Source: Olsenella profusa (lineage in GTDB: Bacteria; Actinomycetota; Coriobacteriia; Coriobacteriales; Atopobiaceae). From it: a DNA stretch of 64,000 nucleotides. A model generated the notes under the pieces. It worked only from the letters and a program-made list of their open reading frames with translations, was not told the origin of the DNA and ran no database searches. Shown here one piece after another: positions 1-64,000 of the stretch. The position numbers and the translations under genes were made by a program. Each line of letters opens with the position of its first letter. Within the stretch, counting starts at the first letter, position 1. The stretch covers positions 186,001 to 250,000 of the forward strand of contig NZ_JACSNQ010000001.1 in the NCBI RefSeq assembly GCF_016900315.1, read 5' to 3'.

Positions 1-552
1 GACGTCCAGAAGGCGGTGGACATCGTCGTCAACGCCAAGTGCAGCCGTCCCGGCGTCTGCAACGCCGCCGAGTCCCTGCTCGTGGACGCCTGCGCCGCCG
101 AGCGCCTCCTGCCGCCCGTCCTTCTCGCCCTCTCCGGGCACGGGGTCGAGCTCGTGGGGGACGCCCGCGCCCGTCAGGTGGCCGAGGCCGCCGGCGTGGC
201 CATGGGGGAGGCGAGCGAGGAGGACTGGGGCACCGAGTATTTGGACCTCAAGATGAGCGTCGCGTGCGTGGAGGACGTCGACGCCGCCGTCGCGCACGTC
301 AACCGCTACAGCACGCACCACTCCGAGGCCATCGTGAGCGAGTCCTACGCCGCCTGCGAGCGCTTCCTGGCGGGCGTCGACTCGGCGGCCGTCTACGCCA
401 ACGCCTCCACGCGCTTTACTGACGGCGGCGTCTTCGGGCTGGGCGGCGAGATCGGCATCTCCACGCAGAAGCTCCACGCCCGCGGCCCGATGGGGGCCGA
501 GGCCCTCACCACCACCAAGTACGTGGTCCGCGGGGAGGGGCAGGTCCGATGA
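1..552 (+). CDS. proA: Gamma-glutamyl phosphate reductase, C-terminal part
   Basis: NADPH-dependent reduction of gamma-glutamyl phosphate to glutamate semialdehyde, the second step of proline synthesis in the cytoplasm. The gene enters from the left edge; its first codons lie outside the window and about 183 C-terminal residues remain. The stretch SRPGVCNAAESLLVD carries the catalytic cysteine of this aldehyde-dehydrogenase-fold family (TGC at 58-60). FGLGGEIGISTQKLHARGP near the end is a strong family signature. The stop overlaps the nadD start (ATGA at 549-552), so the two are probably co-translated. Confidence 0.93.
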   Translation, partial: DVQKAVDIVVNAKCSRPGVCNAAESLLVDACAAERLLPPVLLALSGHGVELVGDARARQVAEAAGVAMGEASEEDWGTEYLDLKMSVACVEDVDAAVAHVNRYSTHHSEAIVSESYAACERFLAGVDSAAVYANASTRFTDGGVFGLGGEIGISTQKLHARGPMGAEALTTTKYVVRGEGQVR

Positions 553-1256
553 GCGTGGACGCCTCCGCCCTGCGCGCCGCCGACCTGCCGGTCCTGGGGC
601 TCGACGGCGCCCGCACCTACCGGCTCGGTATCATGGGCGGCACCTTCGACCCGATCCACTACGGCCACCTCGTCGCCGCCGAGCAGGCCTTCGACGACCT
701 CGGGCTCGACCTCGTGGTGTTCATGCCGGCGGGACGCCCCGCCTTCAAGCAGGGCAGGGACGTCACCTCGGGGGAGGAGCGCTTCGCGATGACGCTTCTG
801 GCCACCGCGGACAACCCCCACTTCGTGGCCTCGCGCTTCGAGGTCGACCGCGCGGGCGTCACCTACACCGCCGACACGCTGCGGCTGCTCCGCGCGCTCT
901 ACCCGGATAACGTCGAGTTCTACTTCATCACCGGCGCCGACGCCATCACCGAGATCGTCACGTGGCGAGACGCCGCCGACATCGCCCGGCTCGCCCACCT
1001 CGTGGCGGCCACGCGCCCCGGCTACGACCTCGACCGCGCCTGGGACACCATCGCCGCCTCGGGACTCGACTTCGACGTCACCTACCTCTCCGTGCCCGCG
1101 CTCGCCATCTCCTCGAGCTACCTGCGCGAGCGCCTAGGCGCCGGGCAGGGCCTGCGCTACCTCACGCCCGACCCCGTGACCGGCTACCTGCACAAGCACG
1201 GCCTCTACGGGGCGCCGCGCAACCGCTACGGCCAGACCGAGGAGGTGGTCGCGTGA
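549..1256 (+). CDS. nadD: Nicotinate-nucleotide adenylyltransferase
   Basis: Transfers AMP from ATP to nicotinate mononucleotide to make deamido-NAD in NAD synthesis. The 235-residue protein has the nucleotidyltransferase motif GGTFDPIHYGHL near residue 31 and the C-terminal ISSSYLRERL, the family's ISSTxIR motif. About 27 residues precede the first beta strand, a short N-terminal extension. The ATG overlaps the proA stop, and the next gene begins on the nadD stop (GTGA), so proA-nadD-yqeK-rsfS reads as one operon. The nadD-yqeK-rsfS order is conserved in Gram-positive bacteria. Confidence 0.95.
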   Translation: MSVDASALRAADLPVLGLDGARTYRLGIMGGTFDPIHYGHLVAAEQAFDDLGLDLVVFMPAGRPAFKQGRDVTSGEERFAMTLLATADNPHFVASRFEVDRAGVTYTADTLRLLRALYPDNVEFYFITGADAITEIVTWRDAADIARLAHLVAATRPGYDLDRAWDTIAASGLDFDVTYLSVPALAISSSYLRERLGAGQGLRYLTPDPVTGYLHKHGLYGAPRNRYGQTEEVVA

Positions 1257-1918
1257 GCGGCTCCGGCAAGGCGAGAAGGGCCGGCGAGCGGAAGGCGGAC
1301 CGCCCCGAGTACACGGACGCCCAGCGGGCCCTGCTCGGGCGCATCGAGGCCGACGTGCGCGCGCATCTCGCGCCCAAGCCGCGTCGGCTCGCCCACTCGC
1401 TCTCCGTGGCGTCGACCGCCGAGTCCCTTGCCCGGACCTACGGCACCGACCCCTTCCTCGCACGCTGCGCGGGGCTCCTGCACGACTGGGAGAAGGTCGC
1501 CTCCGGCGCCGAGCAGGAGGCGCGCGCCCGCGAGCTCGGCATCGACCTGGGCGTCGACCTTGCGCTCGTGAGGCCGCTCCTGCACGGGATCATCGCCGCG
1601 CGCGAGCTGCCGGCGCGCTACCCTGAGCTTCCCGGCGAGGTCTGGCGGGCCATCGCGGTCCACACTACGGCCGCGTCCGAGATGGGGCCGCTCGACGAGG
1701 TGCTCTTCGTGGCCGACGGCATCGAGCCGCTGCGCCCCTCCACCCCCGGCATCGAGCGGACGCGCTCGCTGGTGGGCGAGCTTCCCCTCGACGACCTCTT
1801 CTGGGAGTCCTTCGTGGGCGGCATCGTCTACGTCCTCGAGGGAGGGCGCTACCTCTATCCCGGCACCATCGACGTGTACAATGCTCTCGCGGCCGCCCGT
1901 GCCGCCACCAACGCGTAA
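1253..1918 (+). CDS. yqeK: YqeK-type HD-domain hydrolase (probable symmetrical Ap4A hydrolase)
   Basis: Members of this HD-domain family hydrolyse diadenosine tetraphosphate to two ADP. The 221-residue protein shows the metal-binding pattern of the family: RLAHSLSVA, then LLHDWEK, HGIIAA, and HTTAASEM followed by VLFVADGIEP. A GTG start at 1253 overlaps the nadD stop and gives a normal family length apart from about 35 extra, charged N-terminal residues. The gene sits between nadD and rsfS, its usual place. The assignment rests on motifs and synteny. Confidence 0.88.
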   Translation: MSGSGKARRAGERKADRPEYTDAQRALLGRIEADVRAHLAPKPRRLAHSLSVASTAESLARTYGTDPFLARCAGLLHDWEKVASGAEQEARARELGIDLGVDLALVRPLLHGIIAARELPARYPELPGEVWRAIAVHTTAASEMGPLDEVLFVADGIEPLRPSTPGIERTRSLVGELPLDDLFWESFVGGIVYVLEGGRYLYPGTIDVYNALAAARAATNA

Positions 1919-1927
1919 GGAGACTGC

Positions 1928-2287
1928 ATGCCCTCAACCCCGTTCGAGCTCGCCCGCGTCGCCGCGCTTGCGGCAGACTCCAAGAAGGCGGGAGACATCG
2001 TCCTTCTCGACCTCTCGACCATGACGGACGTCTGCGACTACTTCCTCATCTGCACCGGCGACAACGCCCGCCAGGTCGACGCCATCGTCGACGAGGTCCG
2101 CGAGAAGGTGAGCGCCAACTGCGGCGTGTCCCCGCTCTCCTGCGAGGGCCGCGAGGGCCTCTCCTGGGTGCTCATCGACTACGGCTCGGTGGTCGTGCAC
2201 GTTTTCCGTCCCGAGACGCGCGACTACTACCGCCTGGAGTCCCTCTGGGCCGACGCCCCACGCGTCGAGCTCGGGCTCGAGGACTAG
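1928..2287 (+). CDS. rsfS: Ribosomal silencing factor RsfS
   Basis: RsfS (YbeB/Iojap family) binds ribosomal protein uL14 and blocks joining of the 50S and 30S subunits when nutrients are scarce. At 119 residues it has the normal length. The core DVCDYFLICTGDNARQVDAI and the later SWVLIDYGSVVVHVF are family signatures. An AAGGAG ribosome-binding site lies seven bases before the ATG. It is the last gene of the proA-nadD-yqeK-rsfS run. Confidence 0.95.
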   Translation: MPSTPFELARVAALAADSKKAGDIVLLDLSTMTDVCDYFLICTGDNARQVDAIVDEVREKVSANCGVSPLSCEGREGLSWVLIDYGSVVVHVFRPETRDYYRLESLWADAPRVELGLED

Positions 2288-2337
2288 CCCCGCGCGTCGT
2301 CCGCGCCGCGCGGGCCCCTGACGCGCATAATGGTCCC

Positions 2338-3633
2338 ATGGGAAGAGACGGCGAGAAGAACCTCGAGGCAGGGCCGGGCGCGCTCACGTGGGAGGGCCCG
2401 GCGATAGGCCTGCTTGACCTCGACGCGTTCTTCGCCTCCGTCGAGCAGCTCGACCACCCCGAGTGGCGGGGGAGGCCCGTCATCGTAGGCGGGTCCGCCG
2501 AGCGGCGCGGCGTGGTCTCCACGGCCTCCTACGAGGCCCGGCGCTTCGGCGTCCATTCGGCCATGCCCTCGGCCACCGCGCGGCGCCTCTGCCCCCAGGC
2601 CATCTGGACGCAGGGCAACTACGCCCGCTACCGCGAGATGAGCGACAAGGTGATGGCCATCCTCGACGCCGAGACCCCGCTCGTGGAGCAGGTCTCCATC
2701 GACGAGGCCTTCTTCGACGTCACGCCGGGGCGCTTCTCGCGCGAGAGCCCCGTGGCGATCTGTCGGCGGGTCCAGCGGAACGTGAGCGAGCTCGGCGTGA
2801 CCTGCTCGATTGGCATCGGCGTCAACAAGACCGTGGCGAAGATCGCCTCGGAGCGAGAGAAGCCCCGCGGCCTCACCGTGGTTCTGCCCGGCACGGAGCG
2901 TGCCTTCCTCGCGCCGCTGCCGGTGGGCGCGATGAGCGGGGTGGGGCCCGCCACGGAGCGGCGGCTCGAGCAGATGGGCGTCCGCACGCTCGGCGAGCTC
3001 TCCCGCGTGGACGAGGGAGTGCTCAGGCGCGCGTTCGGCGTGCTCGGGCCCCGTATGGCACTGCGCGCGGCGGGCCTCGAGCGCAGCCAGGTGGCCGAGG
3101 CCGCCGCGCCGGAGGCCGCCAAGTCCGTCTCGAACGAGCGCACCTTCGAGCGCGACCTCACCTCCGAGGACGAGGTCCGCGCGGCGGTGCGCCACGTGGC
3201 ATCGGTCGTGGGGCGCCGCCTGCGCCGCAAGGGCCTGCGCGGCCGCACGGTGACCCTCAAGGTGAAGTACGACGCCACGCGGGGCCGGACCGCCCAGCAC
3301 CGCCTTGCCGCGCCGACCGACGACGAGCGCGTCTTCGGGGAGGCCGCGGTCGCCCTGCTCGGGGAGCTCTGGAACCCGGGGGAGCACGTCAGGCTGATCG
3401 GCGTGGGCGTCTCGGGCTTTGACGAGGACGCCCCGGAGCAGCTGAGCCTGTTTGGGGACGGGCCCCAGGACGAGCAGGAGGGCGCGCCCCGCGCGCGAGA
3501 CCGCTCGGCGCTCGGGCGCGTGACCGACGAGCTGCGCGAGCGCTTCGGGGAGGGCGCCGTGGGCTACGGCCGGGACCTGCGCTTCAAGGGGCACACCTCG
3601 GACACCATGCCGATGCACAAGGATGCGTTCTAG
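2338..3633 (+). CDS. dinB: DNA polymerase IV (Y family)
   Basis: Translesion DNA polymerase. Near the N terminus GLLDLDAFFASVEQ holds the first catalytic aspartate, and VSIDEAFFDVTP holds the second acidic pair. The protein has 431 residues, longer than the roughly 350 of E. coli DinB. The C-terminal tail contains EQLSLF, which fits the sliding-clamp binding motif. The first dozen residues are variable and encode GEKN; the same DNA is one copy of the recurrent 12-mer GGCGAGAAGRAC (2350-2361). The gene converges on the kinase gene that follows. Confidence 0.94.
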   Translation: MGRDGEKNLEAGPGALTWEGPAIGLLDLDAFFASVEQLDHPEWRGRPVIVGGSAERRGVVSTASYEARRFGVHSAMPSATARRLCPQAIWTQGNYARYREMSDKVMAILDAETPLVEQVSIDEAFFDVTPGRFSRESPVAICRRVQRNVSELGVTCSIGIGVNKTVAKIASEREKPRGLTVVLPGTERAFLAPLPVGAMSGVGPATERRLEQMGVRTLGELSRVDEGVLRRAFGVLGPRMALRAAGLERSQVAEAAAPEAAKSVSNERTFERDLTSEDEVRAAVRHVASVVGRRLRRKGLRGRTVTLKVKYDATRGRTAQHRLAAPTDDERVFGEAAVALLGELWNPGEHVRLIGVGVSGFDEDAPEQLSLFGDGPQDEQEGAPRARDRSALGRVTDELRERFGEGAVGYGRDLRFKGHTSDTMPMHKDAF

Positions 3634-3677
3634 CGGTACGGCGGTGGGCGCGGCGGCGGGCCCGAGGCCCTTCTCGC

Positions 3678-4904
3678 CTAGAGGGTGACCTCGAAGGTGG
3701 TGCCGTTGGCATCGGTGGAGCGCGCCGAGATCTTTCCGCCCATGGACTCGACGAGGCTCTTGGCGATGGCGAGCCCGAGCCCGAAGCCGCCCGAGGACTG
3801 GCGCTCGCGCGCGTCGTCGGTGCGGTAGAAGCGGTCGAAGAGGTGCGCGAGGTCCTCGGGCGCAATCGTCTCCCCGCGGTTGTTAACGGTGAGGCGCGCC
3901 CGGCGCCCCTCGCGGGAGAGGCCCACGCGGACCGGCGTGCCGCGGTCGGCGTACTTGGTCGCGTTGTCGAGCAGCGTGCGCACCACGCGCCGCAGCTGCT
4001 CGGGGTCCCCGGTCACGGTGACGCCGTCGGCGAGCGCGCACTCGATCGAGCAGCCCCGCTCGAAGGCCACCGCGTCGAACTCGAGCGCGCAGCCGGAGAC
4101 GAGCGCGCTCAGGTCGACCGCCTGGGAGGCGCCCGCAGACCGCGTGCCGGAGGCCTCCTGCTCGTCGGCGCGCGCGAGCGTGAGCAGGTCCTCCACGAGC
4201 CCCTTCATGTGCGTGACCTCCTCCGAGGTGCTGTGCACCCAGCGGCGGGCCTCCTTAGGCACGCCCCCGTCCGCCTCGAGGATCTGGGTGTTCGCCAGGA
4301 TCACCGCAAGCGGGGTCTTGAGCTCGTGGGAGGCGTCGGAGACGAAGCGGCGCTGCTGCTCCCAGGCGCGCTCGACGGGCCTGAGCGCCCACCCGGACAG
4401 GAGGTAGGCCACCACGAAGAGCGCCCCCATCGAAACGAGGAAGATCACGAGGTCGCTTATGGCCTGGGCGCGCAAGGTCGCGTCACGCGTGTAGGTGTCC
4501 ACGAGCGCCACGCGCCAGCCCCAGGCATGGCGCGAGCGCGCCCACGAGATGGGGTAGTCCTCGCTGTGCCCCTCGTCCGAGGAGCTCGAGAGCACCTCCA
4601 CGAGCACGTCGCTCAGCGTGGAGTCGGGGACGCTCAGGAGGTGGTTGCTGCGCATCCCGGTGGTGCCGTCCCAGTAGAGGTCAAGTGTGATGGTGAGGGC
4701 GACGTCTGCGCCCTGCTCGCCGGTGACGTCGCCGAGCTCGGCGTTCTGGATGTCGCCCGCCAGGGCGCGCTGGAGCACCTTGGCGGTCTGCGCGTGGAGG
4801 GTCGCGGCGTTGGAGAGCAGGGAGAAGCCGAGCACGCCCGCGAGCACCAGGCCCACGAGCGCCATCGTGATGGCTATGAGCTCCCTGCGAAGCCGTGCGA
4901 GCAC
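3678..4904 (-). CDS. Membrane sensor histidine kinase
   Basis: Sensor of a two-component system. The 408-residue protein has a first membrane segment at about residues 8-32, an extracytoplasmic stretch of roughly 115 residues, a second membrane segment at about 149-172, then a HisKA domain with the phosphoacceptor in ASHELKTP (His193). The ATPase part follows, with an N box DNATKYAD and the glycine-rich FGLGLAIAKS. The gene lies 22 bases downstream of its response regulator on the same strand, so the two are almost certainly co-transcribed. No obvious HAMP domain separates TM2 from HisKA. The stimulus cannot be told from sequence. Confidence 0.92.
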   Translation of the reverse strand: MLARLRRELIAITMALVGLVLAGVLGFSLLSNAATLHAQTAKVLQRALAGDIQNAELGDVTGEQGADVALTITLDLYWDGTTGMRSNHLLSVPDSTLSDVLVEVLSSSSDEGHSEDYPISWARSRHAWGWRVALVDTYTRDATLRAQAISDLVIFLVSMGALFVVAYLLSGWALRPVERAWEQQRRFVSDASHELKTPLAVILANTQILEADGGVPKEARRWVHSTSEEVTHMKGLVEDLLTLARADEQEASGTRSAGASQAVDLSALVSGCALEFDAVAFERGCSIECALADGVTVTGDPEQLRRVVRTLLDNATKYADRGTPVRVGLSREGRRARLTVNNRGETIAPEDLAHLFDRFYRTDDARERQSSGGFGLGLAIAKSLVESMGGKISARSTDANGTTFEVTL

Positions 4905-4926
4905 CGGGGCCCCTCTCTGCCGGGGC

Positions 4927-5601
4927 CTACGCGCCGAAGACCTCGAGGCGGTAGCCGAGCATCCTCAGCGTGGTGATCTGGACCTTCGAGCCGATGTGGG
5001 CGAGCTTCTTGCGCAGGAAGGAGACGTAGGCCTCCACGGAGTTCTCGGAGGCGTCAGAGCTGCCCCAGACGCGGGCGAGCAGGTCCTGCTTGGAGACGAC
5101 GCGGGCGTTCGAGCTCATGAGGATGCTCATCACCTCGAACTCCTTGCCGGACAGGTGCACGGAGGCGTCGCCGCAGGAGAGGTCGTGGGTGGCCAGGTCG
5201 AGCTTGACGTCTGCAAAGGTGATCTCGTCGAGCATCACGTCTCCGCGACGACGGGTGATGGCGCGCAGGCGGGCGAGGAGCTCGGGCGCCTCGAAGGGCT
5301 TGGTCATGTAGTCGTCCGCCCCGGCGTCGAGGCCGCGGACCTTGTCCTCGGTGGAGGTGCGCGCGGTCAGCAGCAGCACCGGCACCGAGACGCCCTGGCG
5401 GCGCATCTCGTGGACGAGCTCGCAGCCGTCCATGCCGGGAAGCATCATGTCAAGCACCACGGCGTCGTAGGAGCCGGACAGCGCCGCCCTCAGGCCCGCC
5501 TTGCCGTCGTAGACGGCCTCGGCGTGGTAGGAGTCCCCCTCGAGGATGTGGACGATGGCGTCCGCAAGGTTGCGCTCGTCCTCTACGACCAGTATGTTCA
5601 T
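4927..5601 (-). CDS. OmpR/PhoB-family response regulator
   Basis: DNA-binding partner of the kinase encoded just downstream. The receiver domain starts MNILVVEDE, carries the phosphorylated aspartate in VVLDMMLPGMDG (Asp51) and the conserved lysine in MTKPFE. A winged-helix output domain follows (about residues 125-224), ending in TLRMLGYRLE. The start is set at 5601 because GGAGG lies there at good spacing; the reading frame stays open further upstream but lacks a site. The protein has 224 residues. Confidence 0.93.
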   Translation of the reverse strand: MNILVVEDERNLADAIVHILEGDSYHAEAVYDGKAGLRAALSGSYDAVVLDMMLPGMDGCELVHEMRRQGVSVPVLLLTARTSTEDKVRGLDAGADDYMTKPFEAPELLARLRAITRRRGDVMLDEITFADVKLDLATHDLSCGDASVHLSGKEFEVMSILMSSNARVVSKQDLLARVWGSSDASENSVEAYVSFLRKKLAHIGSKVQITTLRMLGYRLEVFGA

Positions 5602-5653
5602 GGGCGTTCCTCCGATCATGGCGTGAGCCGGGCGGGTGCTCGTTCTCGCTGCT

Positions 5654-5686
5654 ATCCTACCCACCGCCCCTGAATTTCATCTGAAT
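5654..5686 (-). promoter_or_regulatory. Candidate regulator promoter with tandem 11-bp operator
   Basis: On the minus strand, upstream of the response regulator, ATTCAG occurs twice exactly 11 bp apart (plus-strand CTGAAT at 5670-5675 and 5681-5686). A -10-like TAGGAT lies at 5654-5659. The repeats cover the place where a -35 would be, and no good -35 is present. This layout matches how PhoB-type regulators bind direct repeats and activate weak promoters, so positive autoregulation is inferred. Confidence 0.45.
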
Positions 5687-5736
5687 GGCCACCGCGCGCT
5701 CAGGGCTTCTGGCCTGACGTTCACAAAAACTGCACC

Positions 5737-5764
5737 TTGCGGCACCTTTGAAGAGTCGTATGAT
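5737..5764 (+). promoter_or_regulatory. Sigma-70 type promoter of the rpsP operon
   Basis: TTGCGG (5737-5742), a 16-base spacer and TATGAT (5759-5764) precede rpsP by about 75 bases. It is the best promoter-like sequence between the divergent regulator gene and the rpsP operon. Confidence 0.55.
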
Positions 5765-5840
5765 AGATAACTGTTTTGTGGCCTAGCGGTGCGGCCAACT
5801 ACCTATAGCCACGCGCACCGCACGTATGGAGGAGTTTTCA

Positions 5841-6179
5841 TTGGCAGTCAAGATTCGCCTGGCCCGTCACGGTGCCAAGAAGCGTCCGTACTATCGCGTC
5901 GTCGTCGCCGACGGCCGCATGCCGCGCGACGGCCGCTACATCGAGCTGGTCGGCCGCTACAACCCGCTGACCGACCCCAAGGTGATTGACATCAACCTCG
6001 AGAAGGTCGACGAGTGGATCGCCAAGGGCGCCCAGCCCACCAGCGCCGTCTCCCACCTCATCGAGATCGCCCGCGGCGAGAAGCCCGAGGTCGAGAAGAA
6101 GGTCAAGATCTCGAAGAAGGCTGCCGCCAAGGCCGCCGCGGCCGCCGAGGCCGCTGAGGCCGAGGCTGACGCCGAGTAG
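5841..6179 (+). CDS. rpsP: 30S ribosomal protein bS16
   Basis: Small-subunit ribosomal protein. The start is TTG at 5841 and not the upstream in-frame ATG at 5826: GGAGGAG (5828-5834) sits six bases before the TTG, and the protein then begins [20 protein letters not shown], the usual bS16 N terminus. It has 112 residues, with an Ala/Glu/Lys-rich tail of about 30 residues beyond the conserved domain, common in actinobacterial bS16. It opens the operon rpsP-khpA-rimM-trmD-lepB. Confidence 0.96.
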
Positions 6180-6189
6180 GCAGGCCCCC

Positions 6190-6483
6190 ATGGAGACCAC
6201 CGACGAAGAGCTCGTGGGGCCGGAGGAGGAGACCGAGCTCCCCTCCGACCGCGTGGCGGACCTCGTCGAGTACATCGTCTGCGGCCTCGTCGACGACCAG
6301 GGCGCCGTCTCCCTTGACGTGACCGACGGGGACGAGGGCGCGCTGATCGAGGTCAGCTGCTCCGAGGAGGACGCCGGTCGCGTCATCGGGCGCAAGGGCC
6401 GCACCATCAAGGCGATTCGCACGCTCGCGCGCGCCCTCGGGCAGCGCGTGGGCACCTCGGTCGAGGTAGAGGTCATAGGCTAA
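6190..6483 (+). CDS. khpA: KH-domain RNA-binding protein KhpA (YlqC family)
   Basis: Small RNA-binding protein that in Gram-positive bacteria pairs with KhpB/Jag and affects cell division. The 97 residues contain one KH domain with the RNA-gripping loop VIGRKGRTIKAI. An acidic N-terminal stretch of about 20 residues precedes it. The start ATG lies ten bases after the rpsP stop. The position between rpsP and rimM is the conserved one. Confidence 0.92.
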   Translation: METTDEELVGPEEETELPSDRVADLVEYIVCGLVDDQGAVSLDVTDGDEGALIEVSCSEEDAGRVIGRKGRTIKAIRTLARALGQRVGTSVEVEVIG

Positions 6484-6489
6484 GGATTC

Positions 6490-7017
6490 ATGCGCGAGAC
6501 GTATCGCTGCATAGCCCGCGTGGCCAAGGCCCACGGGAGGCGAGGGGAGGTCGTGACGGTTCCCGTCCACGGCCTTCCCTCTCTTGTTCGCGAGGGGCTG
6601 CGCGTCGCCGTGGTGCCTCCCGAGCTCACGGGCTCCCGCTGGCACACCGTCGCCTCGTGCTCTCATGACGACCGCTCCGGGGACCTCGTGTCCCTCTTGG
6701 GCTGCGCGTCCCTCGGCGAGGCCGAGGCCCTCGTCGGGCGCTACCTCCTCGCCAGCGAGAAGGACCTCCCGGTAGACCTCGCCCTGCACGACGCCGGGCG
6801 CCTCGTCGGGCGCGAGGTGGCAGAGGGCGACGAGGTGCTTGGCGAGATCTCCGAGGTCATGAGCGGTCCGGCAAACGACGTCTGGGTCGTGCGCGGAGCG
6901 CGCGGGGAGCTGCTGCTGCCCGTGATCGACGCGGTGGTGAGGGAGGTTCCGGAGGAGGGCGCCATCCAGGTGCGCGTCCCGGCCGGCCTCACGTGGGAGG
7001 GCGCTGGTCGCAGATGA
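6490..7017 (+). CDS. rimM: Ribosome maturation factor RimM
   Basis: Assists late maturation of the 30S head by binding uS19. The N-terminal domain opens with CIARVAKAHGRRGEV, the family's RxxGxxGE region. The C-terminal PRC-barrel domain is seen in LVGREVAEGDEVLGEI and ELLLPVIDAVV. At 175 residues the length is normal. The stop overlaps the trmD start (ATGA at 7014-7017). Confidence 0.95.
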   Translation: MRETYRCIARVAKAHGRRGEVVTVPVHGLPSLVREGLRVAVVPPELTGSRWHTVASCSHDDRSGDLVSLLGCASLGEAEALVGRYLLASEKDLPVDLALHDAGRLVGREVAEGDEVLGEISEVMSGPANDVWVVRGARGELLLPVIDAVVREVPEEGAIQVRVPAGLTWEGAGRR

Positions 7018-7784
7018 TCTTCGAGGCCGTCTCCGTCATACCCGAGGTCTTCGACCCCTATCTCGACGCCTCGGTGCTCGGGCGGGCACGCCGCGCCGGC
7101 GTCTTCGAGTTTGCCGCCCACGACCTGCGCGAGTGGACCCATGACCGCCATCGCACCGTCGACGACGCCCCCTTCGGCGGGGGCCAGGGCATGCTCATGA
7201 AGCCCGAGCCGATCTTCGAGGCCGTCGAGGACCTCTCCGCGCGCGGCACGGCCCGCCCGCACGTCGTGTTCTTCTCGCCATGCGGGGCGCCCTTCGACGA
7301 GCGGGCCGCCGAGCGGCTCTCTCACGAGGAGCGGCTGCTCTTCGTCTGCGGCCGCTACGAGGGGATGGACGAGCGCGTCTACGCCCTCGCCGACGAGGTC
7401 CTGAGCGTGGGCGACTACGTGCTGACCGGCGGCGAGCTCGCCGCGCTCGTGGTGATCGACGCCGTCGCGCGCCTGCTGCCCGGGGCGCTCGGGGACGACA
7501 TGAGCGCCGTGGACGAGTCCTTCTCGCCCTCGGGGCTGCTTGAGTACGCGCAGTACACGCGCCCGGCGAGCTTCCGGGGCGTGGGCGTGCCCGAGGTCCT
7601 GCTCTCAGGGGACCACGGCAGGGTGGACGCCTGGCGGCGTCAGAGCTCGGTCGAGCGCACGGCGCGCTGGCGGCCCGACCTGCTGGTGGGCGCCGAGCTC
7701 ACCGACGAGGAGCGCGAGCTTGCGCGTCGCGTCCGTGCCGAGCGGACGGGGGAGGGGGCAGGCGATGGCTCGCCACTTCAGTGA
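7014..7784 (+). CDS. trmD: tRNA (guanine-37-N1)-methyltransferase
   Basis: Uses S-adenosylmethionine to methylate G37 of tRNAs, preventing +1 frameshifts. The SPOUT knot is visible in CGRYEGMDERV and SVGDYVLTGGELAALV. The 256-residue length is normal. The chosen ATG overlaps the rimM stop. It begins MIFEAVSVIPEVFDPY, close to the canonical start of the family. The 3' end overlaps lepB by 20 bases. Confidence 0.96.
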   Translation: MIFEAVSVIPEVFDPYLDASVLGRARRAGVFEFAAHDLREWTHDRHRTVDDAPFGGGQGMLMKPEPIFEAVEDLSARGTARPHVVFFSPCGAPFDERAAERLSHEERLLFVCGRYEGMDERVYALADEVLSVGDYVLTGGELAALVVIDAVARLLPGALGDDMSAVDESFSPSGLLEYAQYTRPASFRGVGVPEVLLSGDHGRVDAWRRQSSVERTARWRPDLLVGAELTDEERELARRVRAERTGEGAGDGSPLQ

Positions 7785-8358
7785 GGACGTGGAGAGGGGG
7801 CGGCGCGACGAGGGGAGCCTCTGGCTCGTCTGGGTGCTCGTGGCCGGCCTCGTCGGCGCGCTGCTGCTGCGTACCTTCGTCATCGGCGCGTACTACGTAC
7901 CGTCCGGCTCCATGCTCGACTCCATCCACGAGGGGGACCTCATCCTCGGCGAGCGGGTGACGCTTGCCCTGGACGACCCCAACCCCGGCGACGTCGTGAC
8001 CTTCGACAGCCCCCTTGCCGTGGGGGAGACGCTCGTCAAGCGCGTGATCGCTGTGGGCGGGCAGACGGTCGACCTGGTGGACGGCCGCGTCTACGTGGAC
8101 GGTGCCCCGCTGGACGAGCCCTACGTGCGCCTCGACGACGACACCGGAGCGCCGGAGCGTTCCGACTCGCTCTCCGGCCTCGCCGGGTCGGCGGGCATAA
8201 CCTACCCCTACACGGTCCCGGAGGGGGAGGTCTGGGTCATGGGCGACAACCGCACCAACTCCAAGGACTCCCGTTTCTTCGGACCCATCCCCGTCGATGA
8301 CGTAACATCGAGGGTGCTTTTCATCTACTGGCCGCTCTCGCACGTGGGCACGCTCTAG
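7765..8358 (+). CDS. lepB: Signal peptidase I
   Basis: Membrane-bound serine protease that removes signal peptides from exported proteins. The 197-residue protein has one N-terminal membrane segment (about residues 18-38, preceded by charged residues). The catalytic serine lies in PSGSMLDSI, the lysine in TLVKRVIAVGG, and the conserved box MGDNRTNSKDSRFFGPI follows. The start lies inside the end of trmD, with GGAGGGGG upstream, implying translational coupling. Confidence 0.94.
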   Translation: MARHFSEDVERGRRDEGSLWLVWVLVAGLVGALLLRTFVIGAYYVPSGSMLDSIHEGDLILGERVTLALDDPNPGDVVTFDSPLAVGETLVKRVIAVGGQTVDLVDGRVYVDGAPLDEPYVRLDDDTGAPERSDSLSGLAGSAGITYPYTVPEGEVWVMGDNRTNSKDSRFFGPIPVDDVTSRVLFIYWPLSHVGTL

Positions 8359-8385
8359 GCCGCGCGGCGGGAAGAAGGGACGAAC

Positions 8386-9294
8386 ATGAGCCAATCCGTG
8401 CTGACGTTCCAGGACATGATCTTCGAGCTGGAGCGCTACTGGGCCGCTCAGGGCTGCACCGTCATGCAGCCCTACGACTCCGAGGTCGGCGCCGGCACCT
8501 TCCACACCGCGACGACCCTGCGGTCGCTCGGCCCCGACGCCTGGCGCACCTGCTATCCGCAGCCGTGCCGCCGCCCGGCCGACGGTCGCTACGGCGAGAA
8601 CCCCAACCGCCTGCAGCACTACTACCAGTTCCAGGTGCTGCTCAAGCCGTCGCCGGCCGACTCGCAGGACCTCTACCTGGGGTCGCTTGCGGCCATCGGG
8701 CTCGACCCCATGGAGCACGACGTCCGCTTCGTCGAGGACGACTGGGAGAGCCCCACGCTCGGCGCCTGGGGGCTTGGCTGGGAGGTGTGGCTGAACGGCA
8801 TGGAGGTCACGCAGTTCACCTACTTCCAGCAGGTGGGCGGCATCGAGGTCGACCCGGTCCCGGTGGAGATCACCTATGGCCTGGAGCGCATCGCGATGTA
8901 CATCCAGGGCGTCGACTCCGTCTACGACCTCGTCTGGAGCTACCTGCCCGACGGCAGCCCCATGACCTACGGCGACGTCTTCCTCGAGAACGAGCGCGAG
9001 TTCTCCGCCTACAACTTCGAGGTCGCCAACGTGGAGATGATGCGGGAAAAGTTCGACGACTACGAGCGCGAGTGCCACTCGTGCCTCGAGGCGCGCCTGC
9101 CGCTGCCGGCCTATGACTGCGTGATGAAGTGCAGCCACGCCTTCAACCTGCTCGACGCTCGCGGGGCCCTCTCCGCCGTCGAGCGCGCCAACTACATCCT
9201 GCGCGTCCGCGCCGTCGCCAAGGCGTGCTGTGAGGCCTACCTCGCAGAGGTTGCCGCCGCGGGCGAGAAGACCAAGAAGGGGGAGGTGGCCTAG
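8386..9294 (+). CDS. glyQ: Glycyl-tRNA synthetase alpha subunit
   Basis: Catalytic subunit of the bacterial alpha2beta2 glycyl-tRNA synthetase, which charges tRNA-Gly. The start [18 protein letters not shown] and the later [20 protein letters not shown] are family signatures. The 302-residue length is normal. The last dozen residues (GEKTKKGE) are variable. No T-box leader is seen; only 27 bases separate it from lepB. It directly abuts glyS. Confidence 0.97.
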
Positions 9295-11394
9295 ATGGCC
9301 GAGACCCGTGACTTCCTGCTGGAGATCGGCTGCGAGGAGATGCCCTCGGCGCCGCTCATGAACGCCGTCAAGCAGCTCGGCCCCCTGGTGACGCGCGGCC
9401 TCGACGAGGCGGGGCTCTCCTACGGCGCCGCGCGCGTGATCTCCACCCCGCGCCGTCTCGCCGTTATCGTCGAGGGCGTGGCCTGCCAGACCGAGGAGAT
9501 CCACGAGGTGCGTCGCGGCCCGGCCGCGCAGATCGCCTTCGACGAGTCCGGCGCGCCGACCAAGGCGGCCGAGGGCTTCGCCCGCAAGTTCGGCGCGACG
9601 GCCGCCGACCTCGTGCGTCGCGTCGACGACGACGGGCGCGAGTACGTCTTCGCCGAGCGCAACGTCCCCTCCGCCCCCGCGATGCCGATCCTCTCTGCGC
9701 TCTGCGAGCGCGTGATCGGCTCCCTCGAGTGGCCGAACTACCGCAGCCAGCGCTGGGGCTCCGAGCACCAGACCTTCGTCCGCCCGATCCGCTGGATCTG
9801 CGCCCTGCTCGGCAGCGAGGTCGTGCCCGTGCGCTACGCCGACGTCACGAGCGGCAACACCACCCGCGGCCACCGCGTCCTGGGGCCGGGCGAGCACGTC
9901 GTCGCCGAGCCGGCCGCCTACGAGTCGGTCCTGGAGTCCGCCGGCGTGCTCTCCGAGGAGCGCCGCCGCACCGCCATCGCCGAGGGCATCGCCGCCGTGG
10001 AGGCGGCGCGCGGCGGGGCGCACGTCGACACGCCGAGGAAGGTCCTCGACGAGGTCGTGAACCTCTGCGAGTGGCCGACGGTGCTCGTGGGCACCTTCGA
10101 CGAGGAGTTCCTCGAGGTCCCGCACGAGATCATCTGCGAGTCGATGCTCTCCAACCAGCGCTACTTCCCGATCTACGACGCGGACGGCAACCTCACGCGC
10201 GAGTTCGTGGTCGTCTCCAACACGCGCCCGAGGAACAGCGCCCGCGTCATCGACGGCAACGAGCGCGTGGTGCGCGCCCGCCTCGACGACGCCAAGTTCT
10301 TCTACGAGGAGGACCTCAAGCGCCCGCTCGAGGACTACCTGCCGCGCCTCGGCGAGGTCACCTTCCAGGAGAAGCTCGGCACGATGCTCCAGAAGGCCGA
10401 GCGCATGGAGCGCCTCGCGCCCGAGGTGTCGCGCCGCTCCCTGGCGCTTGACGACGAGCACGTGGCCATGGCCGGCCGCGCGGCGCGCCTCGCCAAGGCC
10501 GACCTCGTCACCCAGGCCGTCGTGGAGTTCACGAGCCAGCAGGGCGTCATGGGCGGCTACTACGCGGCGGCGGCCGGCGAGCCCGCCGAGGTCTGCGAGG
10601 CCATTCGCGACCAGTACCGCCCGCGCTTCGCCGGCGACGACGCCCCGTCCGGCCCCGTCGGCGTGGCAGTGGCCGTCTCCGACAAGCTCGACACCATCTG
10701 TGGCATGTTCGCGATCGACCAGCCGCCGACCGGCTCCTCCGACCCCTTCGCCGTCCGCCGCAGCGCCATCGGCGTCATCGCCATGCTGCGCCACGCCCCC
10801 GCCGACGCGCTCGACGAGCTCGTCTCCGCCTCGCTCGACGCCTATGCGGCCCAGGGTCTCTCCTTCGACCGCGAGAAGACCGTCGAGGGCGTGCGCGCCT
10901 TCTTCCTGGGCCGCCTCGGCTCCATCGCCCGCGACGAGGGCGTCTCGCCCGACACCGTCGAGGCCGTGAGCTCCGTCGGCGTCATCGATCCCGCCGAGTT
11001 TCTCGCCCGCGCCCACGCCCTCGAGGACGCGCGCCGCGAGGACCGCTCGACCTTCGAGGACCTCGCCCAGGCCTACGCCCGTGCCGCCCACCTGGCCGAC
11101 GCCTCCCTCGGCACCGCGGTCGACGAGGCCCCGCTCGGCGAGGCCGAGCGCGCGCTGCTCGCCGCCTGCGACGCCGGCTCCCGCCGGGTGTCCGAGGCGC
11201 TCGACGCGCGCGACTTCCCGGGCGCCCTCTCCGCCCTTGCCGAACTGAAGGGGCCCATCGACCGATTCTTCGACGACGTCCTTGTCATGGACGAGGATAC
11301 TGCGGTAAGGGAGAACCGCCTCAGGCTACTCAACCGCTTCGTTGAAGTCTTCGTGGGAGTTGCCGACATCGGCGCGCTCTCTCGCAAGAAGTAA
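9295..11394 (+). CDS. glyS: Glycyl-tRNA synthetase beta subunit
   Basis: tRNA-recognition subunit of glycyl-tRNA synthetase. It begins FLLEIGCEEMPSAPL, the standard start of the family, and has 699 residues. STPRRLAVIVEG, FVRPIRWICALL and the HD-like part around AGRAARLAKADLVTQ are recognisable, and the C-terminal anticodon-binding region ends FFDDVLVMDED. The ATG immediately follows the glyQ stop. Confidence 0.97.
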   Translation: MAETRDFLLEIGCEEMPSAPLMNAVKQLGPLVTRGLDEAGLSYGAARVISTPRRLAVIVEGVACQTEEIHEVRRGPAAQIAFDESGAPTKAAEGFARKFGATAADLVRRVDDDGREYVFAERNVPSAPAMPILSALCERVIGSLEWPNYRSQRWGSEHQTFVRPIRWICALLGSEVVPVRYADVTSGNTTRGHRVLGPGEHVVAEPAAYESVLESAGVLSEERRRTAIAEGIAAVEAARGGAHVDTPRKVLDEVVNLCEWPTVLVGTFDEEFLEVPHEIICESMLSNQRYFPIYDADGNLTREFVVVSNTRPRNSARVIDGNERVVRARLDDAKFFYEEDLKRPLEDYLPRLGEVTFQEKLGTMLQKAERMERLAPEVSRRSLALDDEHVAMAGRAARLAKADLVTQAVVEFTSQQGVMGGYYAAAAGEPAEVCEAIRDQYRPRFAGDDAPSGPVGVAVAVSDKLDTICGMFAIDQPPTGSSDPFAVRRSAIGVIAMLRHAPADALDELVSASLDAYAAQGLSFDREKTVEGVRAFFLGRLGSIARDEGVSPDTVEAVSSVGVIDPAEFLARAHALEDARREDRSTFEDLAQAYARAAHLADASLGTAVDEAPLGEAERALLAACDAGSRRVSEALDARDFPGALSALAELKGPIDRFFDDVLVMDEDTAVRENRLRLLNRFVEVFVGVADIGALSRKK

Positions 11395-11456
11395 GCTAGG
11401 GTGGAGCGGGGCCCCGGCCCCAGAAATTCGCCAGAAGAGGTACAGGAGGACTCGCT

Positions 11457-11858
11457 ATGGCCAAGCTCGATCTTGATGACGACGTCTTCGGACAGGTCGT
11501 CCCTCTCATCTACGTGCTTTCCGACGCGCGCGGCGAAACCGCCAACACCGTGGTGATGGCCGCGGCGGCGCAGTTCGGTGACGGCTCCGTGGAGATCAAG
11601 CGCCTCTCCAACGTGAAGGACGTTGAGACCGTGCGCGACTACTTTGACGAGAACTTCGACCCGGACCGCCCGAGCGCCGTGTTCCACACCTTCGCAAACG
11701 GCATCCTGCGGCGGGAGATTCGCCGCGAGCTCGACCGCCGCGGCATCCCCTCCATCGACCTTCTCGGCCCGGCCGTGACGGTCATCTCCACGCTCACCGG
11801 CGAGGAGCCCACGCGCGCGATCGGCGCGGTCTATAAGGAGGATGCGTCTGCCCAGTAA
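11457..11858 (+). CDS. Half-length PPDK regulatory protein-like (N-terminal domain only)
   Basis: The 133 residues match the N-terminal half of the pyruvate phosphate dikinase regulatory family (DUF299; YqfL/PpsR): LIYVLSDARGETANTVVMAA, then SIDLLGPAVTVISTLTGE. Full members have about 270 residues and a C-terminal half with a P-loop (GxSRTxKTP) for the kinase/pyrophosphorylase reaction. That half is absent. An AGGAGGA site precedes the ATG, the reading frame is intact, and a terminator follows within about 30 bases, so this is not a sequencing break inside a longer gene. It lies just upstream of ppdK. A binding or sensing role without phosphotransfer is inferred. Confidence 0.75.
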   Translation: MAKLDLDDDVFGQVVPLIYVLSDARGETANTVVMAAAAQFGDGSVEIKRLSNVKDVETVRDYFDENFDPDRPSAVFHTFANGILRREIRRELDRRGIPSIDLLGPAVTVISTLTGEEPTRAIGAVYKEDASAQ

Positions 11859-11886
11859 GGGCCAAATCACATCACATGGTACTACC

Positions 11887-11925
11887 AGTGGGGTCGGGCG
11901 TGCGTGCTCGGCCCCACTATTTTTT
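11887..11925 (+). terminator. Rho-independent terminator
   Basis: Outer stem AGTGGGG (11887-11893) with CCCCACT (11912-11918), extended inward with mismatches, followed by TTTTTT at 11920-11925. It separates the DUF299-like gene from ppdK. Confidence 0.7.
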
Positions 11926-11973
11926 GCCGCTCACCGCTTACCTAGCCACTCTGACCGAATAGCCGAAAGTTCC

Positions 11974-12001
11974 TTGTCCGCGTGCGCGTCGTTGCTACCA
12001 T
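11974..12001 (+). promoter_or_regulatory. Candidate ppdK promoter
   Basis: TTGTCC (11974-11979), 16 bases, then TACCAT (11996-12001) with a TGC just before it, an extended -10. It lies after the upstream terminator and about 97 bases before the ppdK start. Confidence 0.4.
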
Positions 12002-12097
12002 GACCTGAGTGCGCGCGAGCCCAACGCCTTGCGCGCACGGCCTTGTAGGGGCGCGCCCGCGCGGCGCGCCAGGAACTCAAGAAAGCAAGGGGAGAAC

Positions 12098-14857
<2,760 letters not shown>

Positions 14858-14883
14858 CAAGCCCGCTTCAGGAGCTCTATAAC

Positions 14884-14918
14884 GGGGGAGGGGACCTGGT
14901 CCCTTCCCCCTCTTTTTT
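14884..14918 (+). terminator. Rho-independent terminator after ppdK
   Basis: A 13-base stem, GGGGGAGGGGACC (14884-14896) with GGTCCCTTCCCCC (14898-14910), one mismatch, followed by a run of six T. Confidence 0.85.
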
Positions 14919-14943
14919 CGCTCAGGACGTCAGGGGAGGCACC

Positions 14944-15984
14944 ATGAGGGTACGAGGCCGCGAGGACCAGGAGCGCTCCGAGCGCGAGCGCCTGTCGGAG
15001 GACGCCGCCTTTGCGGACGCCTCGCTCGGGAGGCTCCGCCCGGAGGAGCCAGACCCGCTCAGGACCTGCTACCAGTGCGACCGCGACCGGATCCTGCACT
15101 CCAAGAGCTTCAGGAGGCTCGCCCACAAGACGCAGGTCTTTCTCGCCCCCGAGGGCGACCACTACCGGACCCGCCTCATCCACACGCTGGAGGTGGCGCA
15201 GGTCGCGCGCTCCATCGCCCGCCCGCTCGGCCTGAACGAGGACCTCACCGAGGCAGTGGCCCTCGGCCACGACCTCGGGCACACCCCCTTCGGCCACGTC
15301 GGCGAGCGGGCGCTCAGCCACGCGCTCGCGCGCTACCGCGGGCTCGACCCTGAGGCGCCCGGCTCTGCGCGGCTCTTCGCCCACAACGAGCAGGGCGCGC
15401 GGATCGTGGAGCTCCTCGAGCGCGACGGCGCCGGGCTCAACCTCACCCGCGAGGTCGTCGACGGCATCCGCTGCCACACCGGAGGCAGGCGCGCGGCCAC
15501 GCTCGAGGGGCGCGTGGTGGCCCTGGCCGACCGCATCGCCTACGTCTGCCATGACATCGACGACGCCAAGCGTGCGGGCCTGCTCATGGAGTCGGACCTT
15601 CCCGCCGGTCCGCGGGAGACCCTTGGCACGGGCTCCTCGGAGCGCATCGAGACGATGGTCCACGACGTGGTGACGAGAAGCGCCCAGACCGGCGACGTCG
15701 CCATGTCCGAGCCCGTCTGGGACGCCATGATGTCGCTCAGGCACTTCCTCTTCGAGAACCTCTACTCGCGCGGTGACGCCAAGTGGGAGGAGCCGAAGGC
15801 CTACGCGATGCTCGAGGACCTCTTCGACCACTTCGTCACCCACCTCGACGAGGTCCCCGGGGAGTACCGCGTCCACGACGACGCCCCTGACGTCCAGGTG
15901 GCCGACTTCGTCTCCGGCATGACCGACCGATACGCCATCAGGCTCTACGAGGAGCTGAAGATTCCGCAGTCATGGCGCCGCTAG
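14944..15984 (+). CDS. dgt: Deoxyguanosinetriphosphate triphosphohydrolase-like protein
   Basis: HD-domain enzyme that cleaves dNTPs to deoxynucleoside and triphosphate. Metal ligands are seen in YRTRLIHTLEVAQVAR (His), ALGHDLGHTPFGH (His-Asp) and ALADRIAYVCHDIDD (Asp). The 346-residue length fits the shorter bacterial dNTPase-like group, not the 500-residue E. coli Dgt. It is a stand-alone gene after the ppdK terminator. Substrate preference is not deducible. Confidence 0.88.
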   Translation: MRVRGREDQERSERERLSEDAAFADASLGRLRPEEPDPLRTCYQCDRDRILHSKSFRRLAHKTQVFLAPEGDHYRTRLIHTLEVAQVARSIARPLGLNEDLTEAVALGHDLGHTPFGHVGERALSHALARYRGLDPEAPGSARLFAHNEQGARIVELLERDGAGLNLTREVVDGIRCHTGGRRAATLEGRVVALADRIAYVCHDIDDAKRAGLLMESDLPAGPRETLGTGSSERIETMVHDVVTRSAQTGDVAMSEPVWDAMMSLRHFLFENLYSRGDAKWEEPKAYAMLEDLFDHFVTHLDEVPGEYRVHDDAPDVQVADFVSGMTDRYAIRLYEELKIPQSWRR

Positions 15985-16040
15985 CGCCGCGCCCACGCGG
16001 GGTCGGGTATCATGTTCCGGTCGACGGGAAGGGGGACACT

Positions 16041-16991
16041 ATGGCAAGGCGTGGCGGCGGCTGTCTGACCGCCGTGGCAATCGTTCTGGGCATCGCCCTC
16101 GTGGCGCTGGGCGCGGGCCTCGTCTGGCTCGTCAGCTCGTCCGACTCGGGCACGCCCCCTGCCGTCGAGAGGGACGACCAGCTCGTTCCCCGGGCGTTCC
16201 AGGACTACAGCTGGGACGAGCTCTCCCAGGTCGCCGACCTCGTGGCGGCCGCCCCCTCCGACGAGGAGGGCGCCTCCGTTGCCGCCACCTACAACGTCTC
16301 CGTGGGCTCCGCGCGCACCTTCGAGCTCGACGACGGGTCCGTGACCCGGCTCACCGTCGTGGGAATCCGGCACGACGACCGCGCGGACGGCTCTGGAAAG
16401 GCCGGCCTCACGCTCATGACCTCGCCGATCGCGGAGCGCCCGATGAACTCCTCGGGCACCAGCGACGGCGGCTGGGGCTCCTCGGAGCTGCGCTCCTGGC
16501 TCGCCACGGACGGCCTCGACCTGCTGCCCGACGAGCTTGCCGCGGCCCTCGTCCCCGTGAGCAAGCTGACCAACAACGTCGGCGTGACCTCCGACCCCGC
16601 CTCGGTGAGCGCCACCGAGGACGCGCTCTGGCTGTTCTCCGCAGCCGAGGTGTGCGGGCCCATAGACTGGTTTGCGAGCGAGTACGGGACCGAGCCCAAC
16701 GCCTACACCGGCTACATCGACTTCGCCCCCTACGACGCGCTCCTAAGCGCAGAGGGCACCCAGTACGAGTACTTCTCGGCGGCGGGAGTCACCGGCTCCT
16801 CCGACCCCTCGCACGTGCTCCAGCAGGCCCTTGCCGGGCAGGACGTCGCCTGGTGGTACCGCAGCGCCTACCCGTTCACCTACACCGGCGACGACGCCAC
16901 CTACTTCTACCAGGTCATGGCGACGGGCTTCCCGGGCACGACGGGGCTCGCCTCCCAGGACGCCGGGGTGGTCGCGGGCCTCTGCCTCTAG
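16041..16991 (+). CDS. Membrane-anchored DUF6273-like protein
   Basis: The 316-residue protein has a charged start, one hydrophobic segment at about residues 8-32 (a signal anchor; no lipobox) and a large extracytoplasmic part. The motif WGSSELRSWL followed by LPDEL and later TNN resembles the DUF6273 domain found in surface proteins of Gram-positive gut bacteria. The start at 16041 has GGGAAGGGGG upstream. No catalytic residues are recognisable, and the function is unknown. It is flanked by dgt and, after a new promoter, rplS. Confidence 0.65.
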   Translation: MARRGGGCLTAVAIVLGIALVALGAGLVWLVSSSDSGTPPAVERDDQLVPRAFQDYSWDELSQVADLVAAAPSDEEGASVAATYNVSVGSARTFELDDGSVTRLTVVGIRHDDRADGSGKAGLTLMTSPIAERPMNSSGTSDGGWGSSELRSWLATDGLDLLPDELAAALVPVSKLTNNVGVTSDPASVSATEDALWLFSAAEVCGPIDWFASEYGTEPNAYTGYIDFAPYDALLSAEGTQYEYFSAAGVTGSSDPSHVLQQALAGQDVAWWYRSAYPFTYTGDDATYFYQVMATGFPGTTGLASQDAGVVAGLCL

Positions 16992-17046
16992 GGCCGGTCC
17001 CGGGGCCGGGGCACTTCTCGCATATTTTGTGTGGAGGGACGCGCCC

Positions 17047-17075
17047 TTGCCCAAGACAGGGGCGTGTCCTATAAT
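17047..17075 (+). promoter_or_regulatory. rplS promoter, near consensus
   Basis: TTGCCC (17047-17052), a 17-base spacer and a perfect TATAAT (17070-17075), about 70 bases before rplS. This is the most consensus-like promoter in the window. Confidence 0.8.
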
Positions 17076-17144
17076 CAACCGCTGTGTGTAAGCCTATGTG
17101 TCGTTCGCGGGAGCGTCGGCACCTCTAGAGACAAGGAAAGAAGC

Positions 17145-17489
17145 ATGGACTACATCCGCGCCATCGAGCGTCAGCAGATCCGCGAGGACATCCCCGAGGT
17201 CAAGGTTGGCGACCACGTCAAGGTTCACTATCGCATCGTCGAGGGCGAGCGCACCCGCGAGCAGGTCTTCGAGGGTGACGTCATCCGTATGAGCGGTGCG
17301 GGCGCCCGTGAGACCTTCACCGTCCGCAAGATCAGCTTCTCCGTGGGCGTCGAGCGCACCTTCCCGCTGCACAGCCCCAAGATCGCCAAGCTCGAGGTCG
17401 TCCGTCACGGTGACGTCCGTCGCGCCAAGCTCTACTACCTGCGCGACCGCGTGGGCAAGGCGGCCCGCATCCGCGAGAAGCGCGACTAG
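17145..17489 (+). CDS. rplS: 50S ribosomal protein bL19
   Basis: Large-subunit ribosomal protein at the 30S-50S interface. The 114 residues include [34 protein letters not shown] and the C-terminal [15 protein letters not shown], all typical. The start at 17145 follows AAGGAAAG. The frame is open further upstream but without a site. In many bacteria rplS follows trmD; here it has its own strong promoter and is followed by a terminator. Confidence 0.97.
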
Positions 17490-17511
17490 CCCAGAGTCAT
17501 CCGCACGTTCG

Positions 17512-17540
17512 AGCCGCCCCCACGAGGGGCGGCTTTCTTT
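17512..17540 (+). terminator. Rho-independent terminator after rplS
   Basis: AGCCGCCCC (17512-17520), loop CACGA, GGGGCGGCT (17526-17534), then TTCTTT. A perfect 9-bp stem. Confidence 0.85.
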
Positions 17541-17558
17541 GTATCGGGAGGGATTGCC

Positions 17559-18350
17559 GTGCCCACAGAGGCCCCGCGCCCGGCGACCACGCGCGAGATC
17601 GTCGCCACGCTGACCGACGCCCCGCTCGACGAGGCCGAGCGACTCGTCGAGCGCTATGCGGAGGACCCGAGGAAGCAGGTCCAGCGCGCGGTGGGTGTGG
17701 CGCGCCGGCGCATCGAGCGCGAGCGGGCCGAGCGGGAGCGCGTGCTCGCGATGTACGCCCTGCAGCGTGAGCTCGGCGGCGACGGCGTGGTCGTGGGCGT
17801 GGACGAGGTTGGCCGCGGAGCCCTGGCCGGCCCGCTCACCGTGGCGGCCGTCTGCCTGCCCGACGAGCCCGTCATCTGGGGCGTCAACGACTCGAAGCAG
17901 CTCAGCCCCGCCCGCCGCGAGGTGCTCGCGGCACGGATCGCCGACGAGGCGGTGGCGGTGGGGCTCGCCCACGTCGAGCCCGCCTCCATCGACGCGCTCG
18001 GCATGGGGACGTGCCTGCGCCGCGCGATGGCGGACGCCGTGGCCGACACCGGGCTGAGCCCCGACTGCGTGCTCATCGACGGCAACCCCGTCCACGCGCA
18101 CCCCGCCGAGCGCTGCGTGGTGAAGGGCGACGCCCGGGTGGCCGCCATCGCCGCCGCCTCCATCGTGGCCAAGGTGACGCGAGACGCGCTCATGGTGGCC
18201 CTTGACGGCGAGTATCCGGGCTACCACCTCGCCGAGTCCAAGGGCTACGGCTCCGCCGAGCACATCCAGGCCATCAGGGAGCGCGGGATCACGCCGATCC
18301 ACCGGGCCTCCTTCTGTGGAAACTTCCTGGAGACGATGCGTCTCTTCTAG
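17559..18350 (+). CDS. rnhB: Ribonuclease HII
   Basis: Cleaves the RNA strand of RNA-DNA hybrids and excises single ribonucleotides. The family motif GVDEVGRGALAGP (DExGRG) lies near residue 85 and the later SIVAKVTRDALM carries further active-site residues. A roughly 75-residue helical N-terminal region precedes the catalytic domain, as in many Gram-positive RNases HII. The GTG start at 17559 has GGGAGGG upstream. It heads the run rnhB-yraN-comM-dprA. Confidence 0.95.
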   Translation: MPTEAPRPATTREIVATLTDAPLDEAERLVERYAEDPRKQVQRAVGVARRRIERERAERERVLAMYALQRELGGDGVVVGVDEVGRGALAGPLTVAAVCLPDEPVIWGVNDSKQLSPARREVLAARIADEAVAVGLAHVEPASIDALGMGTCLRRAMADAVADTGLSPDCVLIDGNPVHAHPAERCVVKGDARVAAIAAASIVAKVTRDALMVALDGEYPGYHLAESKGYGSAEHIQAIRERGITPIHRASFCGNFLETMRLF

Positions 18351-18483
18351 GCGGGGAGGGCCGGCGTCACCTCCCGCACGCCCGGCGGCCACCCCCTCGC
18401 ACGTCGCAGCACGTCCTGCCGCGAGCTCTGACGCGAAGATTGGCGCGCGTCTGCGGCAAGGCCCCCGCTCGGGGACTGTAAGA

Positions 18484-18520
18484 CCCGTCTGCCATGCTCC
18501 GAGAACCTTTTTCAGACGGG
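18484..18520 (+). promoter_or_regulatory. Inverted repeat overlapping the yraN ribosome-binding site
   Basis: CCCGTCTG (18484-18491) and CAGACGGG (18513-18520) form a perfect 8-bp stem with a 21-base loop. The right arm contains the GGG of the GGGAGG site used by yraN. If it folds in mRNA it would hide that site, so a translational brake is possible. The rest of the 178-base gap after rnhB shows nothing recognisable. Confidence 0.45.
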
Positions 18521-18528
18521 AGGCAGGC

Positions 18529-19056
18529 ATGCAGGACGAAGGGGAGCCCGGCGTCATCCGGGCATCTGTGGGAGAGGCGCGACGGGACGCGGGAGGCGCA
18601 GGCATCCCGCGGGCGGACGGCCTGACGCCGCCAGGCGAGACGGAGGCGGGAGCGGGCCGCTGCGGCGCACGGCCTCTCGCCGAGCTCTCAAGCGCAGAGC
18701 TCGGCGTGCGCGGGGAGCAGGCGGCCGCGCGCTACCTTGCCGCGCACGGCTGGGAGATTGTCGAGCGGAACTGGCGCTGCCCCCTCGGGGAGGTGGACAT
18801 CGTCGCGCACGACGCCGAAGGCGCCACCGTGCTCGTGGAGGTCAAGACGCGTCGCCAGGTCGAGGCCGGCGAGGTGACCCCCGAGGAGGCCGTGGACCGC
18901 AGGAAGCGCCGCCGCTACCGCGCGCTCGCGGCGGCCTATCTCTCCGAGCACCTCGACGTCTCCCTCATTCGCTTCGACGTCATCGCCCTCACCGTCCGCG
19001 AGGGCGGCTCGGCGCGCGTGCGCCACATCGTCAACGCGTTCGGAGGGGACGACTGA
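18529..19056 (+). CDS. yraN: YraN family protein (UPF0102, nuclease-fold)
   Basis: UPF0102 proteins have a restriction-endonuclease-like fold and usually lie beside rnhB and comM, as here; their exact role is unsettled. Motifs: LGVRGEQAAARYLAAHGW, then GEVDIVAHD and VLVEVKTR, the D-x(n)-ExK pattern. The protein has 175 residues against about 120 usual; the first 55 are a variable extension. Start chosen at 18529 because GGGAGG lies six bases upstream. The stop overlaps the comM start (TGATG). Confidence 0.88.
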   Translation: MQDEGEPGVIRASVGEARRDAGGAGIPRADGLTPPGETEAGAGRCGARPLAELSSAELGVRGEQAAARYLAAHGWEIVERNWRCPLGEVDIVAHDAEGATVLVEVKTRRQVEAGEVTPEEAVDRRKRRRYRALAAAYLSEHLDVSLIRFDVIALTVREGGSARVRHIVNAFGGDD

Positions 19057-20549
19057 TGGGCGCCGGCTCAGCCCTCGTGGCCACGGCCCAGCTTCACGGC
19101 TCGGAGGCGTCCCTGGTGAGGGTCGAGGTGAGCACCTCGGGTGGAATACCGGGGCTCGACCTGGTGGGCATGCCGGACTCGGCCGTCCTCGAGGCGCGCT
19201 CCCGCGTGCGCTGCGCGCTGCGCTCCTCCGGGTTCACGCTGCCCCGGGCGCACGTGACGATCAACCTCGCGCCGGGGGGCGTGCGCAAGACGGGAACGGG
19301 GTTTGACCTGCCCATAGCCGTCGCCCTGCTCGTTGCGACGGGACAGCTGCCAGGCCGCGTTGCCGAGGGGAGGCTCTTCGTCGGCGAGCTGGCGCTCGAC
19401 GGGTCCGTGTGCCCCGTGCGCGGGGACGTGGCCTATGCGATGCTGGCGCGCTCAAGGGGGCTCGAGCTCGTCATAGCCTCCCAGAGCCCGCTTTCCGGGA
19501 GCTGGGCGGAAGGCACCTGCGGCCTTGATTCGCTCGTCGAGCTCAGAGAGGGCCTCGAGGCGCTTGGACCACCGCGGGGGACGGGGGAGGCCCTAACGTC
19601 GGCCGAGCGCGCGGACGTCGACTTCTCCGACGTGGTGGACCAGGAGCTCGCGAAGCGCGCGATGCTCATCGCCGCCGCCGGGCGTCACGGCATGCTCATG
19701 GTGGGGCCGCCCGGGGCGGGCAAGACCATGCTCGCACGTCGGCTGCCGACGATCCTTCCTCCCCTCACCGAGCAGGAGCAGGCCGAGGCCCTCGTCGTGC
19801 ACTCCGTCGCGGGTCAGCCCCTCGACTCCCTCCTGCGCGGCGAGCGGCCGTTTCGCGCCCCGCATCACTCGATATCGACGGGAGGGCTCGTGGGAGGCGG
19901 AAGGCCGGTCATCCCCGGGGAGATCTCCCTGGCGCACAAGGGCGTGCTCTTCCTCGACGAGCTTCCCGAGTTTGCCCGCAGCTCCCTGCAGGCGCTCAGG
20001 CAGCCGATGGAGGACCACGAGGTGAGGATCGTGCGCGTGGACGGGGTCTACGTCTTCCAGTGTGACTTTCAGCTCGTCGCCGCGGCCAACCCCTGCCCCT
20101 GCGGGCACCTCGGGGACCCCGGGCACGAGTGCACGTGCGCCCCGGCCAAGGTCGTCGCCTACCAGTCCCGCATAGGGGGGCCGCTCATGGACCGAATTGA
20201 CGTCGTGGTCGACGTCGCGCGCCCCGACACCTCGAAGGTCATCCAGGGGCAGGAGGGAATGGGCTCGCGGGAGATGGCGGCCCTGGTTGCCCGGGCGCGC
20301 GCGTTTGCCTCGTGGCGCGAGGAGCGCTCGGGGGACGAGGAGTCACGAGACCCGGTGCGGGCGGCCAACCTCGACGTCGCCGCGCAGGCGGCCTTCGAGA
20401 GGCTCGCGAGCGCCCTCGCGCTCGGGGGACGGGCGATCGTGAGGGTCGCACGCGTGGCGCGCACCATAGCCGACCTCGCCGAGCGCGAGCGCGTGTGCGA
20501 GGACGATGTCGTGGAGGCGCTCGGATTCCGCTCACGCATGACGGGATAG
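19056..20549 (+). CDS. comM: ComM / Mg-chelatase-like AAA+ ATPase
   Basis: ComM is a hexameric helicase that promotes branch migration during natural transformation. The 497-residue protein has the N-terminal ChlI-like domain (GGIPGLDLVGMPDSAV), the Walker A GPPGAGKTMLARRLP near residue 217, the Walker B LFLDELPEF, and the C-terminal lid with ANPCPCGHLGDP upstream of it. It is coupled to yraN upstream and lies nine bases before dprA. This pairing suggests retained or ancestral DNA-uptake capacity. Confidence 0.94.
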   Translation: MGAGSALVATAQLHGSEASLVRVEVSTSGGIPGLDLVGMPDSAVLEARSRVRCALRSSGFTLPRAHVTINLAPGGVRKTGTGFDLPIAVALLVATGQLPGRVAEGRLFVGELALDGSVCPVRGDVAYAMLARSRGLELVIASQSPLSGSWAEGTCGLDSLVELREGLEALGPPRGTGEALTSAERADVDFSDVVDQELAKRAMLIAAAGRHGMLMVGPPGAGKTMLARRLPTILPPLTEQEQAEALVVHSVAGQPLDSLLRGERPFRAPHHSISTGGLVGGGRPVIPGEISLAHKGVLFLDELPEFARSSLQALRQPMEDHEVRIVRVDGVYVFQCDFQLVAAANPCPCGHLGDPGHECTCAPAKVVAYQSRIGGPLMDRIDVVVDVARPDTSKVIQGQEGMGSREMAALVARARAFASWREERSGDEESRDPVRAANLDVAAQAAFERLASALALGGRAIVRVARVARTIADLAERERVCEDDVVEALGFRSRMTG

Positions 20550-20558
20550 GGGGCGGGC

Positions 20559-21455
20559 ATGGGACACGAGGGAACGGGGGCGCGGTGGGTCATCGAGCGC
20601 GGCTCCGAAGGCTGGCCGCCGGCACTTGAGGACCTCCCCTCGCCGCCCGGGCGCATATACGGCCTCGGCAACCCGGAGGCGCTGCTCGGGCCGGCCATCG
20701 CCGTCATCGGGGCCCGCCGGGCGACGCCCTACGGCCTCTCCGTGGCCGCCATGGCCGGGCGCGTGGGGGCGGAGTGCGGGGTGACCGTCATCTCCGGCGG
20801 CGCCATGGGATGCGACCACGCCGCCGGCGCGGCGGCGCTCGAGGCGGGCGGCGTCGGGGTCGTGGTCTCCGGCTGCGGCGCGGACGTCGTCTACCCCGAG
20901 TCCTCCCGAGACGTCTTCGAGGGTAGCGTCGAGACGGGCGGGGCGGTCGTCTCGCTTGAGCGATGGGGGGCTGGACCGCGGCGCTGGGCGTTCCCCAAGA
21001 GAAACGCGCTCATCGCCGCGCTCTCGGAGGTGCTTGTCGTCACCGAGGCGGGAGCCCGCTCCGGGACCATGTCGACCGCGGACGCCGCCGTCGAGCTTGG
21101 CAGGACGATCTACGCCGTTCCCGGCTCGATCTTCTCGCCGGAGTCCGCGGGCACCAACCGCCTCATTGCCGAGGGGGCGCGCATCATACCCGACGAGCAG
21201 TCTCTGGGGATGGCCATCGCGCTTGACTTCGGGTGCGCCCGCCTGGAGGGGCAGGCCGGGCACAGGAGGGGAGGGGCCGTCATGGCGGCGCTTCTCGCCT
21301 CGCCAACACGTCCCGACGAGCTTGCGGCGCGCCTAGGGGAGGACGTCCTCACCGTCATGCGCACCCTCACGGAGTACGAGGCCCGCGGAATGGCGCAGCG
21401 CCTGCCCGACGGGAGATACTCGCCCACGGAGTCCTACCTCTTGGGGCACAATTGA
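20559..21455 (+). CDS. dprA: DNA-processing protein DprA
   Basis: Loads RecA on incoming single-stranded DNA in transformation. The Rossmann-like core is clear: AVIGARRATPYG, ISGGAMGCDHAAG, VVVSGCGADVVYP, SLIAAL-type segment NALIAALSEVLVV and GTMSTADAAVELGR. The protein has 298 residues, lacking the longer N-terminal SAM domain of some members but keeping a short C-terminal winged-helix-like tail. The gene follows comM by nine bases. Confidence 0.93.
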   Translation: MGHEGTGARWVIERGSEGWPPALEDLPSPPGRIYGLGNPEALLGPAIAVIGARRATPYGLSVAAMAGRVGAECGVTVISGGAMGCDHAAGAAALEAGGVGVVVSGCGADVVYPESSRDVFEGSVETGGAVVSLERWGAGPRRWAFPKRNALIAALSEVLVVTEAGARSGTMSTADAAVELGRTIYAVPGSIFSPESAGTNRLIAEGARIIPDEQSLGMAIALDFGCARLEGQAGHRRGGAVMAALLASPTRPDELAARLGEDVLTVMRTLTEYEARGMAQRLPDGRYSPTESYLLGHN

Positions 21456-21506
21456 GGCCGGGACATCTGACGGCGCCCCCGGACGGGTGCCGGGAGGGAG
21501 CGTTGC

Positions 21507-22841
21507 ATGGAACGGGTCGTCACGGTCGTCGGAGCGGGGCTCGCGGGATGCGAGTGCGCGCTGCAGCTCGCACGTCGCGGGGTGAGGGTTCGCCTGGTGG
21601 AGCAGCGGCCCGCCCACAGCTCGCCGGCCCACCACACGGACGGCCTCGCCGAGCTCGTCTGCTCGAACTCCCTGAAGTCGACCAAGCCGGACACCGCGGC
21701 CGGCCTGCTCAAGCTGGAGCTCGACCGCATGGGCTGCGCGCTGCTGGAATGCGCGCGCGACTGCGCGGTCCCGGCCGGCGGCGCGCTCGCGGTTGATCGC
21801 GAGCGCTTCTCGGAGGAGGTGACGCGTCGCGTGGGGGACGAGCCGCTCATAGAGCTCGTCCGCGAGCGCGTTGACGATCTGCCCGAGGGCCCCGCCGTGA
21901 TCGCCGCGGGACCCCTCTGCGCAGACGATCTCTTCGGGGCCCTGAGCAGGGCGGTTGGTGGCGCCAACATGAGCTTCTTCGACGCGGCGGCGCCGATCGT
22001 GGACGCAGACTCGCTCGACCGCTCCGTCATCTTCGAGCAGTCCCGCTACGGCGCGCCCTCGACCGGCGACTACCTTAACTGCCCGATGGGCCACGAGGAG
22101 TACGACGCCTTCATGGAGGCCCTGCTCTCCGCGGAGCGCGTCATCGCGCGTGACTTCGAGCAGGCCGACCTCTTCTGTGCGTGCCAGCCCGTCGAGGAGG
22201 TCGGCCGCACCGGGCACGACTCCCTGCGCTTCGGCGCGCTCAAGCCCGTGGGGCTCACCGACCCCCGCACCGGGAGGCGGCCGTGGGCGGCGGTCCAGCT
22301 GCGCGCCGAGAACGCGGCCCGCACCGCCTACAACCTCGTGGGGTTCCAGACCAACCTCACCTGGCCCGAGCAGCGGCGCGTCTTCCGGATGATTCCGGGC
22401 CTCGAGCACGCGGAGTTCCTGCGCTACGGCGTGATGCACCGCAACAGCTTCGTGGACGCGCCGCACGCCCTTGGCCCGACCTTCGAGATTCCGGGGACGT
22501 CGGCGAGGCTGGCCGGGCAGATCACCGGTACGGAGGGCTACGTCGAGGCGATCGCCTCGGGGCTGCTCGCCGCGCTCAACACCTACTGCGAGCTCACGGG
22601 CCTCGAGGCGGTGAGGCTGCCGGCCACCGGGGCGCTCGGCTCGCTCGTCGCCTATGCGACCGATCCCGCCACGACGGGCTACCAGCCCATGCACGTCAAC
22701 TTCGGTCTCGTGCCGCCGCTTGCGGACGCCCCGCGCAACAAGGCGGAGAAGCGCGCCGCGCTCGCCCGGCGGGCGCTTCGGGACCTCGACGCCTACCTCG
22801 AGGCCCGTCCCGAGCTCCTTGCCCCGCGGGCGGGGGAGTAA
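21507..22841 (+). CDS. trmFO: tRNA (uracil-54-C5)-methyltransferase, folate-dependent
   Basis: FAD enzyme that methylates U54 of tRNA using methylenetetrahydrofolate. It begins with the dinucleotide-binding motif VVGAGLAGCECALQLARRG and continues LAELVCSNSLKS, then AGQITGTEGYVEA and MHVNFGLVPPL, all typical. The 444-residue length is normal. TrmFO commonly stands beside topA, dprA and xerC in Gram-positive genomes; here topA is missing from the run. Confidence 0.96.
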   Translation: MERVVTVVGAGLAGCECALQLARRGVRVRLVEQRPAHSSPAHHTDGLAELVCSNSLKSTKPDTAAGLLKLELDRMGCALLECARDCAVPAGGALAVDRERFSEEVTRRVGDEPLIELVRERVDDLPEGPAVIAAGPLCADDLFGALSRAVGGANMSFFDAAAPIVDADSLDRSVIFEQSRYGAPSTGDYLNCPMGHEEYDAFMEALLSAERVIARDFEQADLFCACQPVEEVGRTGHDSLRFGALKPVGLTDPRTGRRPWAAVQLRAENAARTAYNLVGFQTNLTWPEQRRVFRMIPGLEHAEFLRYGVMHRNSFVDAPHALGPTFEIPGTSARLAGQITGTEGYVEAIASGLLAALNTYCELTGLEAVRLPATGALGSLVAYATDPATTGYQPMHVNFGLVPPLADAPRNKAEKRAALARRALRDLDAYLEARPELLAPRAGE

Positions 22842-22842
22842 C

Positions 22843-23790
22843 GTGGGGTCGGAGCCGGGCGCCTCCACGGACGGGAGGGACCCACTGGCCGCGGCCGTGG
22901 ACGGCTACTGCCGCCACCTCTCGTCGGTTCGAGGGCTCTCCGAGAACACCGTGCGCGCCTACCGCAGCGACCTTCTCGCATATGCGGCGTGGGCCCGACG
23001 CACGGGGGTGAACGCGCTCGCGGTCACGCACGCCGAGTTCAGGCGCTACCTTGCCGAGCTGACGCGGGCCGGGTACTCCGCTCGCACCCGCGCGAGGCAC
23101 CTCTCGGCCCTGAGGGGCCTCTACCGCTGGATGGAGCGGGAGGGAGTCTGCGGCGCGGGCGTCGTCGACGCGCTCGCGAGCCCCAGGCTCTCTCGGACCC
23201 TGCCGCGCACCATGTCCGACGCGGACGTCGTCGCGCTTCTCTCCACCTGTGACGCCGCGACGCCCGTCGGCGTGCGGGACCGCGCCTTCCTCGAGCTGCT
23301 CTACGCCTCGGGCGCGCGCGTCTCCGAGGTCTCCGGGCTCGACGTGGGCGACGTGGACCTGGCGGGGGCCCGGGTGAGCCTCTTCGGCAAGGGGTCCAAG
23401 GAGCGCGTCGTGCCCCTCTACGAGACGGCCCTCTCCTGGGTCCGCCGCTACCTCGAGGAGGCACGGCCCCGGCTCGTGCGTCCCGGCGGGACGGGGGGGC
23501 GGGCGCTGCTGCTCTCCACGCGTGGCAACCGGATGAGCGCGGACGCGCTCAGGACCTGCTTCGAGCGCCACGTCGCCGCCGCCGGGCTCGACGCCTCGCT
23601 CACCCCGCACGCGATGCGCCACACCTTCGCCACCGAGCTTCTCGACGGCGGCGCCGACCTTCGCAGCGTGCAGGAGCTCCTTGGGCACGAGAGCCTCTCC
23701 ACCACCCAAATCTACACGCACCTCTCCGTGGAGCGCCTGCGTGACGCCGCGCGCTCGGCGCACCCCCGCGGCAGGGCCGCCTCGTCATGA
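22843..23790 (+). CDS. xerC: Tyrosine recombinase XerC/XerD
   Basis: Site-specific recombinase for dimer resolution. The N-terminal SAM-like domain includes RGLSENTVRAYRSDLLA. The catalytic residues are seen in LLYASGARVSEVSGL (Arg), HAMRHTFATELLD (His-x-x-Arg), LLGHESLSTTQIYTH (His and Tyr). The 315 residues begin at a GTG one base after the trmFO stop, preceded by GGGGGAG. Position after dprA-trmFO and full catalytic set favour the housekeeping enzyme over an integrase; C versus D cannot be separated here. Confidence 0.88.
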   Translation: MGSEPGASTDGRDPLAAAVDGYCRHLSSVRGLSENTVRAYRSDLLAYAAWARRTGVNALAVTHAEFRRYLAELTRAGYSARTRARHLSALRGLYRWMEREGVCGAGVVDALASPRLSRTLPRTMSDADVVALLSTCDAATPVGVRDRAFLELLYASGARVSEVSGLDVGDVDLAGARVSLFGKGSKERVVPLYETALSWVRRYLEEARPRLVRPGGTGGRALLLSTRGNRMSADALRTCFERHVAAAGLDASLTPHAMRHTFATELLDGGADLRSVQELLGHESLSTTQIYTHLSVERLRDAARSAHPRGRAASS

Positions 23791-23808
23791 AAACCCCAGC
23801 TTTGAGGC

Positions 23809-23995
23809 TCGACAGGGGGTCTTGGAGCCGGTATACTAGCAAACCGTTGTGCATACGCACGGCATGTCGCGTTACCACGCGGCACCATCACACACGCGTG
23901 ACGACCCGCCCGCCGTGGTGCCCCAGGCTCAAGCCAGGCCTTGGGTGGCGAAGCGGGGATGACCTCACGCGGAGGACCAACCACAGGAGGTTACC
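23809..23995 (+). promoter_or_regulatory. rpsB promoter and long leader
   Basis: TCGACA (23809-23814), 17 bases, then TATACT (23832-23837). About 150 bases of leader follow before rpsB, with several self-complementary stretches: CGCGT/ACGCG near 23870, and CCCCAGGC with GCCTTGGG near 23920-23948. A structured leader is common before ribosomal protein genes and could bind S2 for feedback control; that role is inferred. Confidence 0.5.
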
Positions 23996-24769
23996 ATGGC
24001 TAAGATCACCATCCAGACCCTGCTCGACGCCGGCTGCCACTACGGCCACCAGACGCGTCGCTGGAACCCGAAGATGAAGTCCTACATCTTCGGCGAGCGC
24101 AACGGCATCTACATCCTCGACCTCAAGCAGACCATGATCGGCGCCGACCGTGCCTACACTTTCCTCAAGGAGACCGCGGCCAAGGGCGGCACCATCCTGT
24201 TCGTGGGCACCAAGAAGCAGGCGCAGGAGGCCATCAAGACCCAGGCCGAGCGCTGCGGCATGCCCTACATCAACCAGCGCTGGCTCGGCGGCATGCTCAC
24301 CAACTTCGTGACCATCCGCACCCGCATCAACCGCATGGAGGAGCTCGAGGCCATGGTCGAGGACGGCCGCATGGCGCTGCTCCCCAAGAAGGAGCAGGCC
24401 GTCCTGAGCAAGGAGCTCGCCAAGCTCCAGCTCAACCTCGGCGGCGCCCGCACCATGACCGCCCTTCCGCAGGCCATCTTCGTGGTTGACACCAAGCGCG
24501 AGGAGATCGCCGTGCGCGAGGCCAACCGCCTGCACGTCCCCGTGGTCGGCCTGCTTGACACCAACTCCGACCCCGACGTGGTCGACTACGGCGTGCCCGC
24601 CAACGACGACGCCATCCGCTCCGTCTCGCTGATGTGCGAGCTCGCCGCCGACGCCATCCTCGCCGGCTCCGGCAAGGAGCAGATCACGGCCGAGGAGATG
24701 GCCGCCGGCACCACCGAGCCCGTCGTCGAGGCCCCCGCTGCCGAGGCCGAGGCCCCTGCCGCCGAGTAA
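23996..24769 (+). CDS. rpsB: 30S ribosomal protein uS2
   Basis: Small-subunit ribosomal protein. The 257 residues include [19 protein letters not shown] at the start, [10 protein letters not shown] and [19 protein letters not shown]. The last 30 residues are an acidic, Ala/Glu/Pro-rich tail. AGGAGG lies just before the ATG. The order rpsB-tsf-pyrH-frr is conserved across bacteria. Confidence 0.97.
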
Positions 24770-24812
24770 CGCCCGTATCGCACACCTCACAGCAAAAGGA
24801 AAAGAGGACAAC

Positions 24813-25685
24813 ATGGCTCAGGTTACCGCCGCTCTCGTCAAGCAGCTCCGCGAGATGACCGACTCCCCGATGATGGAGTGCAAGAAGGCCCTCGTCGAGG
24901 CTGACGGCGACATCGAGAAGGCCGTCGACATCCTTCGCACCATGGGCGTCGCCAAGGCCGTCAAGCGCGCCGGCCGCGACACCAACGAGGGCACCATCGC
25001 CACCTACGTCTCCGAGGACGGCAAGACGGGCGCCATCCTCGAGCTCACCTGCGAGACCGACTTCGTGGGCACCAACCCCAAGTTCACCGGCTTCGCTCTC
25101 GAGCTCGCCAAGGTCGTCGCCGAGAGCGACCCGGCCGACGTCGACGCCCTCAAGGCCTGCGCGATGGGCGAGTCCACCGTCGAGGCCGAGCTCACCGAGA
25201 TGATTCACGTCATCGGCGAGAACATGAAGATCGCCCGCTTCCAGCGCGTCACCGCCGCTGACGGCGCCCTTGGCAGCTACGTCCACCTCGGCGGCAAGCT
25301 CGCCGACATCGTGACCTTCAAGCTCGGCAAGGCCGAGACCGCCGCCTCCGACGAGTTCAAGACCTTCGCGCACGACGTCGCCATGCAGGTCGCCGCCGCC
25401 GCGCCCGTGGCCGCCCGCCGCGACGACGTCCCCGCCGACGTCGTCGAGCACGAGCTCTCCATCTACAAGGCCCAGGCTGCCGAGTCCGGCAAGCCGGAGG
25501 CCATCCAGGAGAAGATGGCCCAGGGCCGTCTCGAGAAGTACTTCAAGGAGAGCGTCCTCACCGAGCAGGAGTTCGTCAAGGACGGCTCCCTCACCATCGG
25601 CCAGCTCGCCCAGAAGGTGGGCAAGTCCCTCGGTGACGACATCGAGGTCATGAGCTTCGTCCGCTACGCCTTCGGCGAGGAGTAG
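24813..25685 (+). CDS. tsf: Elongation factor Ts
   Basis: Nucleotide exchange factor for EF-Tu. The N-terminal UBA-like domain has [19 protein letters not shown], and the [10 protein letters not shown] stretch is the EF-Tu contact core. The 290-residue length is normal. The gene lies 43 bases after rpsB with AAAAGAGGA upstream, and is followed by a strong hairpin. Confidence 0.97.
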
Positions 25686-25707
25686 GCTCACATCGCAGCT
25701 CTTGCGC

Positions 25708-25735
25708 GGGGCCGGCGACGTCTGTCGCCGGCCCC
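25708..25735 (+). terminator. GC-rich hairpin after tsf
   Basis: GGGGCCGGCGAC (25708-25719) pairs perfectly with GTCGCCGGCCCC (25724-25735), 12 bp. It is followed by GTTCGTGTG, not a true T-run, so it may terminate weakly or act as an mRNA end stabiliser. Confidence 0.6.
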
Positions 25736-25791
25736 GTTCGTGTGCAGACCGGGGGCGCTCGGCCGAGCCGGGGAGGCAGGCGGGCACGCTC

Positions 25792-25800
25792 TGCTAGAAT
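25792..25800 (+). promoter_or_regulatory. Candidate extended -10 for pyrH
   Basis: TGC followed by TAGAAT (25795-25800), about 59 bases before pyrH and after the tsf hairpin. No convincing -35 is seen. Confidence 0.35.
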
Positions 25801-25858
25801 CACGTGGACGGAAACGGGGCCCTGCGCCCCAGGACACATTGACGGAGTGGAGGTCGGC

Positions 25859-26581
25859 TTGTCTGACATCAAGTACAAGCGCGTGCTGCTCAAGCTCTCG
25901 GGCGAGGCCCTCATGGGCGAGCAGTCCTACGGAATCGACCCGGCGGTGCCCCAGCGCCTCGCCGAGGAGATCAAGCCCGTCTGGGACGCGGGGGTCCAGG
26001 TTGCCATCGTTGTGGGCGGCGGCAACATCTTCCGCGGCCTCTCCGGCGCCGCGGCCGGCATGGACCGCGCCCAGGGCGACAACATGGGCATGCTCGCCAC
26101 CGTCATCAACTCCCTCTCCCTGCAGGACTGCTTCGAGCGCAACGGCATGGACTGCCGCGTCATGAGCGCCATCGAGATGCGTCAGATCGCCGAGCCCTAC
26201 ATCAGGCGCCGAGCGATCCGCCACCTTGAGAAGGGTCGCATCACCATCTACGCCGCCGGCACCGGCAACCCCTACTTCACCACCGACACGGCCGCCGCCC
26301 TGCGCGCCTGCGAGATCAACGCCGAGGTCCTCATGAAGGCCACCAACGTCGACGGCATCTACGATGCGGACCCGCGCACCAACCCGGGCGCCACGCGCTT
26401 CGAGACGATCTCCTACCGCGAGGTGCTGAACCGAGACCTCAAGGTCATGGACGCCACGGCAACTGCGCTGTGCCATGACAACAAGATGCCCATCATGGTT
26501 TTCGACATCAAGCAGCCCGGCGTCTTCATGGCCGCCGTGCGCGGGGAGCACGTCGGAACCACCGTCGTCGAGGAGGACTAA
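25859..26581 (+). CDS. pyrH: UMP kinase
   Basis: Phosphorylates UMP to UDP. The amino-acid-kinase fold is clear in [42 protein letters not shown] and [16 protein letters not shown]. The start is taken as TTG at 25859 because GGAGTGGAGG ends six bases before it and the resulting 240 residues match the family length; the frame is open further upstream without a site. Two bases separate it from frr. Confidence 0.95.
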
Positions 26582-26583
26582 GC

Positions 26584-27129
26584 ATGAGCGTGCACACCGA
26601 AAAGGCCCAGAAGTCCATGGAGAAGTGCGTCGACGCCCTGAAGAACAACTTCGCCCGCGTGCGCACCGGCCGCGCCAACCCGCATATCCTCGACGCCATC
26701 AAGGTCGACTACTACGGCCAGCCCACCCCTGTCACCCAGCTTGCCGGCGTCAAGGTCCCCGAGGCCTCGATGCTCGTGGTGGAGCCGTGGGACAAGACCT
26801 CCCTCAAGGCCATCGAGAAGGCCATCGAGAGCTCCGACCTCGGCATCACCCCCTCCAACGACGGCGTCTGCATCCGCCTGCCGTTCCCCAAGCCCACCGA
26901 GGAGCGCCGCCGCGAGCTGGCCAAGGAGTGCAGCCAGATGGCCGAGGAGGCCCGCGTGGCCATCCGCAACGTCCGGCGCGACGCCAACGGTCGCATCGAG
27001 CGCGACGAGGAGCTGCCCGAGGACGAGCAGGCCCGCGAGAAGAAGGCCATCCAGAAGCTGACCGACTCCTTCGTCGCCAAGGTCGACGAGCTGCTCAAGA
27101 CCAAGACCGCGGAGGTCATGGAAATCTAA
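26584..27129 (+). CDS. frr: Ribosome recycling factor
   Basis: Splits the post-termination ribosome together with EF-G. The 181 residues contain NFARVRTGRANPHILD, YYGQPTPVTQLA and IRNVRRDANGRIE, all standard. It follows pyrH directly and is one base from uppS, as in most bacteria. Confidence 0.97.
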   Translation: MSVHTEKAQKSMEKCVDALKNNFARVRTGRANPHILDAIKVDYYGQPTPVTQLAGVKVPEASMLVVEPWDKTSLKAIEKAIESSDLGITPSNDGVCIRLPFPKPTEERRRELAKECSQMAEEARVAIRNVRRDANGRIERDEELPEDEQAREKKAIQKLTDSFVAKVDELLKTKTAEVMEI

Positions 27130-27130
27130 C

Positions 27131-27916
27131 ATGCGAAGAGACGAAGAGAAGCTCCGGGAGTACTACGCCGACGCACCCGACGATATCAGCCTCGACGCGG
27201 TCGACCTCGACCGCGTCCCCTCGCACGTCTCCATCATCATGGACGGCAACGGTCGCTGGGCCACCGCGCGCGGGCTCGACCGCTCGCGCGGTCACGTCGC
27301 CGGGGTCGACGCGCTGCGCGAGGCCGTGACCACGAGCGTGCGGCTTGGCCTCGACGTGCTCTCGGTCTACGCGTTCTCCACGGAGAACTGGCGCCGCCCG
27401 CGCCGCGAGGTAGAGCTGCTCATGCACCTGTTCGCCACCACGCTCGTCAACGAGCTTCCGCTCTTCCATCAGGAGAACGTGCGCCTGCGCTTCCTCGGCG
27501 ACATCGACGCCTTGCCCGCCCGGACGCGCAAGGTGTTCCAGCAGGGCCTTGCCGAGACGGCCGACCACACCGGAATGACGTTCGCGCTGGCGGTCAACTA
27601 CGGCGCCCGCGCGGAGATCGCCCGTGCGGCCCGGACGCTCGCCGAGCGCGTCGCCTCCGGGCAGATGGCGCCCGCGGACGTCACCGAGGACGCCCTCGCC
27701 GGCTGCCTCTACACCGCCGGCCTGCCTGACCCCGACCTGCTCATCCGCACCTCGGGCGAGCTCAGGCTCTCCAACTACCTGCTCTGGCAGCTCGCCTACA
27801 CCGAGTTCTACGTGACCGACACCCTCTGGCCGGACTTCTCGCGCTGGGACTTCCTTCGTGCGGTGGCGGCCTTCCAGCACCGCTCGCGCCGCTTCGGGGG
27901 AGTGGCCTCATCGTGA
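27131..27916 (+). CDS. uppS: Isoprenyl (undecaprenyl) diphosphate synthase
   Basis: Cis-prenyltransferase making the C55 lipid carrier for peptidoglycan and other wall polymers. The catalytic motif IIMDGNGRWATARG lies near residue 36, and LYAFSTENW-type SVYAFSTENWRRP and RTSGELRLSNYLLWQLAY follow. The 261-residue length is normal. The stop overlaps the cdsA start (GTGA). Product chain length is inferred from context. Confidence 0.95.
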   Translation: MRRDEEKLREYYADAPDDISLDAVDLDRVPSHVSIIMDGNGRWATARGLDRSRGHVAGVDALREAVTTSVRLGLDVLSVYAFSTENWRRPRREVELLMHLFATTLVNELPLFHQENVRLRFLGDIDALPARTRKVFQQGLAETADHTGMTFALAVNYGARAEIARAARTLAERVASGQMAPADVTEDALAGCLYTAGLPDPDLLIRTSGELRLSNYLLWQLAYTEFYVTDTLWPDFSRWDFLRAVAAFQHRSRRFGGVASS

Positions 27917-28863
27917 CGGCCGGCAGGGGCGAGAAGAACGACGCGCCGCGCGGCGCGGGCCTCGACCGCCAGATCGCGCGCCTCGAGGACCGACGCGCCT
28001 CCAAGGAGGACGCGCGCGCCGCGGGCGACCTGAAGGGCCAGCGCGCCCGCAGCTCGGCCGAGCGCCTGCTGACGAGGAGCACCTCGGGCGCCATCTACGC
28101 CGTGGTCACGCTTGCGTGCGCGCTGCTCGGCCCCATTCCCACGATGGCGCTCATTGCCGCGGAGGCGTGGCTGTGCTGCTCGGAGTTCTTCCGCATCTGC
28201 CGCATGGCCGGCCGCATGCCCAACGAGACGATCGGCCTGGCCGCGGCGCTGCTCTTCCCGGTGGCCGCCTACGCCAACGGCCTTCTCGCCCTGACGCTCG
28301 TCATCTTCGTGCTGCTCATGGCCTGTGCCTGCTGGTTCGTGTTCGCGCCGCGCGCGAGCGTGGCAGACGTGGCCGTGACGGCGTTCGGGCCGCTCTACAC
28401 GTCGCTCGCGTTCTCGAGCATCGTACTCGTCCGCATGTGGGACCACGGTCTTCAGGGCGGGCTGCTCGCCCTCGGCGTCATGATCTCCATCTGGGGCAAC
28501 GACGCGATGGCCTACTTCGTGGGGTCCGCGATCGGCGCCCACAAGCTCGCGCCGCGCATCTCTCCCAACAAGAGCGTCGAGGGCTTCGTCGGCGGCATCG
28601 TCGGCTCCGTCATCATCTGGGCCCTGCTCGGCGCCTTCGTGGTCCCGCAGCTCGGCATCGAGCTCGCGGTCGTCTGCGGGCTGGTCGTGGGAATCGCCGC
28701 GGTCATCGGCGACCTCTTCGAGTCGCGCCTCAAGCGCGGCGTGGGGGTCAAGGACTCGGGCAACCTCATCCCCGGTCACGGCGGCCTGCTCGACCGCAGC
28801 GACTCGATGCTCTTTGGCGGCATGGCCGCCTTCTTCCTTCTGCACTTTGGAGGCATCCTGTGA
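27913..28863 (+). CDS. cdsA: Phosphatidate cytidylyltransferase
   Basis: Makes CDP-diacylglycerol, precursor of membrane phospholipids. The integral membrane protein has 316 residues with about seven to eight hydrophobic segments, and the family signature RLKRGVGVKDSGNLIPGHGG followed by LDRSDSML. SPNKSVEGFVGG precedes it. The first 60 residues are hydrophilic, charged and variable, longer than usual; their DNA includes one copy of the 12-mer GGCGAGAAGAAC (27928-27939). GTG start on the uppS stop. Confidence 0.94.
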   Translation: MTAGRGEKNDAPRGAGLDRQIARLEDRRASKEDARAAGDLKGQRARSSAERLLTRSTSGAIYAVVTLACALLGPIPTMALIAAEAWLCCSEFFRICRMAGRMPNETIGLAAALLFPVAAYANGLLALTLVIFVLLMACACWFVFAPRASVADVAVTAFGPLYTSLAFSSIVLVRMWDHGLQGGLLALGVMISIWGNDAMAYFVGSAIGAHKLAPRISPNKSVEGFVGGIVGSVIIWALLGAFVVPQLGIELAVVCGLVVGIAAVIGDLFESRLKRGVGVKDSGNLIPGHGGLLDRSDSMLFGGMAAFFLLHFGGIL

Positions 28864-30059
28864 CGATCTTCGAGGACACCGCGCCGCGGACCTGTCGCCG
28901 CGGCCCCGTCCGGGTGGCCATACTCGGCTGTTCGGGCTCCATCGGGACACAGACGCTCGACGTCTGCCGCAACCACCCTGACCGCGTGCAGGTGGTCGCC
29001 CTGAGCGTGAACCGCTCCACCCGCGCGCTCGTCGAGGCGCAGCGGGAGTTCGGCGCGGCCCACGTCGCGGTGGCCGACGAGGCGCACGCGCGCGACGCGG
29101 TCCTCTCCGAGCTTGCGGAGGGCTGCGAGCTCACTACGGGCGCGGACGCCGTCACGGCGCTCGCCGAGCTCGACGACGTCGACATGGTGGTGAACGCCCT
29201 CGTGGGCTTTGCCGGCATCCATGCCGGCTACGCCGCGCTCAGGGCGGGCAAGGCGCTCGCCTACGCCAACAAGGAGTCCATCGTCTGCGGGGGGGACCTC
29301 CTGATGCCGCTCGCACGGCCCGGGAGGCTCCTGCCGGTCGACTCCGAGCACAGTGCCATCTACCAGTGCCTGGTGGGGGAGCGCCCCGAGGACGTGAGCC
29401 GCATCTGGCTCACCTGCTCCGGCGGCCCCTTCTTCGGGCGCACGCGCGCCGAGCTCGCCCACGTCAGCGCCGAGGAGGCGCTCGCGCACCCCACGTGGAG
29501 TATGGGCGCCAAGATCACCATCGACTCGGCGACGCTCATGAACAAGGGCCTCGAGGTCATCGAGGCGCACCACCTCTTCCAGCAGCCGGTCGACGCCGTC
29601 CGGGTGCTCGTGCATCGCCAGAGCAAGATCCACTCGATGGTCGAGTTCGTTGACGGCGTGGTGAAGGCCCAGCTCGGCAGCTCCGACATGCGCGCGCCCA
29701 TCCAGTACGCCCTCAGCTACCCCGAGCGCTGGGAAGCCACGGCGCGCCGCGTGGACTGGTGCGCGGAGGACCCCTTCACCTTCGGAGAGGCCGACGAGGC
29801 CACCTTCGGCTGCCTCGCGCTCGCCCGCGAGGCGGGCCGCGTGGGCGGCACGCTGCCCTGCGCGATGAACGCCGCCAACGAGGTTGCCAACGAAAGCTTC
29901 CGTCAAGGGACGTGCGGTTTTCTCGACATCGAGCGCGTGGTCGCACGCGTCATGGAGCAGACCGAGGTCGAGCGGGTAGAAAGCCTGGGTCAGCTTGACG
30001 AGGTCGACGCGCGTGCGCGCGCGGCCGCATCCGCCGTCCTCCGGGAGGTCCGTCCTTGA
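28860..30059 (+). CDS. dxr: 1-deoxy-D-xylulose 5-phosphate reductoisomerase
   Basis: First committed enzyme of the MEP isoprenoid pathway: NADPH-dependent rearrangement of DXP to MEP. The nucleotide-binding GCSGSIGTQTLDVC is near residue 23, followed by NKESIVCGGDLL, DSEHSAIYQCL and TWSMGAKITIDSATLMNKG. The 399-residue length is normal. The GTG start overlaps the cdsA stop, and rseP starts on the dxr stop (TTGA). Confidence 0.96.
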   Translation: MTIFEDTAPRTCRRGPVRVAILGCSGSIGTQTLDVCRNHPDRVQVVALSVNRSTRALVEAQREFGAAHVAVADEAHARDAVLSELAEGCELTTGADAVTALAELDDVDMVVNALVGFAGIHAGYAALRAGKALAYANKESIVCGGDLLMPLARPGRLLPVDSEHSAIYQCLVGERPEDVSRIWLTCSGGPFFGRTRAELAHVSAEEALAHPTWSMGAKITIDSATLMNKGLEVIEAHHLFQQPVDAVRVLVHRQSKIHSMVEFVDGVVKAQLGSSDMRAPIQYALSYPERWEATARRVDWCAEDPFTFGEADEATFGCLALAREAGRVGGTLPCAMNAANEVANESFRQGTCGFLDIERVVARVMEQTEVERVESLGQLDEVDARARAAASAVLREVRP

Positions 30060-31441
30060 GCGCCGTCATTTCCGTGGCCTCCGCCGTGTTCTGGGGGCTG
30101 CTCGTCCTCTCCGTGCTTGTCTTCGTCCACGAGGGGGGCCACTACCTCGCCGCGCGCGCCTTCCGCGTGCGCGCCACCGAGTTCTTCCTCGGACTGCCCT
30201 GCCGCTGGAAGCTCTCGCGCAGGAGCCGTGCGGTCGGTACCGAGTTCGGCGTGACGCCGTTCCTGCTCGGCGGCTACACGCGCATCTGCGGCATGGAGGG
30301 CGCCGACGACGAGCTGCTCGCCCCGGCGCTCGACCTCGTCATGGAGCGGGGCCGCGTCCGGGCCGACGAGGTCGCCCGCGAGCTCGGCATCGACGTCGGC
30401 CGTGCCTACGACCTTCTCGCCACGCTGAGCGACTGGGCCTCGATCCGGCCCTACTACGACCCCACGCTCGGCGAGAAGCCCGGCCAGAGCGACTGGCCGG
30501 CCGCCTTCGAGACGCTCGCGCGCGACAAGGACCTGCTCACCGAGTACGACCGCGGCCACGCGCTCTCCGCGCCGGGCGCCACCGCCGCCGGTGAGCCCCA
30601 TCCCACCGGCATGCCCGCGGAGGAGTTCCTTGAGCAGGAGCGCTCCCGCACCTACCAGGGCGTCGGCTTCGTCAAGCGCGTGTGCATGCTCGTGGCGGGA
30701 CCCGCCGTCAACGTGGTGCTCGCCTTCGTGATCGTGACCTGCGCGCTCATGGTCCGCGGCGTGGACCTCTACTCGACCACCGCCACCCTCGGTGGCGTCG
30801 AGGCGGGCTCCTACGCCGAGGCCGCGGGACTCGAGGCCGGCGACGTGGTCAGCGCCGTGGGCGACACCGAGGTCTCCTCCTGGCAGGAGATGAGCGACGC
30901 GCTCGCCCCCTACCTGGAGGACGGTCAGGACTTCCAGATCACCTACCAGCGCGACGGCCAGAGCCACCAGACCGAGGTCGACCTCCCCGACGGCCAGCCC
31001 GTCGACCTTCTCGGCGTCACCTCGAGCGTGGTGACCTACCACCCCACGCTCGGCGAGGCGGCGCAGGCCACGGTCAGCTACGTCGGCCAGGCGGGCGCCT
31101 ACGTGGCCCAGCTCATCCAGCCCGCGCACACGATGGAGGTCCTCGACCAGTCCTCCTCGATCGTGGGCATCTCGGCCATGGCGGCGCAGGCCGCCGAGAC
31201 CGGGGCCTACGAGCTCGCGGTGCTCGTCGGCGCGGTCTCGCTCTCGCTCGGCTTCATGAACCTCCTGCCGATCCCGCCCTTCGACGGCGGCAAGGTCCTC
31301 ATCGAGGTCATCCAGCTCGTGATCCGCCGCCCGCTCTCGGTGCGCGCACAGAACGCGCTCAGCTACCTCGGGCTGGCGTTCATCGTCTTCGTCTTTGTCG
31401 TGGTCCTGAAAAACGACGTCGTGCGCTTTGTGATCGGATAG
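30056..31441 (+). CDS. rseP: RseP-type site-2 metalloprotease with an inserted winged-helix-like segment
   Basis: Intramembrane zinc protease. The active site is HEGGH (His25-Glu26-His29) in the first membrane segment, with NLLPIPPFDGGKV near the C terminus and one PDZ domain (about residues 240-325). Family members go almost directly from GGY(V)xM to the next membrane helix. Here about 115 residues lie between GGYTRICGM (to residue 80) and VKRVCMLVAGPAVN (from 207). Residues 95-131, with VRADEVARELGIDVGRAYDL, look like a winged helix-turn-helix. TTG start at 30056 with GGGAGG upstream, overlapping the dxr stop. 461 residues. Confidence 0.9.
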   Translation: MSAVISVASAVFWGLLVLSVLVFVHEGGHYLAARAFRVRATEFFLGLPCRWKLSRRSRAVGTEFGVTPFLLGGYTRICGMEGADDELLAPALDLVMERGRVRADEVARELGIDVGRAYDLLATLSDWASIRPYYDPTLGEKPGQSDWPAAFETLARDKDLLTEYDRGHALSAPGATAAGEPHPTGMPAEEFLEQERSRTYQGVGFVKRVCMLVAGPAVNVVLAFVIVTCALMVRGVDLYSTTATLGGVEAGSYAEAAGLEAGDVVSAVGDTEVSSWQEMSDALAPYLEDGQDFQITYQRDGQSHQTEVDLPDGQPVDLLGVTSSVVTYHPTLGEAAQATVSYVGQAGAYVAQLIQPAHTMEVLDQSSSIVGISAMAAQAAETGAYELAVLVGAVSLSLGFMNLLPIPPFDGGKVLIEVIQLVIRRPLSVRAQNALSYLGLAFIVFVFVVVLKNDVVRFVIG

Positions 31442-31465
31442 GCGCCGCAGGAGGGGGTCTTGCCC

Positions 31466-32542
31466 ATGGAAGGAAGCAACACGGTCCCGCGCGAGCTCAC
31501 GCACCCCGTGAGCGTGGGGGGCGTCCAGGTGGGCGGCGGCGCGCCCGTGTCCGTGCAGTCCATGTGCACGACCGACACCGCCGACGCGGAGGCGACGCTT
31601 GCTCAGATTGGCCGGCTCGCCGACGCGGGCTGTGAGATCGTGCGCGTGGCCGTGCCGAGCGCCGGCGTGCTCGACGGCTTCGAGCGCATCTGCGCCGCCT
31701 CTCCGCTGCCCGTGGTGGCCGACATCCACTTCGACCACCGCCTCGCCATCGAGGCGTGCCGCCGCGGGGCTGCGGCCCTGCGCGTAAACCCCGGCAACAT
31801 CGGCAGCTGGGAGCGAGTCGACGCGGTGATCGACGAGGCGGGCGCCGCCGGCATCCCGATTCGCATCGGCGTGAACGCCGGCTCTCTCGACCCCGCCTTC
31901 GCCGAGCGGGAGGACCTCACGCAGGTCGAGAAGCTCGTGGGCTCGGCGTCCTCCTTCGTCGAGCACTTCCGCGAGCGCGGCTTTGCCGACGTGGTGCTCT
32001 CCGCCAAGGCCCACGGCGTGCTCACCACCGTCGAGGTCAACCGCGCGCTCTCGCGCGAGCTCCCCGAGGTGCCGCTGCACGTCGGCGTGACCGAGGCTGG
32101 GACCGCGCGCCAGGGTACCGTCAAGAACGCCGCCGCCGTGGGGGCCCTCCTCATGGAGGGCATCGGTGACACGATGCGCCTCTCGCTCACGGCCGACCCG
32201 GTCGAGGAGGTCAACGTGGCGTGGGACCTGCTCTCCGCCGTGGACCTCAGACGCCTGCGCCCCGAGCTCGTGAGCTGCCCCACCTGCGGCCGCTGCCAGT
32301 GGGACCTCATGGGGGTGGCGGCCGAGGTCGAGCGGCGCCTGGCCGACGTGCGCGCCCCGATCACCGTGGCCGTCATGGGATGCGTGGTCAACGGTCCCGG
32401 AGAGGCGGCCGGCGCCGACATCGGCCTTGCCGGCGGGCGCGGCCAGGCGCTGCTCTTCGCGGGCGGCGAGCCCCTGCGCAAGGTTTCGGAGGCCGACGCC
32501 GTCGACGAGCTCTTCGCGGAGATCAAGCGGCGCTTCTCCTAG
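31466..32542 (+). CDS. ispG: 4-hydroxy-3-methylbut-2-enyl diphosphate synthase
   Basis: Iron-sulfur enzyme of the MEP pathway, reducing MEcPP to HMBPP. The TIM-barrel part has PVSVQSMCTTDTAD and ADIHFDHRLA. The cluster ligands are in SCPTCGRC and VMGCVVNGPGEA. The ATG at 31466 is preferred to a TTG six bases upstream because GGAGGGGG then has proper spacing. 358 residues, normal for the short bacterial form. The 12-mer GTTCTTCTCGCC lies three bases after the stop. Confidence 0.95.
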   Translation: MEGSNTVPRELTHPVSVGGVQVGGGAPVSVQSMCTTDTADAEATLAQIGRLADAGCEIVRVAVPSAGVLDGFERICAASPLPVVADIHFDHRLAIEACRRGAAALRVNPGNIGSWERVDAVIDEAGAAGIPIRIGVNAGSLDPAFAEREDLTQVEKLVGSASSFVEHFRERGFADVVLSAKAHGVLTTVEVNRALSRELPEVPLHVGVTEAGTARQGTVKNAAAVGALLMEGIGDTMRLSLTADPVEEVNVAWDLLSAVDLRRLRPELVSCPTCGRCQWDLMGVAAEVERRLADVRAPITVAVMGCVVNGPGEAAGADIGLAGGRGQALLFAGGEPLRKVSEADAVDELFAEIKRRFS

Positions 32543-32595
32543 GGGTTCTTCTCGCCGGGGGCGGCCCGTGCGGGGGAGCCGCGGGGCGGCCCTGC

Positions 32596-32625
32596 CCGAC
32601 AGGGGTCACGTGCTTGTCGTAGAAT
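32596..32625 (+). promoter_or_regulatory. Candidate proS promoter
   Basis: CCGACA (32596-32601), 18 bases, then TAGAAT (32620-32625), some 40 bases before proS. The -10 is good and the -35 weak. No T-box leader is present in the 124-base gap. Confidence 0.4.
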
Positions 32626-32666
32626 CAGGCTTTGCGAACAGACGCGCTCAAAAGGAAGGACCCCAC

Positions 32667-34382
32667 GTGAAGCGCTACCAGAAGATGAGTCAGCTCTACG
32701 CCCCCACCCTCAAGGAGGACCCCGCCGAGGCGGAGCTCGCGAGCCACCGGCTGCTGCTGCGCGCCGGCATGATCCGCAAGACCGCCGCGGGCCTCTACAG
32801 CTACCTGCCGCTCGCCTGGCGCTCGATCCGCAAGATCGAGGACATCATCCGCGACGAGATGGAGGCCATCGGCGCCCAGGAGATGATGGTGCCGATCCTC
32901 ACGCCCGCCGAGCTCTGGCACGAGTCCGGCCGCTGGGACGCCTACGGCCCCGAGCTCATGCGCATCGCCGACCGTCACGACCGCGACTTCGCCCTGGGCC
33001 CCACCCACGAGGAGACCTTCACCGACCTCGTGAAGAGCGAGCTGCGCTCCTACAAGCAGCTTCCTGTGACGCTCTACCAGATCCAGGACAAGTTCCGCGA
33101 CGAGATGCGCCCGCGCTTCGGGCTCATGCGCGGTCGCGAGTTCATCATGAAGGACGCCTACAGCTTCTCTGCCACGCAGGAGTCCCTGCAGGAGTGCTAC
33201 GAGCAGCAGAAGGCCGCCTACGCGCGCATCGCCGAGCGCTGCGGCCTCTACGCGCTGCCCGTGGTGGCCGACTCCGGCCAGATCGGCGGCGACACCTCCG
33301 TGGAGTTCATGGCCCTTGCCGACGCCGGCGAGGCCGAGCTCGTCTACTGCGACTGCGGCTTTGCGGCCGACGTCGAGGCCGCCAGCACCACCGTGGCCGT
33401 CACCGAGGGCCCGGGCGACGGCACGCTGACCAAGGTCCACACGCCGGGCCTCGGCTCCATCGAGGCGGTGTCCGAGTTCTTCGGCTTCCCCCAGAACGGC
33501 ACGCGCAAGTCGCTTGCGCTCGTGGACGGCGAGGGCGCGCCCGTGGTGGCCATCGTCCCCGGGGACCACGAGCTCAACGAGGTCAAGGCCGAGCACCTCT
33601 TCGGCGCCTACCACCTCATGAGCGATGACGAGCTCGAGCACTACGGCCTCCACAAGGGCTTCATCGGCCCCGTGAACCTGCCCGAGGGCATCCGCCTGGT
33701 CTGCGACGACTCCCTGCGTCAGAGCGTCTCGTGGACCTGCGGCGCCAACGAGATGGACTACCACTTCACCGGCGCCCGCCCGGGCCGTGACTTCACGGTG
33801 GACGAGTGGGCCGACCTCGTCTCGGTCCACGCCGGCGACCCCTGCCCGCACTGCGGGGCGCCCCTCAAGTCCGCCCGCGGCATCGAGGTCTCCCAGGTCT
33901 TCCAGCTCGGCACCAAGTACTCCGAGTCCATGGGCGCCACCTTCGCCGACGAGAACGGCGAGGAGAAGCCCTTCCTCATGGGCTGCTACGGCATCGGCGT
34001 CTCCCGCACGCTGGCCGCGGTGGTGGAGCAGCACAACGACGAGCACGGCATCTGCTGGCCCGTCTGCGTGGCGCCCTACGAGGTCGAGGTTGTGCCGTTG
34101 GCCGTCGGCGACGCCGTGGTGGCCCCGGTGGCCGAGCGCGTGGTCGAGGAGCTCTGCGCCGCCGACCTCGAGGTGCTTCTCGACGACCGCAAGGAGCGCC
34201 CGGGCGTCAAGTTTGCCGACGCCGACCTCATCGGCATCCCGTACCAGGTTATCCTCGGCAAGCGCGGCGTGGCGAGCGGCATGGCCGAGGTCAAGAACCG
34301 CAAGAGCGGGGAGCGCTTCGACGTGCCGATAGGCGAGCTCGCCTCGTGGCTGACCGAGCGCGTGGTTCCCGCCCGCGCCTAG
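32667..34382 (+). CDS. proS: Prolyl-tRNA synthetase
   Basis: Charges tRNA-Pro. The long bacterial type, 571 residues: class II motifs are in SHRLLLRAGMIRKTAAGLYSY-like N-terminal region, DKFRDEMRPRFGLMRGREF and the C-terminal GCYGIGVSRTLAA. The editing (INS) domain lies between about residues 220 and 400. The GTG at 32667 is chosen because AAGGAAGGA ends six bases upstream; an ATG at 32685 also gives a normal N terminus (MSQLYAPTLKEDP). Confidence 0.96.
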   Translation: MKRYQKMSQLYAPTLKEDPAEAELASHRLLLRAGMIRKTAAGLYSYLPLAWRSIRKIEDIIRDEMEAIGAQEMMVPILTPAELWHESGRWDAYGPELMRIADRHDRDFALGPTHEETFTDLVKSELRSYKQLPVTLYQIQDKFRDEMRPRFGLMRGREFIMKDAYSFSATQESLQECYEQQKAAYARIAERCGLYALPVVADSGQIGGDTSVEFMALADAGEAELVYCDCGFAADVEAASTTVAVTEGPGDGTLTKVHTPGLGSIEAVSEFFGFPQNGTRKSLALVDGEGAPVVAIVPGDHELNEVKAEHLFGAYHLMSDDELEHYGLHKGFIGPVNLPEGIRLVCDDSLRQSVSWTCGANEMDYHFTGARPGRDFTVDEWADLVSVHAGDPCPHCGAPLKSARGIEVSQVFQLGTKYSESMGATFADENGEEKPFLMGCYGIGVSRTLAAVVEQHNDEHGICWPVCVAPYEVEVVPLAVGDAVVAPVAERVVEELCAADLEVLLDDRKERPGVKFADADLIGIPYQVILGKRGVASGMAEVKNRKSGERFDVPIGELASWLTERVVPARA

Positions 34383-34432
34383 GGGCGCCGCATGCCTCAG
34401 ACGGCGAGAATGACCTCTCTGAAAATTGGTAC

Positions 34433-34460
34433 TTGACGCGCTCGCTCACTCTGGTATAGT
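34433..34460 (+). promoter_or_regulatory. Promoter of the tRNA-Ala gene
   Basis: TTGACG (34433-34438), 16 bases, TATAGT (34455-34460), 17 bases before the tRNA. Close to consensus. Confidence 0.75.
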
Positions 34461-34477
34461 TCTCTTCGCACCAACGC

Positions 34478-34553
34478 GGGGATATAGCTCAGTTGGGAGA
34501 GCGCGTGACTGGCAGTCACGAGGTCAGGGGTTCGAACCCCCTTATCTCCACCA
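34478..34553 (+). tRNA. tRNA-Ala (anticodon GGC)
   Basis: A full cloverleaf of 76 bases including an encoded CCA. The anticodon loop CTGGCAG gives GGC. The acceptor stem has the G3:U70 pair that identifies alanine tRNAs. T-arm AGGGG-TTCGAAC-CCCCT. Identical in sequence to the copy at 36520-36595. Confidence 0.97.
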
Positions 34554-34563
34554 CGCAGTATCT

Positions 34564-34590
34564 GGCGGCGGCTTCGGCCGCCGCCTTTTT
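34564..34590 (+). terminator. Rho-independent terminator after tRNA-Ala
   Basis: Perfect 9-bp stem GGCGGCGGC / GCCGCCGCC with a TTCG loop, then TTTTT. Confidence 0.9.
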
Positions 34591-34596
34591 CGTACC

Positions 34597-34672
34597 GGGC
34601 TCATGGCGCAGCGGTTAGCGCAGGGGACTCATAATCCCTGGGTCGTAGGTTCGAATCCTACTGGGCCCACCA
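34597..34672 (+). tRNA. tRNA with CAU anticodon (Met elongator or Ile2)
   Basis: 76 bases with encoded CCA; acceptor GGGCTCA/TGGGCCC, anticodon loop CTCATAA giving CAT. It lacks initiator features (first base pair G-C matched, no GGG/CCC next to the loop). The GGACTCATAATCC arm resembles lysidine-modified tRNA-Ile2 as much as elongator Met; sequence alone does not decide. Confidence 0.9.
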
Positions 34673-34680
34673 GAGGACAC

Positions 34681-34718
34681 GCAGGTCATCGGGTTTTGCC
34701 CGGTGGCCTGCTTTTTTT
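34681..34718 (+). terminator. Rho-independent terminator after the CAU tRNA
   Basis: GCAGG...CGGG and CCCG...CCTGC arms (34681-34711) with mismatches around a TTTT loop, then seven T. Confidence 0.85.
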
Positions 34719-34880
34719 CGTACGTCCGCGGAGCCCCGCAGCCAGGACGGGCGTCGGGGCCCTGCGTGCCCAAATATGTCGAACACGCACAAAGTTCGCC
34801 TACAGCCGTTGATTTTCCCAGGGGTGGGTACCTATCTCTGCGGGGCGGCGTCTCGCCCCCGGCACAGAGAAAGGAATCGC

Positions 34881-36299
34881 ATGGCACTCACCCAGGCAGC
34901 GGAGCGCGCGGCGCTCAACAAGCTCATCGACTACCTCGACGAGGACCCCGCAGGCCACTTCGACAAGATCATGGACCTCACCGACAAGCTCGTCCCCGCA
35001 GGCGTCTTCCCGACACAGCGCGCGACGATCCGCAAGGTCATCGACGAGCACAACAACTGGTACGACCTGCTCATGAGGGTCTTCTCGCTCAACCCCGAGA
35101 TGCGCTCGCGCTTCCTCAAGACCTTCTTCGTGGACGCCAACCTCCTGGCCTGGCCCGTCCAGGAGAAGGCCCGCAGGAAGTACCAGTGCAACATCCCCTG
35201 GGCGATCCTCCTGGACCCCACGAGCGCCTGCAACCTCCACTGCACCGGCTGCTGGGCAGCCGAGTACGGCCACCAGCAGAACCTCTCCTTCGAGGACATC
35301 TGCTCGATCATCGACCAGGGCCGCGAGCTCGGCGTCCACGTCTACATCTACACCGGCGGCGAGCCGATGGTGCGCAAGGCGGACCTCGTCCGCATCTGCG
35401 AGAAGTACCCCGACTGCGCCTTCCTCTGCTTCACCAACGCCACCCTCATCGACGAGGCCTTCTGCCAGGACATGATCCGCGTGGGCAACTTCGTCCCCGC
35501 CATCAGCGCCGAGGGCAACGAGCACACCACCGACGCCCGCCGCGGCGAGGGCACCTACGCCAAGATCGAGCGCGCCATGGACCTACTCCGCGAGCACGGC
35601 CTGCCCTTCGGCATCTCCTGCTGCTGGACCCGCGCCAACGCCGACACTGTGGCCACCGAGGAGAACATCGACTGGATGATCGAGAAGGGCGCGCTCTTCT
35701 GCTGGTACTTCCACTACATGCCGGTGGGCCGCTCGTCGGGCGCCGAGCTCATCCCGACGCCCGAGCAGCGTGAGAGGATGTACCGCTTCGTGCGCGAGAT
35801 GCGCGAGAAGAAGGCCCTCTTCACGCTCGACTTCCAGAACGACGGCGAGTTCGTGGGCGGCTGCATCGCCGGGGGCCGACGCTACCTTCACATCAACGCC
35901 GCAGGCGACGTCGAGCCCTGCGTGTTCATCCACTACGCCAACGTCAACATCCACGACGTGAGCCTGCTCGACGCGCTGCGCTCGCCGATCTTCATGGCCT
36001 ACTACGAGGGCCAGCCCTTCAATGACAACCACCTCATGCCCTGCCCGATGCTCGAGAATCCCGACATGCTGCCGCAGATGGTCAAGCGCACCGGAGCGCA
36101 CTCCACCGACCTCGTGGAGCAGGAGTCGCCCGAGCAGCTGCGGGAGAAGACGGCCCCGGCCGCGGCGGCCTGGGCGCCGGTCGCGGAACGTCTCTGGGAC
36201 GAGCGTGAGAGCCCGCTCTACCGGAAGCGCCATGAGGACCCCACCCAGGGCATGGCCGACAGCGACATGGAGCGGCTGCATCGGCAGGGCCGCCGCTAG
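34881..36299 (+). CDS. Radical SAM protein of unknown substrate
   Basis: The 472-residue protein has the radical-SAM cluster motif CNLHCTGC (Cys117, Cys121, Cys124), followed by YTGGEPMV and SAEGNEHTTDARRG, with the barrel ending near residue 320. After it come CIAGGRRYLHINAAGDVEPC and further cysteines (CPMLENP), arranged like an auxiliary-cluster (SPASM-like) region. About 105 residues precede the cluster motif, unusual for small members. Start at 34881 by AGAAAGGA. The gene stands alone between two tRNA groups with no obvious substrate peptide. A role in peptide or cofactor maturation is possible but unproven. Confidence 0.85.
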   Translation: MALTQAAERAALNKLIDYLDEDPAGHFDKIMDLTDKLVPAGVFPTQRATIRKVIDEHNNWYDLLMRVFSLNPEMRSRFLKTFFVDANLLAWPVQEKARRKYQCNIPWAILLDPTSACNLHCTGCWAAEYGHQQNLSFEDICSIIDQGRELGVHVYIYTGGEPMVRKADLVRICEKYPDCAFLCFTNATLIDEAFCQDMIRVGNFVPAISAEGNEHTTDARRGEGTYAKIERAMDLLREHGLPFGISCCWTRANADTVATEENIDWMIEKGALFCWYFHYMPVGRSSGAELIPTPEQRERMYRFVREMREKKALFTLDFQNDGEFVGGCIAGGRRYLHINAAGDVEPCVFIHYANVNIHDVSLLDALRSPIFMAYYEGQPFNDNHLMPCPMLENPDMLPQMVKRTGAHSTDLVEQESPEQLREKTAPAAAAWAPVAERLWDERESPLYRKRHEDPTQGMADSDMERLHRQGRR

Positions 36300-36327
36300 G
36301 GGAGGCGCGCACGACAAGAGGAACTTC

Positions 36328-36357
36328 AAAATCCGCACACCTGCGACCTGCGGTTTT
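36328..36357 (+). terminator. Possible terminator after the radical SAM gene
   Basis: AAAAtCCGCA (36328-36337) and TGCGGTTTT (36349-36357) pair with an 11-base loop, ending in four T. Confidence 0.45.
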
Positions 36358-36418
36358 GTCGACGTCCACACGAGATTCCCATCAGTGCAAAATTTCTCGT
36401 GCCAAAGCGGGATTCTTT

Positions 36419-36427
36419 TGCTAGTAT
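36419..36427 (+). promoter_or_regulatory. Extended -10 before tRNA-Val
   Basis: TGC then TAGTAT (36422-36427), 15 bases before the tRNA. The -35 region is poor. Confidence 0.45.
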
Positions 36428-36441
36428 GTTCACTCGCGCAA

Positions 36442-36516
36442 GGGCGATTGGCTCAGGGGTAGAGCACTTCCTTCACACGGAAGGGGTCGCTGGTTCGAAT
36501 CCAGCATCGCCCACCA
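36442..36516 (+). tRNA. tRNA-Val (anticodon CAC)
   Basis: 75 bases with encoded CCA; acceptor GGGCGAT/ATCGCCC, anticodon loop TTCACAC giving CAC, T-arm GCTGG-TTCGAAT-CCAGC. Three bases separate it from the next tRNA, so both are probably one transcript. Confidence 0.97.
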
Positions 36517-36519
36517 TAA

Positions 36520-36595
36520 GGGGATATAGCTCAGTTGGGAGAGCGCGTGACTGGCAGTCACGAGGTCAGGGGTTCGAACCCCCTTATCTCCACCA
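36520..36595 (+). tRNA. tRNA-Ala (anticodon GGC), second copy
   Basis: Base-for-base identical to the tRNA at 34478-34553, with encoded CCA, G3:U70 and anticodon GGC. It follows tRNA-Val by three bases and is followed by a strong terminator. Confidence 0.97.
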
Positions 36596-36603
36596 GAAGC
36601 TCA

Positions 36604-36635
36604 GGGGCGACGGTTTTGGCCGTCGCCCCTTTTTT
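36604..36635 (+). terminator. Rho-independent terminator after the tRNA pair
   Basis: Perfect 10-bp stem GGGGCGACGG / CCGTCGCCCC around TTTTGG, then six T. Confidence 0.92.
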
Positions 36636-36705
36636 GTGGCGCGTCCCGGTCCGTAAGCCTGCGTTCCCGGCCTCGTGAAGTCTGCGCGCAGGGTCCTTCC
36701 CGCAA

Positions 36706-36844
36706 GTGCACCCGCTGGCTCTCGAAAAGCGCGTTAGGTGCACCCAAAACGGGGCTTTCACGTTTAAGTGCACCCGGGTGGGAGTGCACTTGAGCGGTGC
36801 ACTTGCGTGGTGCACTTAAACGGGAGTTCACGTGGACGGTGCAC
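36706..36844 (+). repeat. Array of seven GTGCAC motifs in a 348-base gap
   Basis: The gap between tRNA-Ala (ends 36595) and the acyltransferase stop (36944) holds a terminator and then GTGCAC at 36706, 36738, 36768, 36784, 36797, 36810 and 36839. The first and third read AAGTGCACCC and the second AGGTGCACCC; the last four are mostly GGTGCACTT, the reverse orientation. The longest inverted pair is CGTTTAAGTGCACC (36761-36774) with GGTGCACTTAAACG (36809-36822). Spacing is irregular (13-32 bases). No gene is visible in this gap. Confidence 0.8.
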
Positions 36845-36943
36845 TCGGACAAGGGAGCGTGCCTGGGAAGCGTGCGCCGTTGGCAGCGCCCGCGCGCGCT
36901 GACCTGGCGAGAAGAGGCCGAGGGCCCAGGCCTGCGACCCCCG

Positions 36944-38800
36944 CTACCGGCCGGTGATCGCGCGGCGCAGCATCATCACGTAGGCCTCGGCCCCCTCGGG
37001 GCGCAGGTGGGTGCCGTCGCTCCAGAACCAGTCGTCGTGGCCCGCGCTCTCCGCGTACCAGTCGATGACCTCAACGTTGTCATAGGTGGCCGCAACGTCA
37101 CGGAAGAGCTGGTTGTTCATGTCCTGGAGCGCCATGGGCACGCGACAGGTCACGAGGTAGACCTTGCGGTCGCCGCAGGCGTCTATGAGGGCTCGGACCT
37201 GGTCCTCGCGGGCCACGCCGTTGTTGCCGAGAGCAAAGACCACCACGTCGCCCCCGTGCCCGTCCGCCACGCACTGGTTATAGACGTCGAGGCCCGCCGT
37301 GAGCTGGCGTCCCACCTCGGCGTCGATCCAGCCGTTGGGGAAGACGCGCTGGAACTGGGTCTGCGCGCCCAGGGCCACCGAGTCGCCGACCAGGGTCACG
37401 TTGGCGTCGGTGGCGCCGGTCTCCACGTCGACGCCGTAGTTCAGGGCGTTGATCGTGTCCACCGCGCTCGCGAAGGCGGTGCCGGCGAGGTAGGTACCCG
37501 AGACGTCATAACCGTCCGTCTCCGGGTTGGGGAGATCCGCCGTCTGGGACTGCGTCGCCTGCTGGCCGACGGGCACGCCGGTCTGCTCCGCGCTGATGGG
37601 GGCGAGGGACACCACGAGCACGCAGACAAGCGCGGCGGCCTCAAGCCCGAGCGCCAGCCTCCCCTGTCCCAGCGCAAGCGGCCTGCCCACGCCGCGCTCC
37701 AGGACACGGTAGGAGAGCTCGGAGACCGCGGCGATGACCGCGAACTCGAGAACCCAGCCCCACCAGGGGAGCTCGGTCGTCCGCGTGGCCGGGTTCATGA
37801 CGAGCAGCAGCGGGTAGTGCCAGAGGTAGACCGCAAAGCCGCGCCTTCCCAGCGCGGCAAGCGGGGCCAGGCCGAGCACGCGCGAGAGCACGCCTCCCGC
37901 CGGACGCGCCAGCACCCCGATGAGCACGGCGGTGAGCAGCGCCGCGAGCAGGATGCCTCCCCGATAGGCAAACTCCGAGTAGCCGTTGAGCGTGACCGCC
38001 ATCGCGCCGAGGCCGACAAGCGAGCCCAGGCCCGCGAGCTCATAGGCCCAGCCCGGCACGGCCTTCCACACGGAGCGGGCGCCGGCCGCGTGGGCCGCGG
38101 GGCCCGCCCCGCCCCGGACGGGAAGCGTCAGCCTCCAGCCGTGCCCCTGCGTGAGGAGCGCGCACAGGGCGCCGGCCAGAAGCTCGGCGGCGCGGGTGTC
38201 AGGGCCATAGTAGATGCGGTTGGTGTCCCCCAGGGGGTTGTAGAGCGCCGCCATCGCCACCGCCGAGGCCACCATCAGGGCGGCCACCACAACGCACGCC
38301 TGGCCCCGCCTGCGCACGAGCTTCGAGAGCCCCAGCAAAAGGGGCGGCCACACCACGTAGAACTGCATGACCACGCCGAGGTACCACAGGTGCGTGAGCG
38401 GGGAGGGGAGCCCGGCGGCGGCGAAGTAGGACACGTTGCGTACGATGTAGAACAGGTTCTCGAAGAAGAGGAGCGCGGGGACGGCGTCGGTCTTCACCTT
38501 GGGGAGGAGGGCCGGCGAGAAGAGCGCGCACAGCAGCGCCGTCGCCCCCACCACCACGACGGCCGCCGGCAGGAGCCGCCCGACGCGCCTCAGAAGGAAG
38601 CGGGGGTAGTCGAAGCGGCCCGTCCGGGCGACCTCGTGCTCGATGGAGATCGTGGTGAGATAGCCCGTGAGAGCGAAGAAGACGGTGACGCCGAAGTATC
38701 CCCCCGGCAGCCACGTGGGGTTTGCGTGATAGACGACGATGGCGGCTATCGCGAGGACGCGAAGTCCGTCAAGGGCGGCGACCTTTCTGGTGCCTGGCAT
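36944..38800 (-). CDS. OatA-like membrane O-acyltransferase with SGNH domain
   Basis: Two-part protein of 618 residues. The N-terminal acyltransferase-3 domain has about ten membrane helices, beginning ALDGLRVLAIAAIVVYHANP with the family histidine and PGGYFGVTVFFALTGYL. The C-terminal extracytoplasmic SGNH hydrolase domain (about residues 440-618) has the serine block LVGDSVALG and the Asp-His block DGTHLRPEGA. This architecture is that of OatA, which acetylates peptidoglycan and gives lysozyme resistance; other wall polymers are possible targets. Start taken at 38800, where the acyltransferase domain begins; its ribosome site is weak. A TAGAAT lies upstream on the same strand (38857-38862). 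Confidence 0.88.
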   Translation of the reverse strand: MPGTRKVAALDGLRVLAIAAIVVYHANPTWLPGGYFGVTVFFALTGYLTTISIEHEVARTGRFDYPRFLLRRVGRLLPAAVVVVGATALLCALFSPALLPKVKTDAVPALLFFENLFYIVRNVSYFAAAGLPSPLTHLWYLGVVMQFYVVWPPLLLGLSKLVRRRGQACVVVAALMVASAVAMAALYNPLGDTNRIYYGPDTRAAELLAGALCALLTQGHGWRLTLPVRGGAGPAAHAAGARSVWKAVPGWAYELAGLGSLVGLGAMAVTLNGYSEFAYRGGILLAALLTAVLIGVLARPAGGVLSRVLGLAPLAALGRRGFAVYLWHYPLLLVMNPATRTTELPWWGWVLEFAVIAAVSELSYRVLERGVGRPLALGQGRLALGLEAAALVCVLVVSLAPISAEQTGVPVGQQATQSQTADLPNPETDGYDVSGTYLAGTAFASAVDTINALNYGVDVETGATDANVTLVGDSVALGAQTQFQRVFPNGWIDAEVGRQLTAGLDVYNQCVADGHGGDVVVFALGNNGVAREDQVRALIDACGDRKVYLVTCRVPMALQDMNNQLFRDVAATYDNVEVIDWYAESAGHDDWFWSDGTHLRPEGAEAYVMMLRRAITGR

Positions 38801-38865
38801 GCGGGTCTCACTTTCTATGGCGTCGCGCCCGTGGGCGCGCAGGAATTCACGACGCCATTCTAACC

Positions 38866-38929
38866 CCACGGCGCCGCCGGCGGCCCGCCGCGCAGCGGGA
38901 GGTTGAGGGCCCGCCGCACGGCGCCGTGG
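38866..38929. repeat. Long GC-rich inverted repeat
   Basis: CCACGGCGCCG (38866-38876) and CGGCGCCGTGG (38919-38929) are exact 11-bp complements flanking further GC-rich self-complementary sequence. It lies between the divergent acyltransferase and VOC genes. No T-run on either side. Confidence 0.55.
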
Positions 38930-39016
38930 CAACGTCGTGCAGAGCGGGCCGCGCCACGCGACCCGAGCGTTCTTCTCGCCTATACTGAATGGGTTTGCAG
39001 CGACGAGAGGAGAGCA

Positions 39017-39391
39017 ATGTCCACGTCAGAGAACCCGGTCGAGCTCTTCGGCCTGAGGATTGCCCACATCGGCATCAACACGGACTCCCCGGAGGAGGCC
39101 GATCGCGTGGCCCAGCAGTTCGAGACCCTCATGGGCCTGCCGGTCAACCACATCGCCCCCATCTCCACGTTTGCGGGCTCGCTCGTCGAGGTCATGAACA
39201 ACGGCGGGCGCGGCGAGAAGGGCCACATCGGCTTCCACGTTGACGACCTGCCCGCGGCCGAGGCGTGGTTCGCGGCGCGCGGCTTTGAGATCAACGAGTC
39301 CAGCCGCACGACGCTGCCCACCGGCAACCACCTCGTCTACTTCACCGAGCCCATCGCGGGCTTCGCCATCCACCTGACCGACGCCGAGTAG
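39017..39391 (+). CDS. VOC-superfamily (glyoxalase/bleomycin-resistance fold) protein
   Basis: The 124-residue protein has the beta-alpha-beta-beta-beta pattern of the VOC fold: [20 protein letters not shown] at the start of the first half and [20 protein letters not shown] at the start of the second. Start at 39017 by GAGAGGAGA. A TATACT -10 lies at 38981-38986, directly after one copy of the 12-mer GTTCTTCTCGCC (38969-38980). Metal ligands and substrate are not clear, so no enzyme name is given. It is followed at 41 bases by an ABC-F gene. Confidence 0.75.
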
Positions 39392-39432
39392 CGCCGGCCC
39401 CACGACAAGACGTACGAGAACCAGGAACGCAC

Positions 39433-41427
39433 GTGATCGCACTCATCGACAAAGTCTCCAAGTCCTTTGGCGGCCGCACCCTCTACACGGGCGCCACGCT
39501 GCAGCTCAACGCCGGCGAGCGCTGGGCGCTCGTGGGGCCCAACGGCTCGGGCAAGACCACGCTGCTGCGCATCCTCATGGGCGAGGAGAGCGCCGACGAG
39601 GGCACGGTGAGCTTTGCCAAGGACGTCACCGCGGGCTACCTCGAGCAGGAGACCCGCCTCATGGGCCACAAGAGCGCCCTTGCCGAGGTGGTCGGCTCCG
39701 CCCACGAGGTCAAGCAGGTGGAGCGCCAGGTGGCCGAGCTCGAGGCCCAGATCTCCCAGACGCAGCCGGGTCCCGAGCTCGACCGCCTGCTCGAGCGCTA
39801 CGGCACCGTGCAGGACCGCTTCGAGCGGCTCGGCGGCTACGAGCTCGAGGCGCGCGCAAGGCAGATCCTCGCTGGCCTCGGGTTTCCCGTGGAGGACTTC
39901 GACAAGCCGGCCGAGGACTTCTCCGGCGGCTGGCAGATGCGCATCTCGCTCTCCAAGCTGCTGCTGCGCCACCCCGACCTGCTGCTCCTGGACGAGCCAA
40001 CCAACCACCTCGACCTCGAGAGCGTCAAGTGGCTCGAGCAGTTCCTCGCCTCCTACGACGGGGCGGTGCTCCTGGTCTCCCACGACCGCGCGTTCATGGA
40101 CGCCTGCGTCTCCCACGTGGCGGCCGTGGAGAACCGGCGCCTCACGACCTACACCGGCTCCTACTCCGACTATCTGCGCCAGCGCGAGGACAACCTCGAG
40201 CAGATGCGGGCCAAGCGCGCCGCCCAGGAGCGCGAGATCGCCCACATGCAGGTCTTCGTGGACAAGTTCCGCTACAAGCCCACCAAGGCCGCGCAGGCCC
40301 AGGAGCGCATGAAGAAGATCGAGCAAATCAAGAAGGAGCTCGTCATCCTGCCGGAGGGCACCAAGAAGGTGCACTTCTCGTTCCCAGAGCCGCCGCGCAC
40401 CGGCGACGAGGTGATCCGCGTCGAGGGCGTCTCCAAGTCCTTCGGCGAGAACCACGTCTACTCGGACGTGAGCCTCAAGCTCTACCGCGGCGACCACGTG
40501 GTGCTCGTGGGCCCCAACGGCGCGGGCAAGTCAACGCTCATGAAGCTCATGAACGGCAAGCTCGCACCGGACACAGGCGAGGTGGCCCTCGGCAAGGGCG
40601 TCACGCAGGCCTACTACGCCCAGCACCAGCTCGAGGAGCTCAACGAGGCCAACACGGTGCTCGCCGAGATGGACTCGGTGGCCGCCGGCTGGACCACCTC
40701 CGAGGAGCGCCGTCTGCTCGGCGCGTTCCTGTTCCACGGCGACGACGTCGAGAAGCGCGTGAGCGTGCTCTCCGGCGGCGAGCGGGCGCGCCTGGCCCTG
40801 GCCAAGATGCTCGTGGCCCCCGACCCGCTGCTGCTCTTGGACGAGCCGACCAACCACCTCGACATCGACTCGGTGGACGTGCTCGAGCAGGCCCTCGTGG
40901 ACTTCAAGGGCACGATCGTGCTCATCTCCCACGACGAGCACCTCGTCCGCGCGGTGGCCAACAAGGTCGTGGACGTGCGCGACCACAAGGTCACGGTCTA
41001 CGACGGCGACTACGACTACTACCTCTACAAGCGCGCCGAGCTGGAGGCCCGCGCGGCGGGCACGCCCGTGCCGGCCGCGTCCCAGAAGTCCGCGCCTGCG
41101 GCCCCCGCGGGAGGCGCGCCCGCGCAGACGGCCGGCCGCAACGTCAAGACGCGCGAGCAGCGGCGCGCCGAGGCCGAGGAGCGCAACCGCCGCAACCGCG
41201 CCCTCAAGAAGGAGCGCCACCGCCTCAAGGAGGTGGAGGCCGCGCTCACGCCGGCGCAGGAGCGCCTGCACGAGCTCGAGGCCCTCATGGCCGACGAGGG
41301 GCTCTACAACGACGCCAAGCGCTTCGACGAGTGCATGAGCGAGTACGCCGCGCTCTCCAAGAAGATCCCGGCGCTCGAGTCCGAGTGGCTCGAGCTCAGC
41401 GAGAAGCTCGAGGCGGCGGATGCGTAG
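39433..41427 (+). CDS. ABC-F ATPase (ribosome-associated type)
   Basis: Soluble protein of 664 residues with two ATP-binding domains and no membrane helices. Walker A motifs: [14 protein letters not shown] (near residue 36) and [14 protein letters not shown] (near 358). Signature loops [11 protein letters not shown] and [15 protein letters not shown], and [11 protein letters not shown] twice. A linker helix region lies between the domains, and a basic coiled-coil tail of about 120 residues ends the protein. Such proteins act on the ribosome as translation factors or antibiotic-protection factors; the subgroup is not fixed by sequence reading. GTG start. Confidence 0.9.
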
Positions 41428-41710
41428 CGTCGTCGCAGGCGCCCTGCGCGTCCTCGCCCTCGTCTGCCGCGTCTGCGCCTGGGCGCTTGCGGCGCTCGTG
41501 GTGGCGGACGCCCTCCTGCCGGCCGGCCCCCGGGCGCTGCTCCTGGGCGTCAACGGCGCCGTCACGCAGCTCGTCCCCGCGGCCCTGCGCGGCCTGCTCG
41601 TCTTTGCCACGCCCCTCGGCGGCGCCTTCCGCGGCGACTTCGCCGTCCTTGCTATAGTTCTGCTCGTGGCCGACTGGCTGCTCTGCCGCATCGCCGCCTC
41701 GCTGCGCTGA
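41420..41710 (+). CDS. Small membrane protein, unrecognised
   Basis: A 96-residue, strongly hydrophobic protein with three probable membrane segments (about residues 10-34, 40-63, 70-90) and positive ends. The ATG lies eight bases inside the end of the ABC-F gene, so it depends on coupling. The codon use is normal for the window. It is followed by an M50 protease gene. No family recognised. Confidence 0.65.
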
Positions 41711-41730
41711 CGCCGCGAGAGGGGAGACAC

Positions 41731-42423
41731 ATGTACTCGACGCAACGGCTCATATCGATCGCGCTCACCGTGGTGCTCGTGATGTTCTCGGCGATCGTCC
41801 ACGAGGTCGCCCACGGCTGGGCGGCGCTGCGCTGCGGGGACCCCACGGCAAAGGAGGCCGGGCGCCTCACGCTCGACCCGCGAGCGCACCTCGACGGCTT
41901 CGGCTCGGTGGTGCTGCCGCTCATCATGGCGTTTCTCGGCGGGCCGGTCTTCGCGTTTGCGAGGCCCGTGCCGTACAACCCCTACCGCCTGAGGCACCCC
42001 CGGCGTGACGAGGTCATCGTGGCGCTTGCCGGCCCCGCCTCGAACCTCCTCCAGGCCGTAGTGGGCTGGGTGCTGCTGGGGGCGGTCTACCGGTGGGCCG
42101 TGCCCGCGTGGGCGGCCGGAATGGTGCCCTTCTGGCTCGTGGACGGCGCGGTCTCGCTACTGGCCACCTACATCAGCGTGAACCTCGTGCTCTGCTTCTT
42201 CAACCTCGTGCCCTTCCCGCCGCTCGACGGCTCCAAGGTCGTGCTCTTCTTCCTCAAGGGGCAGGCGCGCCGCAAGTTCTACGAGCTCGAGCGCTACGCG
42301 ATGCCCGTGCTCATCATCGTGCTCTACCTGGTGCCGCAGGTGCTCGGCATAGACCCCCTCGGCGCCTACCTCGACCTCACGGCCGGAAACGTCTACTCAC
42401 TCATGGTCTCGGCGGTGGTGTAG
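41731..42423 (+). CDS. Site-2 protease family protein (M50, no PDZ)
   Basis: Polytopic intramembrane metalloprotease of 230 residues. Zinc site HEVAHG in the first helix region (near residue 30), AGPASNLLQAV in the middle, and NLVPFPPLDGSKV in the later helix. This is the compact group without PDZ domain. It precedes scpA, whose GTG start directly follows its stop; an M50 gene before scpAB is a common arrangement in Gram-positive bacteria. Natural substrates unknown. Confidence 0.9.
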   Translation: MYSTQRLISIALTVVLVMFSAIVHEVAHGWAALRCGDPTAKEAGRLTLDPRAHLDGFGSVVLPLIMAFLGGPVFAFARPVPYNPYRLRHPRRDEVIVALAGPASNLLQAVVGWVLLGAVYRWAVPAWAAGMVPFWLVDGAVSLLATYISVNLVLCFFNLVPFPPLDGSKVVLFFLKGQARRKFYELERYAMPVLIIVLYLVPQVLGIDPLGAYLDLTAGNVYSLMVSAVV

Positions 42424-43335
42424 GTGTCCTACCGCGTCCGCACGCAGGCCTACACCGGCCCCTTCGACCTGCTGCTCCAACTGGTGAGCAGGCAGAAGGT
42501 GACCATCGGCTCGATCTCGATCTCCGAGGTGGCCAACCAGTACCTCGAGGAGGTCGAGCGCATGGCCGACCTCGACCTCGACGTCGCGAGCGACTTCGTG
42601 CTCGTGGCCTCGACGCTGCTCGACATCAAGGCCGCCTCGCTCGTGCCGGCAGACGCCGTCTCCCGGCGCCGCGGCGCGCCGGCCGACGAGGAGGACGACG
42701 AGCTCGAGGGGCTCTCTCCGGACGAGGCGCGTGAGGTGCTCATCGCCCGCCTCATCGCCTACAAGCAGTTCCGCGGCGCCGCCTCTGCGCTCGGCGCCCG
42801 CGCCGAGGCCGAGGGCCGCATGCACCCACGGACCGTGGGCCCCGACCCCGAGTTCCTCGGCCTCATGCCGGACTACCTCGAGGGCATCACGCTGCGCAGC
42901 CTCGCCGTCATCTGCGCCGACATCGACAGCCGGCGCGAGACGTTTCTCCTGGAGGCCGAGCACGTGGCGCCCAGGCGCCTGCCGGTGGCGCTCACCGTGG
43001 CCGCGGTGGATCGCCTCGTGCGCGGGCGCGGGCGCGTGAGCTTCACCGAGCTCCTCGACGGCCAGGACGACCCCGAGAACGTGGTGGCCAACTTCCTTGC
43101 GATCCTCGACCTCTACAAGCGCGGGATGGTCGACGTGCGCCAGGAGGAGCTCTTCGGCGAGATCGAGGTCGAGCACGTGGAGGGCGCACCCGCCTACGAG
43201 CTCGACGAGTCGGTGCTGGCGGAGCTCGCGGAGGACTATGGCGACGGGACGACCCCGGGCGCGGGCGAGCCCGCCGGCGAGAAGGGCGACCGGGGCGCGG
43301 CCCCGGCGGACACAGCTGACGAAAGCGAGAGGTGA
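42424..43335 (+). CDS. scpA: Segregation and condensation protein A
   Basis: Kleisin subunit of the SMC-ScpAB condensin. The N terminus YTGPFDLLLQLVSRQKV and ISISEVANQYL are typical. Length 303 residues, with a C-terminal tail after about residue 265 that is acidic and low in complexity (contains GEKGDRG). GTG start immediately after the upstream stop. The stop overlaps or nearly overlaps scpB. Confidence 0.94.
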   Translation: MSYRVRTQAYTGPFDLLLQLVSRQKVTIGSISISEVANQYLEEVERMADLDLDVASDFVLVASTLLDIKAASLVPADAVSRRRGAPADEEDDELEGLSPDEAREVLIARLIAYKQFRGAASALGARAEAEGRMHPRTVGPDPEFLGLMPDYLEGITLRSLAVICADIDSRRETFLLEAEHVAPRRLPVALTVAAVDRLVRGRGRVSFTELLDGQDDPENVVANFLAILDLYKRGMVDVRQEELFGEIEVEHVEGAPAYELDESVLAELAEDYGDGTTPGAGEPAGEKGDRGAAPADTADESER

Positions 43336-43340
43336 GCGTG

Positions 43341-44087
43341 ATGGCTGATCTGGAGAGACTCGAATCGGGCTCGCTCAAGGGGCTCCTCGAGGCCCTGCTG
43401 CTCGTCTCCGACGACTCCGTACCGGCGACCGAGCTCGCGCGCGCCGCCGGCGCCGAGCCCGGCGAGGTCGCCTCGGCGCTCGCCGAGCTCTCCGCCGAGT
43501 ACGCCGACGCCAACCGCGGCTTCCAGCTGCGCGAGGTGGCCGGCGGCTGGCGGCTCTTCACCCACCCCGCCTACCACGACCAGGTCGCCGACTACGTCCT
43601 CTCCTGGGACACGCGCCGGCTCTCCCAGGCCGCGCTCGAGACCCTCGCCGTGATCGCTTACCACCAGCCCGTGACCCGCGAGGGGGTGCGCGCCATCCGC
43701 GGCGTCAACTCCGACGGCGTGATCGCGTCTCTGCGCGAGAAGGGCCTCGTGCGCGAGGTGGGCCGCGAGTCCGACCGCGGCCAGGCGCAGCTCTGGGGCA
43801 CCACGCGCCTCTTCCTCGAGCACTTCGGCCTCAGGAGCCTGCGCGAGCTGCCGCCGCTTGAGGACTTCGCCCCCGACGAGGAGTCCAAGCGCTTCATCCG
43901 CGAGCGCCTCTCGGGCCGCTCGATCTCCTCGACGCTCGAGGAGACCGCGGCCGACGTCGACGACGAGCGCGAGCTGCTCGACGACTACGACGGGGACAGC
44001 GCCACGGAGGGCGAGGGCACGGGCGGCCCCAGGTCCTTCTCGCCGGGCGAGAAGGACGCTGGCGAGGGGGCGCCCGCAGATGAGTGA
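43341..44087 (+). CDS. scpB: Segregation and condensation protein B
   Basis: Winged-helix partner of ScpA. Key segments are LEALLLVSDDSVPATELARA, LETLAVIAYHQPVTREGVRAIRG-type core and LREKGLVREVGR. 248 residues from the ATG at 43341, which has GAGAGG at good spacing; a GTG at 43332 overlapping the scpA stop is an alternative. The last 60 residues are variable and acidic and contain a large DNA palindrome (44033-44057). The 3' end overlaps rluB by eight bases. Confidence 0.93.
   Translation: MADLERLESGSLKGLLEALLLVSDDSVPATELARAAGAEPGEVASALAELSAEYADANRGFQLREVAGGWRLFTHPAYHDQVADYVLSWDTRRLSQAALETLAVIAYHQPVTREGVRAIRGVNSDGVIASLREKGLVREVGRESDRGQAQLWGTTRLFLEHFGLRSLRELPPLEDFAPDEESKRFIRERLSGRSISSTLEETAADVDDERELLDDYDGDSATEGEGTGGPRSFSPGEKDAGEGAPADE
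44033..44057. repeat. 25-base palindrome built from the recurrent 12-mer
   Basis: GTCCTTCTCGCC (44033-44044) and GGCGAGAAGGAC (44046-44057) are exact complements around a single G. It lies in the variable C-terminal coding part of scpB, 23 bases before the rluB start. Transcribed, it would form a strong hairpin. Confidence 0.85.
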
Positions 44088-44907
44088 GCCGCTGCGCGAG
44101 AGCGGGCTCTACCCGATGCGCCTGCAGCGCTTCCTCGCACGCGCGGGCGTGGCGAGCCGCCGCGGCTCGGAGCGCCTCATGAGCGCAGGGCGCGTCCGCG
44201 TGAACGGCGTGGTCGTCACCGAGCTCGGCTCCAAGGTGGACCCGGAGCGCGACGTGGTGAGCGTGGACGGTGTGGTCTGCCGCATCGAGGCCCAGCCGTT
44301 TCACCTCATGCTCTACAAGCCCGCGGGCTACGTCACCACGATGAGCGACCCGCAGGGGAGGCCCACCGTGGCCGACCTCGTGCCCACCGCCGAGCACCCC
44401 GGCCTCTACCCGGTGGGCAGGCTCGACCAGGACACCACCGGCCTTCTGCTGTTCACGACCTCCGGCGAGCTCGGGCAGGCGCTGCTGCACCCCTCGCACC
44501 ACGTGACCAAGCACTACGTGGCGCTCGTCTCGGGCACGCCCGACGCGCGCGACCTCGCCCGGCTGCGTGCCGGCGTGCGCCTCGAGGAGGGGGCCGTCTC
44601 CGCGCCCGCGAAGGCCGAGCTGATCGGACCCGACGACCCGCTCTTCTCGCTGGTCGCGCCCCGCGGGGCGGGCCGGACGGGGGGAGGGGAGCCCAACGCG
44701 GTGGTGGGGCTCTCGATCCACGAGGGCCGCAAGCACCAGGTCAAGAAGATGATGCAGGCGGTGGGGCACCGCGTGCTCCGCCTGCACCGCGACGCCTTCG
44801 GCCCGCTGCACCTGAGCGGGGTGGCCGAGGGCGGCTGGCGCGCGCTCTCGGACGCCGAGCGCGCGGCGCTCGAGGCGCTCTGCGCAGAAAGGAAGGACGA
44901 GCGATGA
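44080..44907 (+). CDS. rluB: RsuA/RluB-family pseudouridine synthase
   Basis: Modifies uridine in rRNA (23S U2605 for RluB). An N-terminal S4 domain has RLQRFLARAGVASRRGSERL, and the catalytic aspartate lies in GRLDQDTTGLLL. IHEGRKHQVKKMM closes the catalytic domain. 275 residues. The start is inside the end of scpB. The scpA-scpB-rluB order supports RluB over RsuA. Confidence 0.92.
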   Translation: MSEPLRESGLYPMRLQRFLARAGVASRRGSERLMSAGRVRVNGVVVTELGSKVDPERDVVSVDGVVCRIEAQPFHLMLYKPAGYVTTMSDPQGRPTVADLVPTAEHPGLYPVGRLDQDTTGLLLFTTSGELGQALLHPSHHVTKHYVALVSGTPDARDLARLRAGVRLEEGAVSAPAKAELIGPDDPLFSLVAPRGAGRTGGGEPNAVVGLSIHEGRKHQVKKMMQAVGHRVLRLHRDAFGPLHLSGVAEGGWRALSDAERAALEALCAERKDER

Positions 44908-45602
44908 CCTACATGCCCGGGGACGTCGTCACGCAGCGGGTGCTCTTCATGCGGCACCCCGAGACCGTCTCGAACACGCAGCACTTCTTCTCCGGCCGGC
45001 TCGACGTGCCGCTCACCCCGCACGGCAAACAGCAGCGCGAGCGCGCGGTGGACGCCCTCGTGGCCTTTGAGCCCGAGCGCATCTTCACCTCGCCGCTCTC
45101 GCGGGCGCGCGACATGGCGGAGATGGCCGCAGAGCGGCTCGGCGTGCCCTGTACCCCGCTCGAGGACCTCATCGAGATCGACTTCGGGCCCCTCGAGGGC
45201 ATGGACGTGAGCCGCGCGATGAACGAGGGGCTCGGATTCCCCTGGCCGGTCGACTCCGACGGCGTCTCCCACCCGCCCGAGGGCGCGGAGAGCTTCGAGC
45301 ACATGCGGGAGCGCTGCCGCCACCTTCTGGAGACCCTGCGGCCGCTCACGGGCCGCACGGCCTGCGTCACCCATGGCGGCTACCTGCGGATGCTCCTGGC
45401 CACGGTCTACGACATCCCGTTCACGCGCTTCTGGGACCAGCACGTGCTCAACGTCTCGTCGCACTACTTCACCTGCGACGGTAGGACCTTCGCGCTCGGT
45501 GGCTTCAACCTGACCCCCGAGGAGGTCATCGCCCACGCCAGCGCGCCCAGCGAATACGACACCCGTGACATCTGGGGCACGGGGAGAAGGGAGCTCTCAT
45601 GA
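44904..45602 (+). CDS. Histidine phosphatase family protein
   Basis: Phosphoglycerate-mutase-like fold of 232 residues. The catalytic motif is FMRHPETVSN (normally RHGxT; here His-Pro-Glu), with DVPLTPHGKQQ, FTSPLSRARDMAEMAA and the second histidine in CVTHGGYLRM. Small-molecule phosphatase or mutase; substrate unknown. It is inserted between rluB and cmk, with ATGA overlaps on both sides. Confidence 0.85.
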   Translation: MTYMPGDVVTQRVLFMRHPETVSNTQHFFSGRLDVPLTPHGKQQRERAVDALVAFEPERIFTSPLSRARDMAEMAAERLGVPCTPLEDLIEIDFGPLEGMDVSRAMNEGLGFPWPVDSDGVSHPPEGAESFEHMRERCRHLLETLRPLTGRTACVTHGGYLRMLLATVYDIPFTRFWDQHVLNVSSHYFTCDGRTFALGGFNLTPEEVIAHASAPSEYDTRDIWGTGRRELS

Positions 45603-46303
45603 TCGTCGCCATCGACGGGCCGTCGGGCTCGGGCAAGTCCTCCGTGGCGCGCGAGGTGGCGCGCCGGCGCGGCCTCACCTACCTGGACACCGGGGCGATG
45701 TATCGCTCCGTGGCGCTCTCCTGCCTGCGCGCGGGCATCGACCCCGAAGACGCGGACGCCGTCGCGCGCCGAGCACGCGAGGCGCGCGTGGAGTTCGCTC
45801 CGGGCGAGGGCGGCGGGCAGCGCGTCCTTCTCGACGGCTCGGACGTGACGGCAGAGATCCGCACGCCTGAGGTCGAGCTAGCCGTCTCGCCGGTCTCGGC
45901 CAACCCCGCCGTGCGCGAGGCCATGGTGGCCCAGCAGCGCCGCGTGGGCGAGGCGGGCGGCGTGGTGGCCGAGGGCCGTGACATCGGGACCGTGGTCTTC
46001 CCGACGGCCGACGTCAAGGTCTTCCTCACCGCCTCGCCCGAGGCCCGGGCGCGCCGCCGCGCGGTGCAGCGCCAGGGCGGCAACCTCGCCACCGGCGAGG
46101 CGGCGGAGGTGGACGCCGAGGCCGAGCGCGCGATCCTCGCCGACCTCGTGCGGCGGGACGCCTACGACTCCTCGCGCGAGGCCTCCCCGCTGCGCGCGGC
46201 CGACGACGCGGTGCGCATCGACTCCTCGGAGCTCGGCTTCGAGGACGTGGTGAGCAAGATCCTCGCGCTCGTGGACGAGGCAGCGGGGGAGGTGCGCGCA
46301 TGA
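45599..46303 (+). CDS. cmk: (d)CMP kinase
   Basis: Phosphorylates CMP and dCMP. The P-loop GPSGSGKSS is at the N terminus, followed by YLDTGAMYRSVAL and GRDIGTVVFPTADVKVFLTA. 234 residues. It overlaps its neighbours on both sides by four bases. The cmk-plsC-ispH order matches that in many Gram-positive bacteria. Confidence 0.95.
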   Translation: MIVAIDGPSGSGKSSVAREVARRRGLTYLDTGAMYRSVALSCLRAGIDPEDADAVARRAREARVEFAPGEGGGQRVLLDGSDVTAEIRTPEVELAVSPVSANPAVREAMVAQQRRVGEAGGVVAEGRDIGTVVFPTADVKVFLTASPEARARRRAVQRQGGNLATGEAAEVDAEAERAILADLVRRDAYDSSREASPLRAADDAVRIDSSELGFEDVVSKILALVDEAAGEVRA

Positions 46304-47040
46304 TCAGGGGATGCGGCGAGAAGGACCGGCGGATGCGGGCCTTCGCGGGCAACAGCTACGACGACTACTACGACCACGACCTGCGCGAGCACCCGCTGCC
46401 GGGGCGCCTGTTCATCACCTTCGTGGTGCAGCTGCTCTGGATGGTCACGCGCCTCATGTGGCCGTGGCGCCTCGAGGAGGCCAAGCTCCTCCTGGACGAC
46501 CGGCGCGGCCGCGTCATCATCATGAACCACGAGTCCATGCTCGACCCGGTGGCCGTGGTGGTCACGATGTGGCGCGCCGGCGTGCCCGTGCGCATCGTCT
46601 ACAAGAGCGAGTTTGACAAAATCGGGCCCGCCACTTGGCTCTTCTCGCGCGCCGGCGGCTTTCCGGTGGAGCGCGGCACGGCCGACATGAAGACGGTCCG
46701 CCGCGCCCGCACGATGCTCCAGCGTGGCGAGTGCGTCCTCATCTACCCCGAGGGTACCCGCGTGCGCCGCGACGCCGAGGCCGAGACCCACGGCGGCTAC
46801 GCGATCATGGCTCAGCTCGCCAAGGCACCGGTGCAGCCCGTGGCGATCATCGGCGCGCGCCACCTGCACTTCCGCTGCCGCGTCTTCATGCGCGCGGGCG
46901 CGCCAATCGAGTGGGGCGAGCTCTCGCACCTCAAGCGCAAGGAGCAGGTGAGCGCGATGGAGAGGATCGGCATGGACCGCGTCTACGAGCTGCGCGACGC
47001 GCTGCGCCGCGACCACCCCGGCGTCGAGGAGGACGCGTGA
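46300..47040 (+). CDS. plsC: 1-acylglycerol-3-phosphate acyltransferase
   Basis: Adds the second acyl chain to make phosphatidic acid. The HX4D motif is NHESMLD, followed by the acyl-acceptor motif VYPEGTR-like LIYPEGTRVRR. One amphipathic or membrane helix near residues 35-55. 246 residues. The first 20 residues are charged; their DNA includes GGCGAGAAGGAC (46315-46326). Works with PlsY (52835) and CdsA (27913) encoded elsewhere in the window. Confidence 0.92.
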   Translation: MIRGCGEKDRRMRAFAGNSYDDYYDHDLREHPLPGRLFITFVVQLLWMVTRLMWPWRLEEAKLLLDDRRGRVIIMNHESMLDPVAVVVTMWRAGVPVRIVYKSEFDKIGPATWLFSRAGGFPVERGTADMKTVRRARTMLQRGECVLIYPEGTRVRRDAEAETHGGYAIMAQLAKAPVQPVAIIGARHLHFRCRVFMRAGAPIEWGELSHLKRKEQVSAMERIGMDRVYELRDALRRDHPGVEEDA

Positions 47041-47927
47041 CGGCGCGCGGGGACGGCGAGGCCCGCCGTAAGGTGGGTGCCGAGGGCGTCGAGATCCGCG
47101 TGGCACGCGAGGCGGGCGCCTGCTACGGCGTCGAGCGCGCGCTGCAGATGGTCGAGGCCGCCGCGGCCGAGGGCGGCGTGACGGTGCGCACGCTCGGGCC
47201 GCTCATCCACAACCCGCGCGTGGTGGCCGAGCTCGAGGCCCGCGGCGTGGGCGTGGTGAGCTCGCCCGAGGAAGCCGCCGGCGACGCGCTGCTGCTGCGC
47301 ACCCACGGCGTCACCCCCGACGAGCAGGCCCGCGCCGAGCGGCTCTGCGCCCGGGTCCTCGACGCAACGTGCCCGTTCGTGAAGAAGGTCCACCTGGCCG
47401 CTGAGCGCCTCGCGCGCGAGGGCTACCAGGTGGTCGTGGTGGGGGAGGCCGGCCACCCCGAGGTGGAGGCCACGCTGCCGCACGCGCCGGGCGCCGTGGT
47501 GGTGGGCTCGGCCGAGGAGGCAGCGCGGCTGCCGCGGGCGCGCCGGATTGGCGTGGTCGTGCAGACCACCGCGCGGCGGGCGCTTCTCGCCGAGGTGGTG
47601 GGCGAGCTTCTGGGCCGCGCCGAGGAGGTGCGCGTGGTGAACACCATCTGCGAGGCCACCTCCGGCCACCAGGCCGCCGCCGACGAGCTCGCGCGGGAGG
47701 CCGACGTCATGGTGGTCATCGGCGGACGCATCTCGGCCAACACCACACGCCTCGCCGAGATCTCGGCCGCGCGCTGCCCGAACACCCATCACGTCGAGGG
47801 CGCCGACGAGCTGCGCGCCGCGTGGTTCGAGGGCGCGCGCGTGATCGGCATCACCGCCGGCGCGAGCACCCCTGCCAGCCAGATCGAGGCCGTCCGCGCC
47901 GAGATCGAGCGCCTCGTGAGGCGATAG
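47037..47927 (+). CDS. ispH: 4-hydroxy-3-methylbut-2-enyl diphosphate reductase
   Basis: Last enzyme of the MEP pathway; converts HMBPP to IPP and DMAPP with a [4Fe-4S] cluster. Cluster cysteines are in GACYGVERAL, LDATCPFVKK and NTICEATSGHQ. GPLIHNPRVV and AGASTPASQIEAV are family marks. 296 residues with about 18 extra N-terminal residues. GTG start on the plsC stop. With dxr and ispG, three MEP enzymes lie in this window. Confidence 0.95.
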   Translation: MTARGDGEARRKVGAEGVEIRVAREAGACYGVERALQMVEAAAAEGGVTVRTLGPLIHNPRVVAELEARGVGVVSSPEEAAGDALLLRTHGVTPDEQARAERLCARVLDATCPFVKKVHLAAERLAREGYQVVVVGEAGHPEVEATLPHAPGAVVVGSAEEAARLPRARRIGVVVQTTARRALLAEVVGELLGRAEEVRVVNTICEATSGHQAAADELAREADVMVVIGGRISANTTRLAEISAARCPNTHHVEGADELRAAWFEGARVIGITAGASTPASQIEAVRAEIERLVRR

Positions 47928-47974
47928 CCGTCGGGGCCCCTTGCCGTCGGCGCATTTTCTTGCCGTGTTTTTTT

Positions 47975-48098
47975 GCCACATTTCCGGATGTGTTGCAGCC
48001 CCTCGCCACATATCCGGTGATGTACCGCTGAAATCCTCGCTTTTGGGGATATGTGGTCTTGCTCACGGTCCTTCTCGCCACATAACTCGAAATGTGGC
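47975..48098. repeat. Dyad array A (CCACAT...ATGTGG), 270-base gap
   Basis: The gap between ispH and the convergent DUF512 gene contains three dyads and one half-site: 47975-47996 (CACAT/ATGTG around TTCCGG), 48005-48028 (GCCACATATCCGG then GATGT), half-site GGGGATATGTGGT at 48045-48057, and 48077-48098 with perfect 7-bp arms GCCACAT and ATGTGGC. The last is fused to the 12-mer GTCCTTCTCGCC (48068-48079). No gene or terminator with T-run is evident here. Confidence 0.75.
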
Positions 48099-48197
48099 TA
48101 AGGCCAAGGTGGGGGGTGCGGATCGGACGCCCGGGATCGGGCGTCCGCAGTCGCACGCTCGCGGCCAGGTACGCAGCAGCGGCCTTTTGCGACGCGG

Positions 48198-49580
48198 CTA
48201 TCCGAGAAGCACCGTGGACAGGTCGTCGAGATACGCACCGGGGCTGGGAACGCTCACCGTGCACAGCGCGCCGCGGCGTCCGAGCTCGTCGAGGATGCGG
48301 GCCTGTGTGTCGCCGTCCAGGGTGAGCTTGTCGAAGTTGAACATCACCTCGGGCAGCACGACGAGCATGCCCGTGAGGTCCTTAGGCAGCTGGGCGAGCA
48401 GGTCCTCGGAGACGATGAGGCCGGTCACGTTGACGTCCCCGCCGAAGTAGTCGTTACGGATGGCCGTGACTGAGGCGCGCCCGGACGGCGAGAGGAGCCG
48501 CGCGAAGACGTCGATGGTCTCGGCGGCGGCCTCGCCGCAGACGAGCGCGAGGCGCAGGTTCTTCTCGCCGAGGCATGAGTCTATGCGGACGAGCTCCGCC
48601 GCTCGGGTGCGGGCGACGAGCGCGGACTCGTCGAGGAAGCTGCGCAGCATGCCGATGCCGTCGTAGAACTGCGGGTAGCCGTCGTAGGTCTCGGCCGGGG
48701 GCACCGGGAGGTGGGCGTCGACGTAGAACTCGTCGGAGAGCTGGAAGCGCGTGATACCGAGGGTTCTGCGCGCCCGCTGCTGGTAGGGCTCGATGAGGCG
48801 CACGACCGCGCGCGAGGCCTCGACGTCATCTGAGTAGGAGCGGTGGAAGCGGCGGCTGTACTTGGTGTAGCCGAGCGGCACGATGGCGAGGGAGGTGATG
48901 TTCGGCCGCGCCTCCACCCACTCGAGCGTGGCGGCGAGCTCGGCGCCGTCGTTGATGCCGGGGCAGAGCACGATCTGCGCGTGGACCTCGATGCCGGCGG
49001 CAAGCAGCCGCTCCAGCACCTCGATGCCGCGGTCGGCCCGCCGACCGATGAGCGAGCGGCGCACCTCGGGCGTGATCGCGTGAATCGAAACGTTCATCGG
49101 GGAGAGCCCGCAGGTGACGATGCGCTCCGCCTCCTCGTCGGAGACGTTGGTGAGCGTGACGAAGTTGCCCTGCAGGAAGGAGAGGCGGTAGTCGTCGTCA
49201 CGCAGGGTGAGGCTGGCGCGCGCCTCCGGGGGCAGCATCGTCATGAAGCAGAACTGGCAGGCGTTCACGCAGGTGCGGATGCCGTCGAAGAGCACGTCGG
49301 TGAAGTCGACGCCCCAGTCCTGGCCCGGCTCGCGTTCCAGCGTGCAGGGAGTGGTCGTGCCGTCGCGCGGGTCAAAGACCTCGAGGTCGCAGCAGGCCCC
49401 ATCGGCCTCCCAGCGCCAGTCGATGAGGTCGCGCGGCTCGACGCCGTTCACGCGCTCAATGCGCATCCCCGGCTCGATGCCCGCCTCCCAGGCCGGGCTG
49501 TCCCTCTCGACGGCCGCGACCCACGCGCCGTTCGCCTTCGGCCGCGTTGACGCATAGTCGGCACGCTTCTGCTCTGCCAT
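48198..49580 (-). CDS. DUF512 radical SAM protein with PDZ-like N terminus
   Basis: Conserved family of unknown biochemical function, common in Gram-positive bacteria. The 460-residue protein has a PDZ-like start (SPAWEAGIEPGMRIERVNGV), the CxxxCxxC motif CVNACQFC (Cys104, 108, 111), then SPMNVSIHA and a C-terminal DUF512 domain ending MFNFDKLTLDG. AGGAG and GGGGG lie before the ATG. In Firmicutes this gene typically sits directly before der; here it faces away from der, with a nuclease-like gene and repeat arrays between. Confidence 0.9.
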   Translation of the reverse strand: MAEQKRADYASTRPKANGAWVAAVERDSPAWEAGIEPGMRIERVNGVEPRDLIDWRWEADGACCDLEVFDPRDGTTTPCTLEREPGQDWGVDFTDVLFDGIRTCVNACQFCFMTMLPPEARASLTLRDDDYRLSFLQGNFVTLTNVSDEEAERIVTCGLSPMNVSIHAITPEVRRSLIGRRADRGIEVLERLLAAGIEVHAQIVLCPGINDGAELAATLEWVEARPNITSLAIVPLGYTKYSRRFHRSYSDDVEASRAVVRLIEPYQQRARRTLGITRFQLSDEFYVDAHLPVPPAETYDGYPQFYDGIGMLRSFLDESALVARTRAAELVRIDSCLGEKNLRLALVCGEAAAETIDVFARLLSPSGRASVTAIRNDYFGGDVNVTGLIVSEDLLAQLPKDLTGMLVVLPEVMFNFDKLTLDGDTQARILDELGRRGALCTVSVPSPGAYLDDLSTVLLG

Positions 49581-49634
49581 GATGCCCCCTTCTCCTCGGG
49601 CAGCATTGTGCCACAGGAGCGGGCATGACCGGAC

Positions 49635-50774
49635 TCAGCCAGGTGGGCGGGCAGCCTCTGCCGAAAGGATGCGCCCCCGCGAGACAACGGGGCCGCTGTA
49701 GTCGCGAGCCCCGTTCATCACAAGCGGGTCTCGGCGCGCGGTCCAGTGAAGGCCGTCGGCACGTACCAGGCGCGCGTTGAGGTCGGCCTTTCTCCGCTGC
49801 CAGAGCCCTTGTGCCCTCTCCGTGAGCCTCGGCTCCTCGATGCCAAGGTCAGCTCGGATGCGCGAGACGAGCCAGTCGAGGTACGCCATGTCGTCGTAGT
49901 GCTCCTTTGCAATCTCGTAGTCCTTGACGTTGCAGGCGAGAAGCTCGTTTCTCCGGTCTATGTCACGTGCCTGCTGGGCCTCGTCACGATGATATCCCCC
50001 CTGGTAGTCGAGGGCGACCGCCTCAAACGGGGTCGGGGCCTGCCGGTCCCCGCCTGGGGCGAGGAGCATGAGGTCGGGCTTTCGTATGCGCGTCGCCGCC
50101 TCTCCCAGCACGCTTCCCGCGCGACTCACGGCGATCGGGTCATTGAGGCCGACGACGCCTACCCCGTACCCGCCGAGCGTCCGGCAAAACTCGAGCCGGT
50201 GGCACGTCCTGCTCTCCTGCGGCGAGCCCGAGCGCTCCCGCGCGCAGTCAAGCGCCCGCCTGAGCCTGCGCGAGCCTCTCACCGGGCCCGTCTCGTCGAG
50301 GAACCCCCGGATGCGCTCGATGGACGTGAGGGGCTTTGACCGTTTCACAAGGCCGTCCTTTGAGAGCGGCTGGATGCCGTAGTGGCCGCAGAGCTCGTCG
50401 ATGAGCATGAGAAGCTCGATGTCTGTGGCGTACTCAGTCATCTGGAGGGCTATCAGTTCGGGGGCCGAACAGGCGACGCCGGGGCCAAGCCTGACGAACG
50501 AGGAGGCAGGGTAGCGCTCGAGCGCGGCGTGGGACGCAAGGGAGTCCGAGAAATAGCGGGCGGACCTGTCGGAGACGAGCACATGGAGCGGCACCGTAGC
50601 GCCCTCGAGCCGCCTGACGTGTGAGACGATGTGCGCAAGCAGGTCTTTTCTGGGCGCTCGGGCGGGAACGTCCGGACCCGCGACCAGGTTCTGCCCCGTG
50701 AGGAGACCGAACGAGTCCCAGCAGCGGAAGACCTCGAGAGCGGTAATGTGTGAGAAGATCGTATCCATGGTCAT
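49635..50774 (-). CDS. DUF559/Vsr-like nuclease-domain protein with AbiEi-like N-terminal half
   Basis: 379 residues. The C-terminal half fits the DUF559 (Vsr-like, restriction-endonuclease fold) pattern: SPQESRTCHRLEF (residues 184-196), RKPDLMLL (Asp234), then VALDYQGGYHRDE (Asp256, His262) and ARDIDRRNELL. The N-terminal half (VPLHVLVSDRSAR, then GPGVACSAPELIALQM) resembles the winged-helix/AbiEi-type half found with such domains in actinobacteria. No toxin partner lies beside it. Start at 50774 by GAGGG; an ATG two codons later is possible. It sits between two dyad arrays. DNA binding or cleavage is inferred, not shown. Confidence 0.7.
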   Translation of the reverse strand: MTMDTIFSHITALEVFRCWDSFGLLTGQNLVAGPDVPARAPRKDLLAHIVSHVRRLEGATVPLHVLVSDRSARYFSDSLASHAALERYPASSFVRLGPGVACSAPELIALQMTEYATDIELLMLIDELCGHYGIQPLSKDGLVKRSKPLTSIERIRGFLDETGPVRGSRRLRRALDCARERSGSPQESRTCHRLEFCRTLGGYGVGVVGLNDPIAVSRAGSVLGEAATRIRKPDLMLLAPGGDRQAPTPFEAVALDYQGGYHRDEAQQARDIDRRNELLACNVKDYEIAKEHYDDMAYLDWLVSRIRADLGIEEPRLTERAQGLWQRRKADLNARLVRADGLHWTARRDPLVMNGARDYSGPVVSRGRILSAEAARPPG

Positions 50775-50809
50775 AGGCTAGACCCTCGGGGGGCGCGTGG
50801 GGCCGCCGG

Positions 50810-50828
50810 GGCGAGAATGTCCTTCTCG
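50810..50828. repeat. Inverted GCGAGAA/TTCTCG pair upstream of the nuclease-like gene
   Basis: GGCGAGAA (50810-50817) is followed by GTCCTTCTCG (50819-50828); CGAGAA and TTCTCG are exact complements five bases apart. It is a relative of the recurrent 12-mer, 36 bases upstream of the gene start on the minus strand. Confidence 0.55.
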
Positions 50829-51038
50829 AATCTTCCCTCTTTGTTTCTTTCCGCTGCCCGGTCATGACAAACTGGCCGCTCACAGGTGGTGCCGCCGTAA
50901 CGGCCAAGCATTAGTATTTAAATCTGCCCGCCCCTCTCGCCGACGGTGCAGCCGCCGTATGGCGAAAACCACGCACCGCACATGACCGAGCGGGTCTCCC
51001 CGCGCCCAAAACGGCTCCCGAAGGAAGCGACCGGACGG

Positions 51039-51313
51039 GCCACTTACACGGACATGTGGGCCGGGATCGCCACATTTCGGAAAGTGCAATGCCCCTTCTT
51101 GCCACATGACGGAATGAGTGACCCTCTGTCGCCACACATCCGGACCCGTAGCCGGCCGCGAAGGGGCTCGCGACAAATTCGTGGGCAGCGTTCGAACTGA
51201 TCCGGATATGTGGCGCGGCATCGCTCCATATTTGGATATGTTGCCTGTAGCGGCAACGCATTACCGGATATGCGGCCAAAAAGCGCCTCATTACCGGATA
51301 TGCAGCCAAAAAA
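51039..51313. repeat. Dyad array B (CCACAT/ATGTGG family) in a 729-base gap
   Basis: The gap 50775-51503 before der holds no convincing gene. It contains at least eight copies of the array A element, whole or half: 51039-51060, 51069-51087, 51101-51122, 51131-51146, 51200-51214 (ATCCGGATATGTGGC), 51226-51245, and two nearly identical units CATTACCGGATATGC at 51259 and 51289, exactly 30 bases apart and followed by a G/A difference, GCC and an A-run. Frames open through it encode only repeat-derived low-quality peptides. Confidence 0.75.
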
Positions 51314-51503
51314 CAGCCGCCGAGAAGGTCCGGTCCCGCCCCCGAGCCCGCCGGGAGAGCTGGGCCCACGCCCCGCCGCCCGCCTCTCCCGGGTCCACGC
51401 ACCTGGCCAATCTGGGGATTTCTCGCACTCGCCGCCCAAAACCGACCGTTCGGCGCCGCCCCATGCTATCCTCTTAGCACCAATGGAATAGCAAGGAGAC
51501 AAG

Positions 51504-52835
51504 ATGCCCAAGCCTGTAGTCGCCGTGGTCGGCCGCCCCAACGTCGGCAAGTCCACGCTCGTGAACCGCATTGCGGTCTCACGCGACGCCATCGTCCACG
51601 AGTCGCGCGGCGTGACGCGCGACCGCTCCTACCACGACGCCGACTGGAACGGCCGTGACTTCACCCTGGTCGACACCGGCGGCATCGAGTCCGTCAAGTC
51701 CAAGGACGTCTTCGCACCGCGTATCCGCGAGCAGGCGCTCATGGCATGCGAGGAGGCCGACGTCATCGTCTTCGTGGTGGACGGATCCACCGGCGTCACC
51801 GACGAGGACGAGGAGGTCGCGCGCATCCTGCGCCGCTCCGACAAGCCCGTCTTCCTCTGCGTCAACAAGAAGGACAACCCCGACACCGAGCAGGAGGGCC
51901 TCTGGGACTTCTACTCCCTCGGCGTCGGCGAGCCACGCCCGATCTCGGCCGGCCACGGCCACGGCACCGGCGACCTGCTCGACGACATCGTCGCCGCCTT
52001 CCCCGAGCCGACCGAGGACGAGGACGCCGAGGACGTCCTCTCCCTTGCCATCGTCGGTCGCCCCAACGTGGGCAAGTCGAGCCTCGCCAACCGCCTCGCC
52101 AACAAGAAGCGCTCGATCGTCTCCGACGTCGCCGGCACCACGCGCGACGCCATCGACACCATGATCGAGTGGAAGGGCATCCCGATCAGGCTCGTGGACA
52201 CCGCAGGCATGCGCAAGAAGACACAGGTCCACGAGGACGTCGAGTACTACAGCCTCGTGCGCGGCCTCATGGCCATCGACCGTGCCGACGTCTGCCTGCT
52301 CGTGGTCGACTGCAGCGTGGGCGTGACCGAGCAGGACCAGAAGGTCGCCGGCATGGCCATCGACCGCGGCTGCGCCCTCGTGCTCGTGCTCAACAAGTGG
52401 GACCTCGTCGAGACCGACCAGCAGCGCGACGAGATCGTGGCCTCGATCAACAAGCGTCTCGCGTTCGCCCCGTGGATCCCCTCGGTCAACGTCTCGGCCC
52501 TCACCGGGCGCGCCACCGACAAGGTCCTCGGCCTGGCCGTGGCCGCCGCCGAGGCCCGTGCCACCCAGCTCAAGACCTCCCAGCTCAACGACCTTCTCGC
52601 CGAGGTGCGCGAGAGCGGCTTCACCAAGAGCGAGAAGGGCCGTCGCCTCAAGATCAACTACGCCACCCAGACCGGCTCAAAGCCGCCCGTAATCTCGTTC
52701 TGGTGCAACGCGCCCGACCTCGTGGACGACAACTTCGAGCGCTTCATGGAGAACCGCCTGCGCGCCCGCTTCGACCTCACCGGCACGCCGGTGCGCCTGA
52801 AGTTCCGCCGCAAGAACGAGGGGGGCGAGCGCTGA
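51504..52835 (+). CDS. der: GTPase Der (EngA)
   Basis: Double-GTPase needed for 50S assembly. Two G domains: first G1 GRPNVGKSTLVNR near residue 8 with DTGG in G3; second GRPNVGKSSLANR near 185 with DTAGMRKK in G3, followed by the KH-like C-terminal domain (KGRRLKINYATQ). 443 residues. AAGGAGA precedes the ATG; an extended -10 (TGC TATCCT, 51467-51472) may be its promoter. It heads a long coupled run to 61187. Confidence 0.96.
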   Translation: MPKPVVAVVGRPNVGKSTLVNRIAVSRDAIVHESRGVTRDRSYHDADWNGRDFTLVDTGGIESVKSKDVFAPRIREQALMACEEADVIVFVVDGSTGVTDEDEEVARILRRSDKPVFLCVNKKDNPDTEQEGLWDFYSLGVGEPRPISAGHGHGTGDLLDDIVAAFPEPTEDEDAEDVLSLAIVGRPNVGKSSLANRLANKKRSIVSDVAGTTRDAIDTMIEWKGIPIRLVDTAGMRKKTQVHEDVEYYSLVRGLMAIDRADVCLLVVDCSVGVTEQDQKVAGMAIDRGCALVLVLNKWDLVETDQQRDEIVASINKRLAFAPWIPSVNVSALTGRATDKVLGLAVAAAEARATQLKTSQLNDLLAEVRESGFTKSEKGRRLKINYATQTGSKPPVISFWCNAPDLVDDNFERFMENRLRARFDLTGTPVRLKFRRKNEGGER

Positions 52836-53551
52836 TGGACGCTCTTGTGCTCTGGACGGCCGTCTTCACCATTGGCGCCTACCTCGTCTGCGGCATCCCG
52901 TTCGGCCTCATCATCGCTATTGCGATGGGGCACGTGGACGTGCGCACGGTGGGCTCGGGCAACATCGGCACCACCAACGTGGCGCGCGAGGTCGGCAAGG
53001 GTGCGGCCGCGGCCACGCTCCTGTGCGACGTGGGCAAGGGCCTCGTCTGGATGATCGTGGCCCGCTACGCCGTCGCCGCGCTCGCCCTCTCGGGCGACGT
53101 GGCCTCCCTCGACCACACCACCGTGCTCGGCACCGCGATGTCGGTGGTCTTCCTCGGCTGCATCTGCGGCCACGTCTTCTCGCCCTACCTGCACTTCCAC
53201 GGCGGCAAGGGCATCGCGGTGGGCTTCGGCGCGGCCCTCGGGCTCTGCTGGCCCGTGGCGCTCGGCCTGCTCGCGGTGTTCGTCGTCTTTGTGGCGCCCA
53301 CCCGCTACGTCTCCGCCGGCTCGCTCGCCGCGGCGGCCTCGCTGCCCCTGTGGTGCCTCTTCTTCGGCTTCCCGCTCGTCTCGGTGGCGCCGGTGACGCT
53401 GGCCGCCGTGATCGTCATCTGGTCGCACCGTGAGAACGTGCGCCGCCTCGTCCACCACGAGGAGCGGCCCTTCTCCTTCCACAAGGCCGGCGACCCCGTC
53501 GACGCCCGCGCCGCCGAGAAGAACGACGCTGCGGAAAGAGACGCCCGGTGA
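52835..53551 (+). CDS. plsY: Glycerol-3-phosphate acyltransferase PlsY
   Basis: Membrane enzyme that acylates glycerol-3-phosphate from acyl-phosphate. Signature motifs: VGSGNIGTTNVAR, HFHGGKGIAVGFG and VIWSHRENVRRL. Five to six membrane helices. 238 residues with a hydrophilic tail of about 35 residues ending AAEKNDAAERDAR. It starts on the der stop (TGATG) and is overlapped by gpsA. The pair plsY-gpsA supplies and uses glycerol-3-phosphate. Confidence 0.94.
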   Translation: MDALVLWTAVFTIGAYLVCGIPFGLIIAIAMGHVDVRTVGSGNIGTTNVAREVGKGAAAATLLCDVGKGLVWMIVARYAVAALALSGDVASLDHTTVLGTAMSVVFLGCICGHVFSPYLHFHGGKGIAVGFGAALGLCWPVALGLLAVFVVFVAPTRYVSAGSLAAAASLPLWCLFFGFPLVSVAPVTLAAVIVIWSHRENVRRLVHHEERPFSFHKAGDPVDARAAEKNDAAERDAR

Positions 53552-54588
53552 GCGCACGCGTGGGCGCCATCGCCGTCATAGGCTCCGGCTCCTGGGGCAC
53601 CGCGATGGCGGGGCTTTTGGCCCCGCGTGCAGGCGAGGTTCGCCTGTGGTGCCGCGACCCCAGGCTTGCCGACGTCGTCAACGCGACCCGCTCGAACCCG
53701 CGCCACCTCACCGACTACGTGCTGCCGGAAAACGTCCGCGCCACCGCCGACGCCGCCGACGCGCTCGAGGGTACGCAGGTCGTGGTCCTGGCCGTACCCT
53801 CGGCCTACCTGCGCGGGGTCTGCTCCGACGTCGCCCCCAGCGTGCCGTGCGAGGTCCCGGTGCTCGTGCTCACCAAGGGCGTCGAGCTCGGCACGCACGC
53901 GCTCATGCTCGACGTGGCGGCCGAGGAGCTCGGCGGCCGCGAGCGGGTGGCGGTGCTCTCCGGGCCCAACCACGCCGAGGAGGTCTGCCTCGGCAAGCTC
54001 TCGGCGGCGGTGCTCGCCTCGGAGAGCGCCGAGGTGGCGCTCAGGCTCCAGGGGCTTCTCGTCAACCCGAGCTTCAGGGTCTACGTCTCCCAGGACGTGA
54101 CCGGCGTGGAGGTGTGCGGCGCCGTCAAGAACGTCGTGGCCATCGCCTGCGGCGCCGCCGCGGGCCTCGGCGCGGGGGACAACACGCTCGCCGTCATCAT
54201 GACGCGCGGCCTCGCCGAGATCGGCCGCGTCTCCGCGGCGCTCGGCGGCGACCCGCTCACGCCGATGGGGCTCGCCGGCATGGGCGACCTCGTGGCCACC
54301 TGCACCTCGCGCCACTCGCGCAACCGCACCTTCGGCGAGGCCCTCGCGGCCGGCGAGTCGCTCGAGTCCTTCGAGGCGCGCACGCGCTCGGTGGTCGAGG
54401 GCGCCCGGGCCGCGTCAAGCGTGCTGGCGCTCGCCCGCGCACACGACGTCGAGGTGCCCATCACCGGCGCCGTCCACGCGGTGCTCCACGAGGGGGCGCA
54501 GATCGGCGAGACCATCGAGGCCCTGCTCGACAGGCGCCCCAAGGACGAGTTCTACGGTATCACGACCCCAGAGAAGGAGAACGACTGA
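53548..54588 (+). CDS. gpsA: Glycerol-3-phosphate dehydrogenase (NAD(P)+)
   Basis: Reduces dihydroxyacetone phosphate to glycerol-3-phosphate for phospholipids. The nucleotide-binding AVIGSGSWGTAMAG is at the N terminus; SGPNHAEEV, GAVKNVVAIACG (active-site Lys) and HSRNRTFG follow. 346 residues. GTG start overlapping the plsY stop. Confidence 0.96.
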   Translation: MSARVGAIAVIGSGSWGTAMAGLLAPRAGEVRLWCRDPRLADVVNATRSNPRHLTDYVLPENVRATADAADALEGTQVVVLAVPSAYLRGVCSDVAPSVPCEVPVLVLTKGVELGTHALMLDVAAEELGGRERVAVLSGPNHAEEVCLGKLSAAVLASESAEVALRLQGLLVNPSFRVYVSQDVTGVEVCGAVKNVVAIACGAAAGLGAGDNTLAVIMTRGLAEIGRVSAALGGDPLTPMGLAGMGDLVATCTSRHSRNRTFGEALAAGESLESFEARTRSVVEGARAASSVLALARAHDVEVPITGAVHAVLHEGAQIGETIEALLDRRPKDEFYGITTPEKEND

Positions 54589-55265
54589 TGCTCGAAGAGA
54601 TCAGAATCGCGCCGTCGGTCCTCTCGGCCGACTTCGCCCGCCTCGGCGAGGAGCTCGCCGACGTCTCCACGGCAGACTACGTCCACTATGACGTCATGGA
54701 CGGGCACTTCGTCCCCAACCTCTCCTTCGGTCTCGACATCCTCCGCACGGTCAAGGCGGCCACGGAGCTCCCGGTGGACGTCCACCTCATGATCACCAAC
54801 CCCGACGAGATGGTCGAGAAGTACCTTGACGCCGGCGCCGACCTTGTCTCCTTCCACTACGAGGCCACCGCCCACGCCCACCGGCTCGTTTCGCTGATCA
54901 AGGAGCGCGGCGCCAAGGCCTCGATCGCGCTCAACCCCGCCACGCCGGTCCTGGCCCTCGAGCCGATCCTCGACGACCTCGACATGGTGCTCCTCATGAC
55001 CGTGAACCCCGGCTTCGGCGGCCAGAAGTTCATCGACTCGTCCCTGCGCAAGCTGCGCCGCCTGCGCCGCATGTGCGACGAGCACGGCGTGAACCCGCTC
55101 ATCGAGGTCGACGGCGGCATCTCCGCCAAGAACGTGGCCGAGGTCACCGCTGCCGGCGCCAACGTCATCGTGGCTGGCAGCGCCGTCTTCGGCGCCGACG
55201 ACCGTACGGCCGCCATCGCCGACATCCGTCGCGCGGGCCAGGCCGGCGTCTCCAAGATGGCCTAG
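54588..55265 (+). CDS. rpe: Ribulose-phosphate 3-epimerase
   Basis: Interconverts ribulose-5-phosphate and xylulose-5-phosphate in the pentose phosphate pathway. TIM barrel with IAPSVLSADFARLGEE, YDVMDGHFVPNLSFG, VDVHLMI, MTVNPGFGGQKFI and EVDGGISAKN. 225 residues. AGAAGGAGA before the ATG, which overlaps the gpsA stop. Its presence after gpsA is less usual. Confidence 0.96.
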   Translation: MLEEIRIAPSVLSADFARLGEELADVSTADYVHYDVMDGHFVPNLSFGLDILRTVKAATELPVDVHLMITNPDEMVEKYLDAGADLVSFHYEATAHAHRLVSLIKERGAKASIALNPATPVLALEPILDDLDMVLLMTVNPGFGGQKFIDSSLRKLRRLRRMCDEHGVNPLIEVDGGISAKNVAEVTAAGANVIVAGSAVFGADDRTAAIADIRRAGQAGVSKMA

Positions 55266-55267
55266 TC

Positions 55268-56458
55268 GTGGGCACCGAAAAGCGCATATACCTCGACTAC
55301 GCCGCCTCCGCCCCGCGCCGCCCCGAGGCGCTCGAGGCCGAGCGCGCCTACGAGGCGAGCGACTACGCCGGGGCAAACCCCAACTCGCTCCACTCGCGCG
55401 GGCGCGCGGCGGCACGCGCCCTCGACGGCGCCCGCGCCACGCTCGCCCGCTGCCTCGGCGGCACCTGGCGCCCGTCCGACGTCACCTTCACCTCGGGCGG
55501 CACCGAGTCGAACAACCTCGCCGTCATCGGCCTTGCCGAGGGCGCCCGCGGGCGCTCCTCGCGCCGCCGCCGCGTCGTGCTCTCCGCGATCGAGCACGAC
55601 TCGGTCCTCGACCTCGTGGGTCCGCTTCGCGAGCGCGGCTTCGAGGTGGAGCTCGCGCGGCCCGGGCGCGACGGCGTGGTACGGCCCGAGACCCTCGAGG
55701 GTCTGCTTGACGAGCGCTGCGCCCTCGTCTCCGTGATGGCCGCCAACAACGAGACGGGCGTCCTGCAGCCCACCGGGGCGCTCGCGCGCGCGGCCCACGC
55801 CTGCGGCGCGCTCTTCCACACCGACGCCGTCCAGGCCTTCGGCCACGTGCCACTGGACGTGGCCGACGCGGATGCCGTGAGCGTGGCCGCCCACAAGCTC
55901 GGCGGCCCGGTCGGCGTGGGCGCCCTTTTCGTGCGCGGGCGCGCCCCGCTGCGGCCGCTCTCCTTCGGGGGCGGCCAGGAGCTGGGAAGGCGCGCGGGCA
56001 CCCAGGACGTGCGCGGCGCGCTCGCCTTCGCCGCCGTGGCCAAGGCCTGCTGCGGCGAGCTCGCCCCGACGCGCGCGCTCGTGGTCGGCCGGGCCCGCGG
56101 GCTCGTCGGGCGTCTCTGCGCGCCGGGCACCGGCATCGAGGAGAGCGTCCCGGCAGACGCCGACGTGGACCGCCTGCCCGGGATCGTGAGCCTGCTCGTG
56201 CCGGCCCTCGACTCCGAGACGCTCGTGCTCGCCCTCGACCAGGCCGGCTTTGAGGTCTCCGCTGCCTCGGCCTGCTCGTCCGGCTCGCTCGACGCGAGCC
56301 ACGTCCTGCTTGCCATGGGGATCGGGCGCGACGAGGCGCTCGGCTCCCTGCGCGTCTCCTTCGACGAGCGCGTGGCGGAGGACGACCTTTCCGCCTTCGC
56401 GGACGCACTGATCACAATCGTCGCCGAGCGGGCCCCGCGCGGGCGCGCCCGGCGCTGA
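55268..56458 (+). CDS. Cysteine desulfurase (NifS/IscS family)
   Basis: PLP enzyme that mobilises sulfur from cysteine for iron-sulfur clusters or thio-tRNA. YLDYAASAPRRPEALEA opens the protein; TSGGTESNN binds PLP; the lysine is in SVAAHKLGGPVGVGAL; the active-site cysteine is in SAASACSSGS. 396 residues. GTG start two bases after the rpe stop, with a weak ribosome site. No scaffold (IscU) or MnmA gene is adjacent, so the sulfur acceptor is unknown. Confidence 0.92.
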   Translation: MGTEKRIYLDYAASAPRRPEALEAERAYEASDYAGANPNSLHSRGRAAARALDGARATLARCLGGTWRPSDVTFTSGGTESNNLAVIGLAEGARGRSSRRRRVVLSAIEHDSVLDLVGPLRERGFEVELARPGRDGVVRPETLEGLLDERCALVSVMAANNETGVLQPTGALARAAHACGALFHTDAVQAFGHVPLDVADADAVSVAAHKLGGPVGVGALFVRGRAPLRPLSFGGGQELGRRAGTQDVRGALAFAAVAKACCGELAPTRALVVGRARGLVGRLCAPGTGIEESVPADADVDRLPGIVSLLVPALDSETLVLALDQAGFEVSAASACSSGSLDASHVLLAMGIGRDEALGSLRVSFDERVAEDDLSAFADALITIVAERAPRGRARR

Positions 56459-56471
56459 CAGGGGAGAGACC

Positions 56472-57194
56472 ATGACCGAAGCCAATGCCCTCATGCGCCT
56501 CCAGGAGCTCGACCTCGAGCTGCTGCGCTGCGCCTCGAGCCTCGCCGCCATGCCGCAGCGCAAGCGGCTCGACACCATCGACCGCGCCCGGAAGAAGGTG
56601 GCCAGCGAGCTCACCGGCATCGTCGGCCGGCGCAAGGACGCCGAGCTGGAGATCTCCGACACCGAGGCCGACCTCGCGCACTACCACGAGAAGGTCACCG
56701 AGGTGCGCGCCGCGGCCGACGAGGGCGACCACACCCACCGCGAGCTGCGTGACTTCGAGCAGCAGCTGACCTCGCTCGCCAAGCGGATCGAGAAGTGCGA
56801 GTACGCGCTCGGCCCCGCGCGCGAGCGCCTCGAGCGCCTCGAGCGCGCCGAGAAGAACGCGCGGCGGACCGAGGCCCAGCTCGACCAGGCGGCGCAGGAC
56901 ACCAAGGCCGCGCTCGACGAGGCCTCGAAGAGCCTGCGCGCCCGCATCGTGGAGCTCTCCGGCGAGCGCGACGCCGCCGCCTCCGAGCTCAGCGAGAAGC
57001 ATCTCAAGGCCTACGAGGCGGCCCGCAAGCGCTTCAAGGGCCTCGCGGTCGAGCGGCTCAACGGCAACGTCCCCACGGTCTGCCGCGTGAAGCTCCAGCC
57101 GAGCCAGTTCCACGACCTCGCCCACGGCGAGGAGATCACCGAGTGCCCGTACTGCCACCGCATGCTCATCACCTCCGAGGAGGACGGCGAGTGA
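56472..57194 (+). CDS. Coiled-coil protein with C-terminal zinc-ribbon-like domain
   Basis: Family of C4-type zinc ribbon proteins (CT398/DUF164-like). About residues 30-180 form long heptad-rich helices. The C terminus normally has two CxxC pairs. Here the second is intact (ECPYCHRML) but the first is reduced to one cysteine (VPTVCRVKL). The domain may bind metal with three cysteines plus another ligand (two histidines are nearby) or not at all. 240 residues. Function unknown; coupled to coaBC by a GTGA overlap. Confidence 0.8.
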   Translation: MTEANALMRLQELDLELLRCASSLAAMPQRKRLDTIDRARKKVASELTGIVGRRKDAELEISDTEADLAHYHEKVTEVRAAADEGDHTHRELRDFEQQLTSLAKRIEKCEYALGPARERLERLERAEKNARRTEAQLDQAAQDTKAALDEASKSLRARIVELSGERDAAASELSEKHLKAYEAARKRFKGLAVERLNGNVPTVCRVKLQPSQFHDLAHGEEITECPYCHRMLITSEEDGE

Positions 57195-58531
57195 GCGCCG
57201 GGGCGCAGGAGGGGGAGGCCCGCGCACCGCACGTCCTTCTCGCCGTGTGCGGGGGCGTGGCCGCGTACAAGGCCTGCGAGGTGCTGCGTGGGCTCCAGAA
57301 GGCCGGGTGCGAGGTCCGTGTGACCATGACCGCCGACGCCGAGCGCTTCGTGGGCAAGGCGACCTTCGAGGCGCTCTCGGGCGCGCCCGTGGCAGACGAC
57401 CTCTACGCCTACCCCGGCTCCGCAATCCCGCACGTGGAGCTCGCCCGATGGGCCGACGTGGCCCTCGTGGTACCGGCCACGGCCAACGTGATCGCCAAGA
57501 TGGCCCACGGCATCGCCGACGACTGCCTCTCCACGACGCTTCTGGCGTGCTGGGGCTGCTGCCCCGTGCTCGTGGCGCCCGGCATGAACGTCCACATGTG
57601 GCAGAACCCCGCCACGCTCGCCAACGTGGCCACCCTGGGCGAGCGCTTCGTCGGCCTCATAGGCCCTGACAGCGGGCACCTGGCCTGCGGGGAGGACGAC
57701 ACCGGTAAGCTCGCGCCCGTCGACGAGATCGTGGCGGCGGCCGTCCTAGCGCTGCACCGAAACCCGCACGAGCGCCCGCTCGTGTGCGACCTCGCGGGGG
57801 TGCACCTCACGATCACCGCGGGCCCCACGCACGAGGCGATCGACCCGGTGCGCTACGTCGCCAACGCCTCCACGGGCAAGATGGGCTTCGCGCTCGCGCG
57901 GGCGGCGCGGCTGCGCGGCGCCCTCGTGACGCTCGTGGCGGGGCCGTGCGCGCTGCCCACCCCCTCGGGTGCGCTCCGGGCCGACGTGACCTCGGCCGCC
58001 GAGATGCACCGGGTGACGCTCGGGGCCTTCAAGGGCTCCGACGCCGTCATCTGCTGCGCCGCGGTAGCCGACTACACGCCCGCCGCCCCCGCCGACCACA
58101 AGCTCAAGAAGTCCCGCGAGCACCTGGACGCCATCCAGCTCGTTGAGACGGCCGACGTCCTGGCCGACCTCTGCGCGGACAAGGGCGACCGGGTGGTCGT
58201 GGGCTTTGCGGCCGAGACCGACGACCTCCTGGCCCACGCACGCGAGAAGCTCGTACGCAAGGGGGCCGACCTCATCGTGGCCAACGACGTGAGCCGGCCC
58301 GAGTCCACCTTTGGGGCGGACACCAACCGCGTGGCCCTCGTGGGCGCCGGCGGCGTGGAGCAGCTTGAGACGATGCCGCTGCCCGCCGTGGCCGACCGCG
58401 TGCTCGACGCCGTGCGCGACCTGCTCGTGGCGCGCGGGCGCCTGGACGCCGACGCCGGGACGGCCGCGTGGTGCCGCAGGGTCGAGGACCGCGCGGCCGA
58501 GCGCGCCGCGCGGGGAGGGGAGGCCTCATGA
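57191..58531 (+). CDS. coaBC: Bifunctional phosphopantothenoylcysteine decarboxylase/synthetase
   Basis: Two successive steps of coenzyme A synthesis. The N-terminal flavoprotein CoaC part has AVCGGVAAYKACEVLRG, the active-site region IPHVELARWAD, and APGMNVHMW. The CoaB part begins near residue 200 with ITAGPTHEAIDPVRYVANAS and includes VGFAAETDD and VANDVS. 446 residues. GTG start on the preceding stop; the stop overlaps nfo. Confidence 0.95.
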   Translation: MSAGAQEGEARAPHVLLAVCGGVAAYKACEVLRGLQKAGCEVRVTMTADAERFVGKATFEALSGAPVADDLYAYPGSAIPHVELARWADVALVVPATANVIAKMAHGIADDCLSTTLLACWGCCPVLVAPGMNVHMWQNPATLANVATLGERFVGLIGPDSGHLACGEDDTGKLAPVDEIVAAAVLALHRNPHERPLVCDLAGVHLTITAGPTHEAIDPVRYVANASTGKMGFALARAARLRGALVTLVAGPCALPTPSGALRADVTSAAEMHRVTLGAFKGSDAVICCAAVADYTPAAPADHKLKKSREHLDAIQLVETADVLADLCADKGDRVVVGFAAETDDLLAHAREKLVRKGADLIVANDVSRPESTFGADTNRVALVGAGGVEQLETMPLPAVADRVLDAVRDLLVARGRLDADAGTAAWCRRVEDRAAERAARGGEAS

Positions 58532-59382
58532 GCGAGCTCACCGTAGGCTGCCACCTCTCCACGTCGCGCGGCTACGCCGCGATGGCGGACGACGCCGTCT
58601 CCATCGGCGCCACGACCTTCGCCTTCTTCACCCGCAACCCGCGCGGCGGCAACGCGCGCGAGCTCGACGCCGACGACGTGGCCGCGTTTCTCGCCACCTG
58701 CGCGGGGCACGGCATGGGCCCTCTCGTGGCGCACGCGCCCTACACGATGAACCTCTGCTCGGCCAAGCCCGAGACCGTGGAGTTCGCGCGGCGGGCGATG
58801 CGCGAGGACCTGGGGCGCATGGAGGCGCTGCCGGGCAACTACTACAACTTCCACCCCGGCAGCCACGTGAAGCAGGGCACAGACGAGGGCATCCGCCTCA
58901 TCTGCGAGGGCCTGAACGAGGTCCTCGAGCCCGGACAGAGAACCGTGGTGCTGCTGGAGACGATGGCCGGCAAGGGCACCGAGGTCGGGCGCTCCTTCGA
59001 GGAGCTCGCCCGCATCATCGACGGCGTCGCCCATGACGAGCTCCTCGGCGTGTGCCTGGACACCTGCCACGTTGCCGACGCTGGCTACGACATCGTCCAC
59101 GACCTCGACGGCGTGCTCGACGAGTTCGACTGCGTGATCGGGCTGGACCGCCTGCGTGCCCTGCACCTCAACGACTCCAAGAACCCGCTCGGCTCCCACA
59201 AGGACCGCCACGAGAGGATCGGCCAGGGCACGCTCGGGCTTGCGACCTTCCAGGCCGTGGTCACGAGCCCGCGCCTGGCGGGCCTGCCGATGGTGCTCGA
59301 GACCCCGCAGGACGGGCTTTCCGGCTGGGCGGCTGAGATCGCGCTGCTGCGCCAGCTGGCTACGGGGGAGGAGGTCGCGTAA
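58528..59382 (+). CDS. nfo: Endonuclease IV
   Basis: Cleaves DNA at abasic sites in base-excision repair. TIM-barrel trinuclear zinc enzyme: HLSTSRGYAAM, FFTRNPRGG, NFHPGSHVKQG, LLETMAGKGTEVG, CLDTCHVADAGYD and HLNDSKNPLGSHKDRHERIG-type segment with its metal-binding residues. 284 residues. ATG overlaps the coaBC stop, preceded by GGGGAGGGGAGG. Confidence 0.96.
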   Translation: MSELTVGCHLSTSRGYAAMADDAVSIGATTFAFFTRNPRGGNARELDADDVAAFLATCAGHGMGPLVAHAPYTMNLCSAKPETVEFARRAMREDLGRMEALPGNYYNFHPGSHVKQGTDEGIRLICEGLNEVLEPGQRTVVLLETMAGKGTEVGRSFEELARIIDGVAHDELLGVCLDTCHVADAGYDIVHDLDGVLDEFDCVIGLDRLRALHLNDSKNPLGSHKDRHERIGQGTLGLATFQAVVTSPRLAGLPMVLETPQDGLSGWAAEIALLRQLATGEEVA

Positions 59383-61187
59383 TGGGCATCCTCATCGGCC
59401 TCGAGCACGTGAGCCACGAGTGGCCGGGCAAGCGCGTGCTGGACGACCAGACCATCGGCATCAACGAGGGCGAGCGCATCGGCATCGTCGGCCGGAACGG
59501 CGACGGCAAGTCGACGCTGCTCGAGATCGTCGGCCACGTGCTCGAGCCGGACGCGGGCGCGGTCACCTGGCGCCGCGGCATCTCGGTCGGCTACCTCGGA
59601 CAGGCGGACGCGCTCTCCGACGACGACCCCCTGCGCCGCGCGATCTTCGGCGACGTGCCGGACTACACCTGGGCCTCCGACGCCCGCATCCGCGCGATCC
59701 TCGACGAGCTCGTGGGCGACCTCGACCTCGACGGGCGCGTAGGCGAGCTCTCCGGCGGCCAGCGGCGCCGCGTCGACCTGGCGCGCGTGCTCTGCAACCG
59801 CTGGGACGTCATCCTCATGGACGAGCCGACCAACCACCTCGACCTCGCCGCCATCGAGTGGCTGGCCGACCACCTGCGCCACCGCTGGCCGGAGGGCACG
59901 GGCGCGCTTCTCGTGGTCACGCACGACCGCTGGTTCCTGGACGAGGTCTGCGAGCACATGTGGGAGGTCCACGACCGGTGCATCGAGCCCTTCGAGGGTG
60001 GCTACTCGGCCTACATCCAGCAGCGCGTGGAGCGCGACCGCCAGGCCGCGGTCATGGAGGAGCGCCGCCAGAACACGCTGCGCAAGGAGCTCAACTGGCT
60101 CGCGCACGGGGCCAAGGCCCGCACGAGCAAGCCGAAGTTCCGCGTGGAGGCCGCCCGCGCGCTCATCGCCGACGACCCGCCGCTCAGAAACACCCTCGAG
60201 CTCAGGCGCCTCGCGGTGAGCCGCCTGGGCAAGCAGGTCATCGAGATGAAGGACGTGAGCTTCGCCTACCCGGATGGGCCGCGCGTGATCGACGACGTCT
60301 CCTGGATCATCGGCCCCGGCGACCGCTATGGCATCCTCGGCGCCAACGGCGCCGGCAAGTCCACGCTGCTCTCGCTCATGACCGGCCGGCTCCAGCCCAC
60401 CGCGGGCACCGTGAAGATCGGCGCGTCGGTGCGCTTTGGCTTCATGAGCCAGCACCTCGACGCGCTCGGCGAGAAGGGCGGCTGGCGCGTGCTCGAGGTG
60501 CTCGGCCGCTACAAGCGGAGCTACCTCGTGGGCGGCAAGATGCAGAGCCCCACCCAGCTCATCGAGCGACTCGGCTTCGAGCAGCGCGAGCTGCAGAACT
60601 TCGTGCGCGACCTCTCCGGCGGCCAGCGCCGCCGCCTGGCGCTGCTCTGCGTGATCTTGGAGGAGCCCAACGTACTCGTGCTCGACGAGCCCGGCAACGA
60701 CCTCGACACCGACATGCTCGCCGTGATGGAGGACCTGCTCGACAGCTGGCCCGGGACGCTGCTGGTGGTCTCCCACGACCGCTACCTCATGGAGCGCGTG
60801 ACCGACGACCAGTTCGCCCTCATCGACGGCCACGTCCGCCACGTGCCGGGCGGTGTCGACGAGTACCTACGGCTTCTCGGCGAGAAGGACGCGGCGCCTG
60901 CGGGCGAGCCGCAGGCAGAGGGTTCTTCTCGCCCTGCCGGGACGGGGGCAGGAGGGCTCACCAACCAGGAGCGCCGCGAGCTCAAGAAGCGCTTCGACGC
61001 GGTGAGCCGCAAGCTCGAGAAGACGGCGGGCGAGCCGGAGCGTCTGCGCGCCGCGATGGCCGAGGTGGACGCGAGCGACTACGCCGCCCTCATGGCCGCT
61101 CAGGCCGAGCTCGACGCGTGCCTTGCCGCGCGCGAGGCCCTCGAGGACGAGTGGCTTGAGCTCTCCGAGCGGCTGGGAATCGAGTAG
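59382..61187 (+). CDS. Uup-like ABC-F ATPase
   Basis: Second ABC-F protein of the window, 601 residues. Walker A motifs GRNGDGKSTLLEIV and [14 protein letters not shown]; signatures LSGGQRRRVDLARVL and LSGGQRRRLALL. The second Walker B reads VLDEPGNDLDTDML, the NDLD form characteristic of the Uup group, with Gly replacing the usual Thr. A short low-complexity linker (around residue 505-525) precedes a C-terminal coiled coil; that linker DNA carries an inverted pair of the 12-mer. Probable ribosome-linked role. Confidence 0.88.
   Translation: MGILIGLEHVSHEWPGKRVLDDQTIGINEGERIGIVGRNGDGKSTLLEIVGHVLEPDAGAVTWRRGISVGYLGQADALSDDDPLRRAIFGDVPDYTWASDARIRAILDELVGDLDLDGRVGELSGGQRRRVDLARVLCNRWDVILMDEPTNHLDLAAIEWLADHLRHRWPEGTGALLVVTHDRWFLDEVCEHMWEVHDRCIEPFEGGYSAYIQQRVERDRQAAVMEERRQNTLRKELNWLAHGAKARTSKPKFRVEAARALIADDPPLRNTLELRRLAVSRLGKQVIEMKDVSFAYPDGPRVIDDVSWIIGPGDRYGILGANGAGKSTLLSLMTGRLQPTAGTVKIGASVRFGFMSQHLDALGEKGGWRVLEVLGRYKRSYLVGGKMQSPTQLIERLGFEQRELQNFVRDLSGGQRRRLALLCVILEEPNVLVLDEPGNDLDTDMLAVMEDLLDSWPGTLLVVSHDRYLMERVTDDQFALIDGHVRHVPGGVDEYLRLLGEKDAAPAGEPQAEGSSRPAGTGAGGLTNQERRELKKRFDAVSRKLEKTAGEPERLRAAMAEVDASDYAALMAAQAELDACLAAREALEDEWLELSERLGIE
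60879..60933. repeat. Inverted pair of the 12-mer in the ABC-F linker
   Basis: GGCGAGAAGGAC (60879-60890) and GTTCTTCTCGCC (60922-60933) face each other across 31 bases within the variable linker of the ABC-F gene. The left copy also extends to CTTCTCGGCGAGAAG, itself a palindrome. Confidence 0.75.
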
Positions 61188-61207
61188 GGGAGCCGCCCTG
61201 CGCGCGG

Positions 61208-61690
61208 CTACGCCATCACGCCCGCCGCGCGCAGGGCGGCCTCGAAGGCGTCGAGGTCAGCGGTGTCGGGGTGCCCCACGGCGCGGTCGAAGTTCTCGAT
61301 CATGGGCTGGAAGCGCGCGGGGTCCCTCTCCGCCATCTGGACGTAGCGCTCGCGCACCGCGGGCGGCATCTGGCCCTGGCACATGAAGCGGCCGACGACC
61401 TCGGTGCCCGCGGGAAGGGCCGCCTCGTAGCGGTCGAGGACGCGGTCGTAGTAGTCCGGGCTCCCGCCGAAGCCGCAGGTCCCGAACAGGAAGACCCGCC
61501 TGCCCGCGAGCTCCGGCAGCCGCGGGGCAAGCTCCTCGGCCAGACCGCCCTTGTCACACCACGAGCCCACGAGCACCACATCCGCGCTCGCCACGTCATC
61601 GACCAGGCCACCCGCAAGGACCTCCCGCGCCCGCCCCGCGAGCCGCTCGGTGTTTCCCGTCCTCGAGGCGCACAGCACCGCTACCCTCAT
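61208..61690 (-). CDS. Flavodoxin-fold protein
   Basis: 160 residues. The FMN phosphate loop is SRTGNTERLAG near the N terminus; VVLVGSWCDKG and FLFGTCGFGGS follow as FMN-ring loops, then CQGQMPP. It resembles the flavodoxin family proteins of gut anaerobes, some of which are named BilS in bilirubin-reduction loci; no bilirubin reductase gene is near. Start at 61690 by GGGAGG. Two bases downstream of, and co-oriented with, the MGMT-domain gene. Confidence 0.85.
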   Translation of the reverse strand: MRVAVLCASRTGNTERLAGRAREVLAGGLVDDVASADVVLVGSWCDKGGLAEELAPRLPELAGRRVFLFGTCGFGGSPDYYDRVLDRYEAALPAGTEVVGRFMCQGQMPPAVRERYVQMAERDPARFQPMIENFDRAVGHPDTADLDAFEAALRAAGVMA

Positions 61691-61691
61691 C

Positions 61692-62009
61692 TCATACCTC
61701 CCAGCCATAGCGCTCCAGGTCAACGCGGCCGTCGGGGAGAAACCCCACGCCCTCGGCCTCCAGCATGCGGCGCTGCTCGCCGGGCCCACCGAACGCAAAG
61801 CCCGGCGCGAGCCGCCCGTCGGCAAAGACCACCCGGTGGCACGGCACGCCGCCGGCCATCCCCGGGCTCGCGTGCATGGCAAATCCGACGAAGCGCGCCT
61901 TGCGGGGCTCGCCCAGCATGCGGGCCACCTGGCCGTAGCTCGCGACGCGCCCCGCGGGAATCTGGCGCACCACGTCGTAGACGCGCTCGAAGAAGCCTTG
62001 GTCGGCCAT
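61692..62009 (-). CDS. Short MGMT-domain DNA alkyl-repair-type protein
   Basis: Only 105 residues, covering the DNA-binding and active-site domain of O6-alkylguanine-DNA alkyltransferase: VRQIPAGRVASYGQVA and GVPCHRVVFADG. The acceptor cysteine of PCHR is present, unlike alkyltransferase-like (ATL) proteins of this length that carry Trp. The N-terminal domain of full MGMT is missing. Active suicide repair or damage recognition are both possible. Probable two-gene operon with the flavodoxin. Confidence 0.85.
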   Translation of the reverse strand: MADQGFFERVYDVVRQIPAGRVASYGQVARMLGEPRKARFVGFAMHASPGMAGGVPCHRVVFADGRLAPGFAFGGPGEQRRMLEAEGVGFLPDGRVDLERYGWEV

Positions 62010-62075
62010 GTGCCCTCCCGTCCGAAAAACCGCTATCCTCAGGCTACCCGTTCACGAGGGCGAAGGAGGCCTCCC

Positions 62076-62633
62076 ATGGAAATCAACAGGAACGAGACAG
62101 CCCTGCTCGTCATCGACGCCATCGAGGCCGTGGGCGACGACGCGCTCTACGACCCCGACGCCGCCACGGCCGCCTACCGCGCTGCCGTGGCCCGCACCGT
62201 GGACGCCTGCCACGCTGCCGGCGTGCCGGTGATCTTCTGCAACGACGCGCACGTCCGCGGGCTCGACCGCGAGCTCGAGCTCTGGGGCGAGCACGGGATC
62301 GCCGGCGAGACCCGCGTCTACCCGGAGGTGGAGGTCCGCCCCGGCGACCTCACGATCCCCAAGCGCCGCTACTCGGGCTTCTTCCAGACCGACCTCGACC
62401 TCACCCTGCGCGAGCTCGGCGTCACCACCGTCATTGCGGTGGGCTGCGACACCAACATCTGCGTCCTGCACACGCTGGCCGACGCCTGCTTCCTGGGCTA
62501 CGGCTCCGTCGTGGTCACCGACGCCACGATGACCTTCCTCTGCGGCACGCAGGAGGGCGCCCTCGAGCACTGCGAGAAGTGCTACGGGTCTGCGCTCGTC
62601 ACCTCCGAGGAGCTCGCCGCGGCGCTCGCCTAG
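62076..62633 (+). CDS. Isochorismatase-fold cysteine hydrolase
   Basis: 185 residues. The catalytic triad of the family is visible: Asp in TALLVIDAIE, Lys in IPKRRYSGFF, Cys in VGCDTNICVLHT. This group includes nicotinamidases, carbamoylases and ureidoacrylate hydrolases; the substrate is not clear. GAAGGAGG precedes the ATG. The stop codon shares CTAG with the convergent LysR gene, which may regulate it or not. Confidence 0.88.
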   Translation: MEINRNETALLVIDAIEAVGDDALYDPDAATAAYRAAVARTVDACHAAGVPVIFCNDAHVRGLDRELELWGEHGIAGETRVYPEVEVRPGDLTIPKRRYSGFFQTDLDLTLRELGVTTVIAVGCDTNICVLHTLADACFLGYGSVVVTDATMTFLCGTQEGALEHCEKCYGSALVTSEELAAALA

Positions 62634-63505
62634 GCGCCCCAGCGGCGGCGGACCTCGGCCAGGAACGCCTCGGCGGCCGGCGAGAAGCTCTGGTAGCGCT
62701 TCCAGGCTATGAAGATGTCAGCCGTCACCTCGGGGTCGAGCGGGCGGAAGGCGAGCCCCGAGCCCTCCGAGGTGTCGACGATGCCCTCGAGGCTCACCAC
62801 GCAGCCCACGCCGCGGCGGGCGAGCAGGGCCGCGTTGTAGAGCAGGTTGTAGGTCGCCACCACATCGAGCTCGGCGAGGTCGCGCCGGAACCACGTGCCC
62901 ATCTCGCGGCCCGCCTGCTCTGAGAGTATGAGGGGGCGGCCCTCGAGGTCCTCCGGCGTCACCGACCCGAGCGCCGCCAGCGGGTCGTCCTCGCGCACGA
63001 AGGCGCCCCAGCGGTCGCGTGCGGGTAGCCGGAGGGACTCGTAGCGGCTCAGGTCCGCGTGCCCCACGAAGACGCCGAAGTCGACGCGGCCCGTCTCGAG
63101 CCGCTCGGAGACCGCCTCCGCGTTGCCGCTGAACAGCGAGAAGCGCACGAGCGGGTAGCGGTCCTTGAGCTCGGCGACCACGTCGGCCACGAGCCCCATC
63201 GCCGGCGTCTCGCCACCGCCGACGCGCACCTCGCCGGCGAGCGTGTCGGCCGAGACGCGAAACTCCTCCTCGGTGCGTCCCACGAGGTCCACGATCTCCT
63301 CGGCGCGGGCGCGCAGGCGCATGCCGGGCTCGGTGAGCGTGACGTGGCGGCTCCCGCGCTCGAAGAGCGTGCACCCAAGCGCGCGCTCGAGCTCCTGCAT
63401 CTGGCGCGAGAGCGCTGGCTGCGAGACGTGCAGCACCGAGGCCGCGCCGGATATGGTCCCCTCGCGGGCCACCATGAGGAAGTACTGCAGCTGTCTGAGC
63501 TCCAT
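62630..63505 (-). CDS. LysR-type transcriptional regulator
   Basis: 291 residues. The N-terminal helix-turn-helix starts MELRQLQYFLMVAREGTISGA and has HVSQPALSRQMQELE. The effector domain (from about residue 88) includes LAGEVRVGGGETPAMG. Start at 63505 has GGGAG upstream; the frame stays open 57 bases further. It converges on the isochorismatase gene, sharing the last bases. The effector is unknown. Confidence 0.93.
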   Translation of the reverse strand: MELRQLQYFLMVAREGTISGAASVLHVSQPALSRQMQELERALGCTLFERGSRHVTLTEPGMRLRARAEEIVDLVGRTEEEFRVSADTLAGEVRVGGGETPAMGLVADVVAELKDRYPLVRFSLFSGNAEAVSERLETGRVDFGVFVGHADLSRYESLRLPARDRWGAFVREDDPLAALGSVTPEDLEGRPLILSEQAGREMGTWFRRDLAELDVVATYNLLYNAALLARRGVGCVVSLEGIVDTSEGSGLAFRPLDPEVTADIFIAWKRYQSFSPAAEAFLAEVRRRWGA

Positions 63506-63524
63506 GCCGCGGCTCCCATTCCCT

Positions 63525-63548
63525 AGGCGAATATCGCCTTTGATTGTA
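63525..63548 (-). promoter_or_regulatory. Candidate LysR promoter and operator
   Basis: On the minus strand a -10-like TACAAT (63543-63548) is followed by a dyad AGGCGA...TCGCCT (63525-63539), perfect 6-bp arms, just before the gene. It may be a self-binding site; the -35 is poor. Confidence 0.35.
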
Positions 63549-63604
63549 GGCCCACCGTGCATGATTCTTCTCGCGCGCCCTGTGATACGGGTGCCCTAGA
63601 TACG

Positions 63605-63631
63605 AAAAAGGCCAGGGCTTCTGCCCTGGCC
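63605..63631 (-). terminator. Terminator after tRNA-Pro
   Basis: GGCCAGGGC (63610-63618), loop TTCT, GCCCTGGCC (63623-63631); on the minus strand the stem is followed by TTTTT. Confidence 0.88.
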
Positions 63632-63641
63632 TCGAATGCGC

Positions 63642-63718
<77 letters not shown>

Positions 63719-63732
63719 TCGTGCGAGAAAGT

Positions 63733-63761
63733 ACTTTATCACCCTGAGGCCGCCGTGGCAA
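63733..63761 (-). promoter_or_regulatory. Promoter of tRNA-Pro
   Basis: On the minus strand TTGCCA (63756-63761), 17 bases, TAAAGT (63733-63738), ending 14 bases before the tRNA. Confidence 0.65.
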
Positions 63762-63778
63762 GCGTGAATTCTGAGGCG

Positions 63779-64000
63779 CTACGACTCCAGCGAGAGCGTC
63801 AGCGCGACGTCCCCGGGCGTATCGAGGACGACCTGCCTACGCGCACGCACGCCGGTCGCCCCCGTCAGCCTCAAGGTCCTTCTCTCCGACGATCCGGACC
63901 ACGCCGTCGGCACCCTCGATGTCACGGATGACCTCGCCGACCGCAGGCGCCGTGACGAGGCTTCCCGCCAGCGGGTTCTTCACGCTCACGACGGGCGTGG
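63779..64000 (-). CDS. 3' end of an unrecognised gene, apparently frameshifted
   Basis: Enters from the right edge. One minus-strand frame reads TPVVSVKNPLAGSLVTAPAVG and continues to a stop at 63837-63839 after a poor tail (GGDRRACA). A second frame takes over near 63860-63885 and gives LRLTGATGVRARRQVVLDTP then DVALTLSLES with a stop at 63779-63781. Both parts have the high third-position GC of real coding sequence. This suggests one gene with a single frameshift near its end, either real or a sequencing error. The family is not recognised. Confidence 0.5.

Follow-up and report, generated by a model that had tools for sequence, protein, structure and literature searches.

PDRP, the DUF299 protein, is the known switch of pyruvate phosphate dikinase (PPDK), and a loop of its N-terminal domain reportedly contributes to PPDK recognition, according to the maize PDRP structure paper. 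Family members, among them maize PDRP1 (5d0n) and E. coli PSRP, are covered by the models PF03618 and NF003742 and are ~270–300 residues long. A review places a PDRP homolog in all bacteria with PPDK (PMC8100219). One variant with fewer activities has been described, maize PDRP2, which is full-length and retains kinase activity but lacks Pi-dependent activation (PMC6019023). No description of a short DUF299 form was found in the open literature searched.

The window, a stretch of 64,000 nucleotides from Olsenella profusa, encodes such a form, here called P1 (Table 1). P1 shares with PDRP the sequence and fold of the N-terminal domain, its conserved core and the glyS-PDRP-ppdK locus, but it has only 133 residues and lacks the whole C-terminal P-loop domain. 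Residues 18–129 were matched by Pfam PF03618 (E 3.7e-18, 66.6 bits against a cut-off of 23.5) over profile positions 1–110 of 256 only, and hence the protein stops before the P-loop; the GxSRTxKTP domain is absent from an ORF that ends at profile position 110. This agrees with an earlier note on this DNA, in which only the N-terminal half of DUF299 had been recognised. The curated PPDK/PEPS regulator model NF003742 scored P1 at 60.4 bits, below its cut-off of 225, and none of the elements known to catalyse the two reactions is retained. The AlphaFold model is a compact four-strand alpha/beta domain (pLDDT 88.7, pTM 0.80), whose only significant PDB match by Foldseek was maize PDRP 5d0n (E 1.6e-6, probability 1.00); the A1 profile matched the same structure with E 4.3e-9. 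Other fold relatives, such as mannose EIIA (TM ~0.42), were weak and non-significant. By sequence and fold, P1 is thus a homolog of the PF03618 N-terminal domain.

Table 1. Features of the P1 locus, in coordinates of the window
Feature	Position	Strand	Basis or remark
glyQ-like ORF, upstream part of the conserved locus	8386..9294	+	ORF
glyS-like ORF directly upstream of P1	9295..11394	+	ORF; homologs upstream in relatives
Shine-Dalgarno AGGAGG of P1	11444..11449	+	sequence; 7 bases 5' of ATG
P1, N-terminal-domain-only PDRP homolog, 133 aa, ATG start	11457..11858	+	ORF; PF03618 profile 1-110 of 256; fold
First N-domain loop, codons S22-D23-A24-R25-G26-E27	11520..11537	+	D23, G26 invariant; R25 typical of P1
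Codons F76-H77-T78, end of strand 3	11682..11690	+	His throughout Atopobiaceae; mostly Tyr in other PDRPs
Codons D101-L102-L103-G104	11757..11768	+	D101 present in every PDRP sampled
Intrinsic terminator between P1 and ppdK	11887..11925	+	stem 11887-11918, 14 pairs, 9 G-C, T6 run
ppdK, pyruvate phosphate dikinase, 919 aa, presumed P1 partner	12098..14857	+	Pfam; TIGR01828 ~1217 bits; T478/H480

The ORF stands far above chance, given its significant PF03618 match and a frame kept in every congener. Ribosome sites are strong in nearly all P1 orthologs, with a Shine-Dalgarno sequence of 5–6 bases in almost all. The good ribosome site, intact frame and terminator beside ppdK to which the earlier note had drawn attention were all recovered, the last as a strong stem followed by a T run. 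Because the terminator separates them, P1 and ppdK need not be co-expressed. The first ORF of the locus we take to be glyQ. Homologs of glyS lie directly upstream at 104 of 107 P1 loci and at 21 of the 24 loci labelled full-length, two of the 24 being short forms called wrongly. On the other side, ppdK follows within 1 kb on the same strand for 82 of 86 distinct P1 proteins and within 1 kb downstream for 11 of 15 full-length ones, with a median gap of 224 bp for short and 241 bp for full forms. The order glyS-PDRP-ppdK is therefore common to both, though its conservation may be partly a matter of inheritance. At this ancestral glyQS-PDRP-ppdK locus, P1 takes the place of the full regulator, whose ortholog it is. 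Its closest full-length relatives are PDRPs of Atopobiaceae (e.g. a protein of 290 aa, L185 / G310), which occupy the same locus, share His77 and are 52–56% identical to P1 over the N-domain, but have an intact C-half with GVSRTSKTP. In four sampled short-form genomes (G044, G056, G175 and G243) the P1 gene and ppdK are widely separated or sit on separate contigs, and neither has been lost.

The short form extends well beyond one strain. Each of the 31 genus genomes has a single PF03618 match, and in every case it is the short form. Across Atopobiaceae, a family of gut bacteria represented by a set of 140 genomes that includes records named Olsenella, Thermophilibacter and Tractidigestivibacter, an N-domain homolog was found in 132 and a C-half in 15, leaving the short form alone in about 117. 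Full-length PDRP survives in some ten genera of the family. Outside it, PF03618 scores were those expected of full-length or almost full-length matches in a Coriobacteriia sample (n = 398), and the best match per genome spanned most of the profile in an Actinomycetota sample (n = 396). P1 is under purifying selection, with a median within-genus dN/dS of 0.14 (30 sequences), and displayed no relaxed selection, sporadic presence or frame damage of the kind expected of a pseudogene. The proposal of a stable short form is strongly supported by these data, and restriction to this strain, which would have indicated decay, is ruled out. The wider idea that P1 is a decaying remnant of the regulator, heading for loss, could draw on the missing catalytic half and on the degenerate P-loop of the full-length form in genus g4. 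Set against it are the conservation in 31 of 31 genomes, the low dN/dS, the strong ribosome sites and, as described below, a clean domain boundary, repeated independent origin and an invariant core; decay is in practice refuted, and we regard it as hardly credible.

We then consider whether the missing half is encoded elsewhere. In the P1 genome itself, PF03618 gave no second match at E ≤ 10, and so revealed neither a separate DUF299 C-half nor a full-length gene; this genome is ~93% complete, and PF03618 recovered no second piece in any of the 31 genus genomes. A profile of 165 positions built from Atopobiaceae C-halves (threshold E ≤ 0.1) matched only 15 fused full-length genes in 140 Atopobiaceae genomes and no detached C-half. 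Nor was any trace of a C-half found downstream at 127 NTD-only loci. Together with the equal gap to ppdK, this indicates a clean loss of the C-domain, with the break at the boundary between the two domains. The suggestion that the other half resides elsewhere is thus refuted for this genome and family at the sensitivity of these profiles.

A split regulator, in which P1 acts with a diverged or non-homologous kinase encoded elsewhere, would be consistent with the persistence of Thr478 in PPDK. The threonine is indeed present beside His480, in GGKTSHAAV, as had been read from the sequence. However, GGKTSH is identical in short-form genomes, in full-form genomes and at all seven ppdK loci that were read in genomes where no PDRP was detected, so Thr478 is no evidence either way and does not serve as the pointer to regulation that the earlier note took it for. 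Pyruvate kinase is present in all 101 well-sampled Atopobiaceae genomes, so that a PEP-pyruvate futile cycle is possible and would need control, which again fits a split regulator. Since the profiles recover just the 15 fused genes in the family and no second piece in the genus, we consider this arrangement improbable, though a non-homologous kinase is conceivable. The converse idea, that no switch is needed in short-form genomes because they are devoid of pyruvate kinase, was rejected by the same 101 of 101 count; a missing opposing enzyme does not account for the loss of covalent control over PPDK.

The kinase half appears to have been lost more than once. In the N-domain tree, short forms nest among the full-length Atopobiaceae proteins, and a second N-domain-only paralog, P2, forms a separate clade (98/91 support). 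A single truncation giving both P1 and P2 was rejected on this tree (AU p 0.003), whereas a single P1 clade was not (p 0.11). The longer PPDK tree places the short-form genus g5 with g2, g7 and g16, which are full-length genera, and rejects a single P1 origin (AU p ~1e-135). This PPDK tree points to at least two losses of the C-half at the ppdK locus and, with P2, to at least three probable origins of N-domain-only proteins. The short form is well supported as a real, orthologous and selected gene whose kinase half is missing by repeated domain loss. Atopobiaceae thus offer a natural experiment that separates two functions, the catalytic half having been discarded repeatedly while the other half stayed under selection. 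For the short-form genes, the PF03618-derived name ‘kinase/pyrophosphorylase’ is misleading. One metagenome-assembled genome (G407 / L149) carries a full-length PDRP although its PPDK nests among those of short-form genera; transfer, mis-binning or multiple or further losses are possible explanations. In genus g4 (G086, G128), full-length PDRPs with the degenerate P-loop GLSGSAKTP were found (L175:2096-2929, L177:1582-2415), and ppdK is far away from PDRP and very divergent.

Comparison of P1, P2, Atopobiaceae full-length proteins and 43 other full-length PDRPs showed D23, G26 and D101 to be invariant, and T28, T78, Q39 and F40 nearly so; all short forms retain the N-domain core D23, G26, T28, T78 and D101. 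Position 77 is occupied by His in each of the 121 sequences from Atopobiaceae and by Tyr in 38 of the 43 other PDRPs. The His codon (11685-11687 in the window) is found in Atopobiaceae full and short forms alike, and the change from Tyr is for that reason probably older than loss of the C-half. In the secondary structure of the model, the core residues are predicted to lie near strand ends, the usual place of ligand binding in alpha/beta domains. That the core outlived the catalytic domain speaks for a role of the N-domain in its own right.

We lean towards P1 being a selected, non-catalytic PPDK-binding or sensing domain of the PDRP family. The ortholog, minus its C-terminal P-loop kinase/pyrophosphorylase domain, is a stand-alone N-terminal alpha/beta domain, from which phosphorylation or dephosphorylation of Thr478 is not to be expected without the P-loop. 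P1 would most likely still dock on PPDK, and a conserved site where strands 1, 3 and 4 end (D23, G26, T28, H77, T78, R85, D101 and G104) may hold a ligand. PPDK would then be controlled stoichiometrically rather than covalently, with bound P1 holding or releasing the swivelling phosphohistidine domain; we infer the binding, the ligand and the direction of the effect from conservation and fold. The front half probably has its own job, kept beside ppdK family-wide, and the role of the domain is directly testable in a protein of ~130 residues. A non-catalytic docking domain could also act simply as a binder, making P1 a competitive antagonist or a chaperone of PPDK assembly and not a ligand-gated regulator. 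The large domain swivelling in PPDK, described in two reports (PMC5371819, PMC5556012), would allow this, but conservation of polar residues where the strands end suggests a site in addition to one for docking, and we give this possibility little weight.

P2 was read at 20 loci (L153-L172) in several genera, e.g. L162:6080-6469 and L160:6016-6441. Like P1 it consists of the N-domain only and retains D23, G26, T28, H77, T78, R85, D101 and G104, but it is 34–42% identical to P1. Ten of the 20 loci place it directly behind a glycyl-radical-enzyme (GRE) activase gene, the enzyme itself being divergent (TIGR02494, TIGR01774), and often with a DeoR-type regulator too; four have deoC (TIGR00126) close by. 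Among the P2 loci read, it was never beside ppdK. Since P2 keeps the same core without this link, the core is not PPDK-specific. Mainly because of these loci, we retain as an unlikely but serious alternative that the stand-alone N-domain took on a new role in binding small ligands or partners independently of PPDK, as a general metabolic sensor whose targets would be other enzymes or expression. The position of P1 close behind glyS, with the terminator cutting it off from ppdK in the window, would suit such a module. However, P1 stays beside ppdK for nearly all distinct proteins, and it keeps the alpha4 segment GPA..TG.EP known from full regulators, a segment lost in the GRE-linked subgroup of P2. 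More speculatively, and somewhat doubtfully, the PDRP N-half could be an independent sensor that was freed from the kinase at least three times (the main P1 lineage, P1 of genus g5, and P2) and in P2 became attached to different enzymes of anaerobic carbon metabolism, a GRE or deoxyribose-phosphate aldolase. If true, the PEP-pyruvate node and fermentation steps close to it would have a family of small regulators that had gone unrecognised and that might act through the lineage-specific invariant His77. One genome (G388) combines a full-length PDRP at ppdK with a P2 gene elsewhere.

Elsewhere in Coriobacteriia, PDRP and PPDK are usually either both present or both missing, a pattern that speaks for the PPDK-binding reading. 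Comparison of lists for the class (n = 398) gave ~319 genomes with both, 25 with PPDK only, 18 with PDRP only and 36 with neither. Many genomes of one family (f3; G018, G021, G024, G027 and others) lack both, which suggests joint loss of PPDK and PDRP there.
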